A stretch of 64,000 bases of DNA from Oscillatoria sp. FACHB-1406 (GTDB taxonomy: Bacteria > Cyanobacteriota > Cyanobacteriia > Cyanobacteriales > Spirulinaceae): the NCBI RefSeq assembly GCF_014698145.1, contig NZ_JACJSM010000011.1, positions 62,001-126,000 on the forward strand, given 5' to 3'. The number at the start of each line of letters is the position of its first letter. Within the stretch, counting starts at the first letter, position 1. Shown here piece after piece: positions 1 to 64,000 of this stretch. The notes beneath the pieces were generated by a model, which saw nothing but the letters and a program-made list of their open reading frames with translations, was not told where the DNA came from and did not search any database. The translations under genes were made by a program, and so were the position numbers.

Positions 1-388
1 TAATATCCTTCTCCTGTTGCAGGAGCAATAACCCTTCTTGCTGATATTGCAGGGCTTCGTGATAATCTTTGAGGTGGCGATAGGCATTCGCGATATTACC
101 GAGAAGTTGCCCCTCCAAACGTCTATCTTGCAGTTCTCGAGCAAGGGCTAAACTCTGACGAGTGTAAGCGATCGCTTGCGGGTAGTCCCCCGAACTGTAG
201 GAGTTGAGTCCGAGGCAACAGAACGAGCGAGCCATTCCTAAGCGATCGTTCGCTGCTTTATAAGCGCGTAAGGCTTTTTGAAAACTCTCGTGCGCGGCAT
301 CAAAATCTCCCTGATTCTGCTGCCGAATGCCATCATCTAGCAAGCGTCTTTGACTGCTATTCGGATATGAGGAAGCAATTTGACTCAT
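1..388 (-). CDS. TPR-repeat protein, N-terminal part (runs off the window)
   Basis: The minus strand reads open from an ATG at 388 to base 1, giving about 129 residues before the window edge; the C-terminal part is outside. Helical repeats of about 40 residues carry the tetratricopeptide pattern, for example 'DYPQAIAYTRQSLALARELQ' and 'DYHEALQYQQEGLLLLQ', with the usual Gly/Ala/Tyr/Ala spacing. TPR arrays are protein-protein interaction scaffolds. Many cyanobacterial proteins of this kind end in a CHAT protease-like domain, but that part is not visible, so no function is assigned. No signal peptide or membrane segment is seen. The reading frame and start are well supported; the exact family is not. 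Confidence 0.75.
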   Translation of the reverse strand, partial: MSQIASSYPNSSQRRLLDDGIRQQNQGDFDAAHESFQKALRAYKAANDRLGMARSFCCLGLNSYSSGDYPQAIAYTRQSLALARELQDRRLEGQLLGNIANAYRHLKDYHEALQYQQEGLLLLQQEKDI

Positions 389-608
389 GAGTCGCGAGCG
401 GATTATCGGGTATATTCGGTGCGCTGGCTTTCGGAACGGGGGAAAATATCTTCCTTCGGCAATTGGGAGGGAAGCAAGCGAAATTCCACTTTTTAGAATC
501 CTGCGTTCCTTGACGGATATGGGGAATTTTCGGTTCGTTCGGACTTATTATTCCCTGACTAAATTATAAAGTTTCTGTAAAGCCCTAAAAAATTCAGAAC
601 TTTCCTAA

Positions 609-1901
609 TTACTCTTTATCTCTTGCTACTCTTTTTTGCTGCGATCTTAAGCGATAAGTATCGATCCCGATCGCGCCCTTAAAATTCGTTTGAGCGATAT
701 TTGCCTGAGTCAAGTTGACTCCAGCCAAAAAAGCACCCTCTAAATTTACTTCACTGAGATTAACCGCCGTCAGGTTGGCTTCTCCTAAATTACTCGCTCT
801 CAAGTCACAACCTGTTAAATTACTGTACAACAAGTTCGCTCTAACCAGTTGTGCCTCAATCAGATTGGCGTTTTCTAAGTTTACACCAATTGCGCTGACC
901 CCATTAAGATTTGCGGCGCGCAAGTTAGCTTCTGAGAGTGCGGCTCCATTAAGGGTACTCTCTGTCAAGATGGCGCTGTGCAGGTAGGCAAAGGGCAGGA
1001 GCGCGCCCGTCAGATTCGCCCGGGTTAAATTCGCGATCGCAAACTTCCCATTCGTTAAATTTGCCCCGGTTAAATTCGCCCCAGTTAAATTCGCTCGATT
1101 AAAACCGCCATTTTTCACCATCGCCTCGGTTAAGTTCGCCCCGCTCAAATTCGCCGTATAAAACCCCGCTCCTTGCAGCCTCGCCCGCGTTAAATTCGCT
1201 CCTGACAGATTCGCTCCCGCAAAATTCGTATCGACTAACTTCGCTTCCGTTAAATCCGCACCGCTCAAAGTCGCACCGTCTAAATTCGCAACTTCCAACA
1301 CTGCCTCCCGGAGATTAGCGCCGCTCAAATTCGCTCCCGGCAATTTGGCTAAGTTCATCGTAGCTTGCTGCAAATTCGCTCCCGATAGCACGGCTAGGGA
1401 TAAATTTGTCTCCGCTAGCGTCGCTTGCTGTAAATTCGCCTTACTCAAATTTGTATTTCTTAAATCTGCGGCCGTTAAATCCGCACTTTCGAGACTCGCT
1501 CCTCGTAAATTGGCTCCCGACAAATTTGCGCTCTGCAATCTGGCACTATCGAGATTGGCAATAATCTTTTTATCTTCCTGTTGGCGCAACCCGAAATCGG
1601 CTCGTTGCAAGTTTGCGCGATCGAGATTTGCAAAAGTTAATTGTCCCCCCACCAACTTAGCATCGCTCAAATCTGCCCCATTCAAGTTCGCCCCACTCAA
1701 GTTCGCCCCGCTCAAATCTGCCCCATTCAAATTCGCCCCGCTCAAATTCGCCCGCCCTAGCTGCGCCTCTGTTAAATCGCACTTGGGACACTCGTTTTTC
1801 TGGAGGAGGCGTTCGACATCTTGGGGGTTAGCCGCACGAGTTGGCAGCGCGAAACTTAGCGTTGCTAGCCAGAATATTAATAAAAATAATTTGAAATTCA
1901 T
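609..1901 (-). CDS. Secreted pentapeptide-repeat protein
   Basis: 430 residues. The first ~23 residues form a signal peptide (hydrophobic run 'LFLLIFWLATLSFALP' then 'TRAA'). Nearly all the rest is A(N/D)LXX pentapeptide repeats such as 'ANLSGANLNGADLSGANLSG', about 70 copies, predicted to fold into a right-handed quadrilateral beta-helix. A short interruption ('FGLRQQEDKKII') lies near residue 105, and a Cys pair ('ECPKC') precedes the first repeat. Such proteins are abundant in cyanobacteria; the role of most, including this one, is unknown. Likely periplasmic or luminal. The repeats make the antisense strand open for long distances, so antisense ORFs here are not genes. Monocistronic, minus strand. 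Confidence 0.9.
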   Translation of the reverse strand: MNFKLFLLIFWLATLSFALPTRAANPQDVERLLQKNECPKCDLTEAQLGRANLSGANLNGADLSGANLSGANLNGADLSDAKLVGGQLTFANLDRANLQRADFGLRQQEDKKIIANLDSARLQSANLSGANLRGASLESADLTAADLRNTNLSKANLQQATLAETNLSLAVLSGANLQQATMNLAKLPGANLSGANLREAVLEVANLDGATLSGADLTEAKLVDTNFAGANLSGANLTRARLQGAGFYTANLSGANLTEAMVKNGGFNRANLTGANLTGANLTNGKFAIANLTRANLTGALLPFAYLHSAILTESTLNGAALSEANLRAANLNGVSAIGVNLENANLIEAQLVRANLLYSNLTGCDLRASNLGEANLTAVNLSEVNLEGAFLAGVNLTQANIAQTNFKGAIGIDTYRLRSQQKRVARDKE

Positions 1902-1935
1902 AGATTAAATGCTGAATGTTGAACTCTGAAGAGCG

Positions 1936-1963
1936 CCCCTCTCCCTAACTCTTGACAGAGGGG
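1936..1963. other. Hairpin between pentapeptide gene and upp
   Basis: Arms CCCCTCT (1936-1942) and AGAGGGG (1957-1963) can pair over a 14-nt loop, followed by a weak T run. It lies between two divergent genes, so it is not an obvious terminator for either; it could be a repeat remnant or part of the upp 5' leader. Confidence 0.3.
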
Positions 1964-2071
1964 AGGTTTTGCACGACCGTTAAGTTAAAGAGATTGAGGA
2001 ATTCCGCCCGAAGCTCGACATTTCTGTAGAGCAGCAATCCGTCATCTATAAATCCATAGTATTTCCCAGCC

Positions 2072-2722
2072 ATGACTTCTCAACTGCGCATTTACGTGCC
2101 AGATCACCCCTTAATTAAACATTGGCTTGCGGTAGCCCGCGATCGCGATACGCCTTCAGTTCTCTTTCGCAGCGCGATGGTAGAGCTAGGGCGCTGGTTG
2201 ACTTACGAAGCAAGTCGCTCCTGGCTGCCCGTGGAAGAAACAACCGTGTACACCCCGCTAGCAGAAACCGCAGCAACAGTTATCGATCCCAGAGTACCAA
2301 CGGCGATTGTCCCCATTTTACGCGCGGGCTTAGCTTTAATCGAAGGCGCTCAGAGCGTGATGCCTTTAGCCTCGATTTACCATCTCGGATTGGTTCGCGA
2401 TGAAGAAACCCTAGAGCCAAGCTGCTACCTCAATAAACTGCCCGATCGCTTTGACGCAGGAACTCGGATTTTGATTCTCGAGCCGATGCTGGCTACCGGC
2501 GGTTCGATTGCAGCGGCGATGGAAGCAATTGTCGCACGAGGCGGCGATCCGGCTTCGATTCGCATTATCTCAATTGTTGCTGCCCCGCCCGCTTTGCAAA
2601 AGCTCAGTCAAAAGTATCCTCAATTGAATATTTACAGCGCCATCATTGACGAAGGGGTAAACGAGAAAGGCTATATTGTTCCGGGTTTGGGCGATGCGGG
2701 CGATCGCGCTTTTGGAACTTAA
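2072..2722 (+). CDS. upp: Uracil phosphoribosyltransferase
   Basis: 216 residues, usual length for the family. Converts uracil and PRPP to UMP in pyrimidine salvage, in the cytoplasm. Visible signatures: N-terminal 'HPLIKHWLAVARD' with a few residues after it unlike E. coli, the middle 'VPILRAGLALIEG', the PRPP-binding loop around residues 133-145 ('LEPMLATGGSIAAAMEAI', normally 'DPMLATGGS'; the first acidic residue is Glu), and the C-terminal 'VPGLGDAGDRAFGT' uracil-binding end. The ATG at 2072 starts directly on the conserved N-terminus. Stand-alone gene on the + strand; pyrD, the de novo enzyme, is 56 kb away in the same window. Confidence 0.93.
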   Translation: MTSQLRIYVPDHPLIKHWLAVARDRDTPSVLFRSAMVELGRWLTYEASRSWLPVEETTVYTPLAETAATVIDPRVPTAIVPILRAGLALIEGAQSVMPLASIYHLGLVRDEETLEPSCYLNKLPDRFDAGTRILILEPMLATGGSIAAAMEAIVARGGDPASIRIISIVAAPPALQKLSQKYPQLNIYSAIIDEGVNEKGYIVPGLGDAGDRAFGT

Positions 2723-2790
2723 GCTGGCGATGAGTGCATAAAACTTGCGTCAGTCCTTGAGATAACGTAGAAGAATAGCGATTTTGAAAA

Positions 2791-3111
2791 ATGAGTCAAA
2801 TTTTAGAGCTTATGAGTCAACGCGATGGGTTTGGGAATGGATTTTTACTCGGAGCGGTTGTCGGCGGTTTAGTCGGCGGCTTAGTTGGCGCGATCGCAAC
2901 TTCGCGACGACAGGACACCTCCGAGCGCGAAAGCATCTTAGTTGAAGCAACGGAAGCGACTAACGACGAAACCGGCGGCATTGAAGGCACTCGTCGCAGT
3001 TTGGAAACAAAAATTGCTCAGTTGAATGCCGCCATTGATGACGTGCGGCAACAATTGAACTCTGTCAACCGCAATGGGACTGAATTGGAGCGGGAGTATC
3101 GAGAGCGATGA
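2791..3111 (+). CDS. Small membrane-anchored protein with Gly-rich helix and coiled coil
   Basis: 106 residues. Residues ~13-35 are a Gly/Val/Leu-rich membrane segment with the small-residue pattern 'GAVVGGLVGGLVGAIATS', followed by 'RRQ' and then an acidic, Gln/Glu-rich stretch ending in a probable coiled coil ('LNAAIDDVRQQLNSVNR'). The layout (one N-terminal transmembrane helix plus cytoplasmic amphipathic tail) resembles YtxH-like or general-stress membrane proteins, but there is no diagnostic motif and I assign no function. It starts 68 bp after upp on the same strand and could be co-transcribed. Confidence 0.65.
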   Translation: MSQILELMSQRDGFGNGFLLGAVVGGLVGGLVGAIATSRRQDTSERESILVEATEATNDETGGIEGTRRSLETKIAQLNAAIDDVRQQLNSVNRNGTELEREYRER

Positions 3112-3381
3112 TTAAGAATGGATAATGGATAACGAATGGCGATTGCTTTATCGTTGACATTTTGCAAAAATTTTGATATGGGCAACTGCTTTGACATAAG
3201 AGAATTTTTAGACTTGCCATTCCCCATCGCTGACGGGAGGAGGCTCGCTCCAATACGCTCGTAGCATCTTCGCCCGAGACGCGATCGATTTCCCGCGCAC
3301 CCGTAAGATCGATTTGATACAATCAAACCATCGAATTGCTCCCACTTTTACTTTTACAAGGTCATAACCGTTTAAACCGCG

Positions 3382-3672
3382 ATGATTGCAAACGAGGCTT
3401 CTGTGTTACTAATCAATACCTTAATTCAATTTCTAGCGCTCTACCAGTTAGTCTTAATCGTGCGAATTTTACTAACTTGGTTTCAAACGATGGAATGGGC
3501 GAATCAAATTGCTTCTTTCCTCAGCCCGATTACCGATCCGTTCCTCAATCTCTTCCGCTCCTTTATTCCGCCACTGGGAGGTCTTGATTTATCGCCCATG
3601 CTCGCTTTCTTTGCAATTTATATCCTTCAACAAGTGCTAACTCAAGTGGGAAGTGCCGCACTAAGTTATTAA
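3382..3672 (+). CDS. YggT family membrane protein
   Basis: 96 residues with two hydrophobic helices separated by the family signature: 'LLINTLIQFLALYQLVLIVRILLTWF' and, after 'FLSPITDPFLNLFRSFIPPLGGLDLSPML', a second helix 'AFFAIYILQQVL'. The P-I-T-D-P-(F/Y)-L-x(2)-(F/I)-R motif is the hallmark of YggT/Ycf19 proteins. In cyanobacteria and plastids relatives influence thylakoid or nucleoid organisation and osmotic stress; the role here is inferred only from family. The ATG at 3382 fits the family start. A clear terminator follows at 3699. Confidence 0.9.
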   Translation: MIANEASVLLINTLIQFLALYQLVLIVRILLTWFQTMEWANQIASFLSPITDPFLNLFRSFIPPLGGLDLSPMLAFFAIYILQQVLTQVGSAALSY

Positions 3673-3698
3673 AAACTCGTGCGGGTTTGCACCAATAT

Positions 3699-3738
3699 AA
3701 AGGGGTTTAGGCGATCGCGAATCTGACCCCTTTTTTTT
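3699..3738 (+). terminator. Rho-independent terminator of the YggT gene
   Basis: Arms AAAGGGGT (3699-3706) and ACCCCTTT (3726-3733) pair perfectly, and the 3' arm runs into eight consecutive T. It lies 26 bp after the YggT stop codon. The loop contains a GCGATCGC (HIP1) site. Confidence 0.8.
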
Positions 3739-3820
3739 ATGCGCAAAGCAGCGAGAATTCAGAGTTGAAAGTGGGAAAAATAGGGAAATAGAACTGCACG
3801 AACCTCAAAACCTAGGAGCG

Positions 3821-5881
3821 ATGAGCATCCAACGAAAAACTCGAATCGGATACATAAAACTCAGTTTGGCGCTCTGCTCGTTCCTTTCTCCCCCAGTCTC
3901 CGCCCAATCCTTCCCACCCGCAACGCTAGCACGCGAAGGGAGCGGCCCGATCCGCTTAGTCGGGCAGGGCGATTGGAGCAGCCTAGAAATCCCAATTCAG
4001 TACGACAATCCAGCCGTCGTACTCCTCGATCGCGGTGCAACCTTAGTCCGGCGCGATGGCAGCTATACCGCCCCAAAATCGGGACAAATTTTTGGGAAAT
4101 TAACCTCCGATGTTTTGACTTCCCCCTTCACCTACTCTCTCGATTTACCGCCCGTTCCCACCGGCCAATACTACGATGTCGATAACAACGGCAAACCCGA
4201 TCCCGGCGTACAAATTTGGGCGGTGACGCTCGCCAATAACGCCATCCTCACCCCCGACGAACCCTACCTTTCCCCCGTCGAACAATTAACCCAACTCTCC
4301 GTTCCCATCGATTCTCTGCTCGTAACACCGCCAACCGGCAAAGATAGCCTCGCTGAAACCTGCGGTGGGACGCTCTTAGTTTACGCAGCAGAAGCAGGAC
4401 AGGGCTTTCCGTCAGGATTTGGGGCGGACGGGAAGTTATTTACCGCAGACGATCCGATCGCAGCCCTACCTCAAGGCTATACCGTCGTGCGCTTAAAGCG
4501 AGAAGGCTTTCAATTCGATCGCTCCCGAGAGGCAATTGTCTTTTTAAGGGAGCGCCCGGAAGATGGGACAACGGATTTCTCCCAACTCAGCTATACAGCT
4601 TCCTTCGATGCGCTGATCGACTTGCTGAAAAAGCGCTACGCTTATACCGAGTTGCGCGGCATCGATTGGGACGCTTGGCGCAAGCAGTACCGCCCCCAAA
4701 TAGCCGCCGCCGAAAAACAGCGGGATGCTACCGCTTATTTTACCATTCTCGACGAAATCGCGCAGGCAATGCGAGATACTCACGTTCAGGTCTTAGGTGC
4801 TGCTGAAGTGATTGCACCCCGATTGCAAGCTCAATTAGCCGATTTTAACGGCTCATTCGGCATCGAAGCGGTCGAACTCGCCGACGGGCGGGTGCTGGTA
4901 CAGCGGGTTATGCCCGGAAGTGCTGCCGATCGCGCTGGAATTGAACCCCTCAGCGAAATTATCGCTACGAATGGCATCGCGATCCGCGATCGCATCGCCC
5001 AACTCACTCAAACCTCTTTCGCCGCCACCCCAGAAACCCGCCGCTTAGATGCCGTAACGCGCGCGCTCCGCTTTCCAGCCCGCACCCCAGTTGCCCTACG
5101 CTACCGCACCCCAACCGGAACCCTCCAAGAAAAAACCCTAACCGCCGTCTGGCTTCCCTTACCCGAACCGCTAGACTTAGCTCGCATCTATCCCACCTCG
5201 CGCACGCTAGCGCGAGGGGGTAAGCAATATGGATACCTGCGCTGGACGAGCTTTCGCGATAGCAGCGAAGAAATCGCGCGCTTCAGATATTCCCTCAATC
5301 GATTCAAGCAAGCAGGCGTTTCCGGTTTGATTCTCGATTTGCGGGAAAATGAGGGCGGCAGCGTAGCGCTGTTAATGTCGCTGCTATCTTTCTTTTGGAG
5401 CGAGAACAAGCCCTTATTGCTCGATCGCACGATTAGCGAACGAGCCGATATCGCGACTGGCACCTTTATTCCCTACTCTTCTTTTGAAATTCCCGCTAAT
5501 TTACCCATATTTTCCCCCACGCCGGATTCCTACTACGGCGGAAAAGTTGCCATCTTAGTAAGCGATAAATGCGTCAGTGCCTGCGAATTTTTTGCCGATT
5601 GGATGCAGCGCTACGGGCGAGGTGTCGCGATTGGCGCGCATTCCACCAGCGGAGCGGGCGGTTCTGTGGCTTGGGTTCCCCTCCCAGACGATACGATCTT
5701 TACCTACACTTATACTCGCGAACTCGATCGCCAGGGCCAGCCTTATATCGAAGGGCGAGGAGTGCAGCCCGAAGTGCGCGTGCCGATAACAGAGGAGTAC
5801 GCGCGCGCGATCCTCGAGGGGAAGGATCCGCTCCTAGAAGCTGCGATCGACTACTTACAAGGGTCTGCGAGTCCGGAGTAG
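3821..5881 (+). CDS. S41-family (C-terminal-processing-like) serine peptidase, exported
   Basis: 686 residues. A signal peptide ('LSLALCSFLSPPVSAQS') directs export. A non-catalytic N-terminal domain of ~250 residues precedes a helical region with 'DTHVQVLG', a PDZ-like segment (~330-430; 'VMPGSAADRAGIEPLSEIIA') and the S41 core (~460-660; 'YLRWTSFRDSSEEIARFR', 'LILDLRENEGGSVALLMSLL', 'VSDKCVSACEFFADWMQ'). The Ser of 'CVSACEF' (~residue 585) aligns with the CtpA/Tsp nucleophile. The catalytic Lys expected about 25 residues later in a 'GKG' motif is not present: the stretch reads 'GAHSTSGAGGS'. The enzyme may be inactive or use another base. The start has AGGAG just upstream. Monocistronic; 56 bp separate it from the mutase. 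Confidence 0.82.
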   Translation: MSIQRKTRIGYIKLSLALCSFLSPPVSAQSFPPATLAREGSGPIRLVGQGDWSSLEIPIQYDNPAVVLLDRGATLVRRDGSYTAPKSGQIFGKLTSDVLTSPFTYSLDLPPVPTGQYYDVDNNGKPDPGVQIWAVTLANNAILTPDEPYLSPVEQLTQLSVPIDSLLVTPPTGKDSLAETCGGTLLVYAAEAGQGFPSGFGADGKLFTADDPIAALPQGYTVVRLKREGFQFDRSREAIVFLRERPEDGTTDFSQLSYTASFDALIDLLKKRYAYTELRGIDWDAWRKQYRPQIAAAEKQRDATAYFTILDEIAQAMRDTHVQVLGAAEVIAPRLQAQLADFNGSFGIEAVELADGRVLVQRVMPGSAADRAGIEPLSEIIATNGIAIRDRIAQLTQTSFAATPETRRLDAVTRALRFPARTPVALRYRTPTGTLQEKTLTAVWLPLPEPLDLARIYPTSRTLARGGKQYGYLRWTSFRDSSEEIARFRYSLNRFKQAGVSGLILDLRENEGGSVALLMSLLSFFWSENKPLLLDRTISERADIATGTFIPYSSFEIPANLPIFSPTPDSYYGGKVAILVSDKCVSACEFFADWMQRYGRGVAIGAHSTSGAGGSVAWVPLPDDTIFTYTYTRELDRQGQPYIEGRGVQPEVRVPITEEYARAILEGKDPLLEAAIDYLQGSASPE

Positions 5882-5937
5882 GAGGCGCGCTAGTATATGC
5901 TAAGTTGAGCTAGGAAATCCAAGGCAAGAGGTTTGTA

Positions 5938-7380
5938 ATGGGAATTGCCGCGAATCAAATTAAATTTGGGACTGATGGGTGGCGGGGAGTAATTGCCGCC
6001 GATTTTACCTTTGAACGATTGACCATGTTAGCGACGCTAGCCGCAGAAGTGCTAGCCCAAAATTATGGCGATGTGGAGAATAATCGCTTAATTTTAATCG
6101 GTTACGATCGTCGCTTCATGGCTGAAGATTTTGCGCGGGCGGCAGCCGAAGCCGTGCAAGCGGCGGGTTACGATGTTAAGTTGGCTTCCGGTTATTCTCC
6201 TACGCCTGCCTTGAGTTGGGCGGCAAAAGCCCAAAAAGCGCTCGGTGCTTTAGTCATCACTGCCAGTCACAACCCGGCAAAATATTTGGGACTGAAGGTG
6301 AAAGGCGCATTTGGCGGTTCGGTGGCCCCCGAAATTACCCAGCAAATCGAAGCGCTGATTCCGCAAGGGCAGCGGGTAGCCGAAACGCCGGGGACGCTCG
6401 AAGAATTCGATCCTTGGGAGAGTTACTGCGAGGGATTGCGCGCTTGCGTGCGCGTGGAGCCGATTCGGGAGGCCATCGTTGCCGGAAAACTCAAGCTTTG
6501 GGTGGATGTGATGCACGGGGCGGCGGCGAGCGGCTTATCGCGCTTGTTAGGAACCCAAGTTGAGGAGTTAAACTGCGATCGGGATCCGCTGTTTGGTGGT
6601 GGCGCGCCGGAACCTTTACCTAAGTATATCCCGGAGCTTCTCGCGGTTGTTAAAGCCGCAGCAGAGCGGGGCGAGGGAGAAATGCGCGTTGGCTTGGTTT
6701 TTGATGGCGATTGCGATCGCATCGCAGCGGTAGACGGGCAAGGCAATTTCCTCAGTTCCCAAATCCTCATCCCGATCTTAATCGACCATCTCTCCCGCGC
6801 GCGAGGGATGACGGGAGAAGTTGTGAAAACCGTCAGCGGTTCCGACTTAATTCCTAAGTTGGCAGAGTTATACGAACTGCCCCTCTATCAAACGCCGATT
6901 GGTTATAAATATGTGGGCGATCGCATGATGGCTGTCCCTGCCCTCCTCGGCGGCGAAGAGTCCGGCGGTATCGGCTACGGACATCATATTCCCGAACGCG
7001 ATGCCCTCCTTTCTGCCCTCTACGTTCTCGAAGCGGTGGTCGAGTCCGGTCGAGATTTAGGGGAATTTTATGCCCAGTTACAGGAGAAAGCGGGGTTTTT
7101 CTCGGATTACGATCGCATCGACCTGCCTTTAGCGGGAATGGACGTGCGACAGCGCTTGCTGGAGCGGTTGCAAAGCGAACCTCTGGTTGAAATTGCCGGA
7201 CAGTCGGTGGTGGATTGTTTAACCGTCGATGGTTACAAATTCCGCCTCACCGATGGTAGCTGGCTATTGATTCGCTTCAGTGGCACCGAACCCGTTTTGC
7301 GCTTATACTGCGAGGCGGCAAATTTGGAGCGAGTCCGAGAAATTCTAGAATGGGCGCGGGATTGGGCAAATTCTGTTTAA
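5938..7380 (+). CDS. Phosphoglucomutase/phosphomannomutase (alpha-D-phosphohexomutase)
   Basis: 480 residues, normal for the superfamily. Interconverts sugar 1- and 6-phosphates, feeding glycogen and nucleotide-sugar synthesis. All four signature loops are visible: N-terminal 'FGTDGWRG', phosphoserine loop 'TASHNPAKYLGLKVKG' (~residue 105), metal-binding 'DGDCDRIAAVD' (~260), sugar-binding 'GGEESGGIGYGHHIPERDA' (~340) and phosphate-binding 'RFSGTEPVLRLYCEA' (~455). Glucose versus mannose specificity cannot be settled from motifs. Starts with ATG after 'GGCAAGAGG'. A long gap with several RNA-like structures follows. Confidence 0.92.
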   Translation: MGIAANQIKFGTDGWRGVIAADFTFERLTMLATLAAEVLAQNYGDVENNRLILIGYDRRFMAEDFARAAAEAVQAAGYDVKLASGYSPTPALSWAAKAQKALGALVITASHNPAKYLGLKVKGAFGGSVAPEITQQIEALIPQGQRVAETPGTLEEFDPWESYCEGLRACVRVEPIREAIVAGKLKLWVDVMHGAAASGLSRLLGTQVEELNCDRDPLFGGGAPEPLPKYIPELLAVVKAAAERGEGEMRVGLVFDGDCDRIAAVDGQGNFLSSQILIPILIDHLSRARGMTGEVVKTVSGSDLIPKLAELYELPLYQTPIGYKYVGDRMMAVPALLGGEESGGIGYGHHIPERDALLSALYVLEAVVESGRDLGEFYAQLQEKAGFFSDYDRIDLPLAGMDVRQRLLERLQSEPLVEIAGQSVVDCLTVDGYKFRLTDGSWLLIRFSGTEPVLRLYCEAANLERVREILEWARDWANSV

Positions 7381-7393
7381 CAATTGGGAGAGA

Positions 7394-7471
7394 AAGGGGG
7401 AAAACCTAACGATTAAACCTAGGGTTTGACTCCTCAGTCAGATGCGACGTAATTTTAAATTTTTCCCCCTT
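7394..7471 (+). ncRNA. Candidate branched RNA structure or terminator after the mutase gene
   Basis: AAGGGGGAAAA (7394-7404) and TTTTCCCCCTT (7461-7471) form a perfect 11-bp closing stem. Between them two small hairpins can form: AAACC-TAG-GGTTT and GACT-CCTC-AGTC, giving a three-way-junction-like fold of 78 nt. It starts 13 bp after the mutase stop codon, so it may be a 3' UTR element, processed RNA or elaborate terminator. Paired by hand only. The remainder of the gap to 7556 shows nothing I can name. Confidence 0.35.
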
Positions 7472-7555
7472 CTTCAGCGATTGAAGAATTCACTTCAAAC
7501 CGACTTTTCAATCTGCCATCCACAACTTACAATTGAAATATGCAAGATTGGCATA

Positions 7556-7585
7556 TTGACATTTTAACCGCCTTAGCAGTGTAGT
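7556..7585 (+). promoter_or_regulatory. Sigma-70-like promoter inside the mutase-rdgB gap
   Basis: TTGACA at 7556-7561 is an exact -35 consensus; TGTAGT at 7580-7585 (4 of 6 to TATAAT) lies 18 bp further on. The predicted transcript would start near 7592, about 150 nt before rdgB and 135 nt before the terminator-like hairpin at 7707. Confidence 0.45.
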
Positions 7586-7591
7586 CACTCC

Positions 7592-7726
7592 TAAGCCTCG
7601 CGAATTAGGATTCGGTTAATCGACCAGCCGAACGGTTTCTGCTTTAGAGCAACTGCCCCGACTCGATTCGGAGATTCGGTCTTCACTTTCGCTCCACAGA
7701 CTATTCCCGCAAGTCTTGCGGTTTTT
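7592..7726 (+). ncRNA. Candidate small RNA or attenuated rdgB leader
   Basis: Between the promoter at 7556 and a terminator at 7707-7726 lie about 135 nt with several possible stems: CGAAT-TAGG-ATTCG (7600-7613), TTCGG/CCGAA just downstream, and a final CCGCA-AGTCT-TGCGG hairpin (7707-7721) followed by TTTTT. The terminator is 15 bp before the rdgB ATG, so the RNA is either an independent sRNA or a leader in which most transcripts stop before rdgB. No leader ORF with an obvious codon bias was seen. Confidence 0.4.
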
Positions 7727-7741
7727 AGACTTTTAATTACG

Positions 7742-8314
7742 ATGAGAACGTTAATTGTTGCAAGTAGCAATCCCGGTAAAGTGCGCGAAATGGAGGCTTA
7801 TTTAAGTCAGTTCGACTGGAAATGGGGCTTGATGCCGCCGGGATTGGAAATCGAGGAAACAGGAACGACCTTTGCCGAAAATGCTTGCTTGAAAGCGAGT
7901 GTTGTTGCGAAAGCGACGGGAGAATGGGCGATCGCGGACGATTCGGGCTTAGCGGTGGACGCGCTCGACGGCGCGCCCGGAATTTATTCCGCTCGCTATG
8001 CGGCAACCGATAGCGAGCGCATCGCCCGAGTTTTGTCCGAATTAGGAAACACCGATCGCCGCAGCGCCCAATTCGTGTGCGCGATCGCGATCGCCCGCCC
8101 CGACGGCTCAATTGCCCTCCAAACTGAAGGCATCTGCCCGGGAGAAATACTCCGGGAACCCCAAGGAACAGAAGGATTTGGCTACGATCCAATCTTTTAC
8201 GTTCCGGAGTTGCAGATGACCTTTGCACAAATGCCCGCAGAAGTCAAGCACGAAATCAGTCACCGCGCTAGAGCTTTTGCTGTTTTACTCTCTCAACAGT
8301 CAGTCCTCGATTAA
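7742..8314 (+). CDS. rdgB: dITP/XTP pyrophosphatase (RdgB/HAM1)
   Basis: 190 residues. Hydrolyses dITP, XTP and related non-canonical nucleoside triphosphates to monophosphates, keeping deaminated purines out of DNA and RNA. Visible motifs: 'VASSNPGKVREME' at the N-terminus (nucleotide binding), 'FAENACLKA', catalytic/metal 'ADDSGLAVDALDGAPGIYSARYA' (~residues 65-88) and 'GFGYDPIFYVPE' (~145). Length and motif order match the family. Start ATG follows a terminator-like hairpin by only 15 bp and has no strong Shine-Dalgarno, which suggests leader control. Its end is 18 bp from the end of convergent glnB. Confidence 0.94.
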   Translation: MRTLIVASSNPGKVREMEAYLSQFDWKWGLMPPGLEIEETGTTFAENACLKASVVAKATGEWAIADDSGLAVDALDGAPGIYSARYAATDSERIARVLSELGNTDRRSAQFVCAIAIARPDGSIALQTEGICPGEILREPQGTEGFGYDPIFYVPELQMTFAQMPAEVKHEISHRARAFAVLLSQQSVLD

Positions 8315-8332
8315 CTTTTCCATCGACCGTCT

Positions 8333-8683
<351 letters not shown>

Positions 8684-8759
8684 TTACACGACGGTCTATT
8701 ACATTTCTCGTCTATTAAGATACATGATTCCTACCGAACAAGTGAAACTGGATTTACAG

Positions 8760-8789
8760 AAAAAAAATCCCCTGACGTTCGGTCAGAGG
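8760..8789 (-). terminator. Minus-strand Rho-independent terminator upstream of glnB
   Basis: On the minus strand CCTCTGAC and GTCAGGGG pair (one U-G wobble) around a CGAAC loop, then A and a run of eight T (ending at 8760). It would end a minus-strand transcript arriving from beyond 8790, before the glnB promoter. On the + strand the same palindrome has no T run, so its direction is clear. Confidence 0.7.
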
Positions 8790-8816
8790 AGAATTAACCA
8801 GGGTGCATCTACCAAT

Positions 8817-8897
8817 TCACTCTTCGGCGCTACCGGGCCCCATCCGGAACGAAATGCCAGAAAAGATCCTGTCGCGCTCTGTTCCACGCCTTTTCAT
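8817..8897 (-). CDS. Possible 26-residue micro-protein or sRNA body upstream of glnB
   Basis: On the minus strand an ATG at 8897 opens a 26-codon frame: basic N-terminus 'MKRRGTERDR', then 'IFSGISFRMGPGSAEE' and TGA. A TATGAT-like -10 lies about 20 nt upstream, and the terminator at 8760-8789 follows 28 nt after the stop, so the frame sits on a compact predicted transcript. There is no strong Shine-Dalgarno, and I do not recognise the peptide. After the stop, GAATT/AATTC can pair, so this may equally be a non-coding RNA. Confidence 0.3.
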   Translation of the reverse strand: MKRRGTERDRIFSGISFRMGPGSAEE

Positions 8898-8969
8898 AAG
8901 TTTTTCACCAAGAGTCGCTATCATAAACACATTTCAACGAAATCAGAATTTGGGTTAAGTTATAGATCG

Positions 8970-9019
8970 TCGCTCCCGATCGGGAGCGAGTTTTCCAACC
9001 ATTCCCGAGTCGGGAATGG
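8970..9019. repeat. Two adjacent strong palindromes
   Basis: A perfect 20-bp palindrome (arms TCGCTCCCGA, 8970-8989) is followed 9 bp later by a second with arms CCATTCCCGA/TCGGGAATGG around a single G (8999-9019). Both share the TCCCGA/TCGGGA core. They could be hairpins in RNA, a two-site operator, or remnants of a palindromic repeat family. No known binding-site consensus was recognised. Confidence 0.5.
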
Positions 9020-9132
9020 CGATCCGATCGCACCATACCCCCTTCGAGCGTCATCCCTTCGATTGATTGAACCGTGTCTAAATCTCCCGACTCAGAACGT
9101 TTGAGCCGAACTTCAACAGCAGTTATGCCTTG

Positions 9133-9287
9133 GCATTTTCTCCCGCTCGCTCGGAGGAAATGCTAATTTCGCGCTTTTGTCCCTATAGAGTGTCAATCGC
9201 TCTCTATAAGGTTCCTGATGCTTTGCTCGGAGGAACCCAAGGGAATACTAAACGGTCGGGACAGAACTTCAGTCGGTACATTCCCTT
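9133..9287 (+). ncRNA. Candidate structured RNA with four consecutive hairpins upstream of the sugar kinase
   Basis: Four stems follow one another: 9133-9143 with 9153-9163 (11 bp, one wobble); 9182-9190 with 9202-9211 (9 bp with a bulged A); 9210-9216 with 9231-9237 (GGTTCCT/AGGAACC); 9239-9246 with 9280-9287 (AAGGGAAT/ATTCCCTT). The 3' sides of stems 1 and 3 both begin within the repeated GCTCGGAGGAA. The block ends 72 nt before the kinase start, so it may be its leader, a riboswitch-like element or a separate RNA. Strand is a guess; the stems exist on both. Confidence 0.4.
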
Positions 9288-9358
9288 TGCATCGACTCGA
9301 TTCATTGAATTTGCTGGGAACGCTGTTGTTAAGTCAATGTCGATAAGGAGAAGGAATC

Positions 9359-10381
9359 GTGAACTATCCCCGCGTGCTGTGTATGGGCGAGATGTTATTC
9401 GATCGCATAGCCGACCAACCCGGACTGCCGTTAGAAGAAGTTGAATCTTGGACGAATTATCCGGGAGGTGCGCCTGCGAATGTCGCTTGTGCGCTAGCCA
9501 AATTGGGGACAGCCGCAGGTTTCATCGGTTGCATCGGACGCGACGAGTGGGGAGAAAGCTTAGTGCGACTGCTCGAGGAGATTGGTGTAGATGCAGTAGG
9601 AGTTCAGCGCCACCCGACCGCGCCGACGCGCATCGTCTACGTGCTGAGGGACGACGCGGGGGAGTGCAGTTTTGCCGGATTCGATCTCTACGAAACCACC
9701 GAGTTTGCAGACGCTTATTTAAGCGCGTCGCAGTTACCGCTCGCTTGGATTCAAGCGGCCGATTTTTTGGTGTTGGGGGCGTTAGAGCTAGCGTATCCGC
9801 AAACGCGGGCGGCGATCGCGCGCGCCCTGGAAGTCGCAGAAGCATCGAATACGGCGATCTTTATTGACGTGAACCGGCGCGATCGCTTTTGGCCCAATCA
9901 GTGTCAATCTTTTCAACTGACCCAACAACTGGTCGAACGCGCTAACTTTTTAAAATGTACCGACGAAGAAGCGATGTGGTTGTTCAATACTACCGATGCT
10001 GGGATCATTGCTAAATGCCTCGATCGCGTTCGCGGCGTGTTAGTAACGGGGGGAGATCGCGGCTGTTCTTATTGGTTTCGGGGTGGCGAAGGCGAGCTAC
10101 CGGGCTTTAATGTCACGATTGAAGATGCAACAGGAGCCGGAGACGGGTTCAGCGCCGGAATTCTCCATCAGCTATGCCAGCGAGGACTCGACTGTCTGGA
10201 TAACCCTAAAATCCTGCGCGAAATCGTTCGGTATGCTAGCGCTGTGGGTGCGATGACCGTGATGAAGCCCGGTGCGATCGACGCTCAGCCGTCGGCGGTT
10301 GAAGTGACCCAGTTTTTAGCCGATTGGTCGGAAACGACTTCTGGGAGCGCTCAACCGGTTTTTTTAAAGACCAACCGATAA
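9359..10381 (+). CDS. PfkB-family carbohydrate kinase (fructokinase-like)
   Basis: 340 residues. Ribokinase/PfkB fold that phosphorylates a sugar with ATP; fructose is the most likely substrate, given the typical fructokinase N-terminus 'VLCMGEMLFDRIAD' and 'YPGGAPANVACALAKLG'. Catalytic C-terminal signature 'DATGAGDGFSAGILHQL' (~residues 258-274; Asp is the base), preceded by 'VLVTGGDRGCSYW'. Translation starts on GTG at 9359, with AAGGAGAAGG just upstream, which decides the start. A highly structured region precedes it. The next gene, a histidine kinase, is ~150 bp downstream on the same strand. Confidence 0.87.
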   Translation: MNYPRVLCMGEMLFDRIADQPGLPLEEVESWTNYPGGAPANVACALAKLGTAAGFIGCIGRDEWGESLVRLLEEIGVDAVGVQRHPTAPTRIVYVLRDDAGECSFAGFDLYETTEFADAYLSASQLPLAWIQAADFLVLGALELAYPQTRAAIARALEVAEASNTAIFIDVNRRDRFWPNQCQSFQLTQQLVERANFLKCTDEEAMWLFNTTDAGIIAKCLDRVRGVLVTGGDRGCSYWFRGGEGELPGFNVTIEDATGAGDGFSAGILHQLCQRGLDCLDNPKILREIVRYASAVGAMTVMKPGAIDAQPSAVEVTQFLADWSETTSGSAQPVFLKTNR

Positions 10382-10425
10382 ATTAACTCAAATGCCTTCT
10401 TTCCCGTCAAAATAAAGGAAGGCTC

Positions 10426-10431
10426 TTGACA
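10426..10431 (+). promoter_or_regulatory. -35 element for the CBS histidine kinase
   Basis: An exact TTGACA 45 bp after the kinase stop. A poor -10 (AATCTT-like) lies 17 bp downstream, so transcription would begin after the GTG at 10445, favouring the ATG at 10535 as the histidine-kinase start. Confidence 0.35.
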
Positions 10432-10534
10432 AAAACAGCCCGAAGTGCAATCTTTTCTCGAATTTTGCGGCGAAGGCTTCTCTGACGGCTCGGAAAATCT
10501 CAAACCGCGCAGGAGTCTATTTCCTCAAAATGCT

Positions 10535-12508
10535 ATGCTTTCTCATCTTCTCCGTCCCGAAATTTGGCTCGATAAAATCCTGGAGGACCAGTCTTTAACA
10601 ATCGGTTGCGATGCTTCGATTGAGGAGGCGATCGCGGCAATGAATCAAGCGCGATCGAGCTATATCCTAATCATCGAAGGGCGCAAGCTCGAAGGCATTT
10701 TTACCGAACGCGACGTAGTGAAATTCGCCGGAAGCCCACTCTCGCGTCTCGACGTGCCGATTTCGCAAGCGATGACTCGAAATCCGCTCTGTATCGAGCG
10801 CGATCGTCTCGATAATATCTTTAAAGCGATCGACTTGATGCGTGTCCATTGCATCCACTACCTTCCCATCGTCGATTCTGCCGAGAACCTCCTCGGAACG
10901 ATTACCCCGGAACGCATTCGAGCCATCCTTCAGCCCACAGATTTGCTCGAGATGCGCCGCGTTGTCGATGTAGTTAGCGATTCCGCAGGGATCCGCGACG
11001 CGGCACGCGTCCTCAGCGTCCCCGCGACTGCTTCCGCCTTGGAAACCGTCCAACTGATGCTTGACACGGGCAAAAGTAGCATTGTCATCGTCGCCCCCAC
11101 CGCTGACAATACCTTCCTGCCGATCGGAATTCTGACGGAACGAGATATTGTACGTTTTAAAGCCAACAAACTCGATCTCGCCAGCCTCTCTTGCGGCGAA
11201 GTTATGAGTTCTCCTGTGTTTAGTGTTTCCCTGGAAACAACGCTCTGGAAAGCTCACGAAATCATGCGCGATCGCGGTATCCGGCGTTTAGCGATCGTGG
11301 CTGATAGCGGCGCTCTAACCGGCATTGTAACTCAAAGTAACATTTTGCAAGCATTAGATCCGGCGCAATTGCGCCTAACTGTTCAACAAATGCAACTCAT
11401 CGTTTCTCAGACAATCCAGGAGTTACAGGAAACAAACGAACGGCTGAAAAGCGAACTCCAACAGCGCCAACAGATCGAAGAACAATTGCGGCAACTGAAT
11501 CAACGCTTAGAAGAACAAAGTCAGCGGCAATTACTCAAGTTGATCCATTCAGAAAAAATGGCAGCCCTCGGACAATTGATGGCTGGAATTGCTCACGATT
11601 TGAGCGGCCCCATCTCAGCAATGAAGGTCTCTGCATCGAATCTGAGTGAAGGATTTGGCATCGCTAAGTTTGAGAAATTGCTCGCCTTTCTTCAATCCCT
11701 TCCACCAGAAGTTCAGAAAGATTTTTGGTTAATGATTGGCTCTGCAAAACAGACGCTAGTGCGGCGCTCTCGCCGCCATATCGTTCAATTACAGGACGAC
11801 ATTTGCCAGCAGCTAGAAGAAGAATCAATCGATGGTGCGGATGAGATCGCAGAAATTTTAGTGGAGATAGGTATTGAAGACAGTCTCGAACAATTTAAGG
11901 CACTTTTACGACATCCCAATTGCGAGCAAACTTTAGATTGGGTCGTCCAATTAGTCGGCCTCCAAAAAAGTCTCCAAGTCGCGAATACTGCCACCGAACA
12001 AACTGTATCTGCGATTACAGCACTTAAGAATTACGTGCGTCAGGATTTTACTGAAGAAAAGATTCCCGCTCGTATTACGGAGGGTATTGATACGGTCTTA
12101 ACGTTATATCAAAATGCTTTTAAACACGGGATAGAGTTGCATAAAAATTGCGATGAATCTCTTCCCGAAATTCTCTGTTACCCGAGCGATCTCAAACAAG
12201 TATGGATGAATTTAATTCAAAATTCTCTCTATGCAATGGCAGGACAAGGAACGCTGACTATTGAAGTACAAAGACAAGATGACTTTGTGCGAGTGCATAT
12301 CCAAGATAGCGGTACGGGGATTCCAAAAGAAATTCAAGAAACAATTTTTCAACCTTTTTTCACAACTAAACCTTTAGGAGAAGGGGGAGGATTGGGGTTA
12401 AACATTGTGAAACAGATTATTGAAAAACACGAAGGAATAATCTGTTTGAATAGCGTTCCTGGAAAAACGATATTCACAATTTTGTTACCTTTTAAAATCC
12501 CAACTTAA
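10535..12508 (+). CDS. Histidine kinase with four CBS domains
   Basis: 657 residues from the ATG at 10535 (the frame is open from a GTG at 10445). Two CBS pairs occupy roughly residues 10-285, with motifs 'IFTERDVVKFAG', 'LGTITPERIRAIL', 'GILTERDIVRFKA' and 'LTGIVTQSNILQAL'; CBS pairs usually bind adenine nucleotides. A coiled coil (~290-355) leads to the H-box 'LGQLMAGIAHDLSGPISAMK', where Asp replaces the usual Glu after His. A ~150-residue helical insert separates this from the ATPase: N-box 'QVWMNLIQNSLYAM', G1 'DSGTGIPKE', F 'PFFTTKPLG', G2 'GGGLGLNIVKQII'. No transmembrane segment, so a soluble kinase. No response regulator is nearby; a cyclase gene follows ~210 bp downstream. Confidence 0.85.
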   Translation: MLSHLLRPEIWLDKILEDQSLTIGCDASIEEAIAAMNQARSSYILIIEGRKLEGIFTERDVVKFAGSPLSRLDVPISQAMTRNPLCIERDRLDNIFKAIDLMRVHCIHYLPIVDSAENLLGTITPERIRAILQPTDLLEMRRVVDVVSDSAGIRDAARVLSVPATASALETVQLMLDTGKSSIVIVAPTADNTFLPIGILTERDIVRFKANKLDLASLSCGEVMSSPVFSVSLETTLWKAHEIMRDRGIRRLAIVADSGALTGIVTQSNILQALDPAQLRLTVQQMQLIVSQTIQELQETNERLKSELQQRQQIEEQLRQLNQRLEEQSQRQLLKLIHSEKMAALGQLMAGIAHDLSGPISAMKVSASNLSEGFGIAKFEKLLAFLQSLPPEVQKDFWLMIGSAKQTLVRRSRRHIVQLQDDICQQLEEESIDGADEIAEILVEIGIEDSLEQFKALLRHPNCEQTLDWVVQLVGLQKSLQVANTATEQTVSAITALKNYVRQDFTEEKIPARITEGIDTVLTLYQNAFKHGIELHKNCDESLPEILCYPSDLKQVWMNLIQNSLYAMAGQGTLTIEVQRQDDFVRVHIQDSGTGIPKEIQETIFQPFFTTKPLGEGGGLGLNIVKQIIEKHEGIICLNSVPGKTIFTILLPFKIPT

Positions 12509-12719
12509 AAGATTTAGAATCTAAGCTTAAAAGTTTGGGAGTTAAGAAGGTTAACGTTGCCGGTGAAAATAGGAAATATTGTGACCTATCAGCAGATAGG
12601 CGCTATAGTATTAGTTAAAGTAGGGCGATTGCTTCCTAGCACTGGCATTGGAGATTGGATTATGGGGTGCGCCAAATGCAAACCTACTCGGGTTTTGCCT
12701 CAGAAGAATACGGCGAACG

Positions 12720-14168
12720 ATGAATCTTTTGCACCACGATACTTTAAATTCTCCCCTGGACTCGCAAACGGTTATCAAAAACTTGTTTAAGATTTCCTCG
12801 GATTTGTTGTGCTTGCGCGCGGCGAATGGCTATTTTGTGGAGATCAATCGCCCTTGGGTGGAAAGATTGGGTTGGACGCTGGAAGAGTTGCGATCGCGTC
12901 CTTGGCTCGAATTTGTTTGTCCGGCCGATCGCGATTATACTGAGGAAATGGAAGCCCTCGCCCTCAGTCTTCCCTTTAACAGCCCGCCTCTAGAATACAA
13001 AAATCGTTTCTGCTGCAAAGATGGAAGTCAGCGCTGGTTGCAGTGGCGCGTCTCGCCCTACGAAGAAGGTATCAGTTGCGCTATTGCGAAAGATGTAACG
13101 GACAATCGTTGGCAAGGAAGCGAGTCATACCGTCAAGCGGTGCAAGAAGCCGTACAATTACGAGATCGCGCCCTCGCTGCCAGCAGTGTCGGGATTGTCA
13201 TTGCCGATGCGCGCTTAGAGGATATGCCTCTTATTTACGTCAATCCCGCTTTTGAAGAGATGACGGGTTATTCGGCGAAGGAAGTGTTGGGTTCTAACTG
13301 CCGTTTCTTGCAAGGAAAAAAAACCGATCGCGCTGAAGTCGATCGCTTGCGGGCTGCAATTCGCGCCGGAGAACATTGTACCGTTACTCTCCTCAATTAT
13401 CGCAAAGATAAAACCCCTTTTTGGAACGAACTGACGATTTCTCCAGTTTACGACGAGCGATCGCAACTGACGCATTTTATCGGCATTCAAGTCAATGTTA
13501 CCGCCCGCATCACCGCCGAACACGCCCTGCGCCTTGAAAAACGTAAATCAGAAACCTTGTTACTGAATATCTTACCGAAACCCATCGTCGAGCAACTCAA
13601 ACAGGTTAACGGTTCCCTCGCCCAACAATTCCCCGAAGTCACGATTCTTTTTGCAGATCTCGTCGGTTTTACCTCCCTTTCGGCGCAAATGCAGCCGATT
13701 GAATTAGTTGCCCTACTCAATCAAATTTTTTCCGCCTTCGATCGCCTTGCCGAAAAACATGGTATTGAGAAGATTAAAACCTTGGGCGATGCTTATATGG
13801 CGGTGGGAGGATTGCCGATTTATCGGGAAAATCATGCTGAAGCGATCGCAGAATTTGCCATAGAAATGCAGGCGGCGATCGCACAGTTGCAACTCGAACT
13901 CAACAAACCCTTGCAAATGCGTATCGGCATCAATACGGGTTCCGTGGTTGCTGGCGTAATTGGGATTAAAAAGTTTATTTACGATCTGTGGGGCGATGCT
14001 GTCAATGTGGCTTCGCGCATGGAATCGTTAGGCGAACCAGGTAAGATTCAAGTCTCCGCACAAACTTATCAGCGTTTAAAACGAAAATTTTTTTTCGAGA
14101 GACGCGGCAAAATTCAAGTGAAAGGCAAAGGAACAATGACGACTTATTGGTTGCTGGGACGAAAATAG
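12720..14168 (+). CDS. PAS-LOV-class III adenylate cyclase (probable blue-light-activated)
   Basis: 482 residues from the ATG at 12720 (open from TTG 12648). Order: N-terminal PAS (~20-115), second PAS of LOV type (~145-265), short linker and class III cyclase domain (~295-480). The LOV motif 'GSNCRFLQGKKTDRAEVDRL' carries the Cys (residue 194) that forms the flavin adduct; 'YRKDKTPFWNEL' is the flavin-contacting strand. Cyclase residues are complete: metal Asp313 ('FADLVGFT') and Asp357 ('TLGDAYM'), substrate-specifying Lys353 and Asp422 ('YDLWGD', AC type), Asn429 and Arg433 ('VNVASRM'). Predicted to make cAMP in blue light, like Microcoleus mPAC. Soluble; same strand as the CBS kinase. Confidence 0.9.
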   Translation: MNLLHHDTLNSPLDSQTVIKNLFKISSDLLCLRAANGYFVEINRPWVERLGWTLEELRSRPWLEFVCPADRDYTEEMEALALSLPFNSPPLEYKNRFCCKDGSQRWLQWRVSPYEEGISCAIAKDVTDNRWQGSESYRQAVQEAVQLRDRALAASSVGIVIADARLEDMPLIYVNPAFEEMTGYSAKEVLGSNCRFLQGKKTDRAEVDRLRAAIRAGEHCTVTLLNYRKDKTPFWNELTISPVYDERSQLTHFIGIQVNVTARITAEHALRLEKRKSETLLLNILPKPIVEQLKQVNGSLAQQFPEVTILFADLVGFTSLSAQMQPIELVALLNQIFSAFDRLAEKHGIEKIKTLGDAYMAVGGLPIYRENHAEAIAEFAIEMQAAIAQLQLELNKPLQMRIGINTGSVVAGVIGIKKFIYDLWGDAVNVASRMESLGEPGKIQVSAQTYQRLKRKFFFERRGKIQVKGKGTMTTYWLLGRK

Positions 14169-14429
14169 GAATAATTGACAATGGATAATGGATAGTGAAT
14201 AATGGATAATGGATCGGGATATTAAACTCAAACAATATCATCGAAATATCCCACAAATCTTTCACCCCGTCCCCCCGTCTCCCCCTCACCCCCGCCCCCG
14301 TCAGAGCCAAATCACAATTTAAATGACGAACAGCTTATTGAGGCATAAACAATCTAACCATTGTCCAAATCTAAGCGCGTAGCGCTACGCATCTTCGTTA
14401 TCAATTATCCATTGTCCATTATCCATTAA
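14169..14429. repeat. Intergenic region with inverted TGGATAATGG-type repeats
   Basis: Right after the cyclase stop, copies of ACAATGGATAATGG/ATAATGGATAATGG occur (14176-14215), and reverse-complement copies (CCATTGTCCATTATCCATT) occur at 14409-14428 next to the rsgA stop. The arms could pair and separate the two convergent genes. Between them is a pyrimidine-rich tract (CCCCGTCCCCCCGTCTCCCC) and nothing coding. Similar TGGATAATGG units occur near 3118 and 25650, so this is a dispersed short repeat. Confidence 0.6.
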
Positions 14430-15479
14430 TTACTCCTCTTCATCGTACATTTGTTGCAAATTCTGCGTTCGAGTTTTCCGAGAACTGCGGCGATATTTCT
14501 TCGTTTCCAATCGCGGTTCGTAGCGTTCTTGCCCGGAACTTTTAATCTTTAATTTCAGGTTCGATTCTGCATCGGGACTACTTTGCATCGATTGTTGCCA
14601 CGCGATCGCCTCGCTCAAAAATTCGAGATAATGTTCGTACCTTTCCCAGTCGCCGCGCACGGCGCAGTTCGGTTCGTTCCGATGCCAGCAGTCGCCGAAC
14701 TGACATTGCGCCAAAGCGAGTCGCGATCGCGCTTCAGGGAAATAACGGGCTAATTCCTGGGGATTGCACTCTAAACTGGGCTTATTGAAGCCGGGAGAGT
14801 CGGCTATAAAGCCCCCCGCAGGTAGTTCAAAAAGTTGAACGTGGCGCGTGGTATGCCGTCCGCGCAACAATTTTCCCGATACTGCCCCGACTCGCAATTC
14901 ACTCTCAGGAAGCAGTCGGTTGAGCAAGCTCGATTTCCCTGCCCCCGATGGCCCTGCAACAATTGTCGTACTTCCGGCAAGCCGCGTTTCGAGTTCCTCA
15001 ATCGCATCGCAAGCCACACTAATTAAAATCGGCTCGTAGCCCCACGTTTTTAAGCGTTCCTGCCACTGCTGCTGCTGTTGGGGGGAAATTAAGTCTTTTT
15101 TATTCAAACACAGGCAGGGAGTCAAATCCGTGGCTTCTGCGGTGACGAGAAAACGGCTCAGTTGCCAAGGATCGAGGTGAGGTTCGGCAAGGGCAAAGAC
15201 GAGTAGAATGCGATCGGCGTTGGCAATGGGGGGGCGTTTGAGTTCGGTTTGGCGCAGGAAAACTTCGGCAATCGCCCCCGCTTGGGCGTTGGAGCCTTCG
15301 AGTTCTTCGATGCGGACGCGATCGCCCACCATCACATTTTGCCCGATCTTCTTCAGGCGCGCGCGGCGCGTGCAAAGAATTTCTCGCCCTCCTTCACTCT
15401 CCAATCGCACTTGATAAAAGTTGGCTTGGACGGCAACCACCCTTCCAATCCCTTCCGAGCCAAGCGATAAACGACTCAA
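14430..15479 (-). CDS. rsgA: Small ribosomal subunit biogenesis GTPase RsgA
   Basis: 349 residues. Circularly permuted GTPase that helps 30S maturation. The motifs appear in the permuted order expected: G4 'CLNKKDLI' (~123), G1 'GPSGAGKSSLLN' (~178), G3 'IADSPGFNKP' (~224). An N-terminal OB fold precedes, and the C-terminal zinc motif 'QCQFGDCWHRNEPNCAVR' (C-x4-C-x-H-x5-C) follows. A basic tail after residue ~320 is lineage-specific. It starts on TTG at 15479 inside TTGA, overlapping the stop of the TusA-like gene by 4 bases, which implies translational coupling. Confidence 0.95.
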   Translation of the reverse strand: MSRLSLGSEGIGRVVAVQANFYQVRLESEGGREILCTRRARLKKIGQNVMVGDRVRIEELEGSNAQAGAIAEVFLRQTELKRPPIANADRILLVFALAEPHLDPWQLSRFLVTAEATDLTPCLCLNKKDLISPQQQQQWQERLKTWGYEPILISVACDAIEELETRLAGSTTIVAGPSGAGKSSLLNRLLPESELRVGAVSGKLLRGRHTTRHVQLFELPAGGFIADSPGFNKPSLECNPQELARYFPEARSRLALAQCQFGDCWHRNEPNCAVRGDWERYEHYLEFLSEAIAWQQSMQSSPDAESNLKLKIKSSGQERYEPRLETKKYRRSSRKTRTQNLQQMYDEEE

Positions 15480-15748
15480 CAGTTTTTCGGTGCTGCCTCG
15501 GGACGGCGCACGCTCAAGGCAAAAAACTGGCAGCGATCTTCAATCCGTTCGATCTGATAGCCTTCCATCGCCAAGCTATCGGGAACTTGTTCGATCGGTT
15601 CGCCCGGATCGAGCCAGACTTCTAGCAACTCGCCCGGTTGCATTTGCTCCAAACGGAGTTTGACACGCACGAAATTAATCGGGCAGGGCGTACCTCGCAA
15701 ATCGAGTTCGACATCGGGAGGCAGGACGCGATCGGGTGAATGCTTCAT
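15476..15748 (-). CDS. TusA/SirA-family sulfur-carrier-like protein
   Basis: 90 residues. The family signature 'LDLRGTPCPINFVRVKLRLEQ' contains the CPxP-like start of helix 1 with the persulfide-accepting Cys (~residue 22) in 'TPCPINF'. TusA-like proteins relay sulfur for tRNA thiolation or other sulfur transfer; which pathway is served here is unknown. The C-terminus ('FFALSVRRPEAAPKNC') ends in a second Cys. It lies in the minus-strand series after dnaJ (44-bp gap) and overlaps rsgA by 4 bp. Confidence 0.87.
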   Translation of the reverse strand: MKHSPDRVLPPDVELDLRGTPCPINFVRVKLRLEQMQPGELLEVWLDPGEPIEQVPDSLAMEGYQIERIEDRCQFFALSVRRPEAAPKNC

Positions 15749-15792
15749 CTCAACCTCACTTGGAAATGGTTACTCACAACACTATCCATTTG

Positions 15793-16917
15793 TCAAGATC
15801 CAAACATCTTACCTAAAAAACCTTCAATTCCGCCCTTACCAATATTCTCGCCTCTTAGCTTGGCCAACTTTTCCAACAACTCGCGTTCTTCGGCACTGGT
15901 GCGCGTCGGAATATCCACTCGCACCGTCACCAGTTGATCGCCGCGACTAACGGCATTGCCCAACTTCGGCACGCCGCGATCCTCGAGTCGCAACTCCGTA
16001 TTCGGCTGCGTTCCGGGCGCAATTGTCACTTCCATCGGTCCATCGACCGTATTGACATTCAGGCGCGAACCTAAAATTGCCTGCAAGTAACTAATCGAGA
16101 TTTCCGAAAGGATATTAATTCCTTCGCGCTTAAATTCTTTATCCTCCTCGACAAACAGATAAACGTAGAGATCGCCGGGAGTGCCGCCGCGTTGTCCGGC
16201 ATCCCCTTCGCGAGCCACGCGCAGCCGCGTCCCATTATCGACCCCCGGCGGAATCGTAATTTTCAGTTTCTTCGTTTCCTGTTTGCGCCCCGCACCGCCG
16301 CAATTTTCGCACTTCTGCTCGATAATTTGTCCCTCGCCGTTACAAGTCGGACAGGCGGAAACCTGCGCGAAACTGCCGAAGGGCGTGCGAGTAGAACGAC
16401 GAATTTGACCGCTGCCGTTACAGGTCGGACAAGTTTTTGAGCCGGTTCCCGACTTCGCGCCGCTACCGCTACACACCTTACAGGTTTCGAGGTGCGGGAT
16501 GCGAATTTCTTTGTCGCCGCCGAAAATCGCTTCGCGAAACTCTAATTTTAAGTCCAGGCGCAAATCGTCGCCCCGTACCGGTCCGGTGCGCCGACCGGCG
16601 GTTGCGCCCGTTCCCATCCCCCCGAAGCCGCCGAATACGGCCTCGAAGATGTCAGCAAAACCGCTCATATCGCCGAAGTCCGGCGCACCCGCCGCTCCGG
16701 AAACGCCTGCTTCGCCGAAGCGGTCGTAACGGGCGCGAGTGTCGGGGTTGGAGAGGACTTCGTTAGCGCGATTGATTTCTTTGAACCGTTCCTCTGCTCC
16801 CGCCTCTTTATTCACATCGGGGTGATATTTCCGGGCGAGGCGACGGTAAGCGCGCTTGATTTCCTCTGGCGTTGCATCGCGAGAGATTCCTAAAAGTTCG
16901 TAGTAGTCGCCTGCCAT
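15793..16917 (-). CDS. dnaJ: Chaperone DnaJ (type I Hsp40)
   Basis: 374 residues with full type I layout: J domain (1-70) with 'KYHPDVNKE' (HPD catalytic for stimulating DnaK), Gly/Phe-rich segment ('[20 protein letters not shown]'), four zinc repeats CxxCxGxG (~residues 138-210: '[12 protein letters not shown]', 'CPTCNGSG', 'CPTCNGEG', 'CENCGGAG') and two C-terminal substrate domains. Works with DnaK and GrpE, encoded just upstream in the order grpE-dnaK-dnaJ. 63 bp separate it from dnaK. Confidence 0.96.
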
Positions 16918-16980
16918 AGTGCGTCTGTCGTCCGTAGGGGTGAATGGGGTCGTTTGTTGGGAGAAATGGAATTCAAGCGC

Positions 16981-18996
16981 CTATTCGGCGACTTCGTAGT
17001 CGGCTGCCACCGTCCGGTCGTCATCGTCATCTTCAAAATCAAACTTGAAGAAATCTTCCTCTTCTACCGCTTCCTCTTTCTTTGACGATCGAGCCGATTC
17101 CTCCGGTTCGGAGGCGAAGGGCGATTTGTCGTCATCGACGGGTTCAAAGTCGTCACTACCGCTCCGTTCGGAACTGCCGCTTCGTTCGGAACGGTTGTAC
17201 AGATCGGAACCGACGGCAAGAACGGCTTGTTTGAATTCTTCGAGCTTAGTTTTGACTTCAGCAATGGTTGCTGCGCCGTCTTCAAAGGCTGCCTCCATCA
17301 CTTGACGTTTTTGTTCGGCGGTAACTTTGAGGTCTTCGCGGATGAATTCGCCACTATCTTTGAGGGTGGACTCGTAGGTGTAGGCGATGCTGTCGGCTTG
17401 GTTGCGCAATTCGACGATTTCGACGCGACGGCGGTCTTGTTCTGCGAATTTTTCGGCTTCTTGCCGCATTCGCTCGACTTCGGTGGGGTTGAGACCGCCG
17501 GTATTGGTGATGCGGATGCTTTGCTCTTTGCCGGTGCCTTTATCTTGGGCGGCGACTTTGAGGATGCCGTCTACGTCGATTTCAAAGCTGACTTCGATTT
17601 GGGGAACGCCGCGCGGGGCGGGGGGAATGCCCGCTAGCAGGAATTTGCCCAAGCTTTTGTTGTCTTTTGCCATCGCTCGCTCGCCTTGCAGAACGTGGAT
17701 TTCAACGGAGGTTTGCCCGTCAATAGCGGTGGAGAAGACTTGGGATTTGCTGGTGGGAATGGTGGTGTTGCGCTCGATAATTTTGGTGAATACTTCTCCG
17801 AGGGTTTCGATACCGAGGGAGAGCGGGGTTACGTCGAGTAGGAGTAGATCTTCGACTTCGCCGCCGAGGATACCGCCTTGGATGGCAGCACCGAGGGCGA
17901 CTGCTTCGTCGGGATTGACGGAGCGATCGGGTTCTTTGCCGCCGCAAAATTTGCGCACGGCATTGCCTACGGCGGGAATACGGGTGGAACCGCCGACGAA
18001 GAGAATGCGATCGATCTCTTCTGTGGTCAGGTCGGAGTCTTTGAGGGCTTGACGAACGGGTTCTAATGTGCCTTCGATTAAGTCGCTGGCGAGTTCTTCA
18101 AACTTCGCCCGAGACAGTTCCATTTCCAAATGTTTGGGTCCGGTTTCGTCGGCGGTGATAAAGGGCAGGTTAATCGAAGTCGTCATGACGCTGGAGAGTT
18201 CGACCTTGGCTTTTTCTGCGGCTTCTCGGAGTCGCTGCAAGGCCATTTTGTCTTTGGCGAGGTCGATGCCTTCTTTTTCGGTAAAGTTAGCGCTCATCCA
18301 GTTGACAATGGTGGTGTCAAAATCGTCGCCGCCGAGATGGTTGTTGCCGGAGGTGGCTTTGACTTCAAATACGCCGTCGCCCAGTTGCAGGACGGATACG
18401 TCGAAGGTTCCGCCGCCGAGGTCGAAGACGAGGACGTGCTGTTCGCGATCTTGCTTGTCGATCCCGTAGGCTAAGGATGCCGCCGTCGGTTCGTTAATAA
18501 TTCGCAACACTTCGAGGCCGGAAATCGTTCCCGAATCTTTGGTGGCTTGGCGCTGAGCGTCGGTGAAGTAGGCGGGAACGGTAATGACAGCTTGCGTCAC
18601 CGGTTCGCCCAGAAATTGTTCGGCATCGGCTTTGAGCTTTTGCAAGATCATCGCCGAGATTTCTTGGGGGGTGTATTGGCGATCGCGAATTTTGACATCT
18701 ACCGTTTCGTCGCGCCCTTTGACGCAATTGTAGGGAACGCGCGAACGTTCTTCCACCGTATCGTCCCAGCGACGACCGATAAATCGCTTGATACTGTAGA
18801 CCGTATTTTCCGCATTGGTGACGGCTTGGCGCTTGGCCAACTGACCGACGAGACGTTCGTTGGCTTTGCCGAAGGCTACCATGCTTGGAGTTGTTCGTCC
18901 ACCTTCAGAGTTGGGAACCACGATCGGTTTCCCCCCCTCCAAAACAGCAACGCAACTATTGGTTGTCCCGAGATCGATACCGATGACTTTTCCCAT
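16981..18996 (-). CDS. dnaK: Chaperone DnaK (Hsp70)
   Basis: 671 residues from the ATG at 18996, which begins the universally conserved '[22 protein letters not shown]'; the frame is open 36 codons upstream but that part is not Hsp70-like. ATPase motifs '[19 protein letters not shown]' and '[20 protein letters not shown]' are intact, the interdomain linker '[19 protein letters not shown]' is canonical, and the substrate-binding domain follows. The C-terminus is an acidic tail ('[13 protein letters not shown]...YEVAE') rather than the EEVD-like end of other Hsp70s; this is a DnaK paralogue type seen in cyanobacteria, which usually have several. Part of grpE-dnaK-dnaJ. Confidence 0.96.
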
Positions 18997-19069
18997 AGCG
19001 CTTTGGAGTAGATGTGTGCGAAAGGCTTTTTTTGAGAGAGACTCCCCCGCCGGGAGGCAGGGATTTTTT

Positions 19070-19792
19070 TTATAAATCCGAGTTGCCACTCGAAGCTGAA
19101 GCATCCTCTTCTGAGGTTACCACGGCTTCTTTGGGAGCAGCAACTTTAACCATTGCATGGCGCAAAACGCGATCGCCAAGCAGGTAGCCGCGAACCAATT
19201 GTTCGATCACCGTATCTTCGGGGTGTTCGTCGGTTTGAACCTGCAACATCGCTTCGTGATAGTTGGGATCGAAAGGTTCGCCTTCAGAGCGCATCGCCGA
19301 AACGCCAATGCGTTTGAGGCCGCCGACTAAATCTTTATAAACGTTTTGATAGCTTTTATGGATTTCCATTTCGCCATCGTTATTCGGCTTGATGTGCGAT
19401 CGCGCCCGCTCGAAGTTATCCACAGCGGGCAGCAAATCCATAATCGTATCCCGTTTGATTTTGTACTCCAACTCTTCTTTTTCTTTTACCGTGCGCTTGC
19501 GGAAGTTATCGAAGTCGGCGGCCGTTCTGACGAGTTGGTTTTTGTAGCTGTCGAGTTGCCGATCGCGCTCGTCGATTTGCTGCTTGAGGGCTTCGAGTTC
19601 TTGCTTTAAGCTAGCAACCTCACTGGCGCTGGCGGCGGAGACTTCCGAAGCCGAGGCACTCTCGGCTGCTTCCCGAACCGAAGGTTCCGGCGCGATCGTC
19701 TCTGCCTCGGAGTTGCCCTCACCCTCTAATGGCATCGCCGATTCGGAAGTCGATTCTTGGGAGGATTCGGGTGGCTTTTGCTCGTCAATCAT
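19070..19792 (-). CDS. grpE: Nucleotide exchange factor GrpE
   Basis: 240 residues from the ATG at 19792 ('[12 protein letters not shown]'); an upstream in-frame ATG at 19858 adds a poorly conserved basic stretch and is less likely. A low-complexity Glu/Ser/Ala N-terminal tail (~1-75) leads to the long coiled coil ('[20 protein letters not shown]') and the GrpE core '[20 protein letters not shown]', ending in the beta domain '[13 protein letters not shown]' and '[15 protein letters not shown]'. Exchanges ADP on DnaK. First gene of the heat-shock run, 73 bp ahead of dnaK. No HrcA/CIRCE element was found upstream. Confidence 0.94.
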
Positions 19793-20240
19793 GGTCTGCT
19801 TCAAAAAACTACAGGAATGTCGTAGGAATGGGATTTTCCCCTTCAAATGGGAGAGCAATCGGGGGGAGTGCGCCTCGCAAGGCGGAGTTCTGCTAGAGCG
19901 CTGACTCCGAATCTTGCAGACTGCGGTAGCGGTTGATGTTTTGAATTATACCGCTCCCCTCCAGGGCTTTCGGAGACTGAACCGCTCGCCCGCGACAGTT
20001 CCGGTTCGCCCGATCGCAGTTCGCATTGAAAATTAAACCGCGCTCGATGTAATTAAATTTAACATTATCTGAAAGATTTTCTGCCATTAGCGATCGCAAG
20101 CCCTACATACGCACCCATCGAGTCCGAGGAGCAGTTATTATCTAGGAAAGGGATGAACGACCTCACTTGCACCCGAGTTGGGGAGGGGCATTTCGCATCG
20201 CGTCCATCCCGGTCGGGTAACGGAGATATTTTCACTCATT
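19793..20240. promoter_or_regulatory. Divergent grpE/pilB promoter region
   Basis: 448 bp without a gene. On the minus strand an exact TATAAT (19945-19950) within CGGTATAAT is a plausible extended -10 for grpE, leaving a ~145-nt leader that contains a GCCT-TGCG-AGGC hairpin. No good -35 is seen, which would be consistent with an alternative sigma factor but does not prove one. Towards pilB, a TTATTATC sequence near 20136 is a weak -10 candidate. No CIRCE (TTAGCACTC-N9-GAGTGCTAA) is present. Confidence 0.4.
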
Positions 20241-22241
20241 ATGACTCAATCACCATTATCAAAGCGTTCCCGCGCTGTCGCCTTACTCAGTAACGATCTC
20301 TCGCCGTTCGGTCGCCAACTCGTACAAGCGGGCTATGTCGATGGCGAGCAAATGCAGCAAGCCTTAGCTGAAACGCGCAAAAGCGGCCGCCCGCTGACCG
20401 AAATTTTGGAGTCGATGACTGGGCGGCAACTCTCGCCCGAACTGCTGCGCCAATATAAAAAACAGCAGTTATTTGAACTTAAAATACTCTACGGCGTTGA
20501 ATCCCTCGATCCGGAAATCGATCCCGTCACCCAAAATCAAATGGGCGCGCTGATCGATACCCTCATCCCCATCGACCTCTGTCGCCGCTATAAATTAGTC
20601 CCCCTCATGCAAAAGGATAGCGAACCGCCCTCCTTGCTGGTGGCGATGGTCTCTCCCGATAACCTAGAGGCTCAAGACGAACTCAAGCGCATCCTGCGGC
20701 CTCAAGGCATCAGCTTGCAGCGCATGGTGATTGCAATGGAAGACTACCAAAAGCTGCTAGAGCGCTATCTCGACGAACAACTGCGTAAAACCAAGCAAGC
20801 CGAAGAACAGAAAGCGGTCGATGTCTCCAATCTCAGTTTTGGGGGCGAACTCGAAGACGCACCCGATGAAGGTGACATGGATATCGGTGCGGCTCAAGAT
20901 GCAGAAGGCGCACCAATTGTCAACTTGGTCAATAAAATCTTAATGAAGGCGCTGCAAGACGGCGTATCGGACATCCACGTCGAACCTCAAGAAGAATCCT
21001 TGCGCGTCCGCTTCCGCAAAGACGGCGTACTCCAACAAGCCTTCGAGTCCTTGCCCAAGAAAATTGCCGGAGCCGTGTCCGCCCGCTTTAAAATCATGGC
21101 TGAATTGGACATCGCCGAACGCCGTATGCCCCAAGATGGTAAAATTCGGCGCGTCTTCCAAGGGCGCAAAGTCGATTTCCGCGTTAGTACCCTCCCCAGT
21201 CGTTACGGGGAAAAAGTCGTACTGCGGATTCTCGACAACACGCAAACCCAACTCGGTCTGGATATACTCATTACCGACCCCGACACCCTCCAAATCGTTC
21301 GCGACATGGCGAGTCGTCCCTTCGGCTTGATTTTGGTGACAGGACCGACGGGTTCGGGTAAATCGACCAGTTTGTACTCCGTTCTTGCCGAACGCAACGA
21401 CCCCGGCGTAAACATCAGCACGGCAGAAGATCCGATTGAATACTCGCTGCCGGGAATTACGCAAGTGCAGGTCATCCGAGAAAAGGGAATGGACTTTGCC
21501 TCGATTTTGCGTTCCTTCTTGCGACAAGACCCCGATGTGATTCTAGTGGGGGAAACCCGCGACAAAGAAACAGCAAAAACGGCGATCGAAGCGGCGCTGA
21601 CGGGACACTTGGTTTTAACCACGCTGCACACTAACGATGCTGCTGGTGCGATCGCCCGTCTCGATGAAATGGGAGTCGAACCCTTCATGATTTCGGGCGC
21701 GTTGCTGGGTATCCTCGCTCAGCGCTTAATGCGCAAAGTTTGTACGGACTGCCGCATTCCTTACGAACCCAGCCTTGAGGAACTCGAACGCTTCGGACTG
21801 CCCGCCTCTAGCCTCGAAGATTCCGCTTTCCATCAAGCCAATACTATCTCTTCCGACCAACGCGAGAGCCTAAGAAATAGCGGTCAACTCTGTCAAAAAT
21901 GTAACGGAGTCGGCTACAAAGGTCGCGTTGGGGTCTACGAAGTTATGCGTATTACCGAACGGTTGCAAAGCTTGATTAACGAAGGCGCTTCCACCGAATT
22001 AATTAAAGAAGCTGCCGTTGATGAAGGCATGAAAACCTTGCTAGCCTACAGCTTAATGCTGGTTCGCCAAGGACATACTACCCTTGAAGAAGTCGAGCGC
22101 GTCACCTTCACCGATTCCGGTTTAGAAGCCGAAATGAAGGCTAAGCGCAAGAGCGTCCTGACCTGTCGCGCTTGTAGCGCTCAACTCCATCAGGAGTGGT
22201 CGGAATGCCCTTATTGTATGACTCCGCGCTTCCACGATTAG
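20241..22241 (+). CDS. pilB: Type IV pilus assembly ATPase PilB
   Basis: 666 residues from the ATG at 20241. Hexameric extension motor of type IV pili at the cytoplasmic face, needed for motility and DNA uptake. N-terminal MshE-type domains ('GRQLVQAGYVDGEQMQQAL'), then the ATPase core: Walker A 'GPTGSGKSTSLYSVLAER' (~368), Asp box and Walker B 'DPDVILVGETRDKETAKTAI', His box 'TGHLVLTTLHTNDA'. The PilB-specific tetracysteine site is present ('KVCTDCRIPY' and 'LCQKCNGVGYKG'). An additional C-terminal Cys4 ribbon ('LTCRACSAQLHQEWSECPYC') closes the protein. First of pilB-pilT-pilC; 254 bp before pilT. Confidence 0.95.
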   Translation: MTQSPLSKRSRAVALLSNDLSPFGRQLVQAGYVDGEQMQQALAETRKSGRPLTEILESMTGRQLSPELLRQYKKQQLFELKILYGVESLDPEIDPVTQNQMGALIDTLIPIDLCRRYKLVPLMQKDSEPPSLLVAMVSPDNLEAQDELKRILRPQGISLQRMVIAMEDYQKLLERYLDEQLRKTKQAEEQKAVDVSNLSFGGELEDAPDEGDMDIGAAQDAEGAPIVNLVNKILMKALQDGVSDIHVEPQEESLRVRFRKDGVLQQAFESLPKKIAGAVSARFKIMAELDIAERRMPQDGKIRRVFQGRKVDFRVSTLPSRYGEKVVLRILDNTQTQLGLDILITDPDTLQIVRDMASRPFGLILVTGPTGSGKSTSLYSVLAERNDPGVNISTAEDPIEYSLPGITQVQVIREKGMDFASILRSFLRQDPDVILVGETRDKETAKTAIEAALTGHLVLTTLHTNDAAGAIARLDEMGVEPFMISGALLGILAQRLMRKVCTDCRIPYEPSLEELERFGLPASSLEDSAFHQANTISSDQRESLRNSGQLCQKCNGVGYKGRVGVYEVMRITERLQSLINEGASTELIKEAAVDEGMKTLLAYSLMLVRQGHTTLEEVERVTFTDSGLEAEMKAKRKSVLTCRACSAQLHQEWSECPYCMTPRFHD

Positions 22242-22260
22242 TCGGTTCTCGCCACCCGGT

Positions 22261-22343
22261 TGAGGCGCTAAAACGGACTTCGAGAAGCAATATCCTTAAA
22301 AAGGGCAGGGCTAAATAATGAAGTGGGGATCGTTAGCGCCTCA
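22261..22343 (+). other. Long-range inverted repeat between pilB and pilT
   Basis: TGAGGCGCTAA (22261-22271) and TTAGCGCCTCA (22333-22343) are perfectly complementary 11-mers separated by 61 nt, 20 bp after pilB. They could close an RNA domain in the pilB-pilT spacer and tune relative expression, or mark a repeat remnant. No terminator T run follows. Confidence 0.4.
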
Positions 22344-22495
22344 GATGCGGGCATCTTAAAAACGAGAAGCGGCAAATAAGGCTCGAAATTCTGAAATAAC
22401 GCAGAATGCTCGCTGCCCAGCGAGGGCTTTGGAAATTGCCCCATCAAACTTAAATTCAATATTGCTCGCACGAGATAACTAAGGAGATAAAACTC

Positions 22496-23599
22496 ATGGC
22501 AGTGGAATTAATGATCGAAGATGTTTTGGAGCAACTGGTTGAAGCTGGAGGCTCGGACGTTCACATTCAAGCTGGCGCTCCTATTTATTTCCGCATTAGC
22601 GGCAAACTTCAACCGATTGACGATGAAGCGCTGACGGCTCAAGAGTGCCAAAGGTTGATCTTCAGTATGCTCAATAACAAACAACGGAAGGACTTAGAGC
22701 AAAACTGGGAACTCGATTCTTCCTATGGCGTAAAAGGACTGGCACGTTTCCGCCTTAATGTTTATAAAGAGCGCGGCTGCTGGGCGGCTTGTATGCGGGC
22801 GCTTTCCTCGAAAATCCCCAATTTCGACCAACTGCAACTGCCGAATATCGTGCGCGAAATGGCAGAACGACCTCGAGGGATGGTGTTAGTGACCGGGCAA
22901 ACGGGTTCGGGTAAAACGACCACTTTGGCTGCGATGATCGACTTAATCAATCGTACCCGCGCCGAGCATATTCTCACGGTTGAAGACCCGATCGAGTATG
23001 TTTTTCCTAACATTAAAAGCTTAATCCACCAGCGTCAAAAAAATGAAGATACAAAGAGTTTCTCGAATGCCTTAAAAGGCGCGCTGCGGCAAGACCCGGA
23101 TATTATTCTGGTGGGGGAAATGCGGGATTTAGAAACGATCGCGCTAGCGACTTCCGCCGCAGAAACCGGTCACTTAGTCTTCGGAACGCTACACACGAAC
23201 TCGGCGGCTGGAACAATCGACCGTATCCTCGACGTATTTCCTGCCGAGCAACAAGGTCAAATTCGGGCGCAATTGTCTCAATCTTTACTCGCAGTCTTTA
23301 GTCAAAGTTTGGTCAAAAAAGCCAATCCTAAACCGGGTGAATTCGGACGGGCAATGTCCCAAGAAATCATGATCGTTACTCCCGCTATCGCGAACTTAAT
23401 TCGGGAAGGTAAAACCAGTCAAATTTACTCTGCGATTCAAACTGGAGCTAAGTTAGGAATGCAGACGATGGAACAATCGTTAGCGCGCCTCGTACAAAGC
23501 GGTACGATTTCTTATGAAGAAGGAATATCGAAGAGCAGTAAACCCGAAGAACTCCAGCGCCTCGTCGGGGCAGCGGGAGCGGGAGCCGCAAAACGATAA
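22496..23599 (+). CDS. pilT: Type IV pilus retraction ATPase PilT
   Basis: 367 residues. Retracts pili by powering pilin depolymerisation. N-terminal PAS-like domain ('GGSDVHIQAGAPIYFRISGK'), Walker A 'GQTGSGKTTTLAAMIDLIN' (~136), Asp box 'ILTVEDPIEYVF', Walker B 'DPDIILVGEMRDLETIALA', His box 'TGHLVFGTLHTNSA' and the PilT 'AIRNLIRE'-like box as 'AIANLIREGKTSQI' (~300). Lacks the tetracysteine site, as expected for PilT. Start ATG has AAGGAG 7-8 nt upstream. Middle gene of pilB-pilT-pilC. Confidence 0.96.
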   Translation: MAVELMIEDVLEQLVEAGGSDVHIQAGAPIYFRISGKLQPIDDEALTAQECQRLIFSMLNNKQRKDLEQNWELDSSYGVKGLARFRLNVYKERGCWAACMRALSSKIPNFDQLQLPNIVREMAERPRGMVLVTGQTGSGKTTTLAAMIDLINRTRAEHILTVEDPIEYVFPNIKSLIHQRQKNEDTKSFSNALKGALRQDPDIILVGEMRDLETIALATSAAETGHLVFGTLHTNSAAGTIDRILDVFPAEQQGQIRAQLSQSLLAVFSQSLVKKANPKPGEFGRAMSQEIMIVTPAIANLIREGKTSQIYSAIQTGAKLGMQTMEQSLARLVQSGTISYEEGISKSSKPEELQRLVGAAGAGAAKR

Positions 23600-23757
23600 T
23601 TCTTGTGCGCTGAATTGAACTTAAATTTTCTTTCAGGGCGGGTTTATTTTAACATAAGCTAGCAGATAAGGTTCAATTCTTTTCTGAGAAGGCAATCCAA
23701 ACTCGCCCGATTTCTAATTTCATTCTCACTAAACTCCTCAATTCACGGAGCTTAAAA

Positions 23758-24975
23758 ATGCCTACCTTTATTGTTCAAGCTAAAGACGCGGCAGGAAAAA
23801 CGTTCAAAGAAAGAATTAAAGCCAATGATGCGGCATCCGCTCGCAGCAAACTCTTTAATAAATATCCAACCGTTGGCGATGCAAAAAAAGATCCGTTCAG
23901 CCTCGATCTTGACGAACTCAACGCTAAAATAGCAACGGTTAAGGTTAAAGATAAGGCTATTTTTTCGCGTCAGTTTGCGGTTATGGTGAGCGCTGGAGTC
24001 GCGATCGTCCGCTGTCTCGGTATTTTAACAGATCAGTGTCCCAATCCAAAGCTGAAAAAAGCATTGGTGGCTATTTCTAAAGATGTGGAAGAGGGGACGA
24101 GTCTTTCCGAGTCGATGCGCAAGCACCCCGATTCTTTCGATCAGTTGTATGTAAGTATGGTGGAAGCGGGAGAAACGGGGGGGGTTCTCGACCAAGTTCT
24201 CGATCGCCTTGCTATCTTGTTAGAAAATATTCAACGCTTAGCCAACCAAGTTAAATCGGCGATGGCGTATCCGGTAGCAGTCGGTTCGCTGGCAGTGATC
24301 GTATTTTTCGCGATGACGATCTTTTTGATTCCGATCTTTGCCGGAATTTTTAAGGATTTAGGAACGACACTTCCCCCCTTAACGCAGTTCATGCTGTTTT
24401 TAAGTTCTACGTTCCGCTCTTGGCAGTTTTGGGTACTATCAGTCCCGACAATCGTGGGAATTGTGACGGCATACAAACTTTACTATAAAACCCCGATGGG
24501 AAGACTGCAAATTGATGGCTTTTTCCTGAAAGCGCCGTTGTTTGGAGATTTGAACCAGAAGACGGTAGTTGCTCGTTTCTGTCGCATTTTTGGTACTTTA
24601 ACCCGTTCGGGTGTTCCCATTCTGAATTGTATGGATATCGTGCGGGATACGGCAGGAAATCAAGTGGTTGCTAACGCGATCGACGCTGCAAAATCGGATA
24701 TTCAACAAGGGGGAATGCTCAGTCTTGCTTTGGATAAAAGCGGCGTTTTCCCGCAGCTTGCTTTGCAGATGATTAGCGTTGGCGAAGAAACCGGGGAAAT
24801 GGATGCCATGATGTTGAAAGTGGCAGACTTTTATGAAGATGAAGTCGAACAAGCGGTTAAAGCTTTAACGAGTTTAATCGAACCGATTATGATGGTGGGC
24901 GTAGCCGGAATTGTTGGGACAATTTTGCTCTCAATGTATCTGCCGATGTTTGCAATCTTTGACCAATTGGGTTAA
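23758..24975 (+). CDS. pilC: Type IV pilus inner-membrane platform protein PilC
   Basis: 405 residues. Integral membrane platform on which PilB and PilT act. Two T2SF (GspF) domains, each with the paired motif: 'FSRQFAVMVSAGVAIVRCL...' with 'MVEAGETGGVLDQVLDRLA', and 'VARFCRIFGTLTRSGVPILN' with 'MISVGEETGEMDAMMLKVA'. Transmembrane segments near 175-200, 220-240 and 375-400 ('MVGVAGIVGTILLSMYLPMF'). The N-terminal 'FIVQAKDAAGKTFKERIKA' is the usual PilC start. Last of the pil cluster, 158 bp after pilT; ends 63 bp before an unknown gene. Confidence 0.96.
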   Translation: MPTFIVQAKDAAGKTFKERIKANDAASARSKLFNKYPTVGDAKKDPFSLDLDELNAKIATVKVKDKAIFSRQFAVMVSAGVAIVRCLGILTDQCPNPKLKKALVAISKDVEEGTSLSESMRKHPDSFDQLYVSMVEAGETGGVLDQVLDRLAILLENIQRLANQVKSAMAYPVAVGSLAVIVFFAMTIFLIPIFAGIFKDLGTTLPPLTQFMLFLSSTFRSWQFWVLSVPTIVGIVTAYKLYYKTPMGRLQIDGFFLKAPLFGDLNQKTVVARFCRIFGTLTRSGVPILNCMDIVRDTAGNQVVANAIDAAKSDIQQGGMLSLALDKSGVFPQLALQMISVGEETGEMDAMMLKVADFYEDEVEQAVKALTSLIEPIMMVGVAGIVGTILLSMYLPMFAIFDQLG

Positions 24976-25038
24976 TTCTCGTGCCGCGATGCGGTTTCCG
25001 GTGGAAATCGCATCATTAAATTTTACCCACAAAAGATC

Positions 25039-25635
25039 GTGACTGTTAAACGCTCCTATTACGAATTGCTGCTCTCGCAGTATAGCAACCGCGACGAAGC
25101 GATCGCGCTTTTAAGACAGCATCGGCCTTATCTGGAATTATTACCCAGTATGCGCCGTCCTTACGAAAGCGCGATCGCGTTGCCCCTTCCCGTCGTGCGC
25201 CTGCGCGACTCGAATTCAGCAACGCGAGGGAGTAGCATTGCTTCATCCTCAACTTCTGCCCTCTGTCTGCCCTGCGATGTCGCCCTTCTCATGTGCGATC
25301 CGGAGTGGAAAATTAAAATGGGGGCAGAAATTCTCGTTTATATTCACCGCCCCCAAGAAGATTTTTCCGACTTACTCGGACGCTGGCGAAAAACTCAAGT
25401 TTTGCTCGAAGGCGATTACGAATGGTTAATGCCCCCCCAACAAGAACATTTAATCAGTGAAGGTTCCGAGCGTATTTACCCTTTATTCGTCCTGTTTGAA
25501 GAAACACCCGATCGCATCGCGCGAGGATTAGGCGGGGCAAGTCTTCCTTTCATCGTTCATACTTTTCCTGAAAATAGTCCTTTGCCTTCAGATCCTCTTT
25601 TTCCTGAAGGGGGAAGAGTCGAACCCAATATGTAA
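25039..25635 (+). CDS. Conserved hypothetical protein downstream of pilC
   Basis: 198 residues, starting on GTG at 25039. I do not recognise a domain. The N-terminus is helical and basic ('SYYELLLSQYSNRDEAIALL'), followed by a Ser-rich linker, a mixed core ('EWKIKMGAEILVYIHRPQED', 'RWRKTQVLLEGDYEWLMPPQ') and a Pro/Glu-rich C-terminus. No signal peptide or membrane helix. Codon use and HIP1 sites match the neighbours, so it looks native rather than acquired. Position behind pilC suggests, but does not show, a link to pili. Probably co-transcribed with pilC. Confidence 0.6.
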   Translation: MTVKRSYYELLLSQYSNRDEAIALLRQHRPYLELLPSMRRPYESAIALPLPVVRLRDSNSATRGSSIASSSTSALCLPCDVALLMCDPEWKIKMGAEILVYIHRPQEDFSDLLGRWRKTQVLLEGDYEWLMPPQQEHLISEGSERIYPLFVLFEETPDRIARGLGGASLPFIVHTFPENSPLPSDPLFPEGGRVEPNM

Positions 25636-25680
25636 GGTTTAAGGAATAATTGACAATTGATAATGGATAATGGACAAAGT

Positions 25681-26028
25681 TATAGCAGTTTTCACTTGAA
25701 TGAGGTACAGAGCGATCCCCCACGGGGCGGCGTTTAATTTCGAGGAGACCTCGAAATCCGCGCCCCTAAAATCCCCCTTACTAAGCTACTGTGTACACAC
25801 ATCTCGATCGCGGAACCGTTTCGGAACATTCCGATGTCTCAAGAGCCGATGGCTCGTTTCTCTTTCTCAATAAGCTTGAGTTGTTAAGAATCAACTCTGA
25901 ATTGTGAAAGCCTTGCCTAGCAAGGCTTATACAGATTGGGGGTCTCAATTTTCTACTTGTGTGTACACAGTAGCTTACTAAGGGGGACTTTTAAAAAAGC
26001 GTACCTCACGCATATGAAAAACGCTATA
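25681..26028. repeat. Composite repeat element with TATAGC...GAGGTAC ends (interrupted by a MITE)
   Basis: The left end begins TATAGCAGTTTTCACTTGAA and continues to TGAGGTACAG. The right end is the inverted, imperfect copy: its reverse complement begins TATAGCGTTTTTCATATGCG, then TGAGGTACG, ending at 26028. Inside are CG-rich palindromic modules (CGAGGAGACCTCG) and a CCCCCTTACTAAGGGGG-type unit that has been split by a second element (25785-25974). A related element lies at 48790-48987 and a half copy at 26097-26152. No coding capacity: a non-autonomous, MITE-like repeat. Confidence 0.65.
25785..25974. mobile_element. 190-bp MITE with 17-bp perfect terminal inverted repeats
   Basis: Left end GCTACTGTGTACACACA (25785-25801) and right end its exact reverse complement (25958-25974). 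The element is flanked by the direct repeat TTACTAA (25778-25784 and 25975-25981), a 7-bp target-site duplication. Removing the element and one copy restores the palindrome CCCCCTTACTAAGGGGG. Internal hairpins: AAGCCTTGC-CTA-GCAAGGCTT and GAGTTG...CAACTC. Too short to encode a transposase; a transposase must act in trans. The core palindrome TGTGTACACA occurs in both ends. Confidence 0.85.
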
Positions 26029-26096
26029 TTTCGTTCGGCTCGGTTCAACGAGCGGACTGATACCGTTCTTAGTATTATTCACCCAAGCCCTGGGTA

Positions 26097-26152
26097 GGGG
26101 CGAATGGCATTCGCCCGCACGGTGTACCTCACGTAAACGAAAAATGCTGTAA
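26097..26152. repeat. Half copy of the TATAGC/GAGGTAC repeat with a GGGCGAATGGCATTCGCCC palindrome
   Basis: A GGGCGAATGG/CATTCGCCC palindrome (26098-26116) is followed by GTACCTCACGTAAACG and ...GCTGTAA, matching the right end of the element at 25681-26028. The same palindrome (one base different) is in the element at 48790-48987. The rest of the 25636-26259 spacer is repeat-derived; no gene is seen. Confidence 0.55.
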
Positions 26153-26259
26153 CCACAAGCAGTTTGCGATCGCCCATTTCCTACAAACCCAGCCAAGAAC
26201 TCTATCCGGATTTAGTAGGCGTTAAGTCGAGAGGAATTAAAGGTGAATTTGGCACAAAG

Positions 26260-27117
26260 TCACTCTGGTAAATGCCAAATCCCAAAATTTCCGATCGCAA
26301 AATCCAGCGATCGCTCTACTATACTTCCTGGAGTCCAACAGAGTCCGAAATATTCGACGTGCTGACCTGCATGATTGTTGGTTGAATTGTGCGATCGCCA
26401 TTCCCGCCCCACTAATGGCTCGATTTCACCCTTAGCAGCCACATTCTCAGCAATCGTATGGGCTAAAATATTTGCCGATTCTAGCACTTTAATCATAATG
26501 CGATCGCCCTGCTCTTCCCAGTGATAGCTTGCATTAAACAATTGCTTGTCTTTACTATCTTTCTTATCAATACATTTTAATTGCACATCACCCCAACCAT
26601 AGCCACGCTCGCCGCCCATTTGTAGCCGTTTACAGGCATCTTTCCACTTTAGATTACAGCCCTCTTTTTCAAACACATACCCAATCAGGTCAACCTGTTT
26701 CCCTTCATCTAGAGTGCGAGGTGAAATAAACTCAACTTCGTGCAGTAATCCCTCATCAGCCGCTTGTTGGGGATATACTAAGGCAGTGCTGGTATAGCTG
26801 CTTAGAAAACGGCGGCGAAACAGGTTCTCGTCTTGCCAAGAAAAGGCAATTTCATAGTCTGGATTTTCTGATTTTATTGCCGGATAAAAGTAAGTATAAG
26901 CTAATTGCTGGTGAACTTTTTTTCCAAACTCTTCATACTGCTTAGAATCAGTCGCAGAACTCTTAGTTTCATCGCGGGTTAATCGCATCGTTAGTGCACC
27001 CCAGAATACTCGTCCAGTCACATAGGGGCGGGTGCGCTGCACATTGCCGATTTTGCCGCAGCCGATGTGCATCGGGGAGCATAATTTAAATACTACTCGA
27101 TAGGCTTTCCACGTCAC
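26260..27117 (-). CDS. Type III CRISPR RAMP protein, probable Cas5-group (Cmr3-like) subunit
   Basis: 285 residues. RAMP fold signs: N-terminal 'FKLCSPMHIGCGKIGNVQRT' followed by 'YVTGRVFWGALTMRL', and the Gly-rich loop 'GGERGYGWGDVQL' (~200). Last gene of the operon, the position occupied by the Cas5-group protein in the III-C order. By elimination it should bind the crRNA 5' handle next to Cas10; it could instead be another Cas7-group protein. It starts on GTG in GTGA, overlapping the Cmr5 stop by 4 bases. C-terminal ~60 residues ('HSTNNHAGQHVEYFGLCWTP'-like) are not recognised. Confidence 0.65.
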   Translation of the reverse strand: MTWKAYRVVFKLCSPMHIGCGKIGNVQRTRPYVTGRVFWGALTMRLTRDETKSSATDSKQYEEFGKKVHQQLAYTYFYPAIKSENPDYEIAFSWQDENLFRRRFLSSYTSTALVYPQQAADEGLLHEVEFISPRTLDEGKQVDLIGYVFEKEGCNLKWKDACKRLQMGGERGYGWGDVQLKCIDKKDSKDKQLFNASYHWEEQGDRIMIKVLESANILAHTIAENVAAKGEIEPLVGREWRSHNSTNNHAGQHVEYFGLCWTPGSIVERSLDFAIGNFGIWHLPE

Positions 27118-27536
27118 GGACTTGCCTCCTCTTTTTGCTGTGTAGCTTCTTCCCGCGCCTTTGCTCCATAGCGGGCATAAATTAACATTTGTTCCAGGGT
27201 TTCTTTTGTCAGCAATAGCCGTTCCAAGTCTTGTGTTACATGGTCTGTAATGTACTTCAAGACAACTTCAGGACTGTTCTCTTTTCCGGGTTGGTTCCAA
27301 CCAAATCCTAATCCTTCTAGCAAATTCAACATCTCTTCAATAATTTTCTTGCCCAATTCCTTCTCTTTTGCCAGCAAGTAAAGAAAGCAGGCATATACGC
27401 CATTTTCTTGCAGCACACCTAATGCTTTAGTTACTGTATTTTCTACATCTTTAGACTTGCTATCTTTCGTGTTAGCGATCGCTGCCTGAGCGTGCTGTGC
27501 GGCGAGGCGATCGAGATTAATAACAGTATTACTCAT
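27114..27536 (-). CDS. cmr5: Type III CRISPR small subunit, Cmr5-like (Cas11)
   Basis: 140 residues, all helical. 'LDRLAAQHAQAAIA' at the N-terminus and 'LLTKETLEQMLIYARYGAKA' near the C-terminus resemble the ends of Cmr5. Cas11 subunits form the inner filament along the target strand, contacting Cas10 and the Cas7 backbone. Size is right for Cmr5 (120-150). The Lys/Glu-rich tail 'REEATQQKEEASP' is extra. Overlaps Cmr4 by 8 bp and the next gene by 4 bp. Assignment rests on size, helical content, end motifs and position. Confidence 0.75.
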   Translation of the reverse strand: MSNTVINLDRLAAQHAQAAIANTKDSKSKDVENTVTKALGVLQENGVYACFLYLLAKEKELGKKIIEEMLNLLEGLGFGWNQPGKENSPEVVLKYITDHVTQDLERLLLTKETLEQMLIYARYGAKAREEATQQKEEASP

Positions 27537-28491
27537 TATCTTGCTCCTTGCCGGATGACTCTATTATCGGCTCACCAATCGGTGCCATGCGCCCAAAACC
27601 GCGCGTCCCCATGCCACCAACGCCGAGCCATTCAATTAGCTTAAATCCTGCTTTCACTACATCTAGAGAATCATTCCAAATATCTCCTGTATGCAGTTCT
27701 TTCGTAACTTGAGGGAATGCCTGACGATAATCATCTAAAACGACATCTGCGGTTAAAAATGTAGCACGGGGAATCGCTTCGTAAGTAAACAATGCACCTT
27801 CTTCGGCTGCACCAGTCTCAGGGTTAATGGCTACTGATGTTCGCACTTCCAGGTTACTATTTACGATTTGACTAAAGAGCGCGTCTTTGACTAAAACAAT
27901 CTTATTAATTGCTTGATAGCGTTTTTCATCTTTCCATTTAGTAGGTGCTGTTATCTTTGCTTGTTGTCCGAAAACTTGAAGCATTAACCATCCCAAATTT
28001 AGAGCATCCGATCGCTGCCAATTTAATACCGCAGTATTGATATTATTCCAGTCATTTGGTAGGTTCTCTACTGTAAAGCCTGCGTCTTCCAAACGCTCTT
28101 TTGTGCTAACCCAAACTGCTCCGACCATCGAATGGACGGGAAACAGCAAGACATGGGCATCAAAAATATTTACCACACCAGAATAAATTTTACCCTCATC
28201 GCTGTTACCATTCTTGGACTTCTTGATATAGCCAAACGTATAGCAAACGGGATTTTCATCGGGATTTTCAATGTTGTCGTGGTTTTGTCCGGCGGCTTCG
28301 GGTGTTTCATACAACTGGGCTGCATAGGATCGCGCCGCCCCATGCAAACTCGTACCAGGAATTTTGGGAATTTTAGTTCCCGGTTCTCGCACGATGCTGT
28401 TGTCAACTCGTCCGAGACGATAGCCTCCCGTACCGATATGCACGGGGTCGAGGGTCATAAATAGGTAGCGTTGTCGTTGATAGGTTGCCAT
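27529..28491 (-). CDS. cmr4: Type III CRISPR backbone RAMP Cmr4 (Cas7 group)
   Basis: 320 residues. Typical Cmr4 start: 'YLFMTLDPVHIGTGGYRLGR' then 'VDNSIVRE', 'KIPKIPGTSLHGAARSYAAQ' and C-terminal Gly-rich loop 'WLGVGGMGTRGFGRMAPIG'. Cas7 subunits polymerise along the crRNA; the Asp in the 'GRVDNSIVRE' loop (residue 30) corresponds to the catalytic Asp that cuts target RNA every 6 nt in Cmr complexes, so RNA cleavage is predicted to be active. Central gene of the operon, 11 bp after cas10. Confidence 0.88.
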   Translation of the reverse strand: MATYQRQRYLFMTLDPVHIGTGGYRLGRVDNSIVREPGTKIPKIPGTSLHGAARSYAAQLYETPEAAGQNHDNIENPDENPVCYTFGYIKKSKNGNSDEGKIYSGVVNIFDAHVLLFPVHSMVGAVWVSTKERLEDAGFTVENLPNDWNNINTAVLNWQRSDALNLGWLMLQVFGQQAKITAPTKWKDEKRYQAINKIVLVKDALFSQIVNSNLEVRTSVAINPETGAAEEGALFTYEAIPRATFLTADVVLDDYRQAFPQVTKELHTGDIWNDSLDVVKAGFKLIEWLGVGGMGTRGFGRMAPIGEPIIESSGKEQDNE

Positions 28492-28502
28492 TCTTGTTTT
28501 CT

Positions 28503-31448
28503 TTACCGTTCCTTTAAGATTTCCATGTGTAGTTCTGCCAAGTCTGCTAGTTCGCCGCGCACTCCAGCTTGAATGAGTTGTTGACGTTCAGCTTCAGGAA
28601 TACTCCACCATTTTTTGTCCTTACGCCATGCAGCATTCGCCAGGGTATCTTCAACAAACTGCTTAAATACGTCATCTGTCAGGGCGGAATTTTTCTCATC
28701 TTGCCCGTACCAGGTCTCGCGAGTGGCTTCAATAGTATGAATTATCTGATGGCGCTGTGAGGTTTCTAGGGTTTTTAGAATGTCCCAGAGTTTCTCGAAT
28801 CGGTCTAAATCTTCGAGGTAGAAGGGGCGTGTTTGGCGCGGACGGCGACCGTTTTCGTCGTAGTAAATCTCGAAGCGGCGGGCGGTGCTATCGAGGAATT
28901 CAAAATCGAAATGGCTCGGTCTAACCCATACTTTTTGTCCTTTATCTTTTGGCATCTGGGGAGTACGAGGCCTTAAATCAAAAATATGCCTTAATTCTGG
29001 CTTGTGACCCTCTTTTCCCCAAGAAAAACCCTGATATAACCGGGGATACCACTCATCTTTCTTGCTACCATCACCAACAACTATTGGTGTTTTCCAAGTA
29101 ATCCCGTTATCAAAGTCTAATTTGCAAAAGCCTCCAGAGTTCTCTTGTTTCATCAATCGCCAGCCTTCCCAGCCTTTGCCACTATACATATCGAATTGAC
29201 TTGAGATATTTAGCATTGCCCGACCTGCTTCTAGCACAGAACGAATTGGAGTGCGGCGATTGCAAAAGATTAGTCCTATATCTAAGGGAAGGCGATCGCG
29301 CACCCGTCCCATTTGTTCTTCATACTCCTTCTTGACTTGATGTGCCAGTTCTAATGCTTTATTTGCAGGAACTAGCATTAAACATAAAGTTGGTTCAGTA
29401 AGCAGAGGAATAGCAGGCCGATAGCGATCTATCTGCCGAACAGTTTGAATCTTTACTGTTGTTTTTGATTTGCTAGCTTGTAGAAAGCTAGAAGGTTCTG
29501 AAACTCGAACAATTTTTCCTTGCAATTCACCGATTATTTTAGTCGTATCTACGGACAACTGAGCAGCAAAATAGTTCAAGTTATCGGTTGTTAAAAATCT
29601 CTTATTAGGCAAATCCCAAACAACACTTAGCACTACACCATTAAAATCTAAATCGTAAGCATGATAATCGCCAATATCTGCGAGATTATTGTTCTCTGAA
29701 TGTAGCTCTAGGCGGAAAGGATATGCTTGAACGACTGTAGGCATCACATTATCCACGATATTTTCCCAAAAAACGCGAGATGTTTCAGCAATGCGATACA
29801 ACCGAGCAGGAGAGGGATTCTTTGTAACATTATTTTTCTTAGTAACTTGAATCGTGGAAAGCAACGTACCATCGAGCCAACCTTCCAAACCTAATTTGCC
29901 GACAAAAAGAGCTAAACGACCATTATCATCAGCAACCTCATCTGTCCAGATTGTATTCTGTGGACTTTTCTGATTAATGTCTTTGACCCACTGCTGGGAA
30001 CGACGACCCTGGCGATTCAAGCAAACCCGGCATATTTTGCGTTGTTCTGCTTTTTTTTGTTTTGCCAAAGGAGAAAGTTTTTCTGTAGTATTAGTTTGCG
30101 AATCTTGACGTGGATAACCAACAGGTCGCATTCCACACACTTTACAAATTTCAGCATTTTCAGGACGATCCTGCTTCCATTCCCTTTTAAAAAGGTAAAG
30201 ATTGTTATCAGCACTAATAGACTTTTCTTTTAATGCCTCTGTGCGCGATCCAGCCACTAACTTCTGTGCATCCCCTTTATGAGTATTGGCTCGATCTGAA
30301 TGTGAATTATCTTCCCCTGCCTGAACATGATGCAGAGCATCTGCTGTAATTGGAGTGCTAAAATATACTTGTGGACGTAAATCGGCTGGAAATAATGATT
30401 GAATCTGTTCTCTTAGTGCTATTTGTTCGGAACCACTAAAAATATCTGGCAGTAAATAATAAGCACCTGTTTCGTCTCGATAAAGTTTATTTCCCAAAGC
30501 ATAGGTTTCTTCAAAAAGTATTTGCACTTCTTTGAAAGCATCATCAAAGACTTGCTTGACTCCTAACAAATCACTAATCTTGTCGCTGCGTTTATAGCGT
30601 TCGAGAATATCTAGGTTAATCCGTAAGGTACAAAAGGGTAAGTCTTTGAGATTCGGTAGCCAACCATTTTTAAAGATATAATTAGTTGCTGCTTTAGTCA
30701 GTGTAGCCACCGAATAGCCCCAATCCCAAAGAGATATTTCATTGTGAGGTCTTCGGTTATCTGCTAAACCTCGCTTCATCAATACTTTCATTTCTTCTAG
30801 CCACTGAGATCTTTGGAAAGTAGTGATTTTTTCAATATCGTTTAACGGTAATTTATTCAATGTTTTTGTTAATTCATTAACTCCCTCCGTACCTACTTGG
30901 TTTTCATAACCAAATGGTGTAGCACGAAATACACTACTATAAGGTTGTTGATGCTCTCTGGGATCGCCTTCCTTATCAATATGGGCAATGCCATGAAGAT
31001 AGCCGATGAGAAGTCCAGGCTGCATGGATTTACCAACAACTGTATTCCAATCAGCGTCTTTGTTTACCGACAATTTAGTTTTGGTTAAAAGTGGCATTAA
31101 TTCAGCAAATCTATATTGCTCACTAATCCATGTCAATTTGATGTTAGTGAGAAGATTATTTAAATCTGCGCGTTCACTAAATGCACAAACTTGATGAGTA
31201 GATGTATTTAAGATTTCCTGAATAAATTCTGCGCTTGGATTGCCAGGTATATCTGTGTAATGCTTGTAAATATCCATAGTACGCGGATCGGATAACAGAT
31301 TGTACCCATATTGCTCTGAAAGTGAAGGGTCTTGGCTTTTTAAGAGGAGATCGCTCATTTTGCCCAAGTCATGAATTAGTCCAAGAGCTTCCATTAACAG
31401 AATTGTGCGCCGTTGCTCATCAGATGGTCGCCAGAAAGAATTAGTCAT
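28503..31448 (-). CDS. cas10: Cas10-family large subunit with HD motif but no GGDD
   Basis: 981 residues. N-terminal HD domain: 'LMEALGLIHDLGKMSDLLL' (His26-Asp27). The usual DHS motif of this domain appears as 'LWDWGYSVATLTKAA' (~255). A zinc finger pairs 'CKVCGMRP' and 'CRVCLNRQG' (~435-490). Palm 1 reads 'NGRLALFVGKLGLEGWLDG'. The palm 2 position expected to be YxGGDD reads 'LTEPTLCLMLVPANKALELA' (~685-705), keeping the following 'PANKALELA' seen in active enzymes but without any GGDD. So the DNase HD may work, while cyclic oligoadenylate synthesis should not. This fits divergent Cas10 (Csx11-like) of subtype III-C. Overlaps the upstream gene by ATGA. Confidence 0.85.
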   Translation of the reverse strand: MTNSFWRPSDEQRRTILLMEALGLIHDLGKMSDLLLKSQDPSLSEQYGYNLLSDPRTMDIYKHYTDIPGNPSAEFIQEILNTSTHQVCAFSERADLNNLLTNIKLTWISEQYRFAELMPLLTKTKLSVNKDADWNTVVGKSMQPGLLIGYLHGIAHIDKEGDPREHQQPYSSVFRATPFGYENQVGTEGVNELTKTLNKLPLNDIEKITTFQRSQWLEEMKVLMKRGLADNRRPHNEISLWDWGYSVATLTKAATNYIFKNGWLPNLKDLPFCTLRINLDILERYKRSDKISDLLGVKQVFDDAFKEVQILFEETYALGNKLYRDETGAYYLLPDIFSGSEQIALREQIQSLFPADLRPQVYFSTPITADALHHVQAGEDNSHSDRANTHKGDAQKLVAGSRTEALKEKSISADNNLYLFKREWKQDRPENAEICKVCGMRPVGYPRQDSQTNTTEKLSPLAKQKKAEQRKICRVCLNRQGRRSQQWVKDINQKSPQNTIWTDEVADDNGRLALFVGKLGLEGWLDGTLLSTIQVTKKNNVTKNPSPARLYRIAETSRVFWENIVDNVMPTVVQAYPFRLELHSENNNLADIGDYHAYDLDFNGVVLSVVWDLPNKRFLTTDNLNYFAAQLSVDTTKIIGELQGKIVRVSEPSSFLQASKSKTTVKIQTVRQIDRYRPAIPLLTEPTLCLMLVPANKALELAHQVKKEYEEQMGRVRDRLPLDIGLIFCNRRTPIRSVLEAGRAMLNISSQFDMYSGKGWEGWRLMKQENSGGFCKLDFDNGITWKTPIVVGDGSKKDEWYPRLYQGFSWGKEGHKPELRHIFDLRPRTPQMPKDKGQKVWVRPSHFDFEFLDSTARRFEIYYDENGRRPRQTRPFYLEDLDRFEKLWDILKTLETSQRHQIIHTIEATRETWYGQDEKNSALTDDVFKQFVEDTLANAAWRKDKKWWSIPEAERQQLIQAGVRGELADLAELHMEILKER

Positions 31449-32740
31449 GCTTCTTTACCTCCATTACATAGATTCTTTGCTATTTCCTTGACCCGATCGC
31501 TCAACTCACTCAAATTTACAAAAGACATCTTAGCCATAGGTTGTAGTGATTTTGATTCAGATGCTGACTCTTTCGCATTGGCTTCCAACCACTTTTTAGC
31601 ATCCTGATATAGCTTTTTGTTATGATTTGTTCCTTGACTTTGCAGAAAAATTTTGTATTGTTTTTCAGTTTTGAAGCTGCCGTCAGGATTCAAAAAACCC
31701 TGTTTGAGATTGCCATCATCATTCAAAAATTCTGGCTGTTTGGCTGGAGGCGAAGTTTCTGCTAACTCTGACCAATCAGCCCGAATCGCAAAATCTACTT
31801 TTCCACTCACTTCTACAACCCCAAAACCACTGCTGGTCTTTGCTCCAAAACCATAAACCGTCAGCATCGCTTCTACCCCTTTCGCCACCAATTCTAAATC
31901 TTTAGCAACTTCGCTTTCATTAGTTTTCCCAAAAGGTATATACAGAATCACAAAGTCACCTGTAGCATTTTTGGGAACACATTCTATGTAAATAGGTCCC
32001 CGTGCAGAAGTTCCTTTTTTGGGATCGTGCGGATTAATCACTTCCAATCCAATCTTGTCAAAGAAAGTGGGATAAAAATAGAGACGACCTGCTTGTCCTT
32101 TTTCATCTTCACGATCATCACCGAATAGTCGAATAATTTGTTCGTTGTTTTCTTTATAATCTAACTGCCATAGTGCTGCTCGTAAGGCTCCTTTCCAACT
32201 GGTCGAAGCAACCATCGGAGTTTGAAACACTTTGTCTTTACGAACGGGATTATCGAGGAGGTGAAAAGCGCGATCGTCCTTACTCAGATAGGGTTTCCGT
32301 AGCTTGAAGGGAACCCGTAGCATGAAGCTAAGGGATGGTAGAAAATTTAGAGCAGAGATATCTGGCGTGAAGTGAAAATCCTCTTTGATTTTGTCAGCGG
32401 TTAAGTGCTTCCGCCAAGCATCACGAATACAATTGGCATTTTCGGAGTTGAGTTTTGCTTGTTCCTTAGCCTTTTTTTCTTCAGTTTTATTATTTGCTTC
32501 TTTAGCTTGTTTGGCTTCCCTATCGTTTTCTTCTTTTTCTGCCCAAAACCACAGATACGCAAGATGAGGTTCAATCTGAACTGATTTTTCAGCAGCTTGC
32601 TCTATCTTCCTTTCTGCCTGTTGACGTGCATTTTTATCCTTACGTTGTTTCGCTTCATCGATTTCTACCTTTGCTCGATCGAGTTCATCTAGCGGCTCGC
32701 TTAATTGCTCTTTCCGAAAAGCATAATAGTCGTACTGCAT
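31445..32740 (-). CDS. Type III CRISPR RAMP protein, Cmr6-like, with charged coiled-coil insertion
   Basis: 431 residues. The Cas7-group core is visible: 'FLPSLSFMLRVPFKLRKPYL', 'TPMVASTSWKGALRAALWQL', 'RLFGDDREDEKGQAGRLYFY' and Gly-rich 'YGFGAKTSSGFGVVEVSGK'. The 'KGALR' plus 'GRLYF' pair is as in Cmr6/Cmr1. Unusual are residues ~15-120, a Lys/Glu/Ala-rich coiled coil ('EEKKAKEQAKLNSENANC'), and a ~120-residue charged C-terminal extension. Second in the operon; its start codon shares one base with the Cmr1 stop (TAATG). Could be called Cmr6 or a lineage-specific Cas7. Confidence 0.72.
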   Translation of the reverse strand: MQYDYYAFRKEQLSEPLDELDRAKVEIDEAKQRKDKNARQQAERKIEQAAEKSVQIEPHLAYLWFWAEKEENDREAKQAKEANNKTEEKKAKEQAKLNSENANCIRDAWRKHLTADKIKEDFHFTPDISALNFLPSLSFMLRVPFKLRKPYLSKDDRAFHLLDNPVRKDKVFQTPMVASTSWKGALRAALWQLDYKENNEQIIRLFGDDREDEKGQAGRLYFYPTFFDKIGLEVINPHDPKKGTSARGPIYIECVPKNATGDFVILYIPFGKTNESEVAKDLELVAKGVEAMLTVYGFGAKTSSGFGVVEVSGKVDFAIRADWSELAETSPPAKQPEFLNDDGNLKQGFLNPDGSFKTEKQYKIFLQSQGTNHNKKLYQDAKKWLEANAKESASESKSLQPMAKMSFVNLSELSDRVKEIAKNLCNGGKEA

Positions 32741-33936
32741 TATTCATCCTCCTGCAATTGCAACAAGCTACGAAGAAATCCTCGAACATCAGTGTGATTT
32801 GCGGTGACAGTATCTCTCTCCGAGTTCATTTCTCGCCAACCATGCAACGTATAGTTTTCTTTCAGGTGTTGATAAATGGCATCTATGACCTTTTCTCGAT
32901 TCCATCCATTTTTGTAAACATCCGCCTCTTCTGGAACCCAACCCCATATACGCATCAACTTGTCATTCTTATAAGGACGAGAAATTTTGACTTTGGCAGC
33001 TATGCGATCGCCGTTCACCGCGCCCATGATGAAGTGGCGTAAATCTTTGTTACCATCAACCTCGCTTATGCTTCTATCCTTCTTGTCTTTGTTAAGAATT
33101 AAACTTTTGGATTCAGTTTTGACCTGAATTCTATTCTCTTCTGTTCTAATTTCCTCTTCTGCCCTAAAACAGTTACGAAGGTCATACTTTAAGTTAAAAG
33201 TGTCTTGTTCGCTAAACGAAGGATTTGAGTCTTTGGGTTGAATCTGCGCCAGAAAGATGTTCGATAGCGAAGGCAGATCTGGATAAATATTACTTCCGTC
33301 TATAGAAAAGAGCCAGTCACAGAGCGGTTGTGTATTAATGCGCTCTTCTATCTCAATTACACCAAAACCCATTTGAGGTCGCGCACCCAATGCCGAATAA
33401 TCAGCTATAAACTGAATCAATCCGCCAATGATTTCTGGCTTAAAATCTGGGTTTAAGCTATGAATTCTTAGAGTAAATATGCCAGTCTTTGGAGTATTGG
33501 GAGGTTCTGGAAAGTACCAAGTTGGTGTTTTCTGCTTGCTCTGTTTATCTGTATAATAAGTACGATTTGCTCGAATAGGATGCTTAATTGTGGCGTTAAC
33601 TACTTGAGTTTCCTCAATTTCTAACCGAAATCGTCGTTTCCAGCCCGTTGCACCGAAAATTTGTGACACATCGCATAATCCAGCATGGCGTAAGTATTGG
33701 CGGCGTTCAGCTTCATCTTGCAACTTGCGATATTTCTGGGCATCAAATTTATAAGGGTCTAAGCCGCTGCGACTTTCAGAGGTTGGATCGTTGACTTGAC
33801 CGCCCAATCCTCGCACCAGCACTTCCATCCACCAGCGCAGACTACCTAGGATGCCTGTTTCGTGGATGCGATCGCACTTTCCAGTTTCCACACCCCCAGT
33901 CCAGAGAGGAGTTAATGTTTTAATATTAATTTCCAT
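32740..33936 (-). CDS. cmr1: Type III CRISPR RAMP protein Cmr1-like (Cas7 group)
   Basis: 398 residues. The N-terminus is diagnostic of Cmr1: 'INIKTLTPLWTGGVETGKCD' then 'ETGILGSLRWWMEVLVRGLG'. Also 'VSQIFGATGWKRRFRLEIEE' and 'YSALGARPQMGFGVIEIEER' (Gly-rich loop, ~205). Cmr1 caps the 3' end of the crRNA in Cmr complexes. First gene of the operon; the ATG has GGAGG 6 nt upstream and a TATAGT -10 about 30 bp further. The whole operon is visibly more A/T-rich and HIP1-poor than its flanks, suggesting acquisition. Confidence 0.87.
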   Translation of the reverse strand: MEINIKTLTPLWTGGVETGKCDRIHETGILGSLRWWMEVLVRGLGGQVNDPTSESRSGLDPYKFDAQKYRKLQDEAERRQYLRHAGLCDVSQIFGATGWKRRFRLEIEETQVVNATIKHPIRANRTYYTDKQSKQKTPTWYFPEPPNTPKTGIFTLRIHSLNPDFKPEIIGGLIQFIADYSALGARPQMGFGVIEIEERINTQPLCDWLFSIDGSNIYPDLPSLSNIFLAQIQPKDSNPSFSEQDTFNLKYDLRNCFRAEEEIRTEENRIQVKTESKSLILNKDKKDRSISEVDGNKDLRHFIMGAVNGDRIAAKVKISRPYKNDKLMRIWGWVPEEADVYKNGWNREKVIDAIYQHLKENYTLHGWREMNSERDTVTANHTDVRGFLRSLLQLQEDE

Positions 33937-33962
33937 TTTCCTCCAAGTAGCACATTTGTCTC

Positions 33963-33968
33963 ACTATA
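33963..33968 (-). promoter_or_regulatory. Probable -10 of the CRISPR effector operon
   Basis: TATAGT on the minus strand, 27 bp before the Cmr1-like ATG, within GGCTATAGT. No convincing -35 is present. No CRISPR repeats occur between here and aroF. Confidence 0.45.
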
Positions 33969-34005
33969 GCCTACCTTTAAAAATTTAATCCACTCGGCGA
34001 AGGGA

Positions 34006-34034
34006 TTGACACAGGGCAAATTCTCTGCTACGGT
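34006..34034 (+). promoter_or_regulatory. Promoter candidate upstream of the aroF leader region
   Basis: Exact TTGACA (34006-34011), 17-bp spacer, TACGGT (34029-34034; 3 of 6 to TATAAT). Predicted start near 34041 would give either a ~140-nt sRNA ending at 34181 or, on read-through, a ~385-nt aroF leader. Confidence 0.4.
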
Positions 34035-34040
34035 TTGGAA

Positions 34041-34181
34041 TACTTGTAAAAAATCTGTCCGTTCAGTGTTCTACAGCGCCTCTTACTTTTATTTTTGGTT
34101 TAGCAAGGTTCGCCCAAGGTGAATCCCGCTTCGGCACGGACACTTTCGGCGAACCGCTAGCTCTAGAAGCAGCGGTTTTTT
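34041..34181 (+). ncRNA. Candidate small RNA or first terminator of the aroF leader
   Basis: GGTTCGCC (34107-34114) pairs with GGCGAACC (34148-34155), enclosing a smaller CCG...CGG hairpin. An overlapping alternative, CCGCT (34154-34158) with AGCGG (34171-34175) plus TTTTTT (34176-34181), is a good terminator. The two stems share bases 34154-34155, so they may be partly exclusive. With the TTGACA at 34006 this is a complete transcription unit in miniature. Confidence 0.45.
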
Positions 34182-34262
34182 AATGCACTAGCCAAACCGT
34201 ACCTAAAATTAAGGCGCTACTCAGCTAATACCCTTTTGAGACGATAGTCAGCGATCGCTAAA

Positions 34263-34328
34263 ATGACCCCTACCCACAACAACTTCTACTTTTTCTTCTT
34301 TTGGTATCCCCCATTGAAATCTGGGTAG
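34263..34328 (+). CDS. aroL-leader: aroF leader peptide (21 codons, aromatic run)
   Basis: ATG at 34263, stop TAG at 34326. The peptide starts 'MTPTHNN', continues with eight consecutive aromatic residues 'FYFFFFWY' (five Phe, two Tyr, one Trp), then 'PPLKSG'. All three aromatic amino acids made by the pathway are represented. The stop codon lies inside RNA segment 2 of the attenuator, as in classical phe/trp leaders. No strong Shine-Dalgarno is visible, as is frequent in cyanobacteria. Chance of eight aromatic codons in a row in a short frame beside a DAHP synthase gene is very small. The symbol is descriptive only. Confidence 0.85.
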   Translation: MTPTHNNFYFFFFWYPPLKSG

Positions 34329-34381
34329 AAGTTGCTTGCTGTCTCGTCCGCCCGGATTCTTCCCAGAGTCCGGGCTTTTTT
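34280..34381 (+). promoter_or_regulatory. Ribosome-mediated transcription attenuator of aroF
   Basis: Segment 1 CAACTTCTAC (34280-34289, over the first aromatic codons) pairs perfectly with segment 2 GTAGAAGTTG (34325-34334). Segment 2 with its flank, CTGGGTAGAAG (34321-34331), can instead pair with CTTCCCAG (34359-34366). That pairing crosses, and so excludes, the terminator GCCCGGA/TCCGGGC (34350-34356 with 34369-34375) followed by TTTTTT. A ribosome stalled on aromatic codons hides segment 1 and frees 2 for antitermination; a ribosome at the stop codon hides 2 and allows termination. Confidence 0.8.
34350..34381 (+). terminator. Attenuator terminator before aroF
   Basis: 7-bp GC-rich stem GCCCGGA/TCCGGGC, 12-nt loop, then six T. 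It is 45 bp before the aroF start, on the same strand, so it must be read through for aroF expression. Confidence 0.85.
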
Positions 34382-34425
34382 AATCTCAAAATCGTTCCCT
34401 TTACCCCCTCGAGGAATCACTAATC

Positions 34426-35277
34426 GTGTCTATTCAACAACTCGCCAGCAAAGTCCACGCCAACCACGTCAGCCTTGTTTCCCTGTCCGATACCGTAACC
34501 TTCGGCGGGCAGGAAATCGTCATCATCGGCGGACCTTGCGCGGTAGAAAGTTTAGCGCAGATGGAAACCGTCGCGCGCGAACTCCGTCACGCCCCCGTAC
34601 AAGCCATACGCGGCGGCGCTTTCAAGCCTCGCACTTCTCCCTATGCCTTCCAAGGTTTGGGCGAAACGGGATTGGATATTTTAGCGGAGATTAAACGGCG
34701 TTTCGATGTACCCGTGGTGACAGAGGTGATGTCGATCGCTCAAATTGACGCGATCGCTGCCAAAGCCGATATGCTACAAGTAGGCAGTCGCAATATGCAG
34801 AACTTCGACCTGCTTAAAGCCCTCGGCCAAGCCAATAAACCCATCCTCCTCAAACGCGGACTCGCCGCCACCCTCGAAGAATTCATCGGTGCAGCGGAAT
34901 ATATCCTCAGTCACGGCAACCCCAACGTCGTCCTTTGCGAACGAGGAATCCGCAGCTTCGATACTTTCACGCGCAACGTCCTCGATTTAGGCATCGTCGC
35001 CGCCCTCAAACAACTCACCCACCTGCCTGTAGTTGTCGATCCTTCCCACGCTGCTGGGAAACGGGAACTCGTCGCCCCCCTCGCTAAAGCTGCTATTGCT
35101 TGCGGGGCGGACGGTTTGATTGTAGAATGCCACCCCCAGCCCGAACAATCCGTCTCTGACGCGCGGCAAGCCCTCTCGCTGCCGGAGTTTGTAAATTTGA
35201 TACGGGAGTTGCAACCCATCGCGACGGCCGTCGGACGTTCGATCGCGTCACCCGTGCGAGAACCCATCGCTGCTTAA
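34426..35277 (+). CDS. aroF: 3-deoxy-7-phosphoheptulonate (DAHP) synthase
   Basis: 283 residues. Condenses PEP and erythrose 4-phosphate, the first step of the shikimate pathway to Phe, Tyr and Trp. The short class I-beta form: 'GGQEIVIIGGPCAVESLAQM' (~residue 28), 'RGGAFKPRTSPYAFQGLG' (PEP/E4P binding), 'LQVGSRNMQNFDLL', 'KPILLKRGLAATLEEF', 'VLCERGIRSFDTFTRN', 'LPVVVDPSHAAGKRELV' and 'GADGLIVECHPQPEQS' are all intact. There is no N-terminal ACT or chorismate mutase regulatory domain of usual size (only ~25 residues before the barrel), consistent with control at the RNA level. Starts on GTG at 34426 after GAGGA. Confidence 0.95.
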   Translation: MSIQQLASKVHANHVSLVSLSDTVTFGGQEIVIIGGPCAVESLAQMETVARELRHAPVQAIRGGAFKPRTSPYAFQGLGETGLDILAEIKRRFDVPVVTEVMSIAQIDAIAAKADMLQVGSRNMQNFDLLKALGQANKPILLKRGLAATLEEFIGAAEYILSHGNPNVVLCERGIRSFDTFTRNVLDLGIVAALKQLTHLPVVVDPSHAAGKRELVAPLAKAAIACGADGLIVECHPQPEQSVSDARQALSLPEFVNLIRELQPIATAVGRSIASPVREPIAA

Positions 35278-35454
35278 TCCCAGATTTCATAACCGTTCTG
35301 AGCGACAGCCATTCCGAACTCGTAGGGGCGTTTAATCGAACGTCCCTATATTAAAACGAGCGCTCGTTTTTACGGTTGTCAAAAATCGAACTCTAAAAGC
35401 ATTCAAGCTTCAGTATAATTGCACCCAAGCTATTCAAGATTGCGTACCTATTCT

Positions 35455-35763
35455 ATGGAAGACTCTACAACGTCCTCAAAACCGTTCCGCGTCCGTCTTC
35501 TCATTTCCGGACTCGTGCAAGGAGTTGGCTACCGTTACTCCACGGTACGGCAAGCGCAAAAATACGGGATTAAGGGCTGGGTGAGGAACTTAGACGATGG
35601 AAGGGTGGAAGCTTGGTTGGAGGGCGATCGCGCGGCGGTCGATCGCGTGGTTCAATGGTGTCATCAAGGGCCACCCGGCGCTAAAGTCCGCGAAGTGCGA
35701 CTCATCGATGAATCACTCTCCTCACAACCGATAATGACAACCTTTGAAGTACGGCGAGATTAA
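35455..35763 (+). CDS. acyP: Acylphosphatase
   Basis: 102 residues from the ATG at 35455. Hydrolyses acyl phosphates such as acetyl- and carbamoyl-phosphate. Both signatures are present: 'RLLISGLVQGVGYRYSTVRQ' (phosphate loop with catalytic Arg in 'GYR') and 'GIKGWVRNLDDGRVEAWLEG' (Asn of 'VRN' is catalytic). The frame is open from a TTG at 35419, but family members start near the ATG. Stand-alone; the 35278-35454 gap shows only short ordinary intergenic DNA. Confidence 0.93.
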   Translation: MEDSTTSSKPFRVRLLISGLVQGVGYRYSTVRQAQKYGIKGWVRNLDDGRVEAWLEGDRAAVDRVVQWCHQGPPGAKVREVRLIDESLSSQPIMTTFEVRRD

Positions 35764-35838
35764 CCGCTTGATTTGTCGCCAACCGACTTGGGCAGTATAA
35801 TAATCGGCTAACCATCGCGATCGCGGGGATACAAAATT

Positions 35839-36249
35839 ATGACCAGACATTTTACTGGCGGCTGTTCGTGCGGTGCTGTTCGCTACGAAGGATCGGCGGA
35901 TCCGATAGTCATGGCGAATTGCCACTGCCGCGACTGTCAAAAAGCTACAGGCGGCGCTTTTGCTTCTGGGTTTTTAGTGCCGCGCGATGCTGTCAAAATT
36001 GAGGGAGAAGTCAAATGGTATCAAGTCACGGGCGACAGCGGTAAGCCCGTCGGACGCGGTTTCTGTCCGGTTTGCGGTTCTCGGTTATTTTCTCAACCGC
36101 CCAACCCGGAATTACTTGCTGTGGCGGCAGGCAATCTTGACGATTCCAGTTGGTTCAGTCCAACAATGGACATTTATACCGCTAGCGCTCAACCTTGGGC
36201 TTGCATGAATCCCGAACTGTCTAAATTCGCCAAAATGCCATCTGCTTGA
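35839..36249 (+). CDS. GFA/CENP-V-fold zinc protein
   Basis: 136 residues. Zinc-binding motifs of the glutathione-dependent formaldehyde-activating (GFA) fold: 'GGCSCGAVRYEG' (CxC), 'NCHCRDCQKATGGAFASGFL' (CxCxxC) and 'GFCPVCGSRLF' (CxxC). Despite the family name, most members lack shown formaldehyde chemistry, so the function is open. Full length. Followed by two strong hairpins that separate it from convergent queD. Confidence 0.88.
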   Translation: MTRHFTGGCSCGAVRYEGSADPIVMANCHCRDCQKATGGAFASGFLVPRDAVKIEGEVKWYQVTGDSGKPVGRGFCPVCGSRLFSQPPNPELLAVAAGNLDDSSWFSPTMDIYTASAQPWACMNPELSKFAKMPSA

Positions 36250-36268
36250 TTTCCCTCGAATTAAAAAC

Positions 36269-36295
36269 CCGGTTTCTTGGAGAAACCGGATTTTT
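36269..36295. terminator. Hairpin terminator after the GFA gene
   Basis: CCGGTTTCT/AGAAACCGG (9-bp stem, 3-nt loop) followed by ATTTTT; 20 bp after the stop of the GFA-like gene. The CCGGTTTCTTGGAGAAACCGG unit is of a palindromic type common in cyanobacterial spacers. Confidence 0.75.
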
Positions 36296-36306
36296 GGAAC
36301 GCACAA

Positions 36307-36345
36307 TTTTAAGCTTGTCGATGTACTACCTTGACAAGCTTAAAA
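36307..36345. terminator. Bidirectional terminator-like inverted repeat between GFA and queD
   Basis: TTTTAAGCTTGTC (36307-36319) and GACAAGCTTAAAA (36333-36345) are perfect 13-bp arms with a 13-nt loop; the U/A ends serve both strands. Part of it, CTTGTCGATGTACTAC, is repeated directly at 36384-36399. Confidence 0.6.
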
Positions 36346-36400
36346 CTAGGGGTCAAATTTTTCTCCCCGTCTCCCCGTCTCCCCTTGTCGATGTACTACT

Positions 36401-36787
36401 TTAGGGATTAACCGCCCGAACGTACCGCGCCCCAGAAGTACAAGTTTCCTGAATTTCCACCGCATATAATCCCGGCAAACCCGAAGATTCAAGCTTTTCA
36501 AAAATCCACTTTGCCATAACTTCGCTCGTCGGATTTTCCAATCCCGTCGTCTCGTTCAAATAATAATGATCCAAGAAATGGTCGAGTAGCGGCTGAATGT
36601 ATTGCTTGAGATCGCCGTAATCCATAATCATGCCCTGTTTGGGGCCGCTCTCAATTAACTGCTGCCCCCGAACGTAAACTCGCCCTACCCAACTATGTCC
36701 GTGCAAGCGCTGACACTTGCCATCGTGGTGAGGCAAGCGATGAGCCGCTTCAAAGCGAAATTCTTTATATATCGTCCATTCTTCCAT
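36401..36787 (-). CDS. queD: 6-carboxy-5,6,7,8-tetrahydropterin synthase (QueD)
   Basis: 128 residues. Second committed step towards preQ0/queuosine, converting dihydroneopterin triphosphate. Zinc ligands: 'FEAAHRLPHHDGKCQRLHGHSW' supplies His and the HxHxx motif; 'MDYGDLK' and 'LDHYYLNE' are the fold's conserved loops; catalytic Cys in 'DGKCQRLHGH' and Glu in 'EIQETCTSGARY'. Downstream of queE by 5 bp, the two forming an operon for 7-deazaguanine synthesis. Confidence 0.92.
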   Translation of the reverse strand: MEEWTIYKEFRFEAAHRLPHHDGKCQRLHGHSWVGRVYVRGQQLIESGPKQGMIMDYGDLKQYIQPLLDHFLDHYYLNETTGLENPTSEVMAKWIFEKLESSGLPGLYAVEIQETCTSGARYVRAVNP

Positions 36788-36792
36788 TAAAT

Positions 36793-37410
36793 CTATGGTA
36801 TTTGCAAATATTTATGTAATTGTACGGAGAGACGATACTGAGGAAATTGCTGAAGTAAGTCGAGAATAATCGGCAGAGCGCGATCGCGCTGTGTCCATTC
36901 TGGTTGTAAAAATACAGGAATCATTGTTTCCGGCGGAAGATACGGGGCATAAAATTCTAACTCCAAACCCGTCTCCACCACCAACTTAATTTCATTGGCG
37001 CGCTTCCACATTTGCGGATGGACGGGATAGCGGGGACTGACGTGCTGTTTCGGGCTTAACGTCACCCAAGTTCGCGCCGAAATTTCCTGCCAGAACGCGC
37101 CGGAAGTTTCAATAGCGACCATTTTCCCCGCCGCCTCCAAAACCTCAATTAACCCCGGTAACTGGGAATGCAAAAACGGTTCGCCCCCAGAAATCACTAC
37201 GCGCGGCGACTTCAGTTCCCCCAACAGTTCCTCAAACGTCATCATCCGGCGCGGTAAGCCGATACCGCCCTCGGCGTACCCCGTATCGCACCACGGACAG
37301 CGAACCGGACAACCCGCCAAGCGAATAAAATCAACAGGCGTACCCGCCCAGTACCCTTCGCCTTGAAGGGTTTGTTGAAATGTCTCGTGAATAGGAAGCG
37401 AAGAATTCAT
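36793..37410 (-). CDS. queE: 7-carboxy-7-deazaguanine synthase (radical SAM, QueE)
   Basis: 205 residues. Radical SAM enzyme that turns 6-carboxytetrahydropterin into 7-carboxy-7-deazaguanine. Substrate loop '[20 protein letters not shown]', iron-sulfur motif '[14 protein letters not shown]' (C-x3-C-x2-C, ~residues 34-41), and the SAM-binding '[11 protein letters not shown]'. Short QueE form. Divergent from the peroxiredoxin gene; 96 bp between their starts. Confidence 0.92.
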
Positions 37411-37506
37411 TACAAAGCGCTAAAACCCGATAGACATACCGGAGTTTTGTGGGAAAATTTAAAGGTTGCCTCTATCTCAAAGCTAACTTCTAAAGGAGAA
37501 CGATCT

Positions 37507-38145
37507 ATGGCAAACCTACAACTAGGCGATACAGTACCAGACTTTACTCAAGATTCTAGCGAAGGCGAGATTAAATTTTACGACTGGGCAGGCGATAGCT
37601 GGGTGGTGCTTTTCTCTCACCCCGCAGATTACACCCCCGTTTGCACCACCGAACTGGGCGAAGTCTCTCGACTCAAGTCCGAGTTCGACAAGCGCAATGC
37701 TAAAGTTATTGCCTTGAGCGTGGACGATGCTGAATCTCATAAAGGTTGGATTGGCGATATCAACGAAACGCAACAAACGACCGTCAACTATCCGATTTTG
37801 GCAGATTCGGACAATAAAGTGTCGGATCTCTACGGGATGATTCACCCTAACGCTAACGCTAAACTGACGGTGCGTACCGTTTTCGTGATCGATCCTGCGA
37901 AAAAATTGCGCTTGACAATTACTTATCCGCCTAGCACCGGACGCAACTTTGAAGAGATTTTGCGCGTTATTGACTCATTGCAGTTGACAGATAACTATCA
38001 AGTCGCAACGCCGGTTAACTGGAAAGATGGGGACGATGTAGTCGTTGTTCCGTCGATTCCCACTGAAGAAGCGAAGCAGAAGTTTCCCAAAGGCGTTGAG
38101 GAAATTAAGTCTTATTTACGCATGACTCCGCAACCGAACAAATAA
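37507..38145 (+). CDS. 1-Cys peroxiredoxin (Prx6 type)
   Basis: 212 residues from the ATG at 37507, which has AAAGGAG 6 nt upstream (the frame is open from 37363 but overlaps queE). Reduces hydrogen and organic peroxides. Peroxidatic motif 'LFSHPADYTPVCTTELGEVS' (Cys ~residue 46), then 'DWIGDI'-like 'HKGWIGDINETQ', and the long Prx6-type C-terminal domain ('VATPVNWKDGDDVVVVPSIP'). Cytoplasmic; no signal peptide. Confidence 0.94.
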   Translation: MANLQLGDTVPDFTQDSSEGEIKFYDWAGDSWVVLFSHPADYTPVCTTELGEVSRLKSEFDKRNAKVIALSVDDAESHKGWIGDINETQQTTVNYPILADSDNKVSDLYGMIHPNANAKLTVRTVFVIDPAKKLRLTITYPPSTGRNFEEILRVIDSLQLTDNYQVATPVNWKDGDDVVVVPSIPTEEAKQKFPKGVEEIKSYLRMTPQPNK

Positions 38146-38190
38146 TTGTCGATCGTTAACAACGGACGATTGAAAATTATCGAACGGTAG

Positions 38191-38211
38191 GGGCAGAGCA
38201 ATGCTCTGCCC
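38191..38211. repeat. Palindromic GGGCAGAGCA/TGCTCTGCCC hairpin
   Basis: 10-bp perfect arms around one A, between the convergent peroxiredoxin and glycoside hydrolase genes. Likely acts as a transcription barrier; this type of unit is a frequent cyanobacterial spacer palindrome. Confidence 0.55.
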
Positions 38212-38229
38212 TCTGATTATATTCAAACA

Positions 38230-39672
38230 TTAAGCTGCTGGAAACGCGATCGCGATCGCGCCGAGCGCCGGAACCTCAAAACTCGCTTGTCCTCTATCCA
38301 ACGCCACTTCACCCACAACCTCATCGCGAACGCGCGCGCTAAATTCCCACATCGTCCCCGTTCCCTTCGTCCTTAATGCTGTTAAATCCGTCCTAACGGA
38401 GTGAGATTTTTCTCCCGCATTAACGACCAACAAGTATAAATTATTCTGCTCGTCTTGGGTCGCGATCGCCATTAAATCGGGGTTATTGGTAGAGGATTGA
38501 AACGTCGTCCGTCCGCCCTGTAAAACTCGAATCGCCATTCGCAGAGAATAGTAACTGAGTCGCCGTTCTCCCGTCGCTCCAATTAACCCTTTAAAACCGT
38601 TTGTTTTTCCCCAATCGTACAACGAAAAAATATGACTGCCGTAAATATAACTTTCCGGTTGCGAACCTCGAATCGCATTCTGAATTAGATTGAGCGCTAA
38701 AGGTAGCGTATCGTATTCATTTTCATAAGTTCCCCATTCACTGACCCACAGATCTGAGTTTTCGCGGACTGTATCTTTCATCCATCCTCGAACCCGCCCA
38801 ATATAATCTGAAATATCGCGATTGTAGTCGTGAATATTAACACTGCTAAACTCTCTAGGAATTTCTTGTAAAGCAAGAGCGGGCCAACTGCTATCGCCAA
38901 CCGTCACAGGAGCGTGAATATGGTAAGTCCGAGTCGGCAAATACGTCCGATAAACAAAATCAATTGCCTCTCTCGCGATTTTTACCAGTTGAAAATAGTC
39001 GCTCTGAGTCCCTCCCCAACCTTGAGCGCGATTGTCTGGTTCGTTATGAATTTCAAACTCATCAACCCGATAGTCATTACGCACATTAAGCCAGTAAACC
39101 GTTGCAAAAATATGTTCCCACCACTCGTTCCAATCTGCTTCAGTTCGGGGAGGATTAAGTTGTAATGCCCAAGGAGGATTCCACGAGTTATCAACATTAC
39201 GAATCGTGAGAACGGGTTTAATACCCGCTTGCTTTAGCGTGCCAAAAATTGTTCGAGCATTCCCCTGCCAAATTTCCTCAGAAGAACCCGACCACCAATA
39301 ATCGCTGCGATTCGGCGGATTTGTCATGACTTTATCCCACCAATCCCAGTTAATAATTGCGGGATTGGCTTGAATTTCAGCAATTGAAGGCCAGCCATAT
39401 CGTCCATCATCATCTTCAGCTTCCCAGCGAGACATACCGCCATAGATTCGGTAAGTATTCATCCCCAAATCTTGCAAATCGCGGACATCAAAATTCACAT
39501 TTCCTTCGCAAGCACCCATATAGCGCGTACTGATGCCCCAAGGTTTACCGGAAACTTGAATTATTGTCATACTTTGTGCCAAAGTTGTGATGCCGCTAAA
39601 CAGGTGAATGAGTAACGCGATCGCGAGACCAACAAGCCAATTAAGCGATGATTTTTTTGATAGGATAAACAC
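38230..39672 (-). CDS. Secreted glycoside hydrolase-like TIM-barrel protein (GH39/clan GH-A-like)
   Basis: 480 residues. Signal peptide (~1-34: 'LVGLAIALLIHLFSGITTLAQS'). The barrel has the clan GH-A pattern: acid/base in 'DEFEIHNEPDNRAQGWGG' (the NEP motif, ~205) and a probable nucleophile Glu in 'SDLWVSEWGTYENEYD' (~310). Aromatic-rich region 'WDWWDKVMTNPPNRSDYWWS' may bind sugar. A C-terminal beta domain (~400-480; 'LYLLVVNAGEKSHSVRTDL') is typical for such enzymes. Substrate unknown; its position at the edge of the polysaccharide region suggests trimming of exported glycans. Confidence 0.75.
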   Translation of the reverse strand: MFILSKKSSLNWLVGLAIALLIHLFSGITTLAQSMTIIQVSGKPWGISTRYMGACEGNVNFDVRDLQDLGMNTYRIYGGMSRWEAEDDDGRYGWPSIAEIQANPAIINWDWWDKVMTNPPNRSDYWWSGSSEEIWQGNARTIFGTLKQAGIKPVLTIRNVDNSWNPPWALQLNPPRTEADWNEWWEHIFATVYWLNVRNDYRVDEFEIHNEPDNRAQGWGGTQSDYFQLVKIAREAIDFVYRTYLPTRTYHIHAPVTVGDSSWPALALQEIPREFSSVNIHDYNRDISDYIGRVRGWMKDTVRENSDLWVSEWGTYENEYDTLPLALNLIQNAIRGSQPESYIYGSHIFSLYDWGKTNGFKGLIGATGERRLSYYSLRMAIRVLQGGRTTFQSSTNNPDLMAIATQDEQNNLYLLVVNAGEKSHSVRTDLTALRTKGTGTMWEFSARVRDEVVGEVALDRGQASFEVPALGAIAIAFPAA

Positions 39673-39749
39673 TGCTTTAATCCATTTTTAACGGCTACTG
39701 TTTCTCATCTGTTTTTGCAGCTTATTGCCTTCGATTCTTATCACGCAAA

Positions 39750-40048
39750 TCAGCCAAAAATGCCACGCACCTGCTCTTCATTTTGTACGATCCATTGATA
39801 AATATCTCCGAGCGTTTTTTTTGAATCTCTTTGGGGTTTCCATCCCGTCTCTATCATAACTTTACGCGAGTCCTTAATAAAAATAGGTATATCTCCGGTA
39901 CGCGCTTCGGGGACGGGCGCAATCTCAATTTGATAACCCGTTAATTCCTGGCAAATTTGCGTAGTTTCCAAAAGCGACAACGCATTTTCTTTCCCGCCAC
40001 CCACATTAAAAAGCCCGCTCCCCCAGTAATTAAGACATTTCGACTCAT
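39750..40048 (-). pseudogene. NAD-dependent sugar epimerase remnant with internal deletion
   Basis: From the ATG at 40048 the frame reads 'MSRNVLITGGAGFL', the Rossmann start of an SDR epimerase, but continues out of frame. In another frame, directly after the 'GGGCTTTTTAATGTGGG' junction, the C-terminal part begins: 'FNVGGGKENALSLLETTQIC' through 'WKPQRDSKKTLGDIYQWIV'. About 250 middle residues are missing, so the two ends of a CDP-paratose/UDP-glucose epimerase-type gene have been joined by deletion. Its start overlaps the stop of the GtrA-GT2 gene (TAATG). An 84-codon frame over the C-terminal part remains open but lacks the catalytic and NAD-binding parts. Confidence 0.8.
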
Positions 40049-41361
40049 TATTTTTGACTCTGTAGGTTTAAAACTCGCTCGTGCTTGCGAAAATAATCGC
40101 CTCTAGAAAGATGTTTTTCAAGCCAAATATAAAGCACAATAAATAAATAACGGCTTCCCATTTCTTTTAATTTTAATTTAGAAATCCCAGTTGCGCGGTT
40201 GCGCCAAGTAATGGGAATTGTCGTATAAGAATAACCGCGAACAATTGCTTTTAATGGCATTTCTACGGTTAAGTTAAAGTGATGGGAAAGCAAGGGAGAA
40301 ATTCCCTCAATTGCTTCTCTCCGATAAATTTTAAACGCATTAGTTGTATCGTTTAATTTTAAGCCAAAAAGAATTTGGATGAATAAGTTAGCAAGGCGAT
40401 TAACGATTAATTTGTGAGAGGGATAGTCAATCACTTTTCCACCGCGAATAAAGCGAGAGCCAAAAATGCAATCGTAGCCTTCTTGTAATTTATAATAATA
40501 ATCTACGATATTATCAGGGGAATCGGAATTATCTGCCATAACGACTGCGACAGCATCGCCGCGAAAGTTTTCTAACCCGCAGCGAACGGCAAACCCAAAA
40601 CCATTAGGATAATAGTTATTGATATAGCGAACGTTTGGAATTTGCTGGTTAACAGTTTGGAGAAGTTCTTCTGTACGATCGCGGCTATTATCGTTGACGA
40701 CGAGAATTTCGTAAGGAATGTTTTGGGATTCTAAGGTTTGAGCGATCGCACTCACTGTAGGGACGATACAACCTTCTTCGTTGTAAGCGGGAATCACCAA
40801 AGAGAGTAGAGTAATACTTTTGTCGGTTGAGGCTGAGATATTACTAGAAGTTGGCGGCGCTAACTTGCGATCGCGTACAAGTGCGGGAGCTAATCCTTCC
40901 GGGTAATATATCTCAGTTGTCCCTTCTGCGGGCGATTGAGTTTTGGGTTTGAAAACTAGGCGATCGCTAATAACATAATTGATCGCGGCACTCAACAGTA
41001 CGCCAACTAATGTATTGACGGCATAATTGACTTTCAACCAATCTAAGAGCGGAAAAATCAAAAATATCCGACAAACGACTGCCGCCCCCGCCGAAATGTG
41101 GTAGAGGGGGATTTGCCGCAGCAGCACGTCTCTCAGCTTCCAGTTTCCTCCCTGCCACACCCAAATGCGATACAAAAAAAAGCTCAATAAAAGGGAGATT
41201 TCAATGGCGATTGCGTTGGCAACATTTCTTAAAAAAGGTGTATTAAAATTTCGCACCTCAATCAGCCAAAATATTAGTGCTAGGTTCAGAGCAGCAGCAA
41301 CTCCTCCGCTCAGTAAAAATTTTAAAATATTGGCTTGAAGTAGTTTGGCGAGCATCCCCAA
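40048..41361 (-). CDS. GtrA-type membrane domain fused to a polyprenyl-phosphate GT2 transferase
   Basis: 437 residues. Residues ~1-140 are a four-helix GtrA-like domain ('FLLSGGVAAALNLALIFWLI', 'ISLLLSFFLYRIWVWQGGNW', ending 'INYVISDRLVFKPKT'). Residues ~190-430 are a DPM-synthase-like GT2: 'LSLVIPAYNEEGCIVPTV', 'EILVVNDNSRDRTEELLQ', 'AVVMADNSDSPDNIVDYY' and 'GSRFIRGG'. The usual DADLQ/DxD reads 'ADNSDS'. Likely makes polyprenyl-phosphate sugar donors and flips or anchors them. Upstream of the epimerase remnant; 78 bp downstream of the GT39-like gene. Confidence 0.87.
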   Translation of the reverse strand: MGMLAKLLQANILKFLLSGGVAAALNLALIFWLIEVRNFNTPFLRNVANAIAIEISLLLSFFLYRIWVWQGGNWKLRDVLLRQIPLYHISAGAAVVCRIFLIFPLLDWLKVNYAVNTLVGVLLSAAINYVISDRLVFKPKTQSPAEGTTEIYYPEGLAPALVRDRKLAPPTSSNISASTDKSITLLSLVIPAYNEEGCIVPTVSAIAQTLESQNIPYEILVVNDNSRDRTEELLQTVNQQIPNVRYINNYYPNGFGFAVRCGLENFRGDAVAVVMADNSDSPDNIVDYYYKLQEGYDCIFGSRFIRGGKVIDYPSHKLIVNRLANLFIQILFGLKLNDTTNAFKIYRREAIEGISPLLSHHFNLTVEMPLKAIVRGYSYTTIPITWRNRATGISKLKLKEMGSRYLFIVLYIWLEKHLSRGDYFRKHERVLNLQSQK

Positions 41362-41439
41362 TTCCTTGCTGATGTCGTGAATTTCCCAAGCCTAGCATAA
41401 CTTGACCTATCAACATTATTGCAGATTTTGAAGTTGAAC

Positions 41440-42828
41440 TTAGGAATTGATTAAAGAGCGCTGTTTGAGTTCTTCGGGGCTAAGAATGCGGTAAATTAAC
41501 CAATCTTTACTTTGAGAATGAAACTGGCAGGTGCGCTCGATGTGTTGGGCGAGTTTGGAGTAATTTTTCCAAAGATTATTAGTTTGACGAGCGCTTACTC
41601 CAAACCAATCTGCACCACTCTCTCGCAGTTCTTCAAACAATTGGATGGCATCGTCATCGTTTTTAGGGAGCTCGTTCCAACCTACATTATTGGCAGGGGG
41701 AAACGTCCAGCCGCGCCGACGACTGTAATAAATAGCAATGGGATCGCCAATGTCGGTGGCGATCGTCACGACCAAATCATCGGGTCGAGCAACGCGATCG
41801 AGAGCTAAACCGAGTTTACGACTTTGATCCGCGTAAGGTCTATACATCCGCTCGAGACTGCTCTGTCCGAACCCTCCAATCACTAACAGAAAAACAACGA
41901 TAATCGCTAGCGCCCTAGGAGTTCGCAGCGAAGAATTCCAAGAAGAAGCGATCGCAATCATGCCATGTGCGGCGAATGCCGCCGCAACCGGATTGATGAG
42001 ATGAAAATTCCAGGGGTTCGTCACTAATTCCTTCGCTCCAATCGCGTAGTAGGCGAGTCCGCCTAACAGCCACCAATGAAACAGCCAAGGGGCGTGAGGA
42101 GTTGAATTCAATCCTGACTCTTTATCTTCCTGCCGCCTTGGCGGAGGGAAGCATAAGCCCACAGCCACGAGGAGGATAACGGGTGCAGTCCATATCCAGT
42201 TATTAAATTGCGCGTTGAGGTGAGGGATAAAATAACTGTGCTTTAACCATTTTGCCAGTCCGCTATCCCACACCCAATTTCCCGAACCGGCGAAGTGATA
42301 AGGCGGGTACGAAAGAGAAAGATGTCTGGCCCAAAGATAGTAAGCGATAACAGGAATCAGCGAGGCAACCGCAGCACCCGCTATCAGCAGTAACTTTTTG
42401 GGAGATCGCTGCTGGCGGCGACCTAAAATGACCCAAATTGCGTAGAGCGCCGGAATCCCGACGATTAAGCCCGGAATTTTGGATAAGAAACCCCAAGTGC
42501 CAAAAACACCAGCTAATACCAGATAGCGCGGGCGATCGCTTTGACAGTAAGCGACTGCGAACCACAAACTGGTTGTGACTAAAGCCACCATTGCCGGATC
42601 GGGCAAAAACGAACGCTCGATAAAAATGCTTCCCGGTAAGATTGCCATAACCGCAGCGCTAACCAGAGCGTGTTCTTCATCCCAAACGCGACGAACAAGT
42701 TGATAGAGAGCAAAGATTCCCCAAATGCCAAAGCTGGCAGCGATTGAACGCCCAACCCAATCCTGCTGACCGACGATATGGTAGAGCATTGCAGCCAAAT
42801 AGCTTACCGTCTGGAACTCGCTAAGCAC
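41440..42828 (-). CDS. GT39-like membrane glycosyltransferase, probably 5'-truncated
   Basis: 462 residues from GTG 42828. Polytopic, about ten membrane helices ('LVSAAVMAILPGSIFIERSF', 'LVLAGVFGTWGFLSKIPGLI', 'ALAIIVVFLLVIGGFGQSSL'), with the ArnT/PMT-type pattern '...LPDPAMVALVTTSLWFA'. Such enzymes move sugars from polyprenyl phosphate to acceptors on the outer side. The first residues 'MLSEFQTVSYLAAMLYHIVG' match a point well inside the normal family, after TM1 and the catalytic Asp-Glu loop, so roughly 80-100 residues are missing. There is no ribosome site; a short 24-codon frame (MQNYLHITMSQ...) precedes it. It may be non-functional. Confidence 0.7.
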   Translation of the reverse strand: MLSEFQTVSYLAAMLYHIVGQQDWVGRSIAASFGIWGIFALYQLVRRVWDEEHALVSAAVMAILPGSIFIERSFLPDPAMVALVTTSLWFAVAYCQSDRPRYLVLAGVFGTWGFLSKIPGLIVGIPALYAIWVILGRRQQRSPKKLLLIAGAAVASLIPVIAYYLWARHLSLSYPPYHFAGSGNWVWDSGLAKWLKHSYFIPHLNAQFNNWIWTAPVILLVAVGLCFPPPRRQEDKESGLNSTPHAPWLFHWWLLGGLAYYAIGAKELVTNPWNFHLINPVAAAFAAHGMIAIASSWNSSLRTPRALAIIVVFLLVIGGFGQSSLERMYRPYADQSRKLGLALDRVARPDDLVVTIATDIGDPIAIYYSRRRGWTFPPANNVGWNELPKNDDDAIQLFEELRESGADWFGVSARQTNNLWKNYSKLAQHIERTCQFHSQSKDWLIYRILSPEELKQRSLINS

Positions 42829-42923
42829 CTAAGCAAAATAAATTACTCACTTGCAAATCCTGAAACCCTTGGCTTTCCTGCTTTTTGGCTCATGGTTATG
42901 TGTAAATAATTTTGCATACCTGC

Positions 42924-45900
42924 TTAGTAGGGCGGCGCTCCGATCTTGGCAACAAACTCCTGAAAACTATCGCTCCCCATCACTTCAATGCGAGGAATTG
43001 CTAGCAAGGAATCTTGAAAGCGACAAGCGCCCGAGCGACAAGAGAGACCGAATGTATAGCCGCAAGCCCCAATTAAATGCTCGACGACAGGATCGAAATC
43101 GCCGTAGGGGTAGGCAAAAGTATTAATCGCTTCCCCTAATTCGCGTGAGATTATGGTACGCGATCGCGCTGCTTCTTTCACAACTTCCGCTACCGATAAC
43201 GCCGTCAGCGGTTGATGCGTGGCGCTATGCGAGCCAAAGATTACTCCTTGCTCTCGCAGTTGCCGAATTTCCGACCATCCCATCAAGGGTAAATCTTCCC
43301 CATAAGCACTATCCCAGCGATTAGAATCTCCCGCACGCTCGGCGACGATAAACACCGTTGCAGTAAAACCGTATTTTTTCAACAACGGCCAAGCATACTC
43401 GAAAAAGTCTTGGTAGCCGTCGTCAAAGGTAATCGCGATCGCGCGCCCCGGTAAAGCGCGCCGCGCATCTGCTGCCGCTTGCCACGCCTCCCAACTGACG
43501 CTATAAAAACCCGCATCCCGCAAATAGCGCAACTGCTCCTCAAAGACTTCCGGCGTGACGCGCCAGCGAGCGGTAGCAGCCGAACCCGTCGGCGCAACGC
43601 GATGGTACATGAGAACGGGTAACTTTTCCGTCGTTACCGGGGCTGGAACGATGCTCTCTGAAGGTTGACCGCCTTGCCATCGTACTGTCGCTTCTACCTC
43701 GGGAGGAGCGGGGGTCGGCTGCTGCTCCAATTTGATGATTTCCGGCGTGGAATGCTGCCACGGTTGACGCTGAAACAGTTGCACGCGGTACAGCGGAGTC
43801 CAAATTTCCTTCGCTAAGGAAAGTAAAGGCTGGCGGGCGAACGTATCGCCGATTGCTTTCGCCCCAAACGATAGCCCCCAGTCGTAACCGGGTTTATCTG
43901 GTTCGTCGATAATTTGATGGGCGTGCGCGACGAGCAGATAGCCGCCCGATTCGAGAGCGTCGGTAAATTTCCCCGCTACTTCTTCAAGGACTTTCAAACT
44001 TTCAACATAATAAAGGACTTCGCTACAAACAATCAGATTGAATTTGCCGGGAATTGAGTCTTTAGTCAGGTCTAATTTCTGGAAGCAAATGTTGTTGAGA
44101 TGGCTGCAACGTTGGGTGGTGCGATCGAGGGCAATTTGGGAGAGATCCGTTGCTAGAAGGGTCTCGACGCGAGGAGCGAGTTGAGCGGTGAAATGCCCTT
44201 CCGCGCAAGCAATTTCTAGCGCTTTGTGAATGGGAGTTGAAGGCAGTAAGGAAAGCGTTTGTTCGTATTTGGTTTGTTCGTAAGGGCTGGTATATTTCCA
44301 AGGGTCGGCTCGCGAGGCAAAGAGCGTTTCAAAATGTTCTAGCCCGTAAATTTGAGCGGTGTTAGCCGAGGTTTCAGGGAGACTCGATAGGGGAGACTGC
44401 TGCGAAACCGATTCGAGATTGGCTCCAGATGCAGCGATCGCGCCGGGATCGTAAATCGGAGATTCTAGCCCTTCGGTTAGGGAGGATGAATCTAAGATTG
44501 CTTCTTTCGTTACTCGCGCCATTGCGAGCAAATCCTCTACTGTTTCCGACGGCAAGACGGCTCGCCGATTCACGCTGCCGCTGAGTCCCGGACGGCGAGC
44601 CAGTAAGACTTTTGAATGTTTCACGGGTTCCGCATCGTGGGTTTGCGCGGCTAACGCCAGACGCGATCGCAACGAGGTCGGTTCGTTCCAGGATTGACCG
44701 ATCAAACCCTCGCGAACGCAGGCGCGGCAAAGTTCTAAGCCGCCTGCGGTAGTAATAGCAACGCGCAATGCTTGGGCGGTAACGAGGTTATCGATCGCGG
44801 GAATCGTCAACTGGGCGATCGCAACGCCCCCGACGGTAAAGATGGCTTTTAGTTCCGAACCGGGAACGACGAGATCGCACAGTTCTTCGCTGACTTCTAC
44901 TCTCCGTTCATTTGACTCAATCGAGATGTTCGTTGCGGTAGGCTCGCTCAATTCCGAGTCGTAGAAGCGATCGCTCGGCCAATCGAGTCCCCAAAGTTGC
45001 TGTAAAAACACCGTCCAGCCGATTTGGTCGTGGTAGGCGCGGTCTTGTTCGGTGTAAACGGTCTGCTCGAAGAATCGCCCCAGAATCTGCCAATAAAATT
45101 GGGCAGCGATCGCGTCCTTCAGCACCCAAGTCGATACCGTACCGTCGCAAATCGGCAATTCCAGCCGTCCCAGTTCGGTTCCTTCCATTTCCACAACGCA
45201 GTAGAAACGTTCGGCAGACGCGGGTGGAGCGAGAGCGAGAATTGGTTCTGTTACCTCAACCCTTGCTGCATAAGTCTTGCCAATTGTCAAAGGATTTGCA
45301 ATCCGCGCGCGTTGCAGAATTAATTGCTCTAAAATGTTTGCGCTGCGACGAGCCAGTCCTAGAGTCCTCGATTGCACCTCGAGGGCGTTCAAAAAATCGA
45401 GAATCGATGGCATCCATTCGGCTGCGAGGCGTTCCCAAGCGTCAAAAGTTTGGCAAGTCGGGAGAATTGCTGCTTTAAAGATCGTGTAAGCAACATGATA
45501 CGGATCGAGGCTGGGATCTGAATCTTGCCGAACCAACTCTAGTAAGGGCAAGGGATCCGTACCGCTCCCCACGAGCAAACCGGCAGACCAGCAAAGCCAT
45601 TGCAGTTTGGCGCGGGCAAGTTCTTCGAGGGGTTGACCGTTGGCATGAGCGGGGAGAGGGTTAGAGATGCGAGGATCGGAGGAATGTCCTCGCTCGATGA
45701 CCCGCAGCGCATCGGCAAACATCTGAAAAGCATCGATTGAAGCCGAGTCCGGACGCATTCGATAGTAGACCAAGACTTCCGGTAAGCGATCGAAGCGCGC
45801 GCCGACGCGAGCAAGACGCTGCCACATATCCCAATCTTCGCAGGTGCGGAACGAGGGGTCAAAACCGCCAACGGTTTCGACGAGCGATCGCCGAATCACA

Positions 45901-47246
45901 CAAGCGTGAATCGTAAAAGCGCAAGTCTGTGCTAAGGCTGGAAATAAATTATCGGCTTGGTGCCAATAACTTTCACCAATCTCCTGACCGTCGGGAGTTA
46001 CGCGCGCCCAACCGCAGTGAATGCCATCGAGATCGGGATTCTCGCGCAATTTCTGCGTCATCTTTTCAAGCTGTTCTGGCGCAAGCCAATCATCGGAATC
46101 GAGGAATAACAGCCAGTCGTATTGGGCGAGGAGGATGCCGGTATTGCGGGCGTTACAGACTCCGGCTTGCAGTTGGCGTTTGGTGCGGATGCGCCCATCG
46201 CGGGCGGCAAATTGGGCAGCGATCGCGGCGGTATCATCTTTAGAGCCATCATCCACGACAATTGCTTCCCAATGGGGGTAGGTTTGCGCGAGCAAGGATT
46301 CTAGGGTTTCGGCGAGGGTTGCTGCGGCGTTATGGGCTGGGATAATAACTGAAACGGCGATCGCCGGGAGAGGGTTCGGCAAAGGCGGGGAAATGGGAGC
46401 GCGTTTTTTGAGAACGAGCAAATCTTGAGCGCCCACCCCGATCCCATGACTTCCCGACCACAATCCGGGTATGGGTTCTCGTGCGAGTTCGAGTCCGGCG
46501 CGATCGGCGAGTTCTTCGATGAAGCTAAACTTGTAGGCCGTCATGAACTCGGGATTTTTGGGATCCGCGATCGCGAAATCCTCGCCCCAACTCCCGTAGC
46601 GGTGGTCGAAATTGAAGTACGATCTCGCAAAGCCTAACGGTCGTCGCTGTCCGGGTTGATAATAGTCGAGCAAGAAAAAGCTAAATAAACAGCGTCCTTC
46701 GGGCGCAAGGACTCGAGCGGTTTCTCGAAAGTAATTTTCCGCTATTTCAGGTAGTATATGCGTGAAGACCGAAGCTGCATAAACCAGATCGAAGGCATTA
46801 TCGGCATAGGGAAATCGATACTTTTCAGCCTCAATTTTGCCGCTGGAATTATAATAAGTATTCTTGAGATTCGCCCATTTAAAATTAAAATTCGGATACT
46901 TGGAATGAAATTGATGATTGAGGAATTCAATTTTATTTTGACAAATATCAAAGCCATCATAAGTTCCCCCTGAAGTCAAGATATACCTTAAGGGGAACGC
47001 AATCCGTCCCAGACCGCAGCCAATCTCTAAAACTTTACTATCCTGTTTGATACTGCCATAAACACGCAGCAGCATACTCCATTCTTCCGCCCATCGAAAC
47101 CACTCTTCGAGTTGCGCGACTCCTTCCTGGCTCATTTGTGCGATCGGCGGTACTAAGTCTGGTTCGTAAGCAACCCAACTTGGGAACTTCCGGTTCAATA
47201 CTCTTCTCTTTAACTCCAAAATCTTCGCTAAAATTTCTAATTTCAT
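42924..47246 (-). CDS. Four-domain enzyme: methyltransferase, GT2, NodS-like methyltransferase, polysaccharide deacetylase
   Basis: 1440 residues. (1) Class I SAM methyltransferase ~60-280: 'SKVLEIGCGLGRIAFPLRY', 'AYASVFTHILPE'-like region. (2) GT2 ~300-540: 'VSVIIPAHNAAATLAETLES', 'AIVVDDGSKDDTAAIAAQF', 'YDWLLFLDSDDWLAPEQLEK'. (3) A ~450-residue region without recognised fold. (4) NodS/SAM methyltransferase ~990-1180: 'DPWKYTSPYEQTKYEQTLSL', 'ALEIACAEGHFTAQLAP'. (5) NodB-type deacetylase ~1205-1440: 'KLPVLMYHRVAPTG', 'AIAITFDDGYQDFFEYAWPL', 'FGSHSATHQPL', 'FAYPYGDFDP' (Asp-Asp and HxxxH metal site intact). Likely builds and modifies surface glycan. No membrane segment, so cytosolic or peripheral. 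Confidence 0.85.
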   Translation of the reverse strand: MKLEILAKILELKRRVLNRKFPSWVAYEPDLVPPIAQMSQEGVAQLEEWFRWAEEWSMLLRVYGSIKQDSKVLEIGCGLGRIAFPLRYILTSGGTYDGFDICQNKIEFLNHQFHSKYPNFNFKWANLKNTYYNSSGKIEAEKYRFPYADNAFDLVYAASVFTHILPEIAENYFRETARVLAPEGRCLFSFFLLDYYQPGQRRPLGFARSYFNFDHRYGSWGEDFAIADPKNPEFMTAYKFSFIEELADRAGLELAREPIPGLWSGSHGIGVGAQDLLVLKKRAPISPPLPNPLPAIAVSVIIPAHNAAATLAETLESLLAQTYPHWEAIVVDDGSKDDTAAIAAQFAARDGRIRTKRQLQAGVCNARNTGILLAQYDWLLFLDSDDWLAPEQLEKMTQKLRENPDLDGIHCGWARVTPDGQEIGESYWHQADNLFPALAQTCAFTIHACVIRRSLVETVGGFDPSFRTCEDWDMWQRLARVGARFDRLPEVLVYYRMRPDSASIDAFQMFADALRVIERGHSSDPRISNPLPAHANGQPLEELARAKLQWLCWSAGLLVGSGTDPLPLLELVRQDSDPSLDPYHVAYTIFKAAILPTCQTFDAWERLAAEWMPSILDFLNALEVQSRTLGLARRSANILEQLILQRARIANPLTIGKTYAARVEVTEPILALAPPASAERFYCVVEMEGTELGRLELPICDGTVSTWVLKDAIAAQFYWQILGRFFEQTVYTEQDRAYHDQIGWTVFLQQLWGLDWPSDRFYDSELSEPTATNISIESNERRVEVSEELCDLVVPGSELKAIFTVGGVAIAQLTIPAIDNLVTAQALRVAITTAGGLELCRACVREGLIGQSWNEPTSLRSRLALAAQTHDAEPVKHSKVLLARRPGLSGSVNRRAVLPSETVEDLLAMARVTKEAILDSSSLTEGLESPIYDPGAIAASGANLESVSQQSPLSSLPETSANTAQIYGLEHFETLFASRADPWKYTSPYEQTKYEQTLSLLPSTPIHKALEIACAEGHFTAQLAPRVETLLATDLSQIALDRTTQRCSHLNNICFQKLDLTKDSIPGKFNLIVCSEVLYYVESLKVLEEVAGKFTDALESGGYLLVAHAHQIIDEPDKPGYDWGLSFGAKAIGDTFARQPLLSLAKEIWTPLYRVQLFQRQPWQHSTPEIIKLEQQPTPAPPEVEATVRWQGGQPSESIVPAPVTTEKLPVLMYHRVAPTGSAATARWRVTPEVFEEQLRYLRDAGFYSVSWEAWQAAADARRALPGRAIAITFDDGYQDFFEYAWPLLKKYGFTATVFIVAERAGDSNRWDSAYGEDLPLMGWSEIRQLREQGVIFGSHSATHQPLTALSVAEVVKEAARSRTIISRELGEAINTFAYPYGDFDPVVEHLIGACGYTFGLSCRSGACRFQDSLLAIPRIEVMGSDSFQEFVAKIGAPPY

Positions 47247-47374
47247 GGCGGTTGAGGAAGTCAGTGAGTAGGACAGACTCTAAATCTAGATTCGGTCAAC
47301 GATTCTAAGTCGATTAAATCGGTTTCAGTCGTAAGCTGAGTAATGACAGAACTATGTTTCGTGGGATGAGGTTG

Positions 47375-48742
47375 TTAAAGCTCGGAGTTGTCAAAGCTTA
47401 AAATTTCCGCCTGAGATTCTGACAGATGCTGCCAGCGATACAGGTGAAGCAATAAAGAAATAAGCAGACAAGTAAAAGCAATAAAAACCAGGTGCGCTAC
47501 ATATATGAATCCGCTTTTCATCCCTATGCCTAGGAAAATTACCCAAGCGACTATACCGACTTTACTCCACAAATTTTTAACTTGCAAGGTTAGCTCTATG
47601 CCTAAAACAACAGCGATTGTTAGCAAACTTAAATGAAGCCAGCGTCCCGGAACAATCATTTGTTCCCAGGACATATAGCCGTAGATGTTAGCGCCGTAGT
47701 ACATCCCCAAGAGTAGGCTAAAGAGTCCGAGGAGGAGATAAAGAAGTCTGTGAAAAATTTTACGGCTGGGGATTGCCTCCCAAATTTGCAAACAGAGGAG
47801 CAATACTAGCATCCCCAATGCCGCCGGAAACCAGTTCTTTGCAATACCTGCGTCGCCACTGACTGTGTTTCGCACGAGCCACTCAACCAGGAGCGCTTCT
47901 AAACCAAGTAAGCCTATGAGTAGGCTTGCACCGATTAAAGCCGTTTGTAATGTTGCAGAGAAGCTCGTGCTTTCTTGTTCCGAGCTAATTGCACCCTCGT
48001 CTTGTCGGAAGGAATGAATGATGTAGAGGTTTGTTGCTATCAAAAAAAATAAACTTCCAAATATCTCCAAGCTTTCTTCTACCATCTGAGAGGCAGTCTG
48101 ATTCTGCCAAAAGATTTCAATTTGAGTTGTCGCTACAATCCTTAGCTCTAGTAATTCTAAAAAAGGAACAGTAATAAAACAAATTACTCCAGTAATTGTA
48201 AAAGCAAAAGCGAGTACGCTCTGTCTAATGTGTAACCAGGCGAAAGCAACCATAAACAAAGCGACTAACCCAATGGGGACGGCTAACACAAGAACCCAAC
48301 CCAAGGGCAAATCTCCTGATGGATTGAACGCTGTTATCATTCCGATGCGCTCGTGAAGCGAGCCAATTTCATCCAGAGAAAGTAAGGCAAACGCGAACGC
48401 GAAGCCGAGCCAGCCCCAGCTTAAATAGCGCTCGCGGCGAGACAGGTTTTGTTTGCGGTCTGTGAGGAAACAAAGAGTCGATTTTAGGGATACAAGCAGT
48501 AATAGCATTGAGGAATACCAGCTTGCAATTACATTCTCCATTGCTAGATAAAATTGAACTAAAATATATTTTATTGCCGAGCCAGCTTCCCAATTACTTG
48601 CCAGATATTGACGGAAATAAGCCGCGAACATCCAAGTTCCCAGTACCATATACAAATTCATTAACGCCAAGGTAGTAATGACAATTGCCAGCCGCTTGTA
48701 GGAACAATTAGTTTTAAAAACTATTGAGTTTTTGGTCAACAT
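47375..48742 (-). CDS. Polytopic membrane protein of unknown function
   Basis: 455 residues with about eleven hydrophobic helices ('IVITTLALMNLYMVLGTWMF', 'WLGFAFAFALLSLDEIGSLH', 'LFSLLLGMYYGANIYGYMSW', 'VFIAFTCLLISLLLHLYRW'). One intramembrane/loop motif, 'LLSLDEIGSLHERIG', has charged residues next to a helix and could be functional. I do not recognise the family; it does not look like Wzx, Wzy or MraY. Its location between the exporter genes and the multi-domain enzyme suggests a role in polysaccharide handling. 128 bp from the 1440-residue gene. Confidence 0.7.
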   Translation of the reverse strand: MLTKNSIVFKTNCSYKRLAIVITTLALMNLYMVLGTWMFAAYFRQYLASNWEAGSAIKYILVQFYLAMENVIASWYSSMLLLLVSLKSTLCFLTDRKQNLSRRERYLSWGWLGFAFAFALLSLDEIGSLHERIGMITAFNPSGDLPLGWVLVLAVPIGLVALFMVAFAWLHIRQSVLAFAFTITGVICFITVPFLELLELRIVATTQIEIFWQNQTASQMVEESLEIFGSLFFLIATNLYIIHSFRQDEGAISSEQESTSFSATLQTALIGASLLIGLLGLEALLVEWLVRNTVSGDAGIAKNWFPAALGMLVLLLCLQIWEAIPSRKIFHRLLYLLLGLFSLLLGMYYGANIYGYMSWEQMIVPGRWLHLSLLTIAVVLGIELTLQVKNLWSKVGIVAWVIFLGIGMKSGFIYVAHLVFIAFTCLLISLLLHLYRWQHLSESQAEILSFDNSEL

Positions 48743-48789
48743 TATTTACAATATTTTGAAAGAGTAAGCAATTGATCTTTTAAAAGATG

Positions 48790-48987
48790 TATAGCGTTTT
48801 TCGTTTGCGTGAGGTACAGTTCCAAAAATCAAATCGGTAGGGGCGCGGATTTCGAGGTCTTAGGGGCGCGGATTTCGAGGTCTCCTCGAAATTAAACGCC
48901 GCCCCGTCTCGAAATTAAACGCCGCCCCGTAGGGGCGAATGGTATTCGCCCCCTGGGTGTTATATCATCCATGTGAAAACTGCTATA
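48790..48987. repeat. Second composite TATAGC...GAGGTAC repeat element
   Basis: Starts TATAGCGTTTTTCGTTTGCG then TGAGGTACAG, ends with the inverted AACTGCTATA. The inside has a duplicated GGGGCGCGGATTTCGAGGTC unit, two AAATTAAACGCCGCCCCGT units and a GGGGCGAATGGTATTCGCCCC palindrome. The same modules occur at 25681-25770. It fills most of the 48743-49069 gap between the membrane protein and the wzt-like gene; no gene is seen there. Confidence 0.65.
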
Positions 48988-49069
48988 AATAAATTCTAAT
49001 GACAGGGCGTGCAAAGCATTCTTAACGCTTGGAACTCGAGCTAGAGCGAGAATTTCAGTTTACCCCGAT

Positions 49070-50359
49070 TCAGCGATCGGAGATCGGTTTGTCATCAGAT
49101 ATTGGCTGTCTGACTTGACCCAAACTTGGCATTCGTACTGCGCCCATTTCCCAGCGAAGGGGTGGATTTAGGATGCTGTTACCATCGACGGCAGAGCAAA
49201 TTTCCAAGGGGTAAACGTGCCAGTGATAGTCGTAGGCATAAGTCCAATCTCGTTCGTAAATCCCCACATCAACGAAGTAGCTGCCACCGCTGAGATCGAC
49301 GCGATCGATTTGCAGCGAAATCTGTCCTTCGCCCTCGACCGCCGATAATGATTCTACCGTTACTGCCGTGCTGGTATCAAAGCAAATTTGACCGTCTTCG
49401 CGACTAATTGTAACGCTGAAGATTGGAGATTCAATGCGTTGAGGTGAAAGATAGTCAATCTCGACGCGCAGCGGTTCGCCGCTATCGAGGCGATCGCGCG
49501 GTTGCAAGCGCACGTCGGTAATTTCAATTTCTAAGGAACCGAAGCGGTTTTCATTAACGCGCAGTTCTGTTCCGGATTTCGTCTTTTGGGGCGCGCGCAA
49601 AGGAGTGCGCTGTTGGGTTTGCTGGCGCATTTCGCTGACATACTGCCCGACGACGACTTCGGGTTCGCCGTAAGCGACGATTTGACCTTGGCGCAACCAG
49701 AGGGCGCGATCGCACAATTCCTCAATTTGCTCGGCACTGTGAGAAATCAACACGATCGCGCATCCCTTTTCCTTCAACTCGCCAATCCTTTCCAAACACT
49801 TCGCCTGAAAGGACAAATCCCCCACCGACAGGAATTCATCGACCAACAAAACATCGGGATCCGTATGCACGGCTACAGAAAATGCCAACCGCATTTGCAT
49901 CCCCGTACTGTAAGTGCGTAGCGGGTTGTCAATAAATTCCTCCAACTCAGCAAACTCGACCATCGTCTCAAACCGTCGCTGCACTTCCCGCCGCGTCAAC
50001 CCCGCGACAATCGCCGCGACAAAAACGTTTTCGCGCCCCGTCAAATCGCCGTTAAACCCCGCTCCTAAATCGAGTAACGCGCCAATGCGCCCGCGCACTT
50101 TAATTTTTCCTTCATCCGGCGCGCCTACGCCGCCCACCAGTTGCAATAAGGTCGATTTTCCTGCCCCATTGTGTCCGATAATGCCGAGCATTTCACCCGC
50201 AGAGACGGTAAAACTGACCTCTCGCAACGCCCAAAAATGCTCGACTGCCTTCATCCGTCCCAATCCCGCCAGCGCCGCTTCCATAATCGTTACGGGTTTT
50301 TCGGCGTGATAGCGGTTGAAGCGCTTACCCAAGCGATTGACGATAATTGCTTCGCGCAT
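49070..50359 (-). CDS. ABC transporter ATPase of polysaccharide export (Wzt-type)
   Basis: 429 residues. ABC domain ~20-245: Walker A 'GIIGHNGAGKSTLLQLVGGV', signature 'YSTGMQMRLAFSVAVHT', Walker B 'DVLLVDEFLSVGDLSF', H-loop 'LISHS'. Residues ~265-425 form a C-terminal Wzt-like beta-sandwich ('NRFGSLEIEITDVRLQPRDR'...'GGSYFVDVGIYERDWTYAYD') that in O-antigen exporters recognises the end-modified glycan. Starts directly after the permease stop (GTG TAA ATG), so tightly coupled to it. Together they export a lipid-linked polysaccharide made in the cytoplasm. Confidence 0.92.
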   Translation of the reverse strand: MREAIIVNRLGKRFNRYHAEKPVTIMEAALAGLGRMKAVEHFWALREVSFTVSAGEMLGIIGHNGAGKSTLLQLVGGVGAPDEGKIKVRGRIGALLDLGAGFNGDLTGRENVFVAAIVAGLTRREVQRRFETMVEFAELEEFIDNPLRTYSTGMQMRLAFSVAVHTDPDVLLVDEFLSVGDLSFQAKCLERIGELKEKGCAIVLISHSAEQIEELCDRALWLRQGQIVAYGEPEVVVGQYVSEMRQQTQQRTPLRAPQKTKSGTELRVNENRFGSLEIEITDVRLQPRDRLDSGEPLRVEIDYLSPQRIESPIFSVTISREDGQICFDTSTAVTVESLSAVEGEGQISLQIDRVDLSGGSYFVDVGIYERDWTYAYDYHWHVYPLEICSAVDGNSILNPPLRWEMGAVRMPSLGQVRQPISDDKPISDR

Positions 50360-51151
50360 TTACACCTCCTCCACAAAATGAGCGCTCTGGCGTTTAAACA
50401 TCCAATAGCCCACGGGCAATAAGATTGCTGTAATGCCTGCAATAATTCCTAAAGCTAGGAAATCTGGGGGAACGCCCCACATGAGAATTTGTCGATAGGA
50501 CATCACGATGTGAACCATTGGATTCAAACCGTAAACGTACCAATATTTGGGTGGAATGTTTTTAATGTCGTAGAAAATGGGCGTGAGATAAAAGAAGAGT
50601 TGTAGCAGTACGCCGAGGGTGTGCTGGGTATCGCGAAAGGTCACATTGAGAGCGGCAAGAAAATAAGCAAAGCTGACGGTAAGAGCAAATTGTAGAATTT
50701 GCAGGAACGGCAACCAGAGAACGACGGGTTTAAATTGCACGCCATCAATAAGGAGAAACCCGATTAAGACGGGTAGGGCGAGGATAAAGTGGACTAGCCC
50801 GGTAGTGACGATGACAACGGGAAGGACGGCGACGGGAAATCCGGGCTGTCGGATGAGGGGGCGACTGCCAACAATTGCGCCGGTGGCTTGAAACAGGGCA
50901 GTTTGAAACCAGTTCCACACGAGCAACCCGGTAAAAACGTAGGAGGAATATTGGGGGATATTAACCGGGATGACGAGTTGGAAAACAAAGGCAAAAACGG
51001 CGAGTTGCAGTAGGGGATTGATGAGCGTCCAAGCTACACCGAGGGCGGAGCGCTTGTACATCAATTTCATTTCCCGCGAGACTAATTCCCGCAGGAGATC
51101 GTAAAGATAGGGCAGTCGCCAGCGCGGACGAAGGGTTCTTTTAGCTACCAT
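50360..51151 (-). CDS. ABC-2 type permease of polysaccharide export (Wzm-type)
   Basis: 263 residues, six membrane helices: 'LLQLAVFAFVFQLVIPVNIP', 'GLVHFILALPVLIGFLLIDG', 'LQILQFALTVSFAYFLAALN', 'LGIIAGITAILLPVGYWMFK'. The N-terminal 'YLYDLLRELVSREMKLMYKR' and the 'NVTFRDTQHTLGVLLQLFFY' motif are typical of ABC2_membrane/RfbA proteins. It is the membrane partner of the Wzt-like ATPase. Overlaps the 899-residue glycosyltransferase by 11 bp. Confidence 0.92.
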   Translation of the reverse strand: MVAKRTLRPRWRLPYLYDLLRELVSREMKLMYKRSALGVAWTLINPLLQLAVFAFVFQLVIPVNIPQYSSYVFTGLLVWNWFQTALFQATGAIVGSRPLIRQPGFPVAVLPVVIVTTGLVHFILALPVLIGFLLIDGVQFKPVVLWLPFLQILQFALTVSFAYFLAALNVTFRDTQHTLGVLLQLFFYLTPIFYDIKNIPPKYWYVYGLNPMVHIVMSYRQILMWGVPPDFLALGIIAGITAILLPVGYWMFKRQSAHFVEEV

Positions 51152-53840
51152 GCGCGTCCATTCCTACTTGGATGGGGGTCGCTTCCAATGAAGGGGCGAT
51201 CGCGGTTTGGGGGCGTTCTGCGACAGGGATATACGGCGCGCTACGCCCTTCTAGTTTCACTCGCTGGTGCGATCGCCACAACACCCAAGGACCGAGGATA
51301 TTCCCCTGAATTTCGAGCAGGATCAGCGAGAGGGGATAATCGCTCGTACCGCGCAACCAAGTCAGAATCCGTTTTGTATGGTACATGGGCAAAGCAACAA
51401 ACACTTGCAAAAATCCCCGCCAATCTCCATCGCGCAGCCAAGTTGTTAAGTTATAAGAGACGTGACCCTTGCTGTAGCCGAAAATTTGACGGCGTAAGGC
51501 GGATAAATCCCGGCGATGCTTGTGCCAAACGTAAGCAGATGGCTCGTAGGTAATGGTATAGCCGGCTTTGAGAACTTTGTAGAACAGGTATGTATCTTCT
51601 CCGACCCCCGAGGGCATCCCCGGTCCGAGGGCTTCCTGCATTAAACCAATCTGGGGATGCGTAAAAATGCTGGCTCGAAAGGCAGCGTTGGCGGTTGCTC
51701 CCAATCCCCAAGTCGGTACGGCAAACTTGGGAAAAGATTTAAACCAGTCCCCGTTGACCTCAAAGGGTTCAAAACCTCGCCCTAAGCCGCCGTATCGTTC
51801 AAAGAAACGCTGGTAAATCGTCTCTAGCTGCAACGGTAAGACATTTCCCGTAACAATCATGACATCCGGTCGGGCAAAAGGCGCGACCAGCTTCTCAATC
51901 CAATCGGGGGGAAGCGTCACGTCATCGTCGGTGGCAATGACAATATCTCCGGTGCTAGCAACAAAGCCTGCATTGCGAGCGTATGCGAGGCCTTGGCGCG
52001 GTTCCTTCACGAGCTTCACTTCAGGAAACTCGGCGACGACGGGGGCGGTTAAACCCGACGCGGGATGGTTGTCTACGACAATGATTTCTACTCGCCGAGC
52101 GGTTTGTTGTTTGACCAAGCATTGCAGGCAATTGCGCAGATCGTCGGGTCGGTCGTAGGTGGCGAGGTTAATGGAAACGGAAACGGAGTCTGGCAGTTTC
52201 TCGCATTGGATGACTTCTTTCACTTCCCGGTTAGGAGAATATCGCTCTGTCATGCTCGCAAATGCTTCCGCCCAGACGGTATTTTTGCCAGACTTGGCTA
52301 GGGGCTGGATCGCTTTCAAGCCTAACGCCTCAATAATGGCTTGGCTTAACCGGCTGCGGTGGATAGGCTGGTAAATATTCGGGATACTGACACCGCCTAA
52401 AGGCTCTCCCCGCCAGGTGACGAACACTTGAACGTCGGAGTATTGGGTTACATCGACTAGAGAATGTAAGGGCTGGGTGAGTTCGACGCTTCGCACGGCG
52501 ACGGGTCGATTAACTTCGACGGGCGGTTGGGCGGGCGGTTCGGGGGCGATCTTTTCTTTCGCGATCGCTTCTTGGGGACCGAAGGAGGCGATAATTTCGG
52601 CAGCCTGTTTTTGAGCTTTTTGATAGCGAGTTATCCCAATGAAGGAACCCCAGAACTCAGCTTTGACGAGTTCTAGGGGAAACTGAGTGGGATGCTTAAA
52701 GGCAATCCAAAGCCGACGCAGGCTCCAATAGCACAGCCACCAAATTCCCAACCATATAAAAGAACGGCGCTCTTCGGGATAGGTGGTTGCCCCGCAGACG
52801 AAGTAAGAATAAAGACCGATCCCGTTGTTCGTCAGTTGAGAGTGCAGTTTTTCGTAATCGCGCCGATGTCGGTGGCGCACGAGAGCGTCGGGTTCGTATA
52901 GGAGCGTATGTCCTTTTTTGAGGACGCGGAAAAACATTTCTAAGTCGCCGCCGCCATTGGTGGGCGTGCCGACATCTAGGGCGGGATCGAAGGGGCCAAT
53001 CTCTTCAAAAATGCAGCGCCGATAGGCCATATTTGCTCCCGTGCCAAATTGTCCCGCTCCCAGCCATCCCCAAGGCATTTTGCTATCGGGGTAGACGCGG
53101 TACCATTTGCGATCGAATCCCCGTCCAAAACCTCCATTCCATTCAAACAGCACTTGAGCTTCGGTTTCGAGTTCGTAGGGAACGACTAGCCCTGTTATTG
53201 CCATGACTTCGGGGTTTTCCACGAAGGCTTTTGCTAAAGCTTTGACCCAACCGCGATCGACAACGACATCATCATCAGTGTAGGCCAGGATTTCGCCTTT
53301 GGCTTCGATAATCGCGCGATTGCGCGCCCAATCTAAGCCGGGACGGGGTTCGCAGACGTAGCGAATCTGGGGATAATGGGCTTGTAATAATTCTTGGGTT
53401 GCTTCGGTGCTGGGGGCGTTATCGACCACTAAAAGATCGAGGTGGGGATAGTCTAACTGACAGAGGGAATCCAAACAGAGGGCGAGGTCGGCGGTGCGAT
53501 CGCGCGTACAAACGGCTATCGTTACGAGCGGTAATTCTCCATCGCATTCCGGCACTTGCAAATCGTATAAGTCCTTAAGTCGTATACCTTCTGGATTGGG
53601 GGAGGTTGCTAATCCATTTTGCAACAGGCGCTGGAGAATTCCCCAACTCTGTTGTTCGAGAAGACATTTCCCGAGAATTTCAGCCGTGCAGCATCCGTTG
53701 GCGATTGGCGCTTGAATATAACCGATGGGCGCGCCGTGCAAGCGGACTAATCCTTGTACGCCCAGATAACCCTCTAAATTCTCTAGGGTTTCCAGCGGAC
53801 GACTGAGTTCGAGATCGACAACCTTGAGCGGATAAAGCAT
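51141..53840 (-). CDS. Tandem two-domain GT2 glycosyltransferase
   Basis: 899 residues with two full GT2 domains: first ~85-400 ('LVTIAVCTRDRTADLALCLD', 'LLVVDNAPSTEATQELL', 'ILAYTDDDVVVDRGWVKALA', 'GGGDLEMFFRVLKKGHTL'), second ~545-840 ('SVSINLATYDRPDDLRNCLQ', 'IIVVDNHPASGLTAPVVAEF', 'IVIATDDDVTLPPDWIEKLV', 'GVGEDTYLFYKVLKAGYTIT'). Both retain a DDD metal motif, and a catalytic-base region with 'YEPDALVRHRHRRDYEK' or 'YEPSAYVWHKHRRDLSA'. The paired architecture suggests an alternating polymerase. Coupled by overlap to the exporter permease. Confidence 0.9.
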   Translation of the reverse strand: MLYPLKVVDLELSRPLETLENLEGYLGVQGLVRLHGAPIGYIQAPIANGCCTAEILGKCLLEQQSWGILQRLLQNGLATSPNPEGIRLKDLYDLQVPECDGELPLVTIAVCTRDRTADLALCLDSLCQLDYPHLDLLVVDNAPSTEATQELLQAHYPQIRYVCEPRPGLDWARNRAIIEAKGEILAYTDDDVVVDRGWVKALAKAFVENPEVMAITGLVVPYELETEAQVLFEWNGGFGRGFDRKWYRVYPDSKMPWGWLGAGQFGTGANMAYRRCIFEEIGPFDPALDVGTPTNGGGDLEMFFRVLKKGHTLLYEPDALVRHRHRRDYEKLHSQLTNNGIGLYSYFVCGATTYPEERRSFIWLGIWWLCYWSLRRLWIAFKHPTQFPLELVKAEFWGSFIGITRYQKAQKQAAEIIASFGPQEAIAKEKIAPEPPAQPPVEVNRPVAVRSVELTQPLHSLVDVTQYSDVQVFVTWRGEPLGGVSIPNIYQPIHRSRLSQAIIEALGLKAIQPLAKSGKNTVWAEAFASMTERYSPNREVKEVIQCEKLPDSVSVSINLATYDRPDDLRNCLQCLVKQQTARRVEIIVVDNHPASGLTAPVVAEFPEVKLVKEPRQGLAYARNAGFVASTGDIVIATDDDVTLPPDWIEKLVAPFARPDVMIVTGNVLPLQLETIYQRFFERYGGLGRGFEPFEVNGDWFKSFPKFAVPTWGLGATANAAFRASIFTHPQIGLMQEALGPGMPSGVGEDTYLFYKVLKAGYTITYEPSAYVWHKHRRDLSALRRQIFGYSKGHVSYNLTTWLRDGDWRGFLQVFVALPMYHTKRILTWLRGTSDYPLSLILLEIQGNILGPWVLWRSHQRVKLEGRSAPYIPVAERPQTAIAPSLEATPIQVGMDAHGS

Positions 53841-53971
53841 TCCCTAACTCTCCTGAAATAGTGCTGTTAATACTCGGCATAAACTGCCTCTTCGGAATTT
53901 AAAATTCCCAATTCGCTCGCGAAAGTATTTCGCCACATTTTACGGGATTTCTGAATGATCGCCCATCAAAA

Positions 53972-55027
53972 TTAGATTGCTGAGAGCGAGTAATGTAAGA
54001 CTTTGCCGACTAAAAGCTTGAAATAAATACTGAGTTTGGATTGACGCGCTTCGGAAACCTTTAAGGGCTGAGTGGGACGCGCGCTTTGCCTCCCCGTTAA
54101 GATTTGCCAGAGACTTTGTAGTAGCAAGCTGTACCAGCCGTAGCGTCCCAAAGGCGTGATGAAGTCGGCTTTTAGAGCTTCGAGCAACCAAAAGATGGTT
54201 TGCTCGGGATCGCGATCGTGATGGCTTTGGCGTGCGAGGTAGAGGTAAAAACTGCTACAGGATAAGCGGTGCAGGAGAAGGGGAATATCGGGGCGATTTT
54301 GGCGAGTGGCTTGCAGCATTAAGCGGTGCGATCGCGCCATTTTCTGGTAGTCTCGGGACATACTGCTGGCAATTTTGCGATAGCCGACGGTAAATTCCGG
54401 GACGACGCAAAAGCGATATTTTTCGGCGATGCGCAGGTATAAATCCCAATCTTCGCAACCTTGGGCGTTCTGAACCTTTAAGTCGCTATTGTAACCGCCG
54501 ACCCGCTCTAAGCAGGAACGACGAATCAGCGTCGCACTGGCATTGCCTAAAAAGTTATGACAAATTAGCGTTTTGTAAACGTCACCCTCAATCGTGCTGG
54601 CGTGGAACGGGCCGAGGGGAGAATCATTTTCGTTGATATCGACAGACCAGGAATAGACTAAACCCACGCTGCTATCGGATTGCGAAAGGCGCTTGACTTG
54701 CTTTTCGAGGTGTTGGGGATACCAAATATCGTCCGCATCGAGGGGCGCGATGAATTCGCCGCGCGCGTTAGCGATGCCGAAGTTGCGCGCCGCCGCTACG
54801 CCGGAGTTAGACTGCTGGAGGATAACGATGCGCCCATCGCGTTGGGAAAGTTCGGTGGCAATTTCGACGGTGCGATCGCTCGAGCCATCATCAACGATAA
54901 TAATCTCGAAGTCGCGATCGCTTTGAGCGAGAACCGAATTTACGGTTCGCTCGAGCCACACTTCAGCATTGTAGGCAGGAATAATGACGGAAACGCGGGG
55001 CAAGGGGAGGCAAGAGAGAGCGGTCAT
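53972..55027 (-). CDS. GT2 glycosyltransferase
   Basis: 351 residues. GT-A signature in the first 130 residues: 'VSVIIPAYNAEVWLERTVNS', 'FEIIIVDDGSSDRTVEIATE', 'EFIAPLDADDIWYPQHLEKQ' (DxD metal site). The C-terminal half is helical with basic residues, without membrane segments. Adds sugars to the growing surface glycan. 131 bp from the tandem GT2 gene; same strand. Confidence 0.9.
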   Translation of the reverse strand: MTALSCLPLPRVSVIIPAYNAEVWLERTVNSVLAQSDRDFEIIIVDDGSSDRTVEIATELSQRDGRIVILQQSNSGVAAARNFGIANARGEFIAPLDADDIWYPQHLEKQVKRLSQSDSSVGLVYSWSVDINENDSPLGPFHASTIEGDVYKTLICHNFLGNASATLIRRSCLERVGGYNSDLKVQNAQGCEDWDLYLRIAEKYRFCVVPEFTVGYRKIASSMSRDYQKMARSHRLMLQATRQNRPDIPLLLHRLSCSSFYLYLARQSHHDRDPEQTIFWLLEALKADFITPLGRYGWYSLLLQSLWQILTGRQSARPTQPLKVSEARQSKLSIYFKLLVGKVLHYSLSAI

Positions 55028-55428
55028 GCGAGAGATTGCTTGGCAATTTTAAGGATTTGGGGACGCTCATCTGGCGATAGGCGCGATGGTACGAGGGTTA
55101 AAAACGGGTGGGAGGTAACTTGAGAGTTCAAGCTGTTCGCTTGGCTTGATTTTCACGCGCAAATCTTAGCTACTGCTCTTAGATAGCACAGTCAAGTTAG
55201 CTCCGTAAAGTCCAGGATTCCTCTTTTACAAAAACTTGACGAAAATTACGGCGATTGCCAAACTAGGGTAGAGTTTATTGAAATTCCAAGCTAAATCTTA
55301 CTAAAATGACCGTAAGTTTATGGGGCTAATGCCTTCATAACGATTTAGGACTTCTTAGGACGTTTTTACGTCTCTTCAATACGGCTCTACCGCAAACTCA
55401 ATAATTTTTAATAGACACCTCACTAAAG
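55028..55428. other. 401-bp divergent intergenic region
   Basis: Lies between divergent GT2 genes. A TTGACG (55234 region) with an A/T-rich downstream sequence is a weak + strand promoter candidate, and GGACG-TTTTT-ACGTC (55357-55372 region) is a small hairpin. No coding frame or clear repeat was seen. Confidence 0.4.
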
Positions 55429-56478
55429 ATGAGCGGACGTTCTCAAAGCTTACCCGCAATTTCACTGATCGTCCCGGTTTATAATGGCGGTGATAATTTT
55501 CAGCGCTGTTTGACCAGTATTGCTTCTGGAGTTTCCCCATCAACTGAGGTGATTGTCGTGGGCGATGGCGACACCGATGGTTCTTGGGAAAAAGCCCAAT
55601 TATTCGGGTTCGAGGGGATTCGCCTGCCAGAATCTCGAGGACCGGCAACTGCACGAAATATTGGGGCAAAACAAGCTAAAAATGAGATTCTTTTTTTTGT
55701 GGATGCGGACGTAGAAATTTATCCCGATACCCTGACTAAAATCGCAGCCGTTTTTGAATCCGATCCCCAGTTAGCCGCTTTAATCGGTTCCTACGACGAC
55801 GCACCCGGAGCGGCTAACTTTTTATCTCAGTATAAAAACTTATTCCACCATTACACCCACCAAATTTCCTCAGAAGAAGCATCGACATTTTGGGGAGCTT
55901 GTGGAGCGATTCGTCGCGATATTTTTCTGGAAATGGGGGGGTTTGATGAAAGTTATCGTCTTCCCTGTGTGGAAGATATCGAACTAGGCTATCGTTTAAA
56001 AAAAGCAGGCTATCGCATCCAACTTTGCAAAGAGATTCAAGTCAAACATCTCAAACGTTGGGGGATAATCTCGTTGTTGCGAGCAGATTTTTTTTACCGG
56101 GCGCTGCCTTGGACGGCTTTGATTTTACGCGATCGCGCTTTGTCTAACGATTTGAACCTTCAATACTCCAGTCGTCTCAGCGTCGTCGCGATTTACTTAC
56201 TCTCGGTCAGCCTAATCGCTTCTGTGAAGTATCCCATTGCCCTCTGTCTGGTCGTATTAGCGAGCCTTGCTTTACTCTTTCTCAATGTCTCAGTTTACCA
56301 ATTTTTCTATCATAAACGCGGCTTATCATTTACCCTCGGAACAATATTCTGGCACTGGCTTTATTATTTTTACAGCGGACTGGCTTTCGCAATTGGCAAT
56401 ATGCGCTACCAACTTCAATCTTTTAAGCAAGCGATGGCCCACTTCACCCGAAAAAGTAAGCCATCTGCCCCTTGCTAG
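55429..56478 (+). CDS. GT2 glycosyltransferase with C-terminal membrane helices
   Basis: 349 residues. GT-A core ~1-230: 'ISLIVPVYNGGDNFQRCLTS', 'TEVIVVGDGDTDGSWEKAQL', 'ILFFVDADVEIYPDTLTKIA', 'FWGACGAIRRDIFLEMGGFD', 'VEDIELGYRLKKAGYRIQLC'. Then about three hydrophobic helices (~250-330: 'LSVVAIYLLSVSLIASVKYP', 'IALCLVVLASLALLFLNVSV', 'WHWLYYFYSGLAFAIGN'). Membrane-anchored transferase, probably using lipid-linked acceptors. Followed 112 bp later by a flavoprotein. Confidence 0.9.
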   Translation: MSGRSQSLPAISLIVPVYNGGDNFQRCLTSIASGVSPSTEVIVVGDGDTDGSWEKAQLFGFEGIRLPESRGPATARNIGAKQAKNEILFFVDADVEIYPDTLTKIAAVFESDPQLAALIGSYDDAPGAANFLSQYKNLFHHYTHQISSEEASTFWGACGAIRRDIFLEMGGFDESYRLPCVEDIELGYRLKKAGYRIQLCKEIQVKHLKRWGIISLLRADFFYRALPWTALILRDRALSNDLNLQYSSRLSVVAIYLLSVSLIASVKYPIALCLVVLASLALLFLNVSVYQFFYHKRGLSFTLGTIFWHWLYYFYSGLAFAIGNMRYQLQSFKQAMAHFTRKSKPSAPC

Positions 56479-56590
56479 TTTATTTAGCGCCGACCCGACA
56501 ACTCAATAAGAGAAAACTTGTGTATATTCAAGAGACGAGACTTTTTTCATACTTCATACCTAGATCGTAATTAATTGCTAGAGGAGTCTT

Positions 56591-58072
56591 ATGCAAACAA
56601 ATTATCGGGTGGCGATTGTCGGGGCTGGGCCAGCAGGCTTGACGGCTGCTTACGAACTCGCCAAGCAAGGAATTCATCTGCTCGTGGTAGAGCGAGATGA
56701 TAAAGTAGGAGGCATTGCTCGCACTGAAATTTATAAAGGCTATCGCTTCGATATTGGAGGACATCGCTTTTATACCAAAGTAGGAGAAGTTCAACAATTG
56801 TGGCTCGAAGTGCTGGGCGACGAGTTCATTCAAGTTCCTCGCCTCTCGCGTATTTATTACAGGGGTAAATTTTTTGATTATCCTCTTTCTTTTGCTAACA
56901 CTTTATCGAATCTCGGATTGGGAACAAGTGCTGCAATTGTTCTGAGCTACATCAAAGCAAAAATTCAGGCTTTTATCAAACGTCCGGAACCAGAAACTTT
57001 TGAGGAGTGGGTAACTCATTGTTTTGGTCGTCGCCTTTATGAAACTTTTTTTAAAACTTATACAGAAAAAGTTTGGGGGATTCCCTGCAATAAAATTAGT
57101 GCAGAATGGGCCATTCAACGGATTAAAGGATTATCTTTAAAGCAGGCAGTTATTAATGCTTTATTCGGCACAAATAACACCAAAACTTTAATCAAGAAAT
57201 TTGACTACCCCATTTTGGGACCGGGCATGATGTGGGAGCGTTTTACTGAAGCGGTGGAAAAGTTAGGGGGCGATGTCTGGCTTGATACCGGCGTAATTCG
57301 CGTTAAACACCATCAGCAGCGAATTGAGAGTATGGAGGTCGATCGCAATGGGGAAGTTGTCGAGGTGAAGGCAGAACATTTTATTTCGAGTATGCCGGTG
57401 ACGGCGCTAGTGCGCTGTCTCGACCCTCGTCCGCCCGAGCCAATATTGGAAGCAGCGCGATCGCTAAAATATCGGGCTTTTATTATCGTAGCACTCATTA
57501 TTGACGCTCCCAATCTTTTCCCAGATAACTGGATTTATATTCACTCTCCAGAAGTGACAGTCGGGCGCATCCAAAACTTTAAAAATTGGAGTCCGGCAAT
57601 GGTTCCCGATCCGAATAAAACCTGTTTGGGTATGGAATATTTTTGCGATGAAGGCGACGATCTGTGGAATCTCTCCAACGAAAAGTTACTGGAACTCGCG
57701 ACGAAAGAAATCGGGATATTAGGTTTGGCTAAATCGGCAAAGGTAGAAGATGGAACGGTTTTACGACAGCCGAAAGCTTACCCCGTTTACGATCGCAATT
57801 ATCGCCAACATTTACAAGTCTTGCAAGACTACTTAGCGGGTTTTGATAATTTACAAACTGTCGGACGTAATGGAATGCACCGATATAATAACCAAGACCA
57901 CTCGATGCTGACGGGGTTGCTGGCTGCTAAAAATATTATTGGCGAGAAACACGATTTGTGGCAAGTCAATGTCGAACGCTCTTACTACGAAGATTTCACC
58001 CAGGAAGAATGGGAAAAGCGCCAGAAATCTTTATCAAAAGCTAGCCGAGAAGTTATGCCGGATAGTCTTTAA
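56591..58072 (+). CDS. FAD-dependent oxidoreductase related to UDP-galactopyranose mutase/amine oxidases
   Basis: 493 residues. FAD-binding Rossmann start 'RVAIVGAGPAGLTAAYELAK' and 'VERDDKVGGIARTEIYKGYR' 'FDIGGHRFY', the latter typical of UGM-like/protoporphyrinogen oxidase-like proteins of polysaccharide loci. 'TYTEKVWGIPCNKISAEWAI' and C-terminal 'GFDNLQTVGRNGMHRYNNQD' close the FAD site. Likely acts on a nucleotide sugar or lipid-linked sugar; the substrate is not known. Soluble. Same strand as the GT2 before it. Confidence 0.8.
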   Translation: MQTNYRVAIVGAGPAGLTAAYELAKQGIHLLVVERDDKVGGIARTEIYKGYRFDIGGHRFYTKVGEVQQLWLEVLGDEFIQVPRLSRIYYRGKFFDYPLSFANTLSNLGLGTSAAIVLSYIKAKIQAFIKRPEPETFEEWVTHCFGRRLYETFFKTYTEKVWGIPCNKISAEWAIQRIKGLSLKQAVINALFGTNNTKTLIKKFDYPILGPGMMWERFTEAVEKLGGDVWLDTGVIRVKHHQQRIESMEVDRNGEVVEVKAEHFISSMPVTALVRCLDPRPPEPILEAARSLKYRAFIIVALIIDAPNLFPDNWIYIHSPEVTVGRIQNFKNWSPAMVPDPNKTCLGMEYFCDEGDDLWNLSNEKLLELATKEIGILGLAKSAKVEDGTVLRQPKAYPVYDRNYRQHLQVLQDYLAGFDNLQTVGRNGMHRYNNQDHSMLTGLLAAKNIIGEKHDLWQVNVERSYYEDFTQEEWEKRQKSLSKASREVMPDSL

Positions 58073-58225
58073 TCGAAGTTTGAGGGATGTTACGAGTTAA
58101 AGCTTTAGGGGAACTATCGAGACTAACTTGATGTAAATTTGAGATAATTATAGGGTAACAGTTTCGGTACGAAATTCGACAGCGATCCTAAAACCAACTC
58201 TGACTTTCCCTAAGCTTTTCTAGTT

Positions 58226-59344
58226 ATGGACATCTACCGCAATGCCCTGCGCCCGCTTCTCTTTTCGGGACTTAAGATCGAGCCGGAGTTCGCCCATCAA
58301 CAAAGTCTGCAATTCCTTCAATGGTTGGAGGAAGCGCAAGAGTATCAACCGGCTGCCCTTATTTTAAAGCAGTTCGATCGCGCGTTTGGCTACCCAGATT
58401 CTCGCTTAAAGCAGCAGTTATGGGGCATTGAGTTTCCCAATCCTTTGGGGTTAGCGGCGGGATTTGATAAGGATGGCGTAGCGGCTGGAATTTGGGGCGA
58501 TTTTGGGATGGGATTTGCCGAGTTAGGAACGGTAACGTACCATCCGCAACCGGGAAATCCTCGTCCTCGTTTGTTTCGCTTGCTCGAAGATAAAGCGGTG
58601 CTGAATCGTATGGGATTTAATAATCGGGGAAGTGCTGCTTTAGCGGAACGTTTGCAACAATTAAAAGCGCGAAAAGTTCCATTAGGAATTAATTTAGGAA
58701 AGTCTAAGATTACGCCGTTAGCAGAGGCAGCAGCGGACTATGCGGGCAGTTTTAAGCGCTTGCAATCGCTGGGAGATTATTTTGTGGTGAATGTGAGTTC
58801 GCCGAATACGCCGGGATTGCGATCGCTGCAAGATAAGAGCCAACTTAACGATATTTTAACCGTTTTACAAGCCGAAAATCAAGCTCGAAAGCCAATTTTA
58901 GTGAAGATTGCACCGGATTTGGAGTGGGATGCGATCGCGGATGTTATCGACTTAGCTTTTACTCACAAACTAGCGGGAATTATCGCCACGAATACTACGA
59001 TTAGTCGCGAGGGACTGAAAACGAAAATGCTCGCGGCTACGGGAAAATCGATTGGGGAAGAAGCGGGAGGAATCAGCGGTAAACCGTTACGCGATCGCGC
59101 GACAGAAGTCATTCGTTTTATCCGCAAACAATCGCAGGGAAAATTAATAATTGTGGGAGTGGGCGGTATTTTCACGGCAGAGGATGCTTGGGAAAAAATC
59201 ATCTCCGGTGCAAGTTTAATTCAAGTGTATACGGGCTGGATTTATGAAGGCCCGTGGATGGTTCGAGAAATTCTGGCAGGATTAGTCCAAAAGTTAGAGC
59301 GTGAAGGTTTAAAGTCAATTGCTGAAGCCGTGAATATTAAGTAA
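58226..59344 (+). CDS. pyrD: Dihydroorotate dehydrogenase, class 2 (quinone)
   Basis: 372 residues. Oxidises dihydroorotate to orotate in pyrimidine synthesis, passing electrons to membrane quinone. The N-terminal amphipathic helices (1-45) of class 2 are present, then '[20 protein letters not shown]' (FMN), '[10 protein letters not shown]', catalytic Ser in '[18 protein letters not shown]', '[11 protein letters not shown]', '[19 protein letters not shown]' and '[16 protein letters not shown]'. Start ATG at 58226 fits the family. Stand-alone. Confidence 0.96.
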
Positions 59345-59431
59345 CAGACAAGGGGTGAAGGGAGACGGTTTATTTTTCAGCAGAACGTGGGAATTGCGAT
59401 AAGATCGACATAGTGCCACCCTCAACTGAAT

Positions 59432-60646
59432 GTGAATAGCTCAACGCTGAACAACTCAATTTCATTGGCTATGACTAACGGTTCGCCAGAAGAATCGATC
59501 GCACGCCTAAAGCCTCAAATATTACCCTCTTCGGTAATGGCGTTAGATGAAATCGTTAGCAACTTGCGAAAAACATTAGAACGCCATCGGGGAGAACGAC
59601 AATTAATTGTCATTCAGGATTTCCCCGATCCTGACGCTCTCTCTAGCGCTTGGGCGTATCAACTGATTGCTCAACAATACGAAATTCAATCGGAAATTAT
59701 TTACGCAGGGACGCTATCGCATCAGGAAAATATTGCCTTAGTGAAATTAGCAGGAATTCCGGCGCAGCGGTGTACTCTTCAAAGTTTAAAAGAACGCGAT
59801 TTGTCTTTATATCGGGGCTGCGTTCTCGTCGATAGTCAAGGAACGACGAGTCAACTTTTCCCTTTATTGCTAGAGGCAAATATTCCGGTTGTTGTCGCGA
59901 TCGATCATCATCGCCCGCAGGATAAATTGGCAGCAGAATTTATCGATTTGCGCCCCCACGTTCGGGCGACAGCAACAATTTTGACAGAATATCTGCAAGC
60001 GGGAATGTTGCGTTTGGATGCCAATAATAAACAGCACGTTCGTTGCGCGACAGCGCTAATGCACGGTTTGCGTTCGGATACAGATCGATTGATGCAAGCG
60101 CAGGAAGAAGATTTTTTGGCGGCGGCTTATTTAAGTCGATTTTACGATCCGCCGTTGCTGAGTGCAGTGCTACAATCGTCGAGATCGCGCCATGTGATGG
60201 ATGCGATCGAACGTTCGCTTTCTAATCGCGTGGTAGCGAATGGTTTTTCGATCGCGGGAATTGGCTATTTGCGGGCGGAAAATCGCGATGCAATCCCGCA
60301 AGCTGCCGATTTTTTAGTCACCGAAGAAAACGTGCATACGGCAGTCGTTTATGGTTTAGTTCGCAATGAAGAAGAAGAACGCGAAGCGATTATTGGTTCG
60401 CTGCGAACCAATAAAATTACGTTAGATCCGGATGATTTTTTAAAAGAAGCGTTCGGACAAGATTCTCAAGGACGCTTTTTTGGCGGAGGGCGCTTGCGGG
60501 CGGGCGGTTTTGAAGTTACGGTGGGTTTTCTTTCGGGCTATAATGATTGTGCTAAATATGCCAAGCTTAAATGGGAAGTCTTCGACGCGCAAATTAAGCA
60601 AAAGTTGGCGCGTTTGGTAAATCCGGGGACTGACGCAATTGATTAA
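59432..60646 (+). CDS. DHH/DHHA1 family phosphoesterase (NrnA/RecJ-like)
   Basis: 404 residues from GTG 59432; the ATG at 59471 is an alternative. Metal site: 'VIQDFPDPDALSSAWAYQLI' (DxD), 'CVLVDSQGT' and 'VVVAIDHHRPQDKL' (DHH). DHHA1 substrate domain at the C-terminus: 'FGQDSQGRFFGGGRLRAGGF'. Hydrolyses short oligonucleotides, pAp or cyclic dinucleotides in relatives; which applies is unknown. Note 'DFPDPDALSS' replaces the common 'HxxPDxDAxGS' (the first His is Asp here). Confidence 0.88.
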   Translation: MNSSTLNNSISLAMTNGSPEESIARLKPQILPSSVMALDEIVSNLRKTLERHRGERQLIVIQDFPDPDALSSAWAYQLIAQQYEIQSEIIYAGTLSHQENIALVKLAGIPAQRCTLQSLKERDLSLYRGCVLVDSQGTTSQLFPLLLEANIPVVVAIDHHRPQDKLAAEFIDLRPHVRATATILTEYLQAGMLRLDANNKQHVRCATALMHGLRSDTDRLMQAQEEDFLAAAYLSRFYDPPLLSAVLQSSRSRHVMDAIERSLSNRVVANGFSIAGIGYLRAENRDAIPQAADFLVTEENVHTAVVYGLVRNEEEEREAIIGSLRTNKITLDPDDFLKEAFGQDSQGRFFGGGRLRAGGFEVTVGFLSGYNDCAKYAKLKWEVFDAQIKQKLARLVNPGTDAID

Positions 60647-60688
60647 GAAGCCGATGGGATTGGGGCGAGGTGGGGACATAGATAGGCA

Positions 60689-61786
60689 TTATCGTCGGAA
60701 TCCGGCTTCTTCTAATGCCTCAAAAAATGCGCTGACACCCGCCGCAGGGCCATGAGGTGCGTCCATAATCCCCGTTCCTGCATTAAGAATGATATCACTG
60801 CCGAAATCTTCGAGAACGCGGGGAACGATACTCGGAATTATGCCTGCGGAAGGAACGGGAAAAACGCGGCGCGATCGCAAGTTTTCGACAATTTTACGTT
60901 CTTCGGTCGCATCAAAAGGTAAACTGCCGTAATGAGCGGGATACAACACCGCATCGGCTCCCGCATGAGCCATTAAAGTTCCTAAAATAACAGAGTAGGC
61001 GAATCCCGTATCCGGCGAGGCGCACATAGCCCCTGCAAGGGCAGGATGGGCGAAAATGGGAACGTTAATTTCAGGATCCCGCGCTAGCGCTTCTATAACC
61101 GAGAATCCGTAAGCCAGAACGTTGAGAAGGAGTGCATTAGCACCCGCTTTAACCAACTGGCGCGCTTTTTCGTGCAAGCGGTCTGCGGCTCCGGTAACAT
61201 TAACGGCATATAAAAGATTGCGTCCGCTACTGTCCCTCACTCGCTCGATAACTTCGCGACAAGCCGCAAGCCGTTCTAAAGTTGGAACTTCGGGCAAATC
61301 GCCGAGAATTTCGTCATCTTTGATTAAATCCAAGCCCGCGTCGGCGACTTCAGCAAGAATCGTAGCATGGTCGGCGGCAGTCAGACCGAGGGCGGGCTTG
61401 AAAATCGCCATAACGAGGGGGCGTTTGGGTACGGCGACGCGCGCGCGAATTCCTTCAATCCCAAATTTTGGGCGCGTTCCATATCCTTCTGGCAAGCGTA
61501 CCGCCACCACTTTGGCTGCCCCCGCCATTGAATATTTCCCAAAAATCATCGTCAGCAAACTCGCAATATCGCCTTCTACATTCGCTTCAGGAAAACGAAC
61601 CGTCGCGATGCTACAATCTTCTTGCGTTTCTACCTTGAGAACTTCGGCTAAATGCGATTTTAGGGAAGCATCTCGATGAGAAAACCATTCGTTCCAAGTT
61701 CCGGCAGTTTGACCGATCGCGATAACGTTGGCTTGGCGTTCGGCATCGATATTAGGAGGAAAGCGATAATCAACTTCAATGCTCAT
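60689..61786 (-). CDS. mtnW: RuBisCO-like protein (type IV; probable DK-MTP-1-P enolase)
   Basis: 365 residues, shorter than RuBisCO large subunits. The RLP core is clear: 'LVMAIFKPALGLTAADHATI' (first active-site Lys kept, second changed to Ala), 'GLDLIKDDEILGDLPEVPTL' (carbamylated Lys, Asp and Glu kept), 'VPIFAHPALAGAMCASP', 'LYPAHYGSLPFD', 'PVPSAGIIPSIVPRVL' and 'NAGTGIMDAPHGPAAG'. Sequence resembles Bacillus MtnW (e.g. 'PEINVPIFAHPAL'), the enolase of methionine salvage, and cyanobacterial RLPs. It lacks the residues for CO2 fixation. Last gene of a four-gene operon, 12 bp after an ATP-grasp gene. No other mtn gene is in the window. Confidence 0.85.
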   Translation of the reverse strand: MSIEVDYRFPPNIDAERQANVIAIGQTAGTWNEWFSHRDASLKSHLAEVLKVETQEDCSIATVRFPEANVEGDIASLLTMIFGKYSMAGAAKVVAVRLPEGYGTRPKFGIEGIRARVAVPKRPLVMAIFKPALGLTAADHATILAEVADAGLDLIKDDEILGDLPEVPTLERLAACREVIERVRDSSGRNLLYAVNVTGAADRLHEKARQLVKAGANALLLNVLAYGFSVIEALARDPEINVPIFAHPALAGAMCASPDTGFAYSVILGTLMAHAGADAVLYPAHYGSLPFDATEERKIVENLRSRRVFPVPSAGIIPSIVPRVLEDFGSDIILNAGTGIMDAPHGPAAGVSAFFEALEEAGFRR

Positions 61787-61798
61787 AGATTCTCTTAT

Positions 61799-62626
61799 TC
61801 ACGCGCTCAAACTTTGGAGCATAGTTTTAAAAATCTCAATTGCTAAACTCGGATCGTTATCGCGAGTAAAGATGTCAAAGTTGGGGTGAGAATTGATTTC
61901 TATTAACCAATAATTTCCCCGATCGTCACGAGCAATATCAAAGCCGCCGTAAGCTAAATCGAGTTCTTGAAAAACGGGTTGCACAAAATCTTGTATTTCT
62001 TGGAGGATTCGAGCATCGGTGATGTGTTCCGCGATCGCGCCTTCCCAGTGTAAGGGACTGAGATTTCCGGTAAAACAAGCGTTGCTATTATTTTTTCGAT
62101 ACAGCAATTTCAACTGGCGATTGCAAAATATGGCCCGATATTCTAATTCAATTTTAACATATTCTTGAGCGAGGGCAATATAATCGTATTCTTTAGTATT
62201 GAGATCGAAAATATTTTCAAGCGCTTTTTTGATAGAGGTTCTGTCTTCGCAAAGAAAGACATTACTCCCCGACGAACCCGAATTCCGTTTAACAATAATA
62301 GGAAGTGTAAAGTTATCGATAATGCGATCGGTTATGCTATCGATTGTATCCAGTTTTAAGTACCTTTGGTATTTAGGATCGCAGAACGGCGAGAGGAAAG
62401 ACATTGTATAGGGCATTTTAATCGACGCTTTCAAGACCTGAAACGTATAGTCTTTATCGCGAAGAATTTTAGCAAGGGATTGGTCTAAAAAAGGAGTCGT
62501 GTAGTTCACAAAAAAATACGATTTTCCTAAATTGACTTTGACAATATTTTGAGTAGAGTGAATAATCTGAAAATCTATATTTAACTCTTGACAAGCAGCA
62601 ATAAGTAGCTGAATATTTCCTAGCAT
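61799..62626 (-). CDS. ATP-grasp family protein
   Basis: 275 residues. ATP-grasp hallmarks: 'TLPIIVKRNSGSSGSNVFLC' (~125, Gly-rich nucleotide loop), 'IALAQEYVKIELEYRAIFCN' (~165), 'LAYGGFDIARDDRGNYWLIEIN' region with 'IEINSHPNF' (metal Glu/Asn, ~250). Members join a carboxylate to an amine or thiol using ATP; the substrate is unknown. The N-terminal ~75 residues are not recognised. A/T-richer than neighbours. In the Uma2-VOC-ATP-grasp-RLP series, so a link to the RLP substrate is possible. Confidence 0.8.
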   Translation of the reverse strand: MLGNIQLLIAACQELNIDFQIIHSTQNIVKVNLGKSYFFVNYTTPFLDQSLAKILRDKDYTFQVLKASIKMPYTMSFLSPFCDPKYQRYLKLDTIDSITDRIIDNFTLPIIVKRNSGSSGSNVFLCEDRTSIKKALENIFDLNTKEYDYIALAQEYVKIELEYRAIFCNRQLKLLYRKNNSNACFTGNLSPLHWEGAIAEHITDARILQEIQDFVQPVFQELDLAYGGFDIARDDRGNYWLIEINSHPNFDIFTRDNDPSLAIEIFKTMLQSLSA

Positions 62627-62650
62627 AAAGTAGAAATTAATTAGTATTAT

Positions 62651-63061
62651 TCATTCCGCTTTCAATCCAATTTCTTGCCCGTAGGACAGTTCGAGCGTAT
62701 GTCCGTCCGGATCGCGCAAAAATGCCCAATAACCGATGGGATAGCCGGAATCCTTGGGTTCTTGAACCAGTATGCCTTCTTGTCGCGCGCGATCGCAAAG
62801 TTTGTCTAGATGCTCCCGACTCGGGCAACCAACGCCAAGGTGAGCCAGAGGTGAGAGAATGGGATGGACGGATTTTGATTCGATGAGAACGATCGCGAAA
62901 GGACGAGTGCGATCGCACAGCCAAGCCACCGCCACGCCCGTAGTAGAATCGATACGGCGGTGAATGACTTCCATCGCTGCGTAAGTTGCGTAGAATTCGA
63001 TGCTGCGATCGAGTTGGGATACAGGCAGGGCAATATGAGTGAGTCCGATGTCAATGCTCAT
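62651..63061 (-). CDS. VOC/glyoxalase-like protein
   Basis: 136 residues. VOC fold: 'IGLTHIALPVSQLDRSIEFY' (first metal His), 'APLAHLGVGCPS'-type 'LAHLGVGCPSREHLDKLCDR' (second His) and 'AFLRDPDGHTLELSYGQEIG' (terminal Glu). Metal-dependent lyase, isomerase or dioxygenase; the exact reaction is unknown. Starts in ATGA with the Uma2 stop (4-bp overlap); 24 bp before the ATP-grasp gene. Confidence 0.88.
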   Translation of the reverse strand: MSIDIGLTHIALPVSQLDRSIEFYATYAAMEVIHRRIDSTTGVAVAWLCDRTRPFAIVLIESKSVHPILSPLAHLGVGCPSREHLDKLCDRARQEGILVQEPKDSGYPIGYWAFLRDPDGHTLELSYGQEIGLKAE

Positions 63062-63969
63062 AATTCGGGTAAGTCGCCAAGTTGCTGGCGGTAGCGTTCG
63101 AGTTCTCGTTGTAGTTGTTCGCGCTGCTGGCGTTCTCGTTCGGCCTGTTGCTGGGCTAACTCGCGCTGCTGGCGTTCTCGTTCGGCTTGTTGCTGGGCTA
63201 ACTCTCGTTGCTGGCGTTCTTGTTCGGCTTGTTGCTGGGCTAACTCGCGCTGCTGGCGTTCTTGTTCGGCCTGTTGCTGGGCTAACTCGCGCTGCTGGCG
63301 TTCCACCTCCAATTCCTCGCGCACAACCAACAATTGCGTCCGAACCTGCTGTTCTGCTTCCTCCGTACTGATATACCGATTTCCTTCCTCATCGAACCAG
63401 TATAAAACTTCTCTTTGAACTCCCCCATAATTGCGGACACCTCGACCGATACCTAAGCCGATTTCCGGCATCCACACTGGTTCTCGTACCTGCCCGCGAT
63501 ATTTCCCCTTAACTAATTTATACACTTCCAATCGTTGATGGCTGCCCCGTCCGAATTGCTTGGGATTGTAAATGACGTAGTACAGAACTCCTAACTTGGC
63601 ATAAATTTCTTCTTTACTGCTGTATTCTCCGCCCGGAGTTTGGGAAACCACTTCGAGGGCTAAAACGGGTGCGACGTTGTTTTCTTCCCACATCACGTAG
63701 CTGCTACGCGAGTCCCCCCCCTTGCGCCTCTCGACATTGAGCGCTAAGAATCCATCGGGGATAACGGGGACTCTAACATTTGTACCTGTGGTGTGATACA
63801 CCGCCATATCGACTCCGAAGAACCAATCTTGGCGATCGCCCCAAAGGTATTCGAGCAAGAATAATAGGAAGTTAGGGATAAAGTTCTGTTCTTCGTTATC
63901 CACGGGTGTATCGTCCGAACAGGGGAGTTCGGCGCTGCTGGGGAGATTTTGAGTTTCCGATTTTAACAT
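63058..63969 (-). CDS. Uma2-family (DUF820) protein with expanded coiled-coil tail
   Basis: 303 residues. The Uma2 PD-(D/E)XK-like domain spans ~30-205: 'WFFGVDMAVYHTTGTNVRVP' 'VIPDGFLALN', then 'PVLALEVVSQTPGGEYSSKE' 'EIYAKLGVLYYVIYNPKQ'. These proteins are very abundant in cyanobacteria and their function is not settled. The tail (~215-300) is a Gln/Arg/Glu coiled coil made of near-identical 14-residue units 'ERQQRELAQQQAEQ'. First gene of the VOC/ATP-grasp/RLP series. The 31 bp beyond 63969 hold nothing. Confidence 0.9.
   Translation of the reverse strand: MLKSETQNLPSSAELPCSDDTPVDNEEQNFIPNFLLFLLEYLWGDRQDWFFGVDMAVYHTTGTNVRVPVIPDGFLALNVERRKGGDSRSSYVMWEENNVAPVLALEVVSQTPGGEYSSKEEIYAKLGVLYYVIYNPKQFGRGSHQRLEVYKLVKGKYRGQVREPVWMPEIGLGIGRGVRNYGGVQREVLYWFDEEGNRYISTEEAEQQVRTQLLVVREELEVERQQRELAQQQAEQERQQRELAQQQAEQERQQRELAQQQAERERQQRELAQQQAERERQQREQLQRELERYRQQLGDLPEL
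63121..63304. repeat. 42-bp tandem repeat in the Uma2 gene
   Basis: Four full 42-bp units (63121, 63163, 63205, 63247) plus a 16-bp partial, differing by a few silent or Arg/Gln changes. Each encodes 14 residues, i.e. two heptads, so copy-number changes keep the frame and the coiled-coil register. Confidence 0.9.
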
Positions 63970-64000
63970 TGACCAGGCCCCACTTCGTTCTATTGTCTTG

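Follow-up and report, generated by a model that had tools for sequence, protein, structure and literature searches.

The aroF gene in the 64,000-nucleotide stretch of Oscillatoria sp. FACHB-1406 DNA analysed here (hereafter, the window, to which all coordinates refer unless stated) is very probably controlled by two ribosome-mediated transcription attenuators in series, for which ribosome stalling, premature termination and a response to charged tRNA are inferred. The preliminary description of this locus had proposed one aromatic leader-peptide attenuator of aroF. Relatives support this element (LP2), but the account was incomplete, as it missed a further aromatic leader (LP1, 34066–34181), about 200 bases upstream of LP2, which is independent of it and has a terminator of its own. 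Comparison of sequences between species shows both open reading frames (ORFs), selection on their aromatic codons, alternative stems, a conserved promoter and target specificity; no expression, term-seq or ribosome-profiling data lie behind the attenuator reading.

The aroF gene (34426–35277, plus strand) encodes a 3-deoxy-7-phosphoheptulonate (DAHP) synthase of 283 amino acids, which matched TIGR01361 above the cut-off. DAHP synthase catalyses the first step in the synthesis of aromatic amino acids. The short aroF product contains PF00793 and lacks the ferredoxin-like regulatory domain PF18152, which is present in a long DAHP synthase paralogue of the same genome. This bears out the earlier claim that the enzyme has no N-terminal regulatory domain, and places the proposed RNA control on the domain-less enzyme of the two. 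The upstream neighbour, a RAMP-superfamily gene (32740–33936; PF03787, CRISPR-associated superfamily), is separated from aroF by 489 nt and lies on the minus strand, so plus-strand terminators in this gap could be ruled out as belonging to it and can only serve the aroF transcript. No match was found in the plasmid collection searched.

The LP2 leader peptide (MTPTHNNFYFFFFWYPPLKSG) is encoded on the plus strand at 34263–34328, with an ATG start, 21 codons and a TAG stop, and it has the eight consecutive aromatic codons first reported. The 10-bp protector stem between segments 1 and 2 (34280–34289 with 34325–34334, plus strand) is likewise perfect, and the Rho-independent terminator formed by segments 3 and 4 (34350–34381, plus strand), with an 11-bp stem, a loop and a T run, was recovered as the sole terminator in a scan of 33500–35700. 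The competing pairing had to be revised: the one originally proposed, 34321–34331 with 34359–34366, is possible, but relatives conserve an antiterminator in which segment 2 (AATCTGGGT, 34318–34326) pairs with the 5' arm of the terminator (GCCCGGATT, 34350–34358, plus strand; RNA duplex, −14.6 kcal/mol). The LP2 leader fold was far more stable than those of shuffled sequences (z = −6.7, reached by 0 of 200), and the covariance model R2 had its only significant match in the window's genome at 34263–34384 (E = 6.3e-8). Across relatives, the peptide has the rough consensus MTYFSSWFYGFYFWPRxSSG and the terminator reads CCCGGAAC...GTTCCGGG. The 1:2 stem is also found in relatives, where the start region prefers its own post-stop region over a swapped one (p = 8e-7), and a Shine-Dalgarno-like motif precedes LP2 at 14 of 58 loci (4.3 expected).

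LP1 comprises 18 codons (MFYSASYFYFWFSKVRPR) from GTG 34066 to TGA 34122 on the plus strand, and its aromatic run in the window is S-Y-F-Y-F-W-F. The antiterminator (segments 2:3, 34107–34155, plus strand) has the core GGTTCGCC (34107–34114) paired with GGCGAACC (34148–34155), and the terminator (segments 3:4, 34152–34181, plus strand) pairs AACCGCT (34152–34158) with AGCGGTT (34171–34177), followed by a T run. The covariance model R1 matched 34066–34186 (E = 2.7e-13), again the only significant match in the window's genome. The rough consensus across relatives is M-x-SSSYFYFWFxxVHRE, with a terminator of the form AACCGCAGA...TCTGCGGTT. A 1:2 protector stem was not supported for LP1 when the pairing of own and swapped regions was compared (p = 0.096). 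In a survey of the 2,070 small ORFs of 10–40 amino acids in the window (every start counted), the aromatic-dense ones (at least 6 aromatics per 10 residues) formed three families, two of which are LP1 and LP2.

To describe selection on the two ORFs, single-base differences between species at aromatic codons were counted and compared with those expected; the comparisons are pairwise and not phylogenetically independent. At LP1, changes from one aromatic residue to another were in large excess (1265 seen vs 172 expected), synonymous changes were moderately so (485 vs 343), and changes to other residues were strongly depleted (94 vs 1329). The corresponding numbers at LP2 were 752 vs 178, 868 vs 355 and 312 vs 1399. 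All three aromatic amino acids are represented in 108 of 110 leaders (51/52 LP1 and 57/58 LP2), and almost every gap within either ORF is a multiple of three. Selection on LP1 was weak when all codons outside segment 2 were taken together (dN/dS-like ratio, 0.69). Aromaticity is kept and the particular residue is free, as the sensing of aromatic tRNAs would require.

In both leaders the antiterminator shares segment 3 with the terminator, making the two structures mutually exclusive, and the stop codons are located at segment 2. Covariation was evaluated in alignments of 52 LP1 and 53 LP2 elements. For the 2:3 stem, 93.2% of cells were paired in LP1, with 42 changed on both sides, and 85% in LP2, with 33 changed on both sides; none of 500 shuffles scored as high in either case, and sliding the 2:3 partner led to a sharp drop in pairing for both leaders. 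The window's own lineage has a two-sided change from A-U to G-C at LP1 alignment columns 59/113. The 3:4 terminator pairings also covary in both leaders, and each segment 2 forms a better pairing with segment 3 of the same leader than with segment 3 from another species (p = 7e-12 and 2e-8 for the two leaders).

These comparisons also bear on the possibility that only LP2 works as an attenuator and that LP1 is a decayed or constitutive relic. Such a history would fit the GTG start of LP1 in the window, the lack of a Shine-Dalgarno motif in relatives (a motif of this kind was seen at 1 of 52 loci) and the weaker codon selection outside segment 2. LP1 is nevertheless the better conserved leader by covariance model (2.7e-13 vs 6.3e-8), its 2:3 stem has the stronger covariation, its aromatic codons are kept more strictly, and it is the only leader at some loci (e.g., L006). 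We thus consider it very unlikely that LP1 is a relic, and retain it as the first of two working attenuators.

The effect of ribosome position on the fold was modelled with ViennaRNA, with the nucleotides under the model ribosome held unpaired and the transcript folded only through segment 3, the stage at which the fold is decided. The 2:3 stem formed in 52 of 52 LP1 and 44 of 58 LP2 elements when the ribosome was placed mid-run, and in none of either (0/52 and 0/58) when it was placed at the stop codon. In silico, at least, ribosome position is predicted to decide the fold as attenuation requires. Without a ribosome, the antiterminator formed in 50 of 52 LP1 elements and LP2 was split between the 1:2 and 2:3 stems. 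The two switches are therefore expected to respond differently to a failure of translation. For the window's LP2, the probability of 2:3 was 1.0 for a stall at the first codon of the run, 0.21 mid-run and 0.04 late, predicting that an early stall is more effective than a late one. In the model, a stall at the final aromatic codon of LP1 would place the ribosome over part of segment 2. When segment 4 was included at equilibrium, LP2 terminators usually won, and the full-length LP2 terminator of the window outstabilised the antiterminator in every ribosome state. LP2 must accordingly rely on the order of synthesis, that is, on kinetic trapping of 2:3. Such reliance is usual for attenuators.

On general grounds, alternative stems are compatible with any ligand and U-rich runs can be protein-binding sites, and a riboswitch, a T-box or an RNA-binding protein might therefore select between 2:3 and 3:4, the ORFs being merely incidental U-rich sequence. 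No T-box or other Rfam cis-regulator was detected in this region at the gathering threshold, and matches in 33990–34430 were at chance level only. Moreover, the substitutions obey the reading frame, aromatic codons being exchanged for synonymous or other aromatic ones, and both leaders have their stop codons at segment 2; we regard this explanation as extremely improbable and translation-dependent attenuation as the better reading of the stems. Elsewhere in the window, at 8761–8814 on the minus strand, there is a match to the Rfam family NsiR1 (nitrogen stress-induced RNA 1; E = 4.9e-7). It is a lone copy with no repeat array, between ORFs 7742–8314 and 9359–10381. In heterocyst formers, this RNA is known to occur as a tandem array.

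A promoter is predicted upstream of LP1 on the plus strand, with TTGACA at 34006–34011, a 17-nt spacer and TACGGT at 34029–34034, from which a transcription start at about 34041 was inferred. This is an instance of a conserved TTGACN-N16-19-TANNNT motif, found no more than 150 nt upstream of LP1 at 48 of 52 loci (0.8 expected), the −10 box ending a median of 45 nt before the start codon. The motif precedes LP2 at only 1 of 58 loci, and this locus (L100) has no detectable LP1. A sigma-70-like site at 34236–34264 was considered as an LP2 promoter and rejected, since it overlaps the LP2 start codon and is conserved in only 1 of 58 loci. Given a promoter conserved before LP1 and none before LP2, the two leaders and aroF should be on a single transcript.

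In the mechanism that we propose, RNA polymerase would start near 34041 and transcribe LP1, while a ribosome would translate its aromatic run. When Phe-, Tyr- or Trp-tRNA is scarce, the ribosome would stall and leave segment 2 free to pair with segment 3, and the polymerase would continue. When aromatics are plentiful, the ribosome would reach the stop codon, inside or right after segment 2, and cover this segment, and the 3:4 terminator would form. LP2 would then repeat the same test with a different RNA sequence, and a full aroF mRNA would be made only when both terminators had been passed. If left untranslated, LP2 should favour termination through its 1:2 stem, and LP1, for which no such stem was supported, should allow readthrough as its default state. 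It is inferred that the ORFs are translated, that ribosomes stall on them, that transcription ends prematurely, that the leaders respond to aromatic supply or charged tRNA, and that the two gates multiply in a tandem logic. A broader version is tentative, and we hold it with less than even confidence: in many Cyanobacteriota, including a sister class, the tandem may act as an AND gate that reads all three aromatic amino acids, with opposite untranslated defaults (readthrough at LP1, termination at LP2). It would then sense charged aromatic tRNA together with overall translation, and would take the place of allosteric feedback on a DAHP synthase that has no regulatory domain.

We profiled the occurrence of the leaders at orthologous loci and across the phylum. 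Close relatives without the ORF, its aromatic run or the terminator would have refuted the attenuator as first described; instead, 91 of 95 orthologous short-aroF loci had at least one leader with a terminator, and 73 had both leaders. Culturable cyanobacteria with both leaders include Calothrix brevissima NIES-22 and Nostoc punctiforme NIES-2108. The same detector found none at long DAHP synthase paralogues (0/10), at other genes (0/66) or in dinucleotide shuffles (0/200); 21 matches that appeared among the controls were the aroF genes themselves. Among 386 genomes of the phylum, LP1 was detected in 38, LP2 in 39 (two of them weak) and a short aroF at ≥61% identity in 39. Just upstream of an intact short aroF lay 36 of the 38 LP1 (R1) matches. 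The other two were at an aroF split by an insertion (G415) and at a decayed aroF remnant (G083); the latter was examined as an exception to the linkage with aroF and discarded as such, as the sequence downstream is a decayed aroF fragment. A general aromatic regulon was also rejected for the window's genome, in which neither R1 nor R2 matches anywhere else. Both of its chorismate-binding genes (PF00425, trpE-type) are without a leader, and its pheA has only a weak, unsupported ORF upstream. Although the peptides are hydrophobic and alike in length, and terminated leaders of ~140 and ~340 nt could, by inference, be stable RNAs, it is hardly credible that the leaders are functional small (membrane) peptides or trans-acting sRNAs with aroF control as a secondary effect, because the residue at each position varies among the aromatics and remains aromatic, as a tRNA sensor predicts, the linkage to one gene is strict across the phylum, and the alternative stems covary.

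The two disrupted loci are observations in their own right. In G083 (contig C48, locus L154), LP1 and the antiterminator remain on the minus strand at ~2543–2656 beside the decayed aroF fragment, a relic left where the short DAHP synthase was lost naturally. In G415 (C1:3949000-3958500, reverse strand; locus L158, family f33), an element of ~5.8 kb interrupts aroF. It has a phage-type integrase (PF00589) and is bordered by exact 16-bp direct repeats (TACGCTTTCCAGGGAA); the two leaders are still present, as are the 5' and 3' portions of aroF. The element is similar to the excisable elements that interrupt genes in heterocystous cyanobacteria.

In a sister class of the same phylum, 18 of 22 short-type genes were preceded by an aromatic leader with a terminator, against none of 12 long-type genes, and R1 recognised LP1 there with E-values down to 6.5e-16. 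A related Melainabacteria MAG (L110) suggests, by inference, that this class is a non-photosynthetic lineage. In the protein tree, the sister-class family f59 fell among the cyanobacterial short aroF sequences, and families f57, f63 and f54 fell outside, with leaders of their own. The nesting of f59 makes a joint transfer of gene and leader between the classes possible, and it could not be shown that the leader has been inherited vertically from a time before the sister class diverged. With this possible transfer on one side and the other sister-class leaders branching outside on the other, the age of the system is not settled. Family f54 (L155 and L191 to L194) is a very divergent short DAHP synthase lineage (tree branch length, 4.9) with single aromatic leaders, e.g., MQKPNFSFFWFYFNPQGSD, and terminators, and the same control may have arisen independently there. 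A contig labelled as an Actinobacteria MAG (L102), which is probably mis-binned, has a short aroF of cyanobacterial type preceded by an LP1-like leader (MSQQVFRFWFSKVHLG).

A 1:2 stem is not essential to the basic mechanism of ribosome-mediated attenuation. Like the enteric trp, pheA and pheST attenuators (trpL, pheL), the aroF leaders have a short ORF rich in codons for the end product, a stop near segment 2, and a 2:3 antiterminator and a 3:4 intrinsic terminator that exclude each other, and LP2 also has a 1:2 protector stem (classical features in part from PMC3641672). They differ in that aroF has two attenuators in series, each mixing Phe, Tyr and Trp codons, in that they control DAHP synthase in a different phylum, and in that LP1 has no supported 1:2 stem. 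The closest candidates elsewhere are less alike. The uORFC-13-1 motif of Acholeplasma was proposed from comparative genomics as a candidate Phe uORF with a terminator directly upstream of aroF, with 24 representatives, one named genus and a U run coding for at least one Phe (PMC8632094). As described there, it differs from the cyanobacterial leaders in phylum and in having a single uORF, no tandem and no mixed aromatic run (PMC8632094). The Salmonella mgtCBR leader has two short ORFs, each in attenuation-like control, but they sense different signals (ATP and proline) without structures like intrinsic terminators (PMC3641672); both aroF leaders, in contrast, read the same three amino acids and have intrinsic terminators. 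For Actinobacteria, another phylum, one report gives comparative evidence for RNA control of amino acid genes by leader attenuators outside Proteobacteria (PMC1262725). A 2016 paper from a group searching for attenuators stated that there were no reliable data on attenuation in cyanobacteria (PMC4833913), and we found no later report in the open-access literature searched, most subscription papers not being covered. The mechanism itself is classical attenuation that works like that of trp and phe; the phylum, the conserved tandem and the breadth are new, and a conserved tandem for the same signal before a DAHP synthase is new as far as could be checked.

The locus provides strong comparative evidence for attenuation in many cyanobacterial genera, in an unusual tandem form. 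It makes it possible to test whether, in cyanobacteria, the coupling of transcription to translation is close enough for a ribosome on the leader to steer the polymerase; the AND-gate reading, if true, would prove such close coupling. Two further questions become accessible to tests, namely why a serial arrangement with two sensors for the same amino acids is retained, and how work is divided between the domain-less DAHP synthase and its regulated paralogue. For the engineering of aromatic products in cyanobacteria, the native leader would cap aroF expression.
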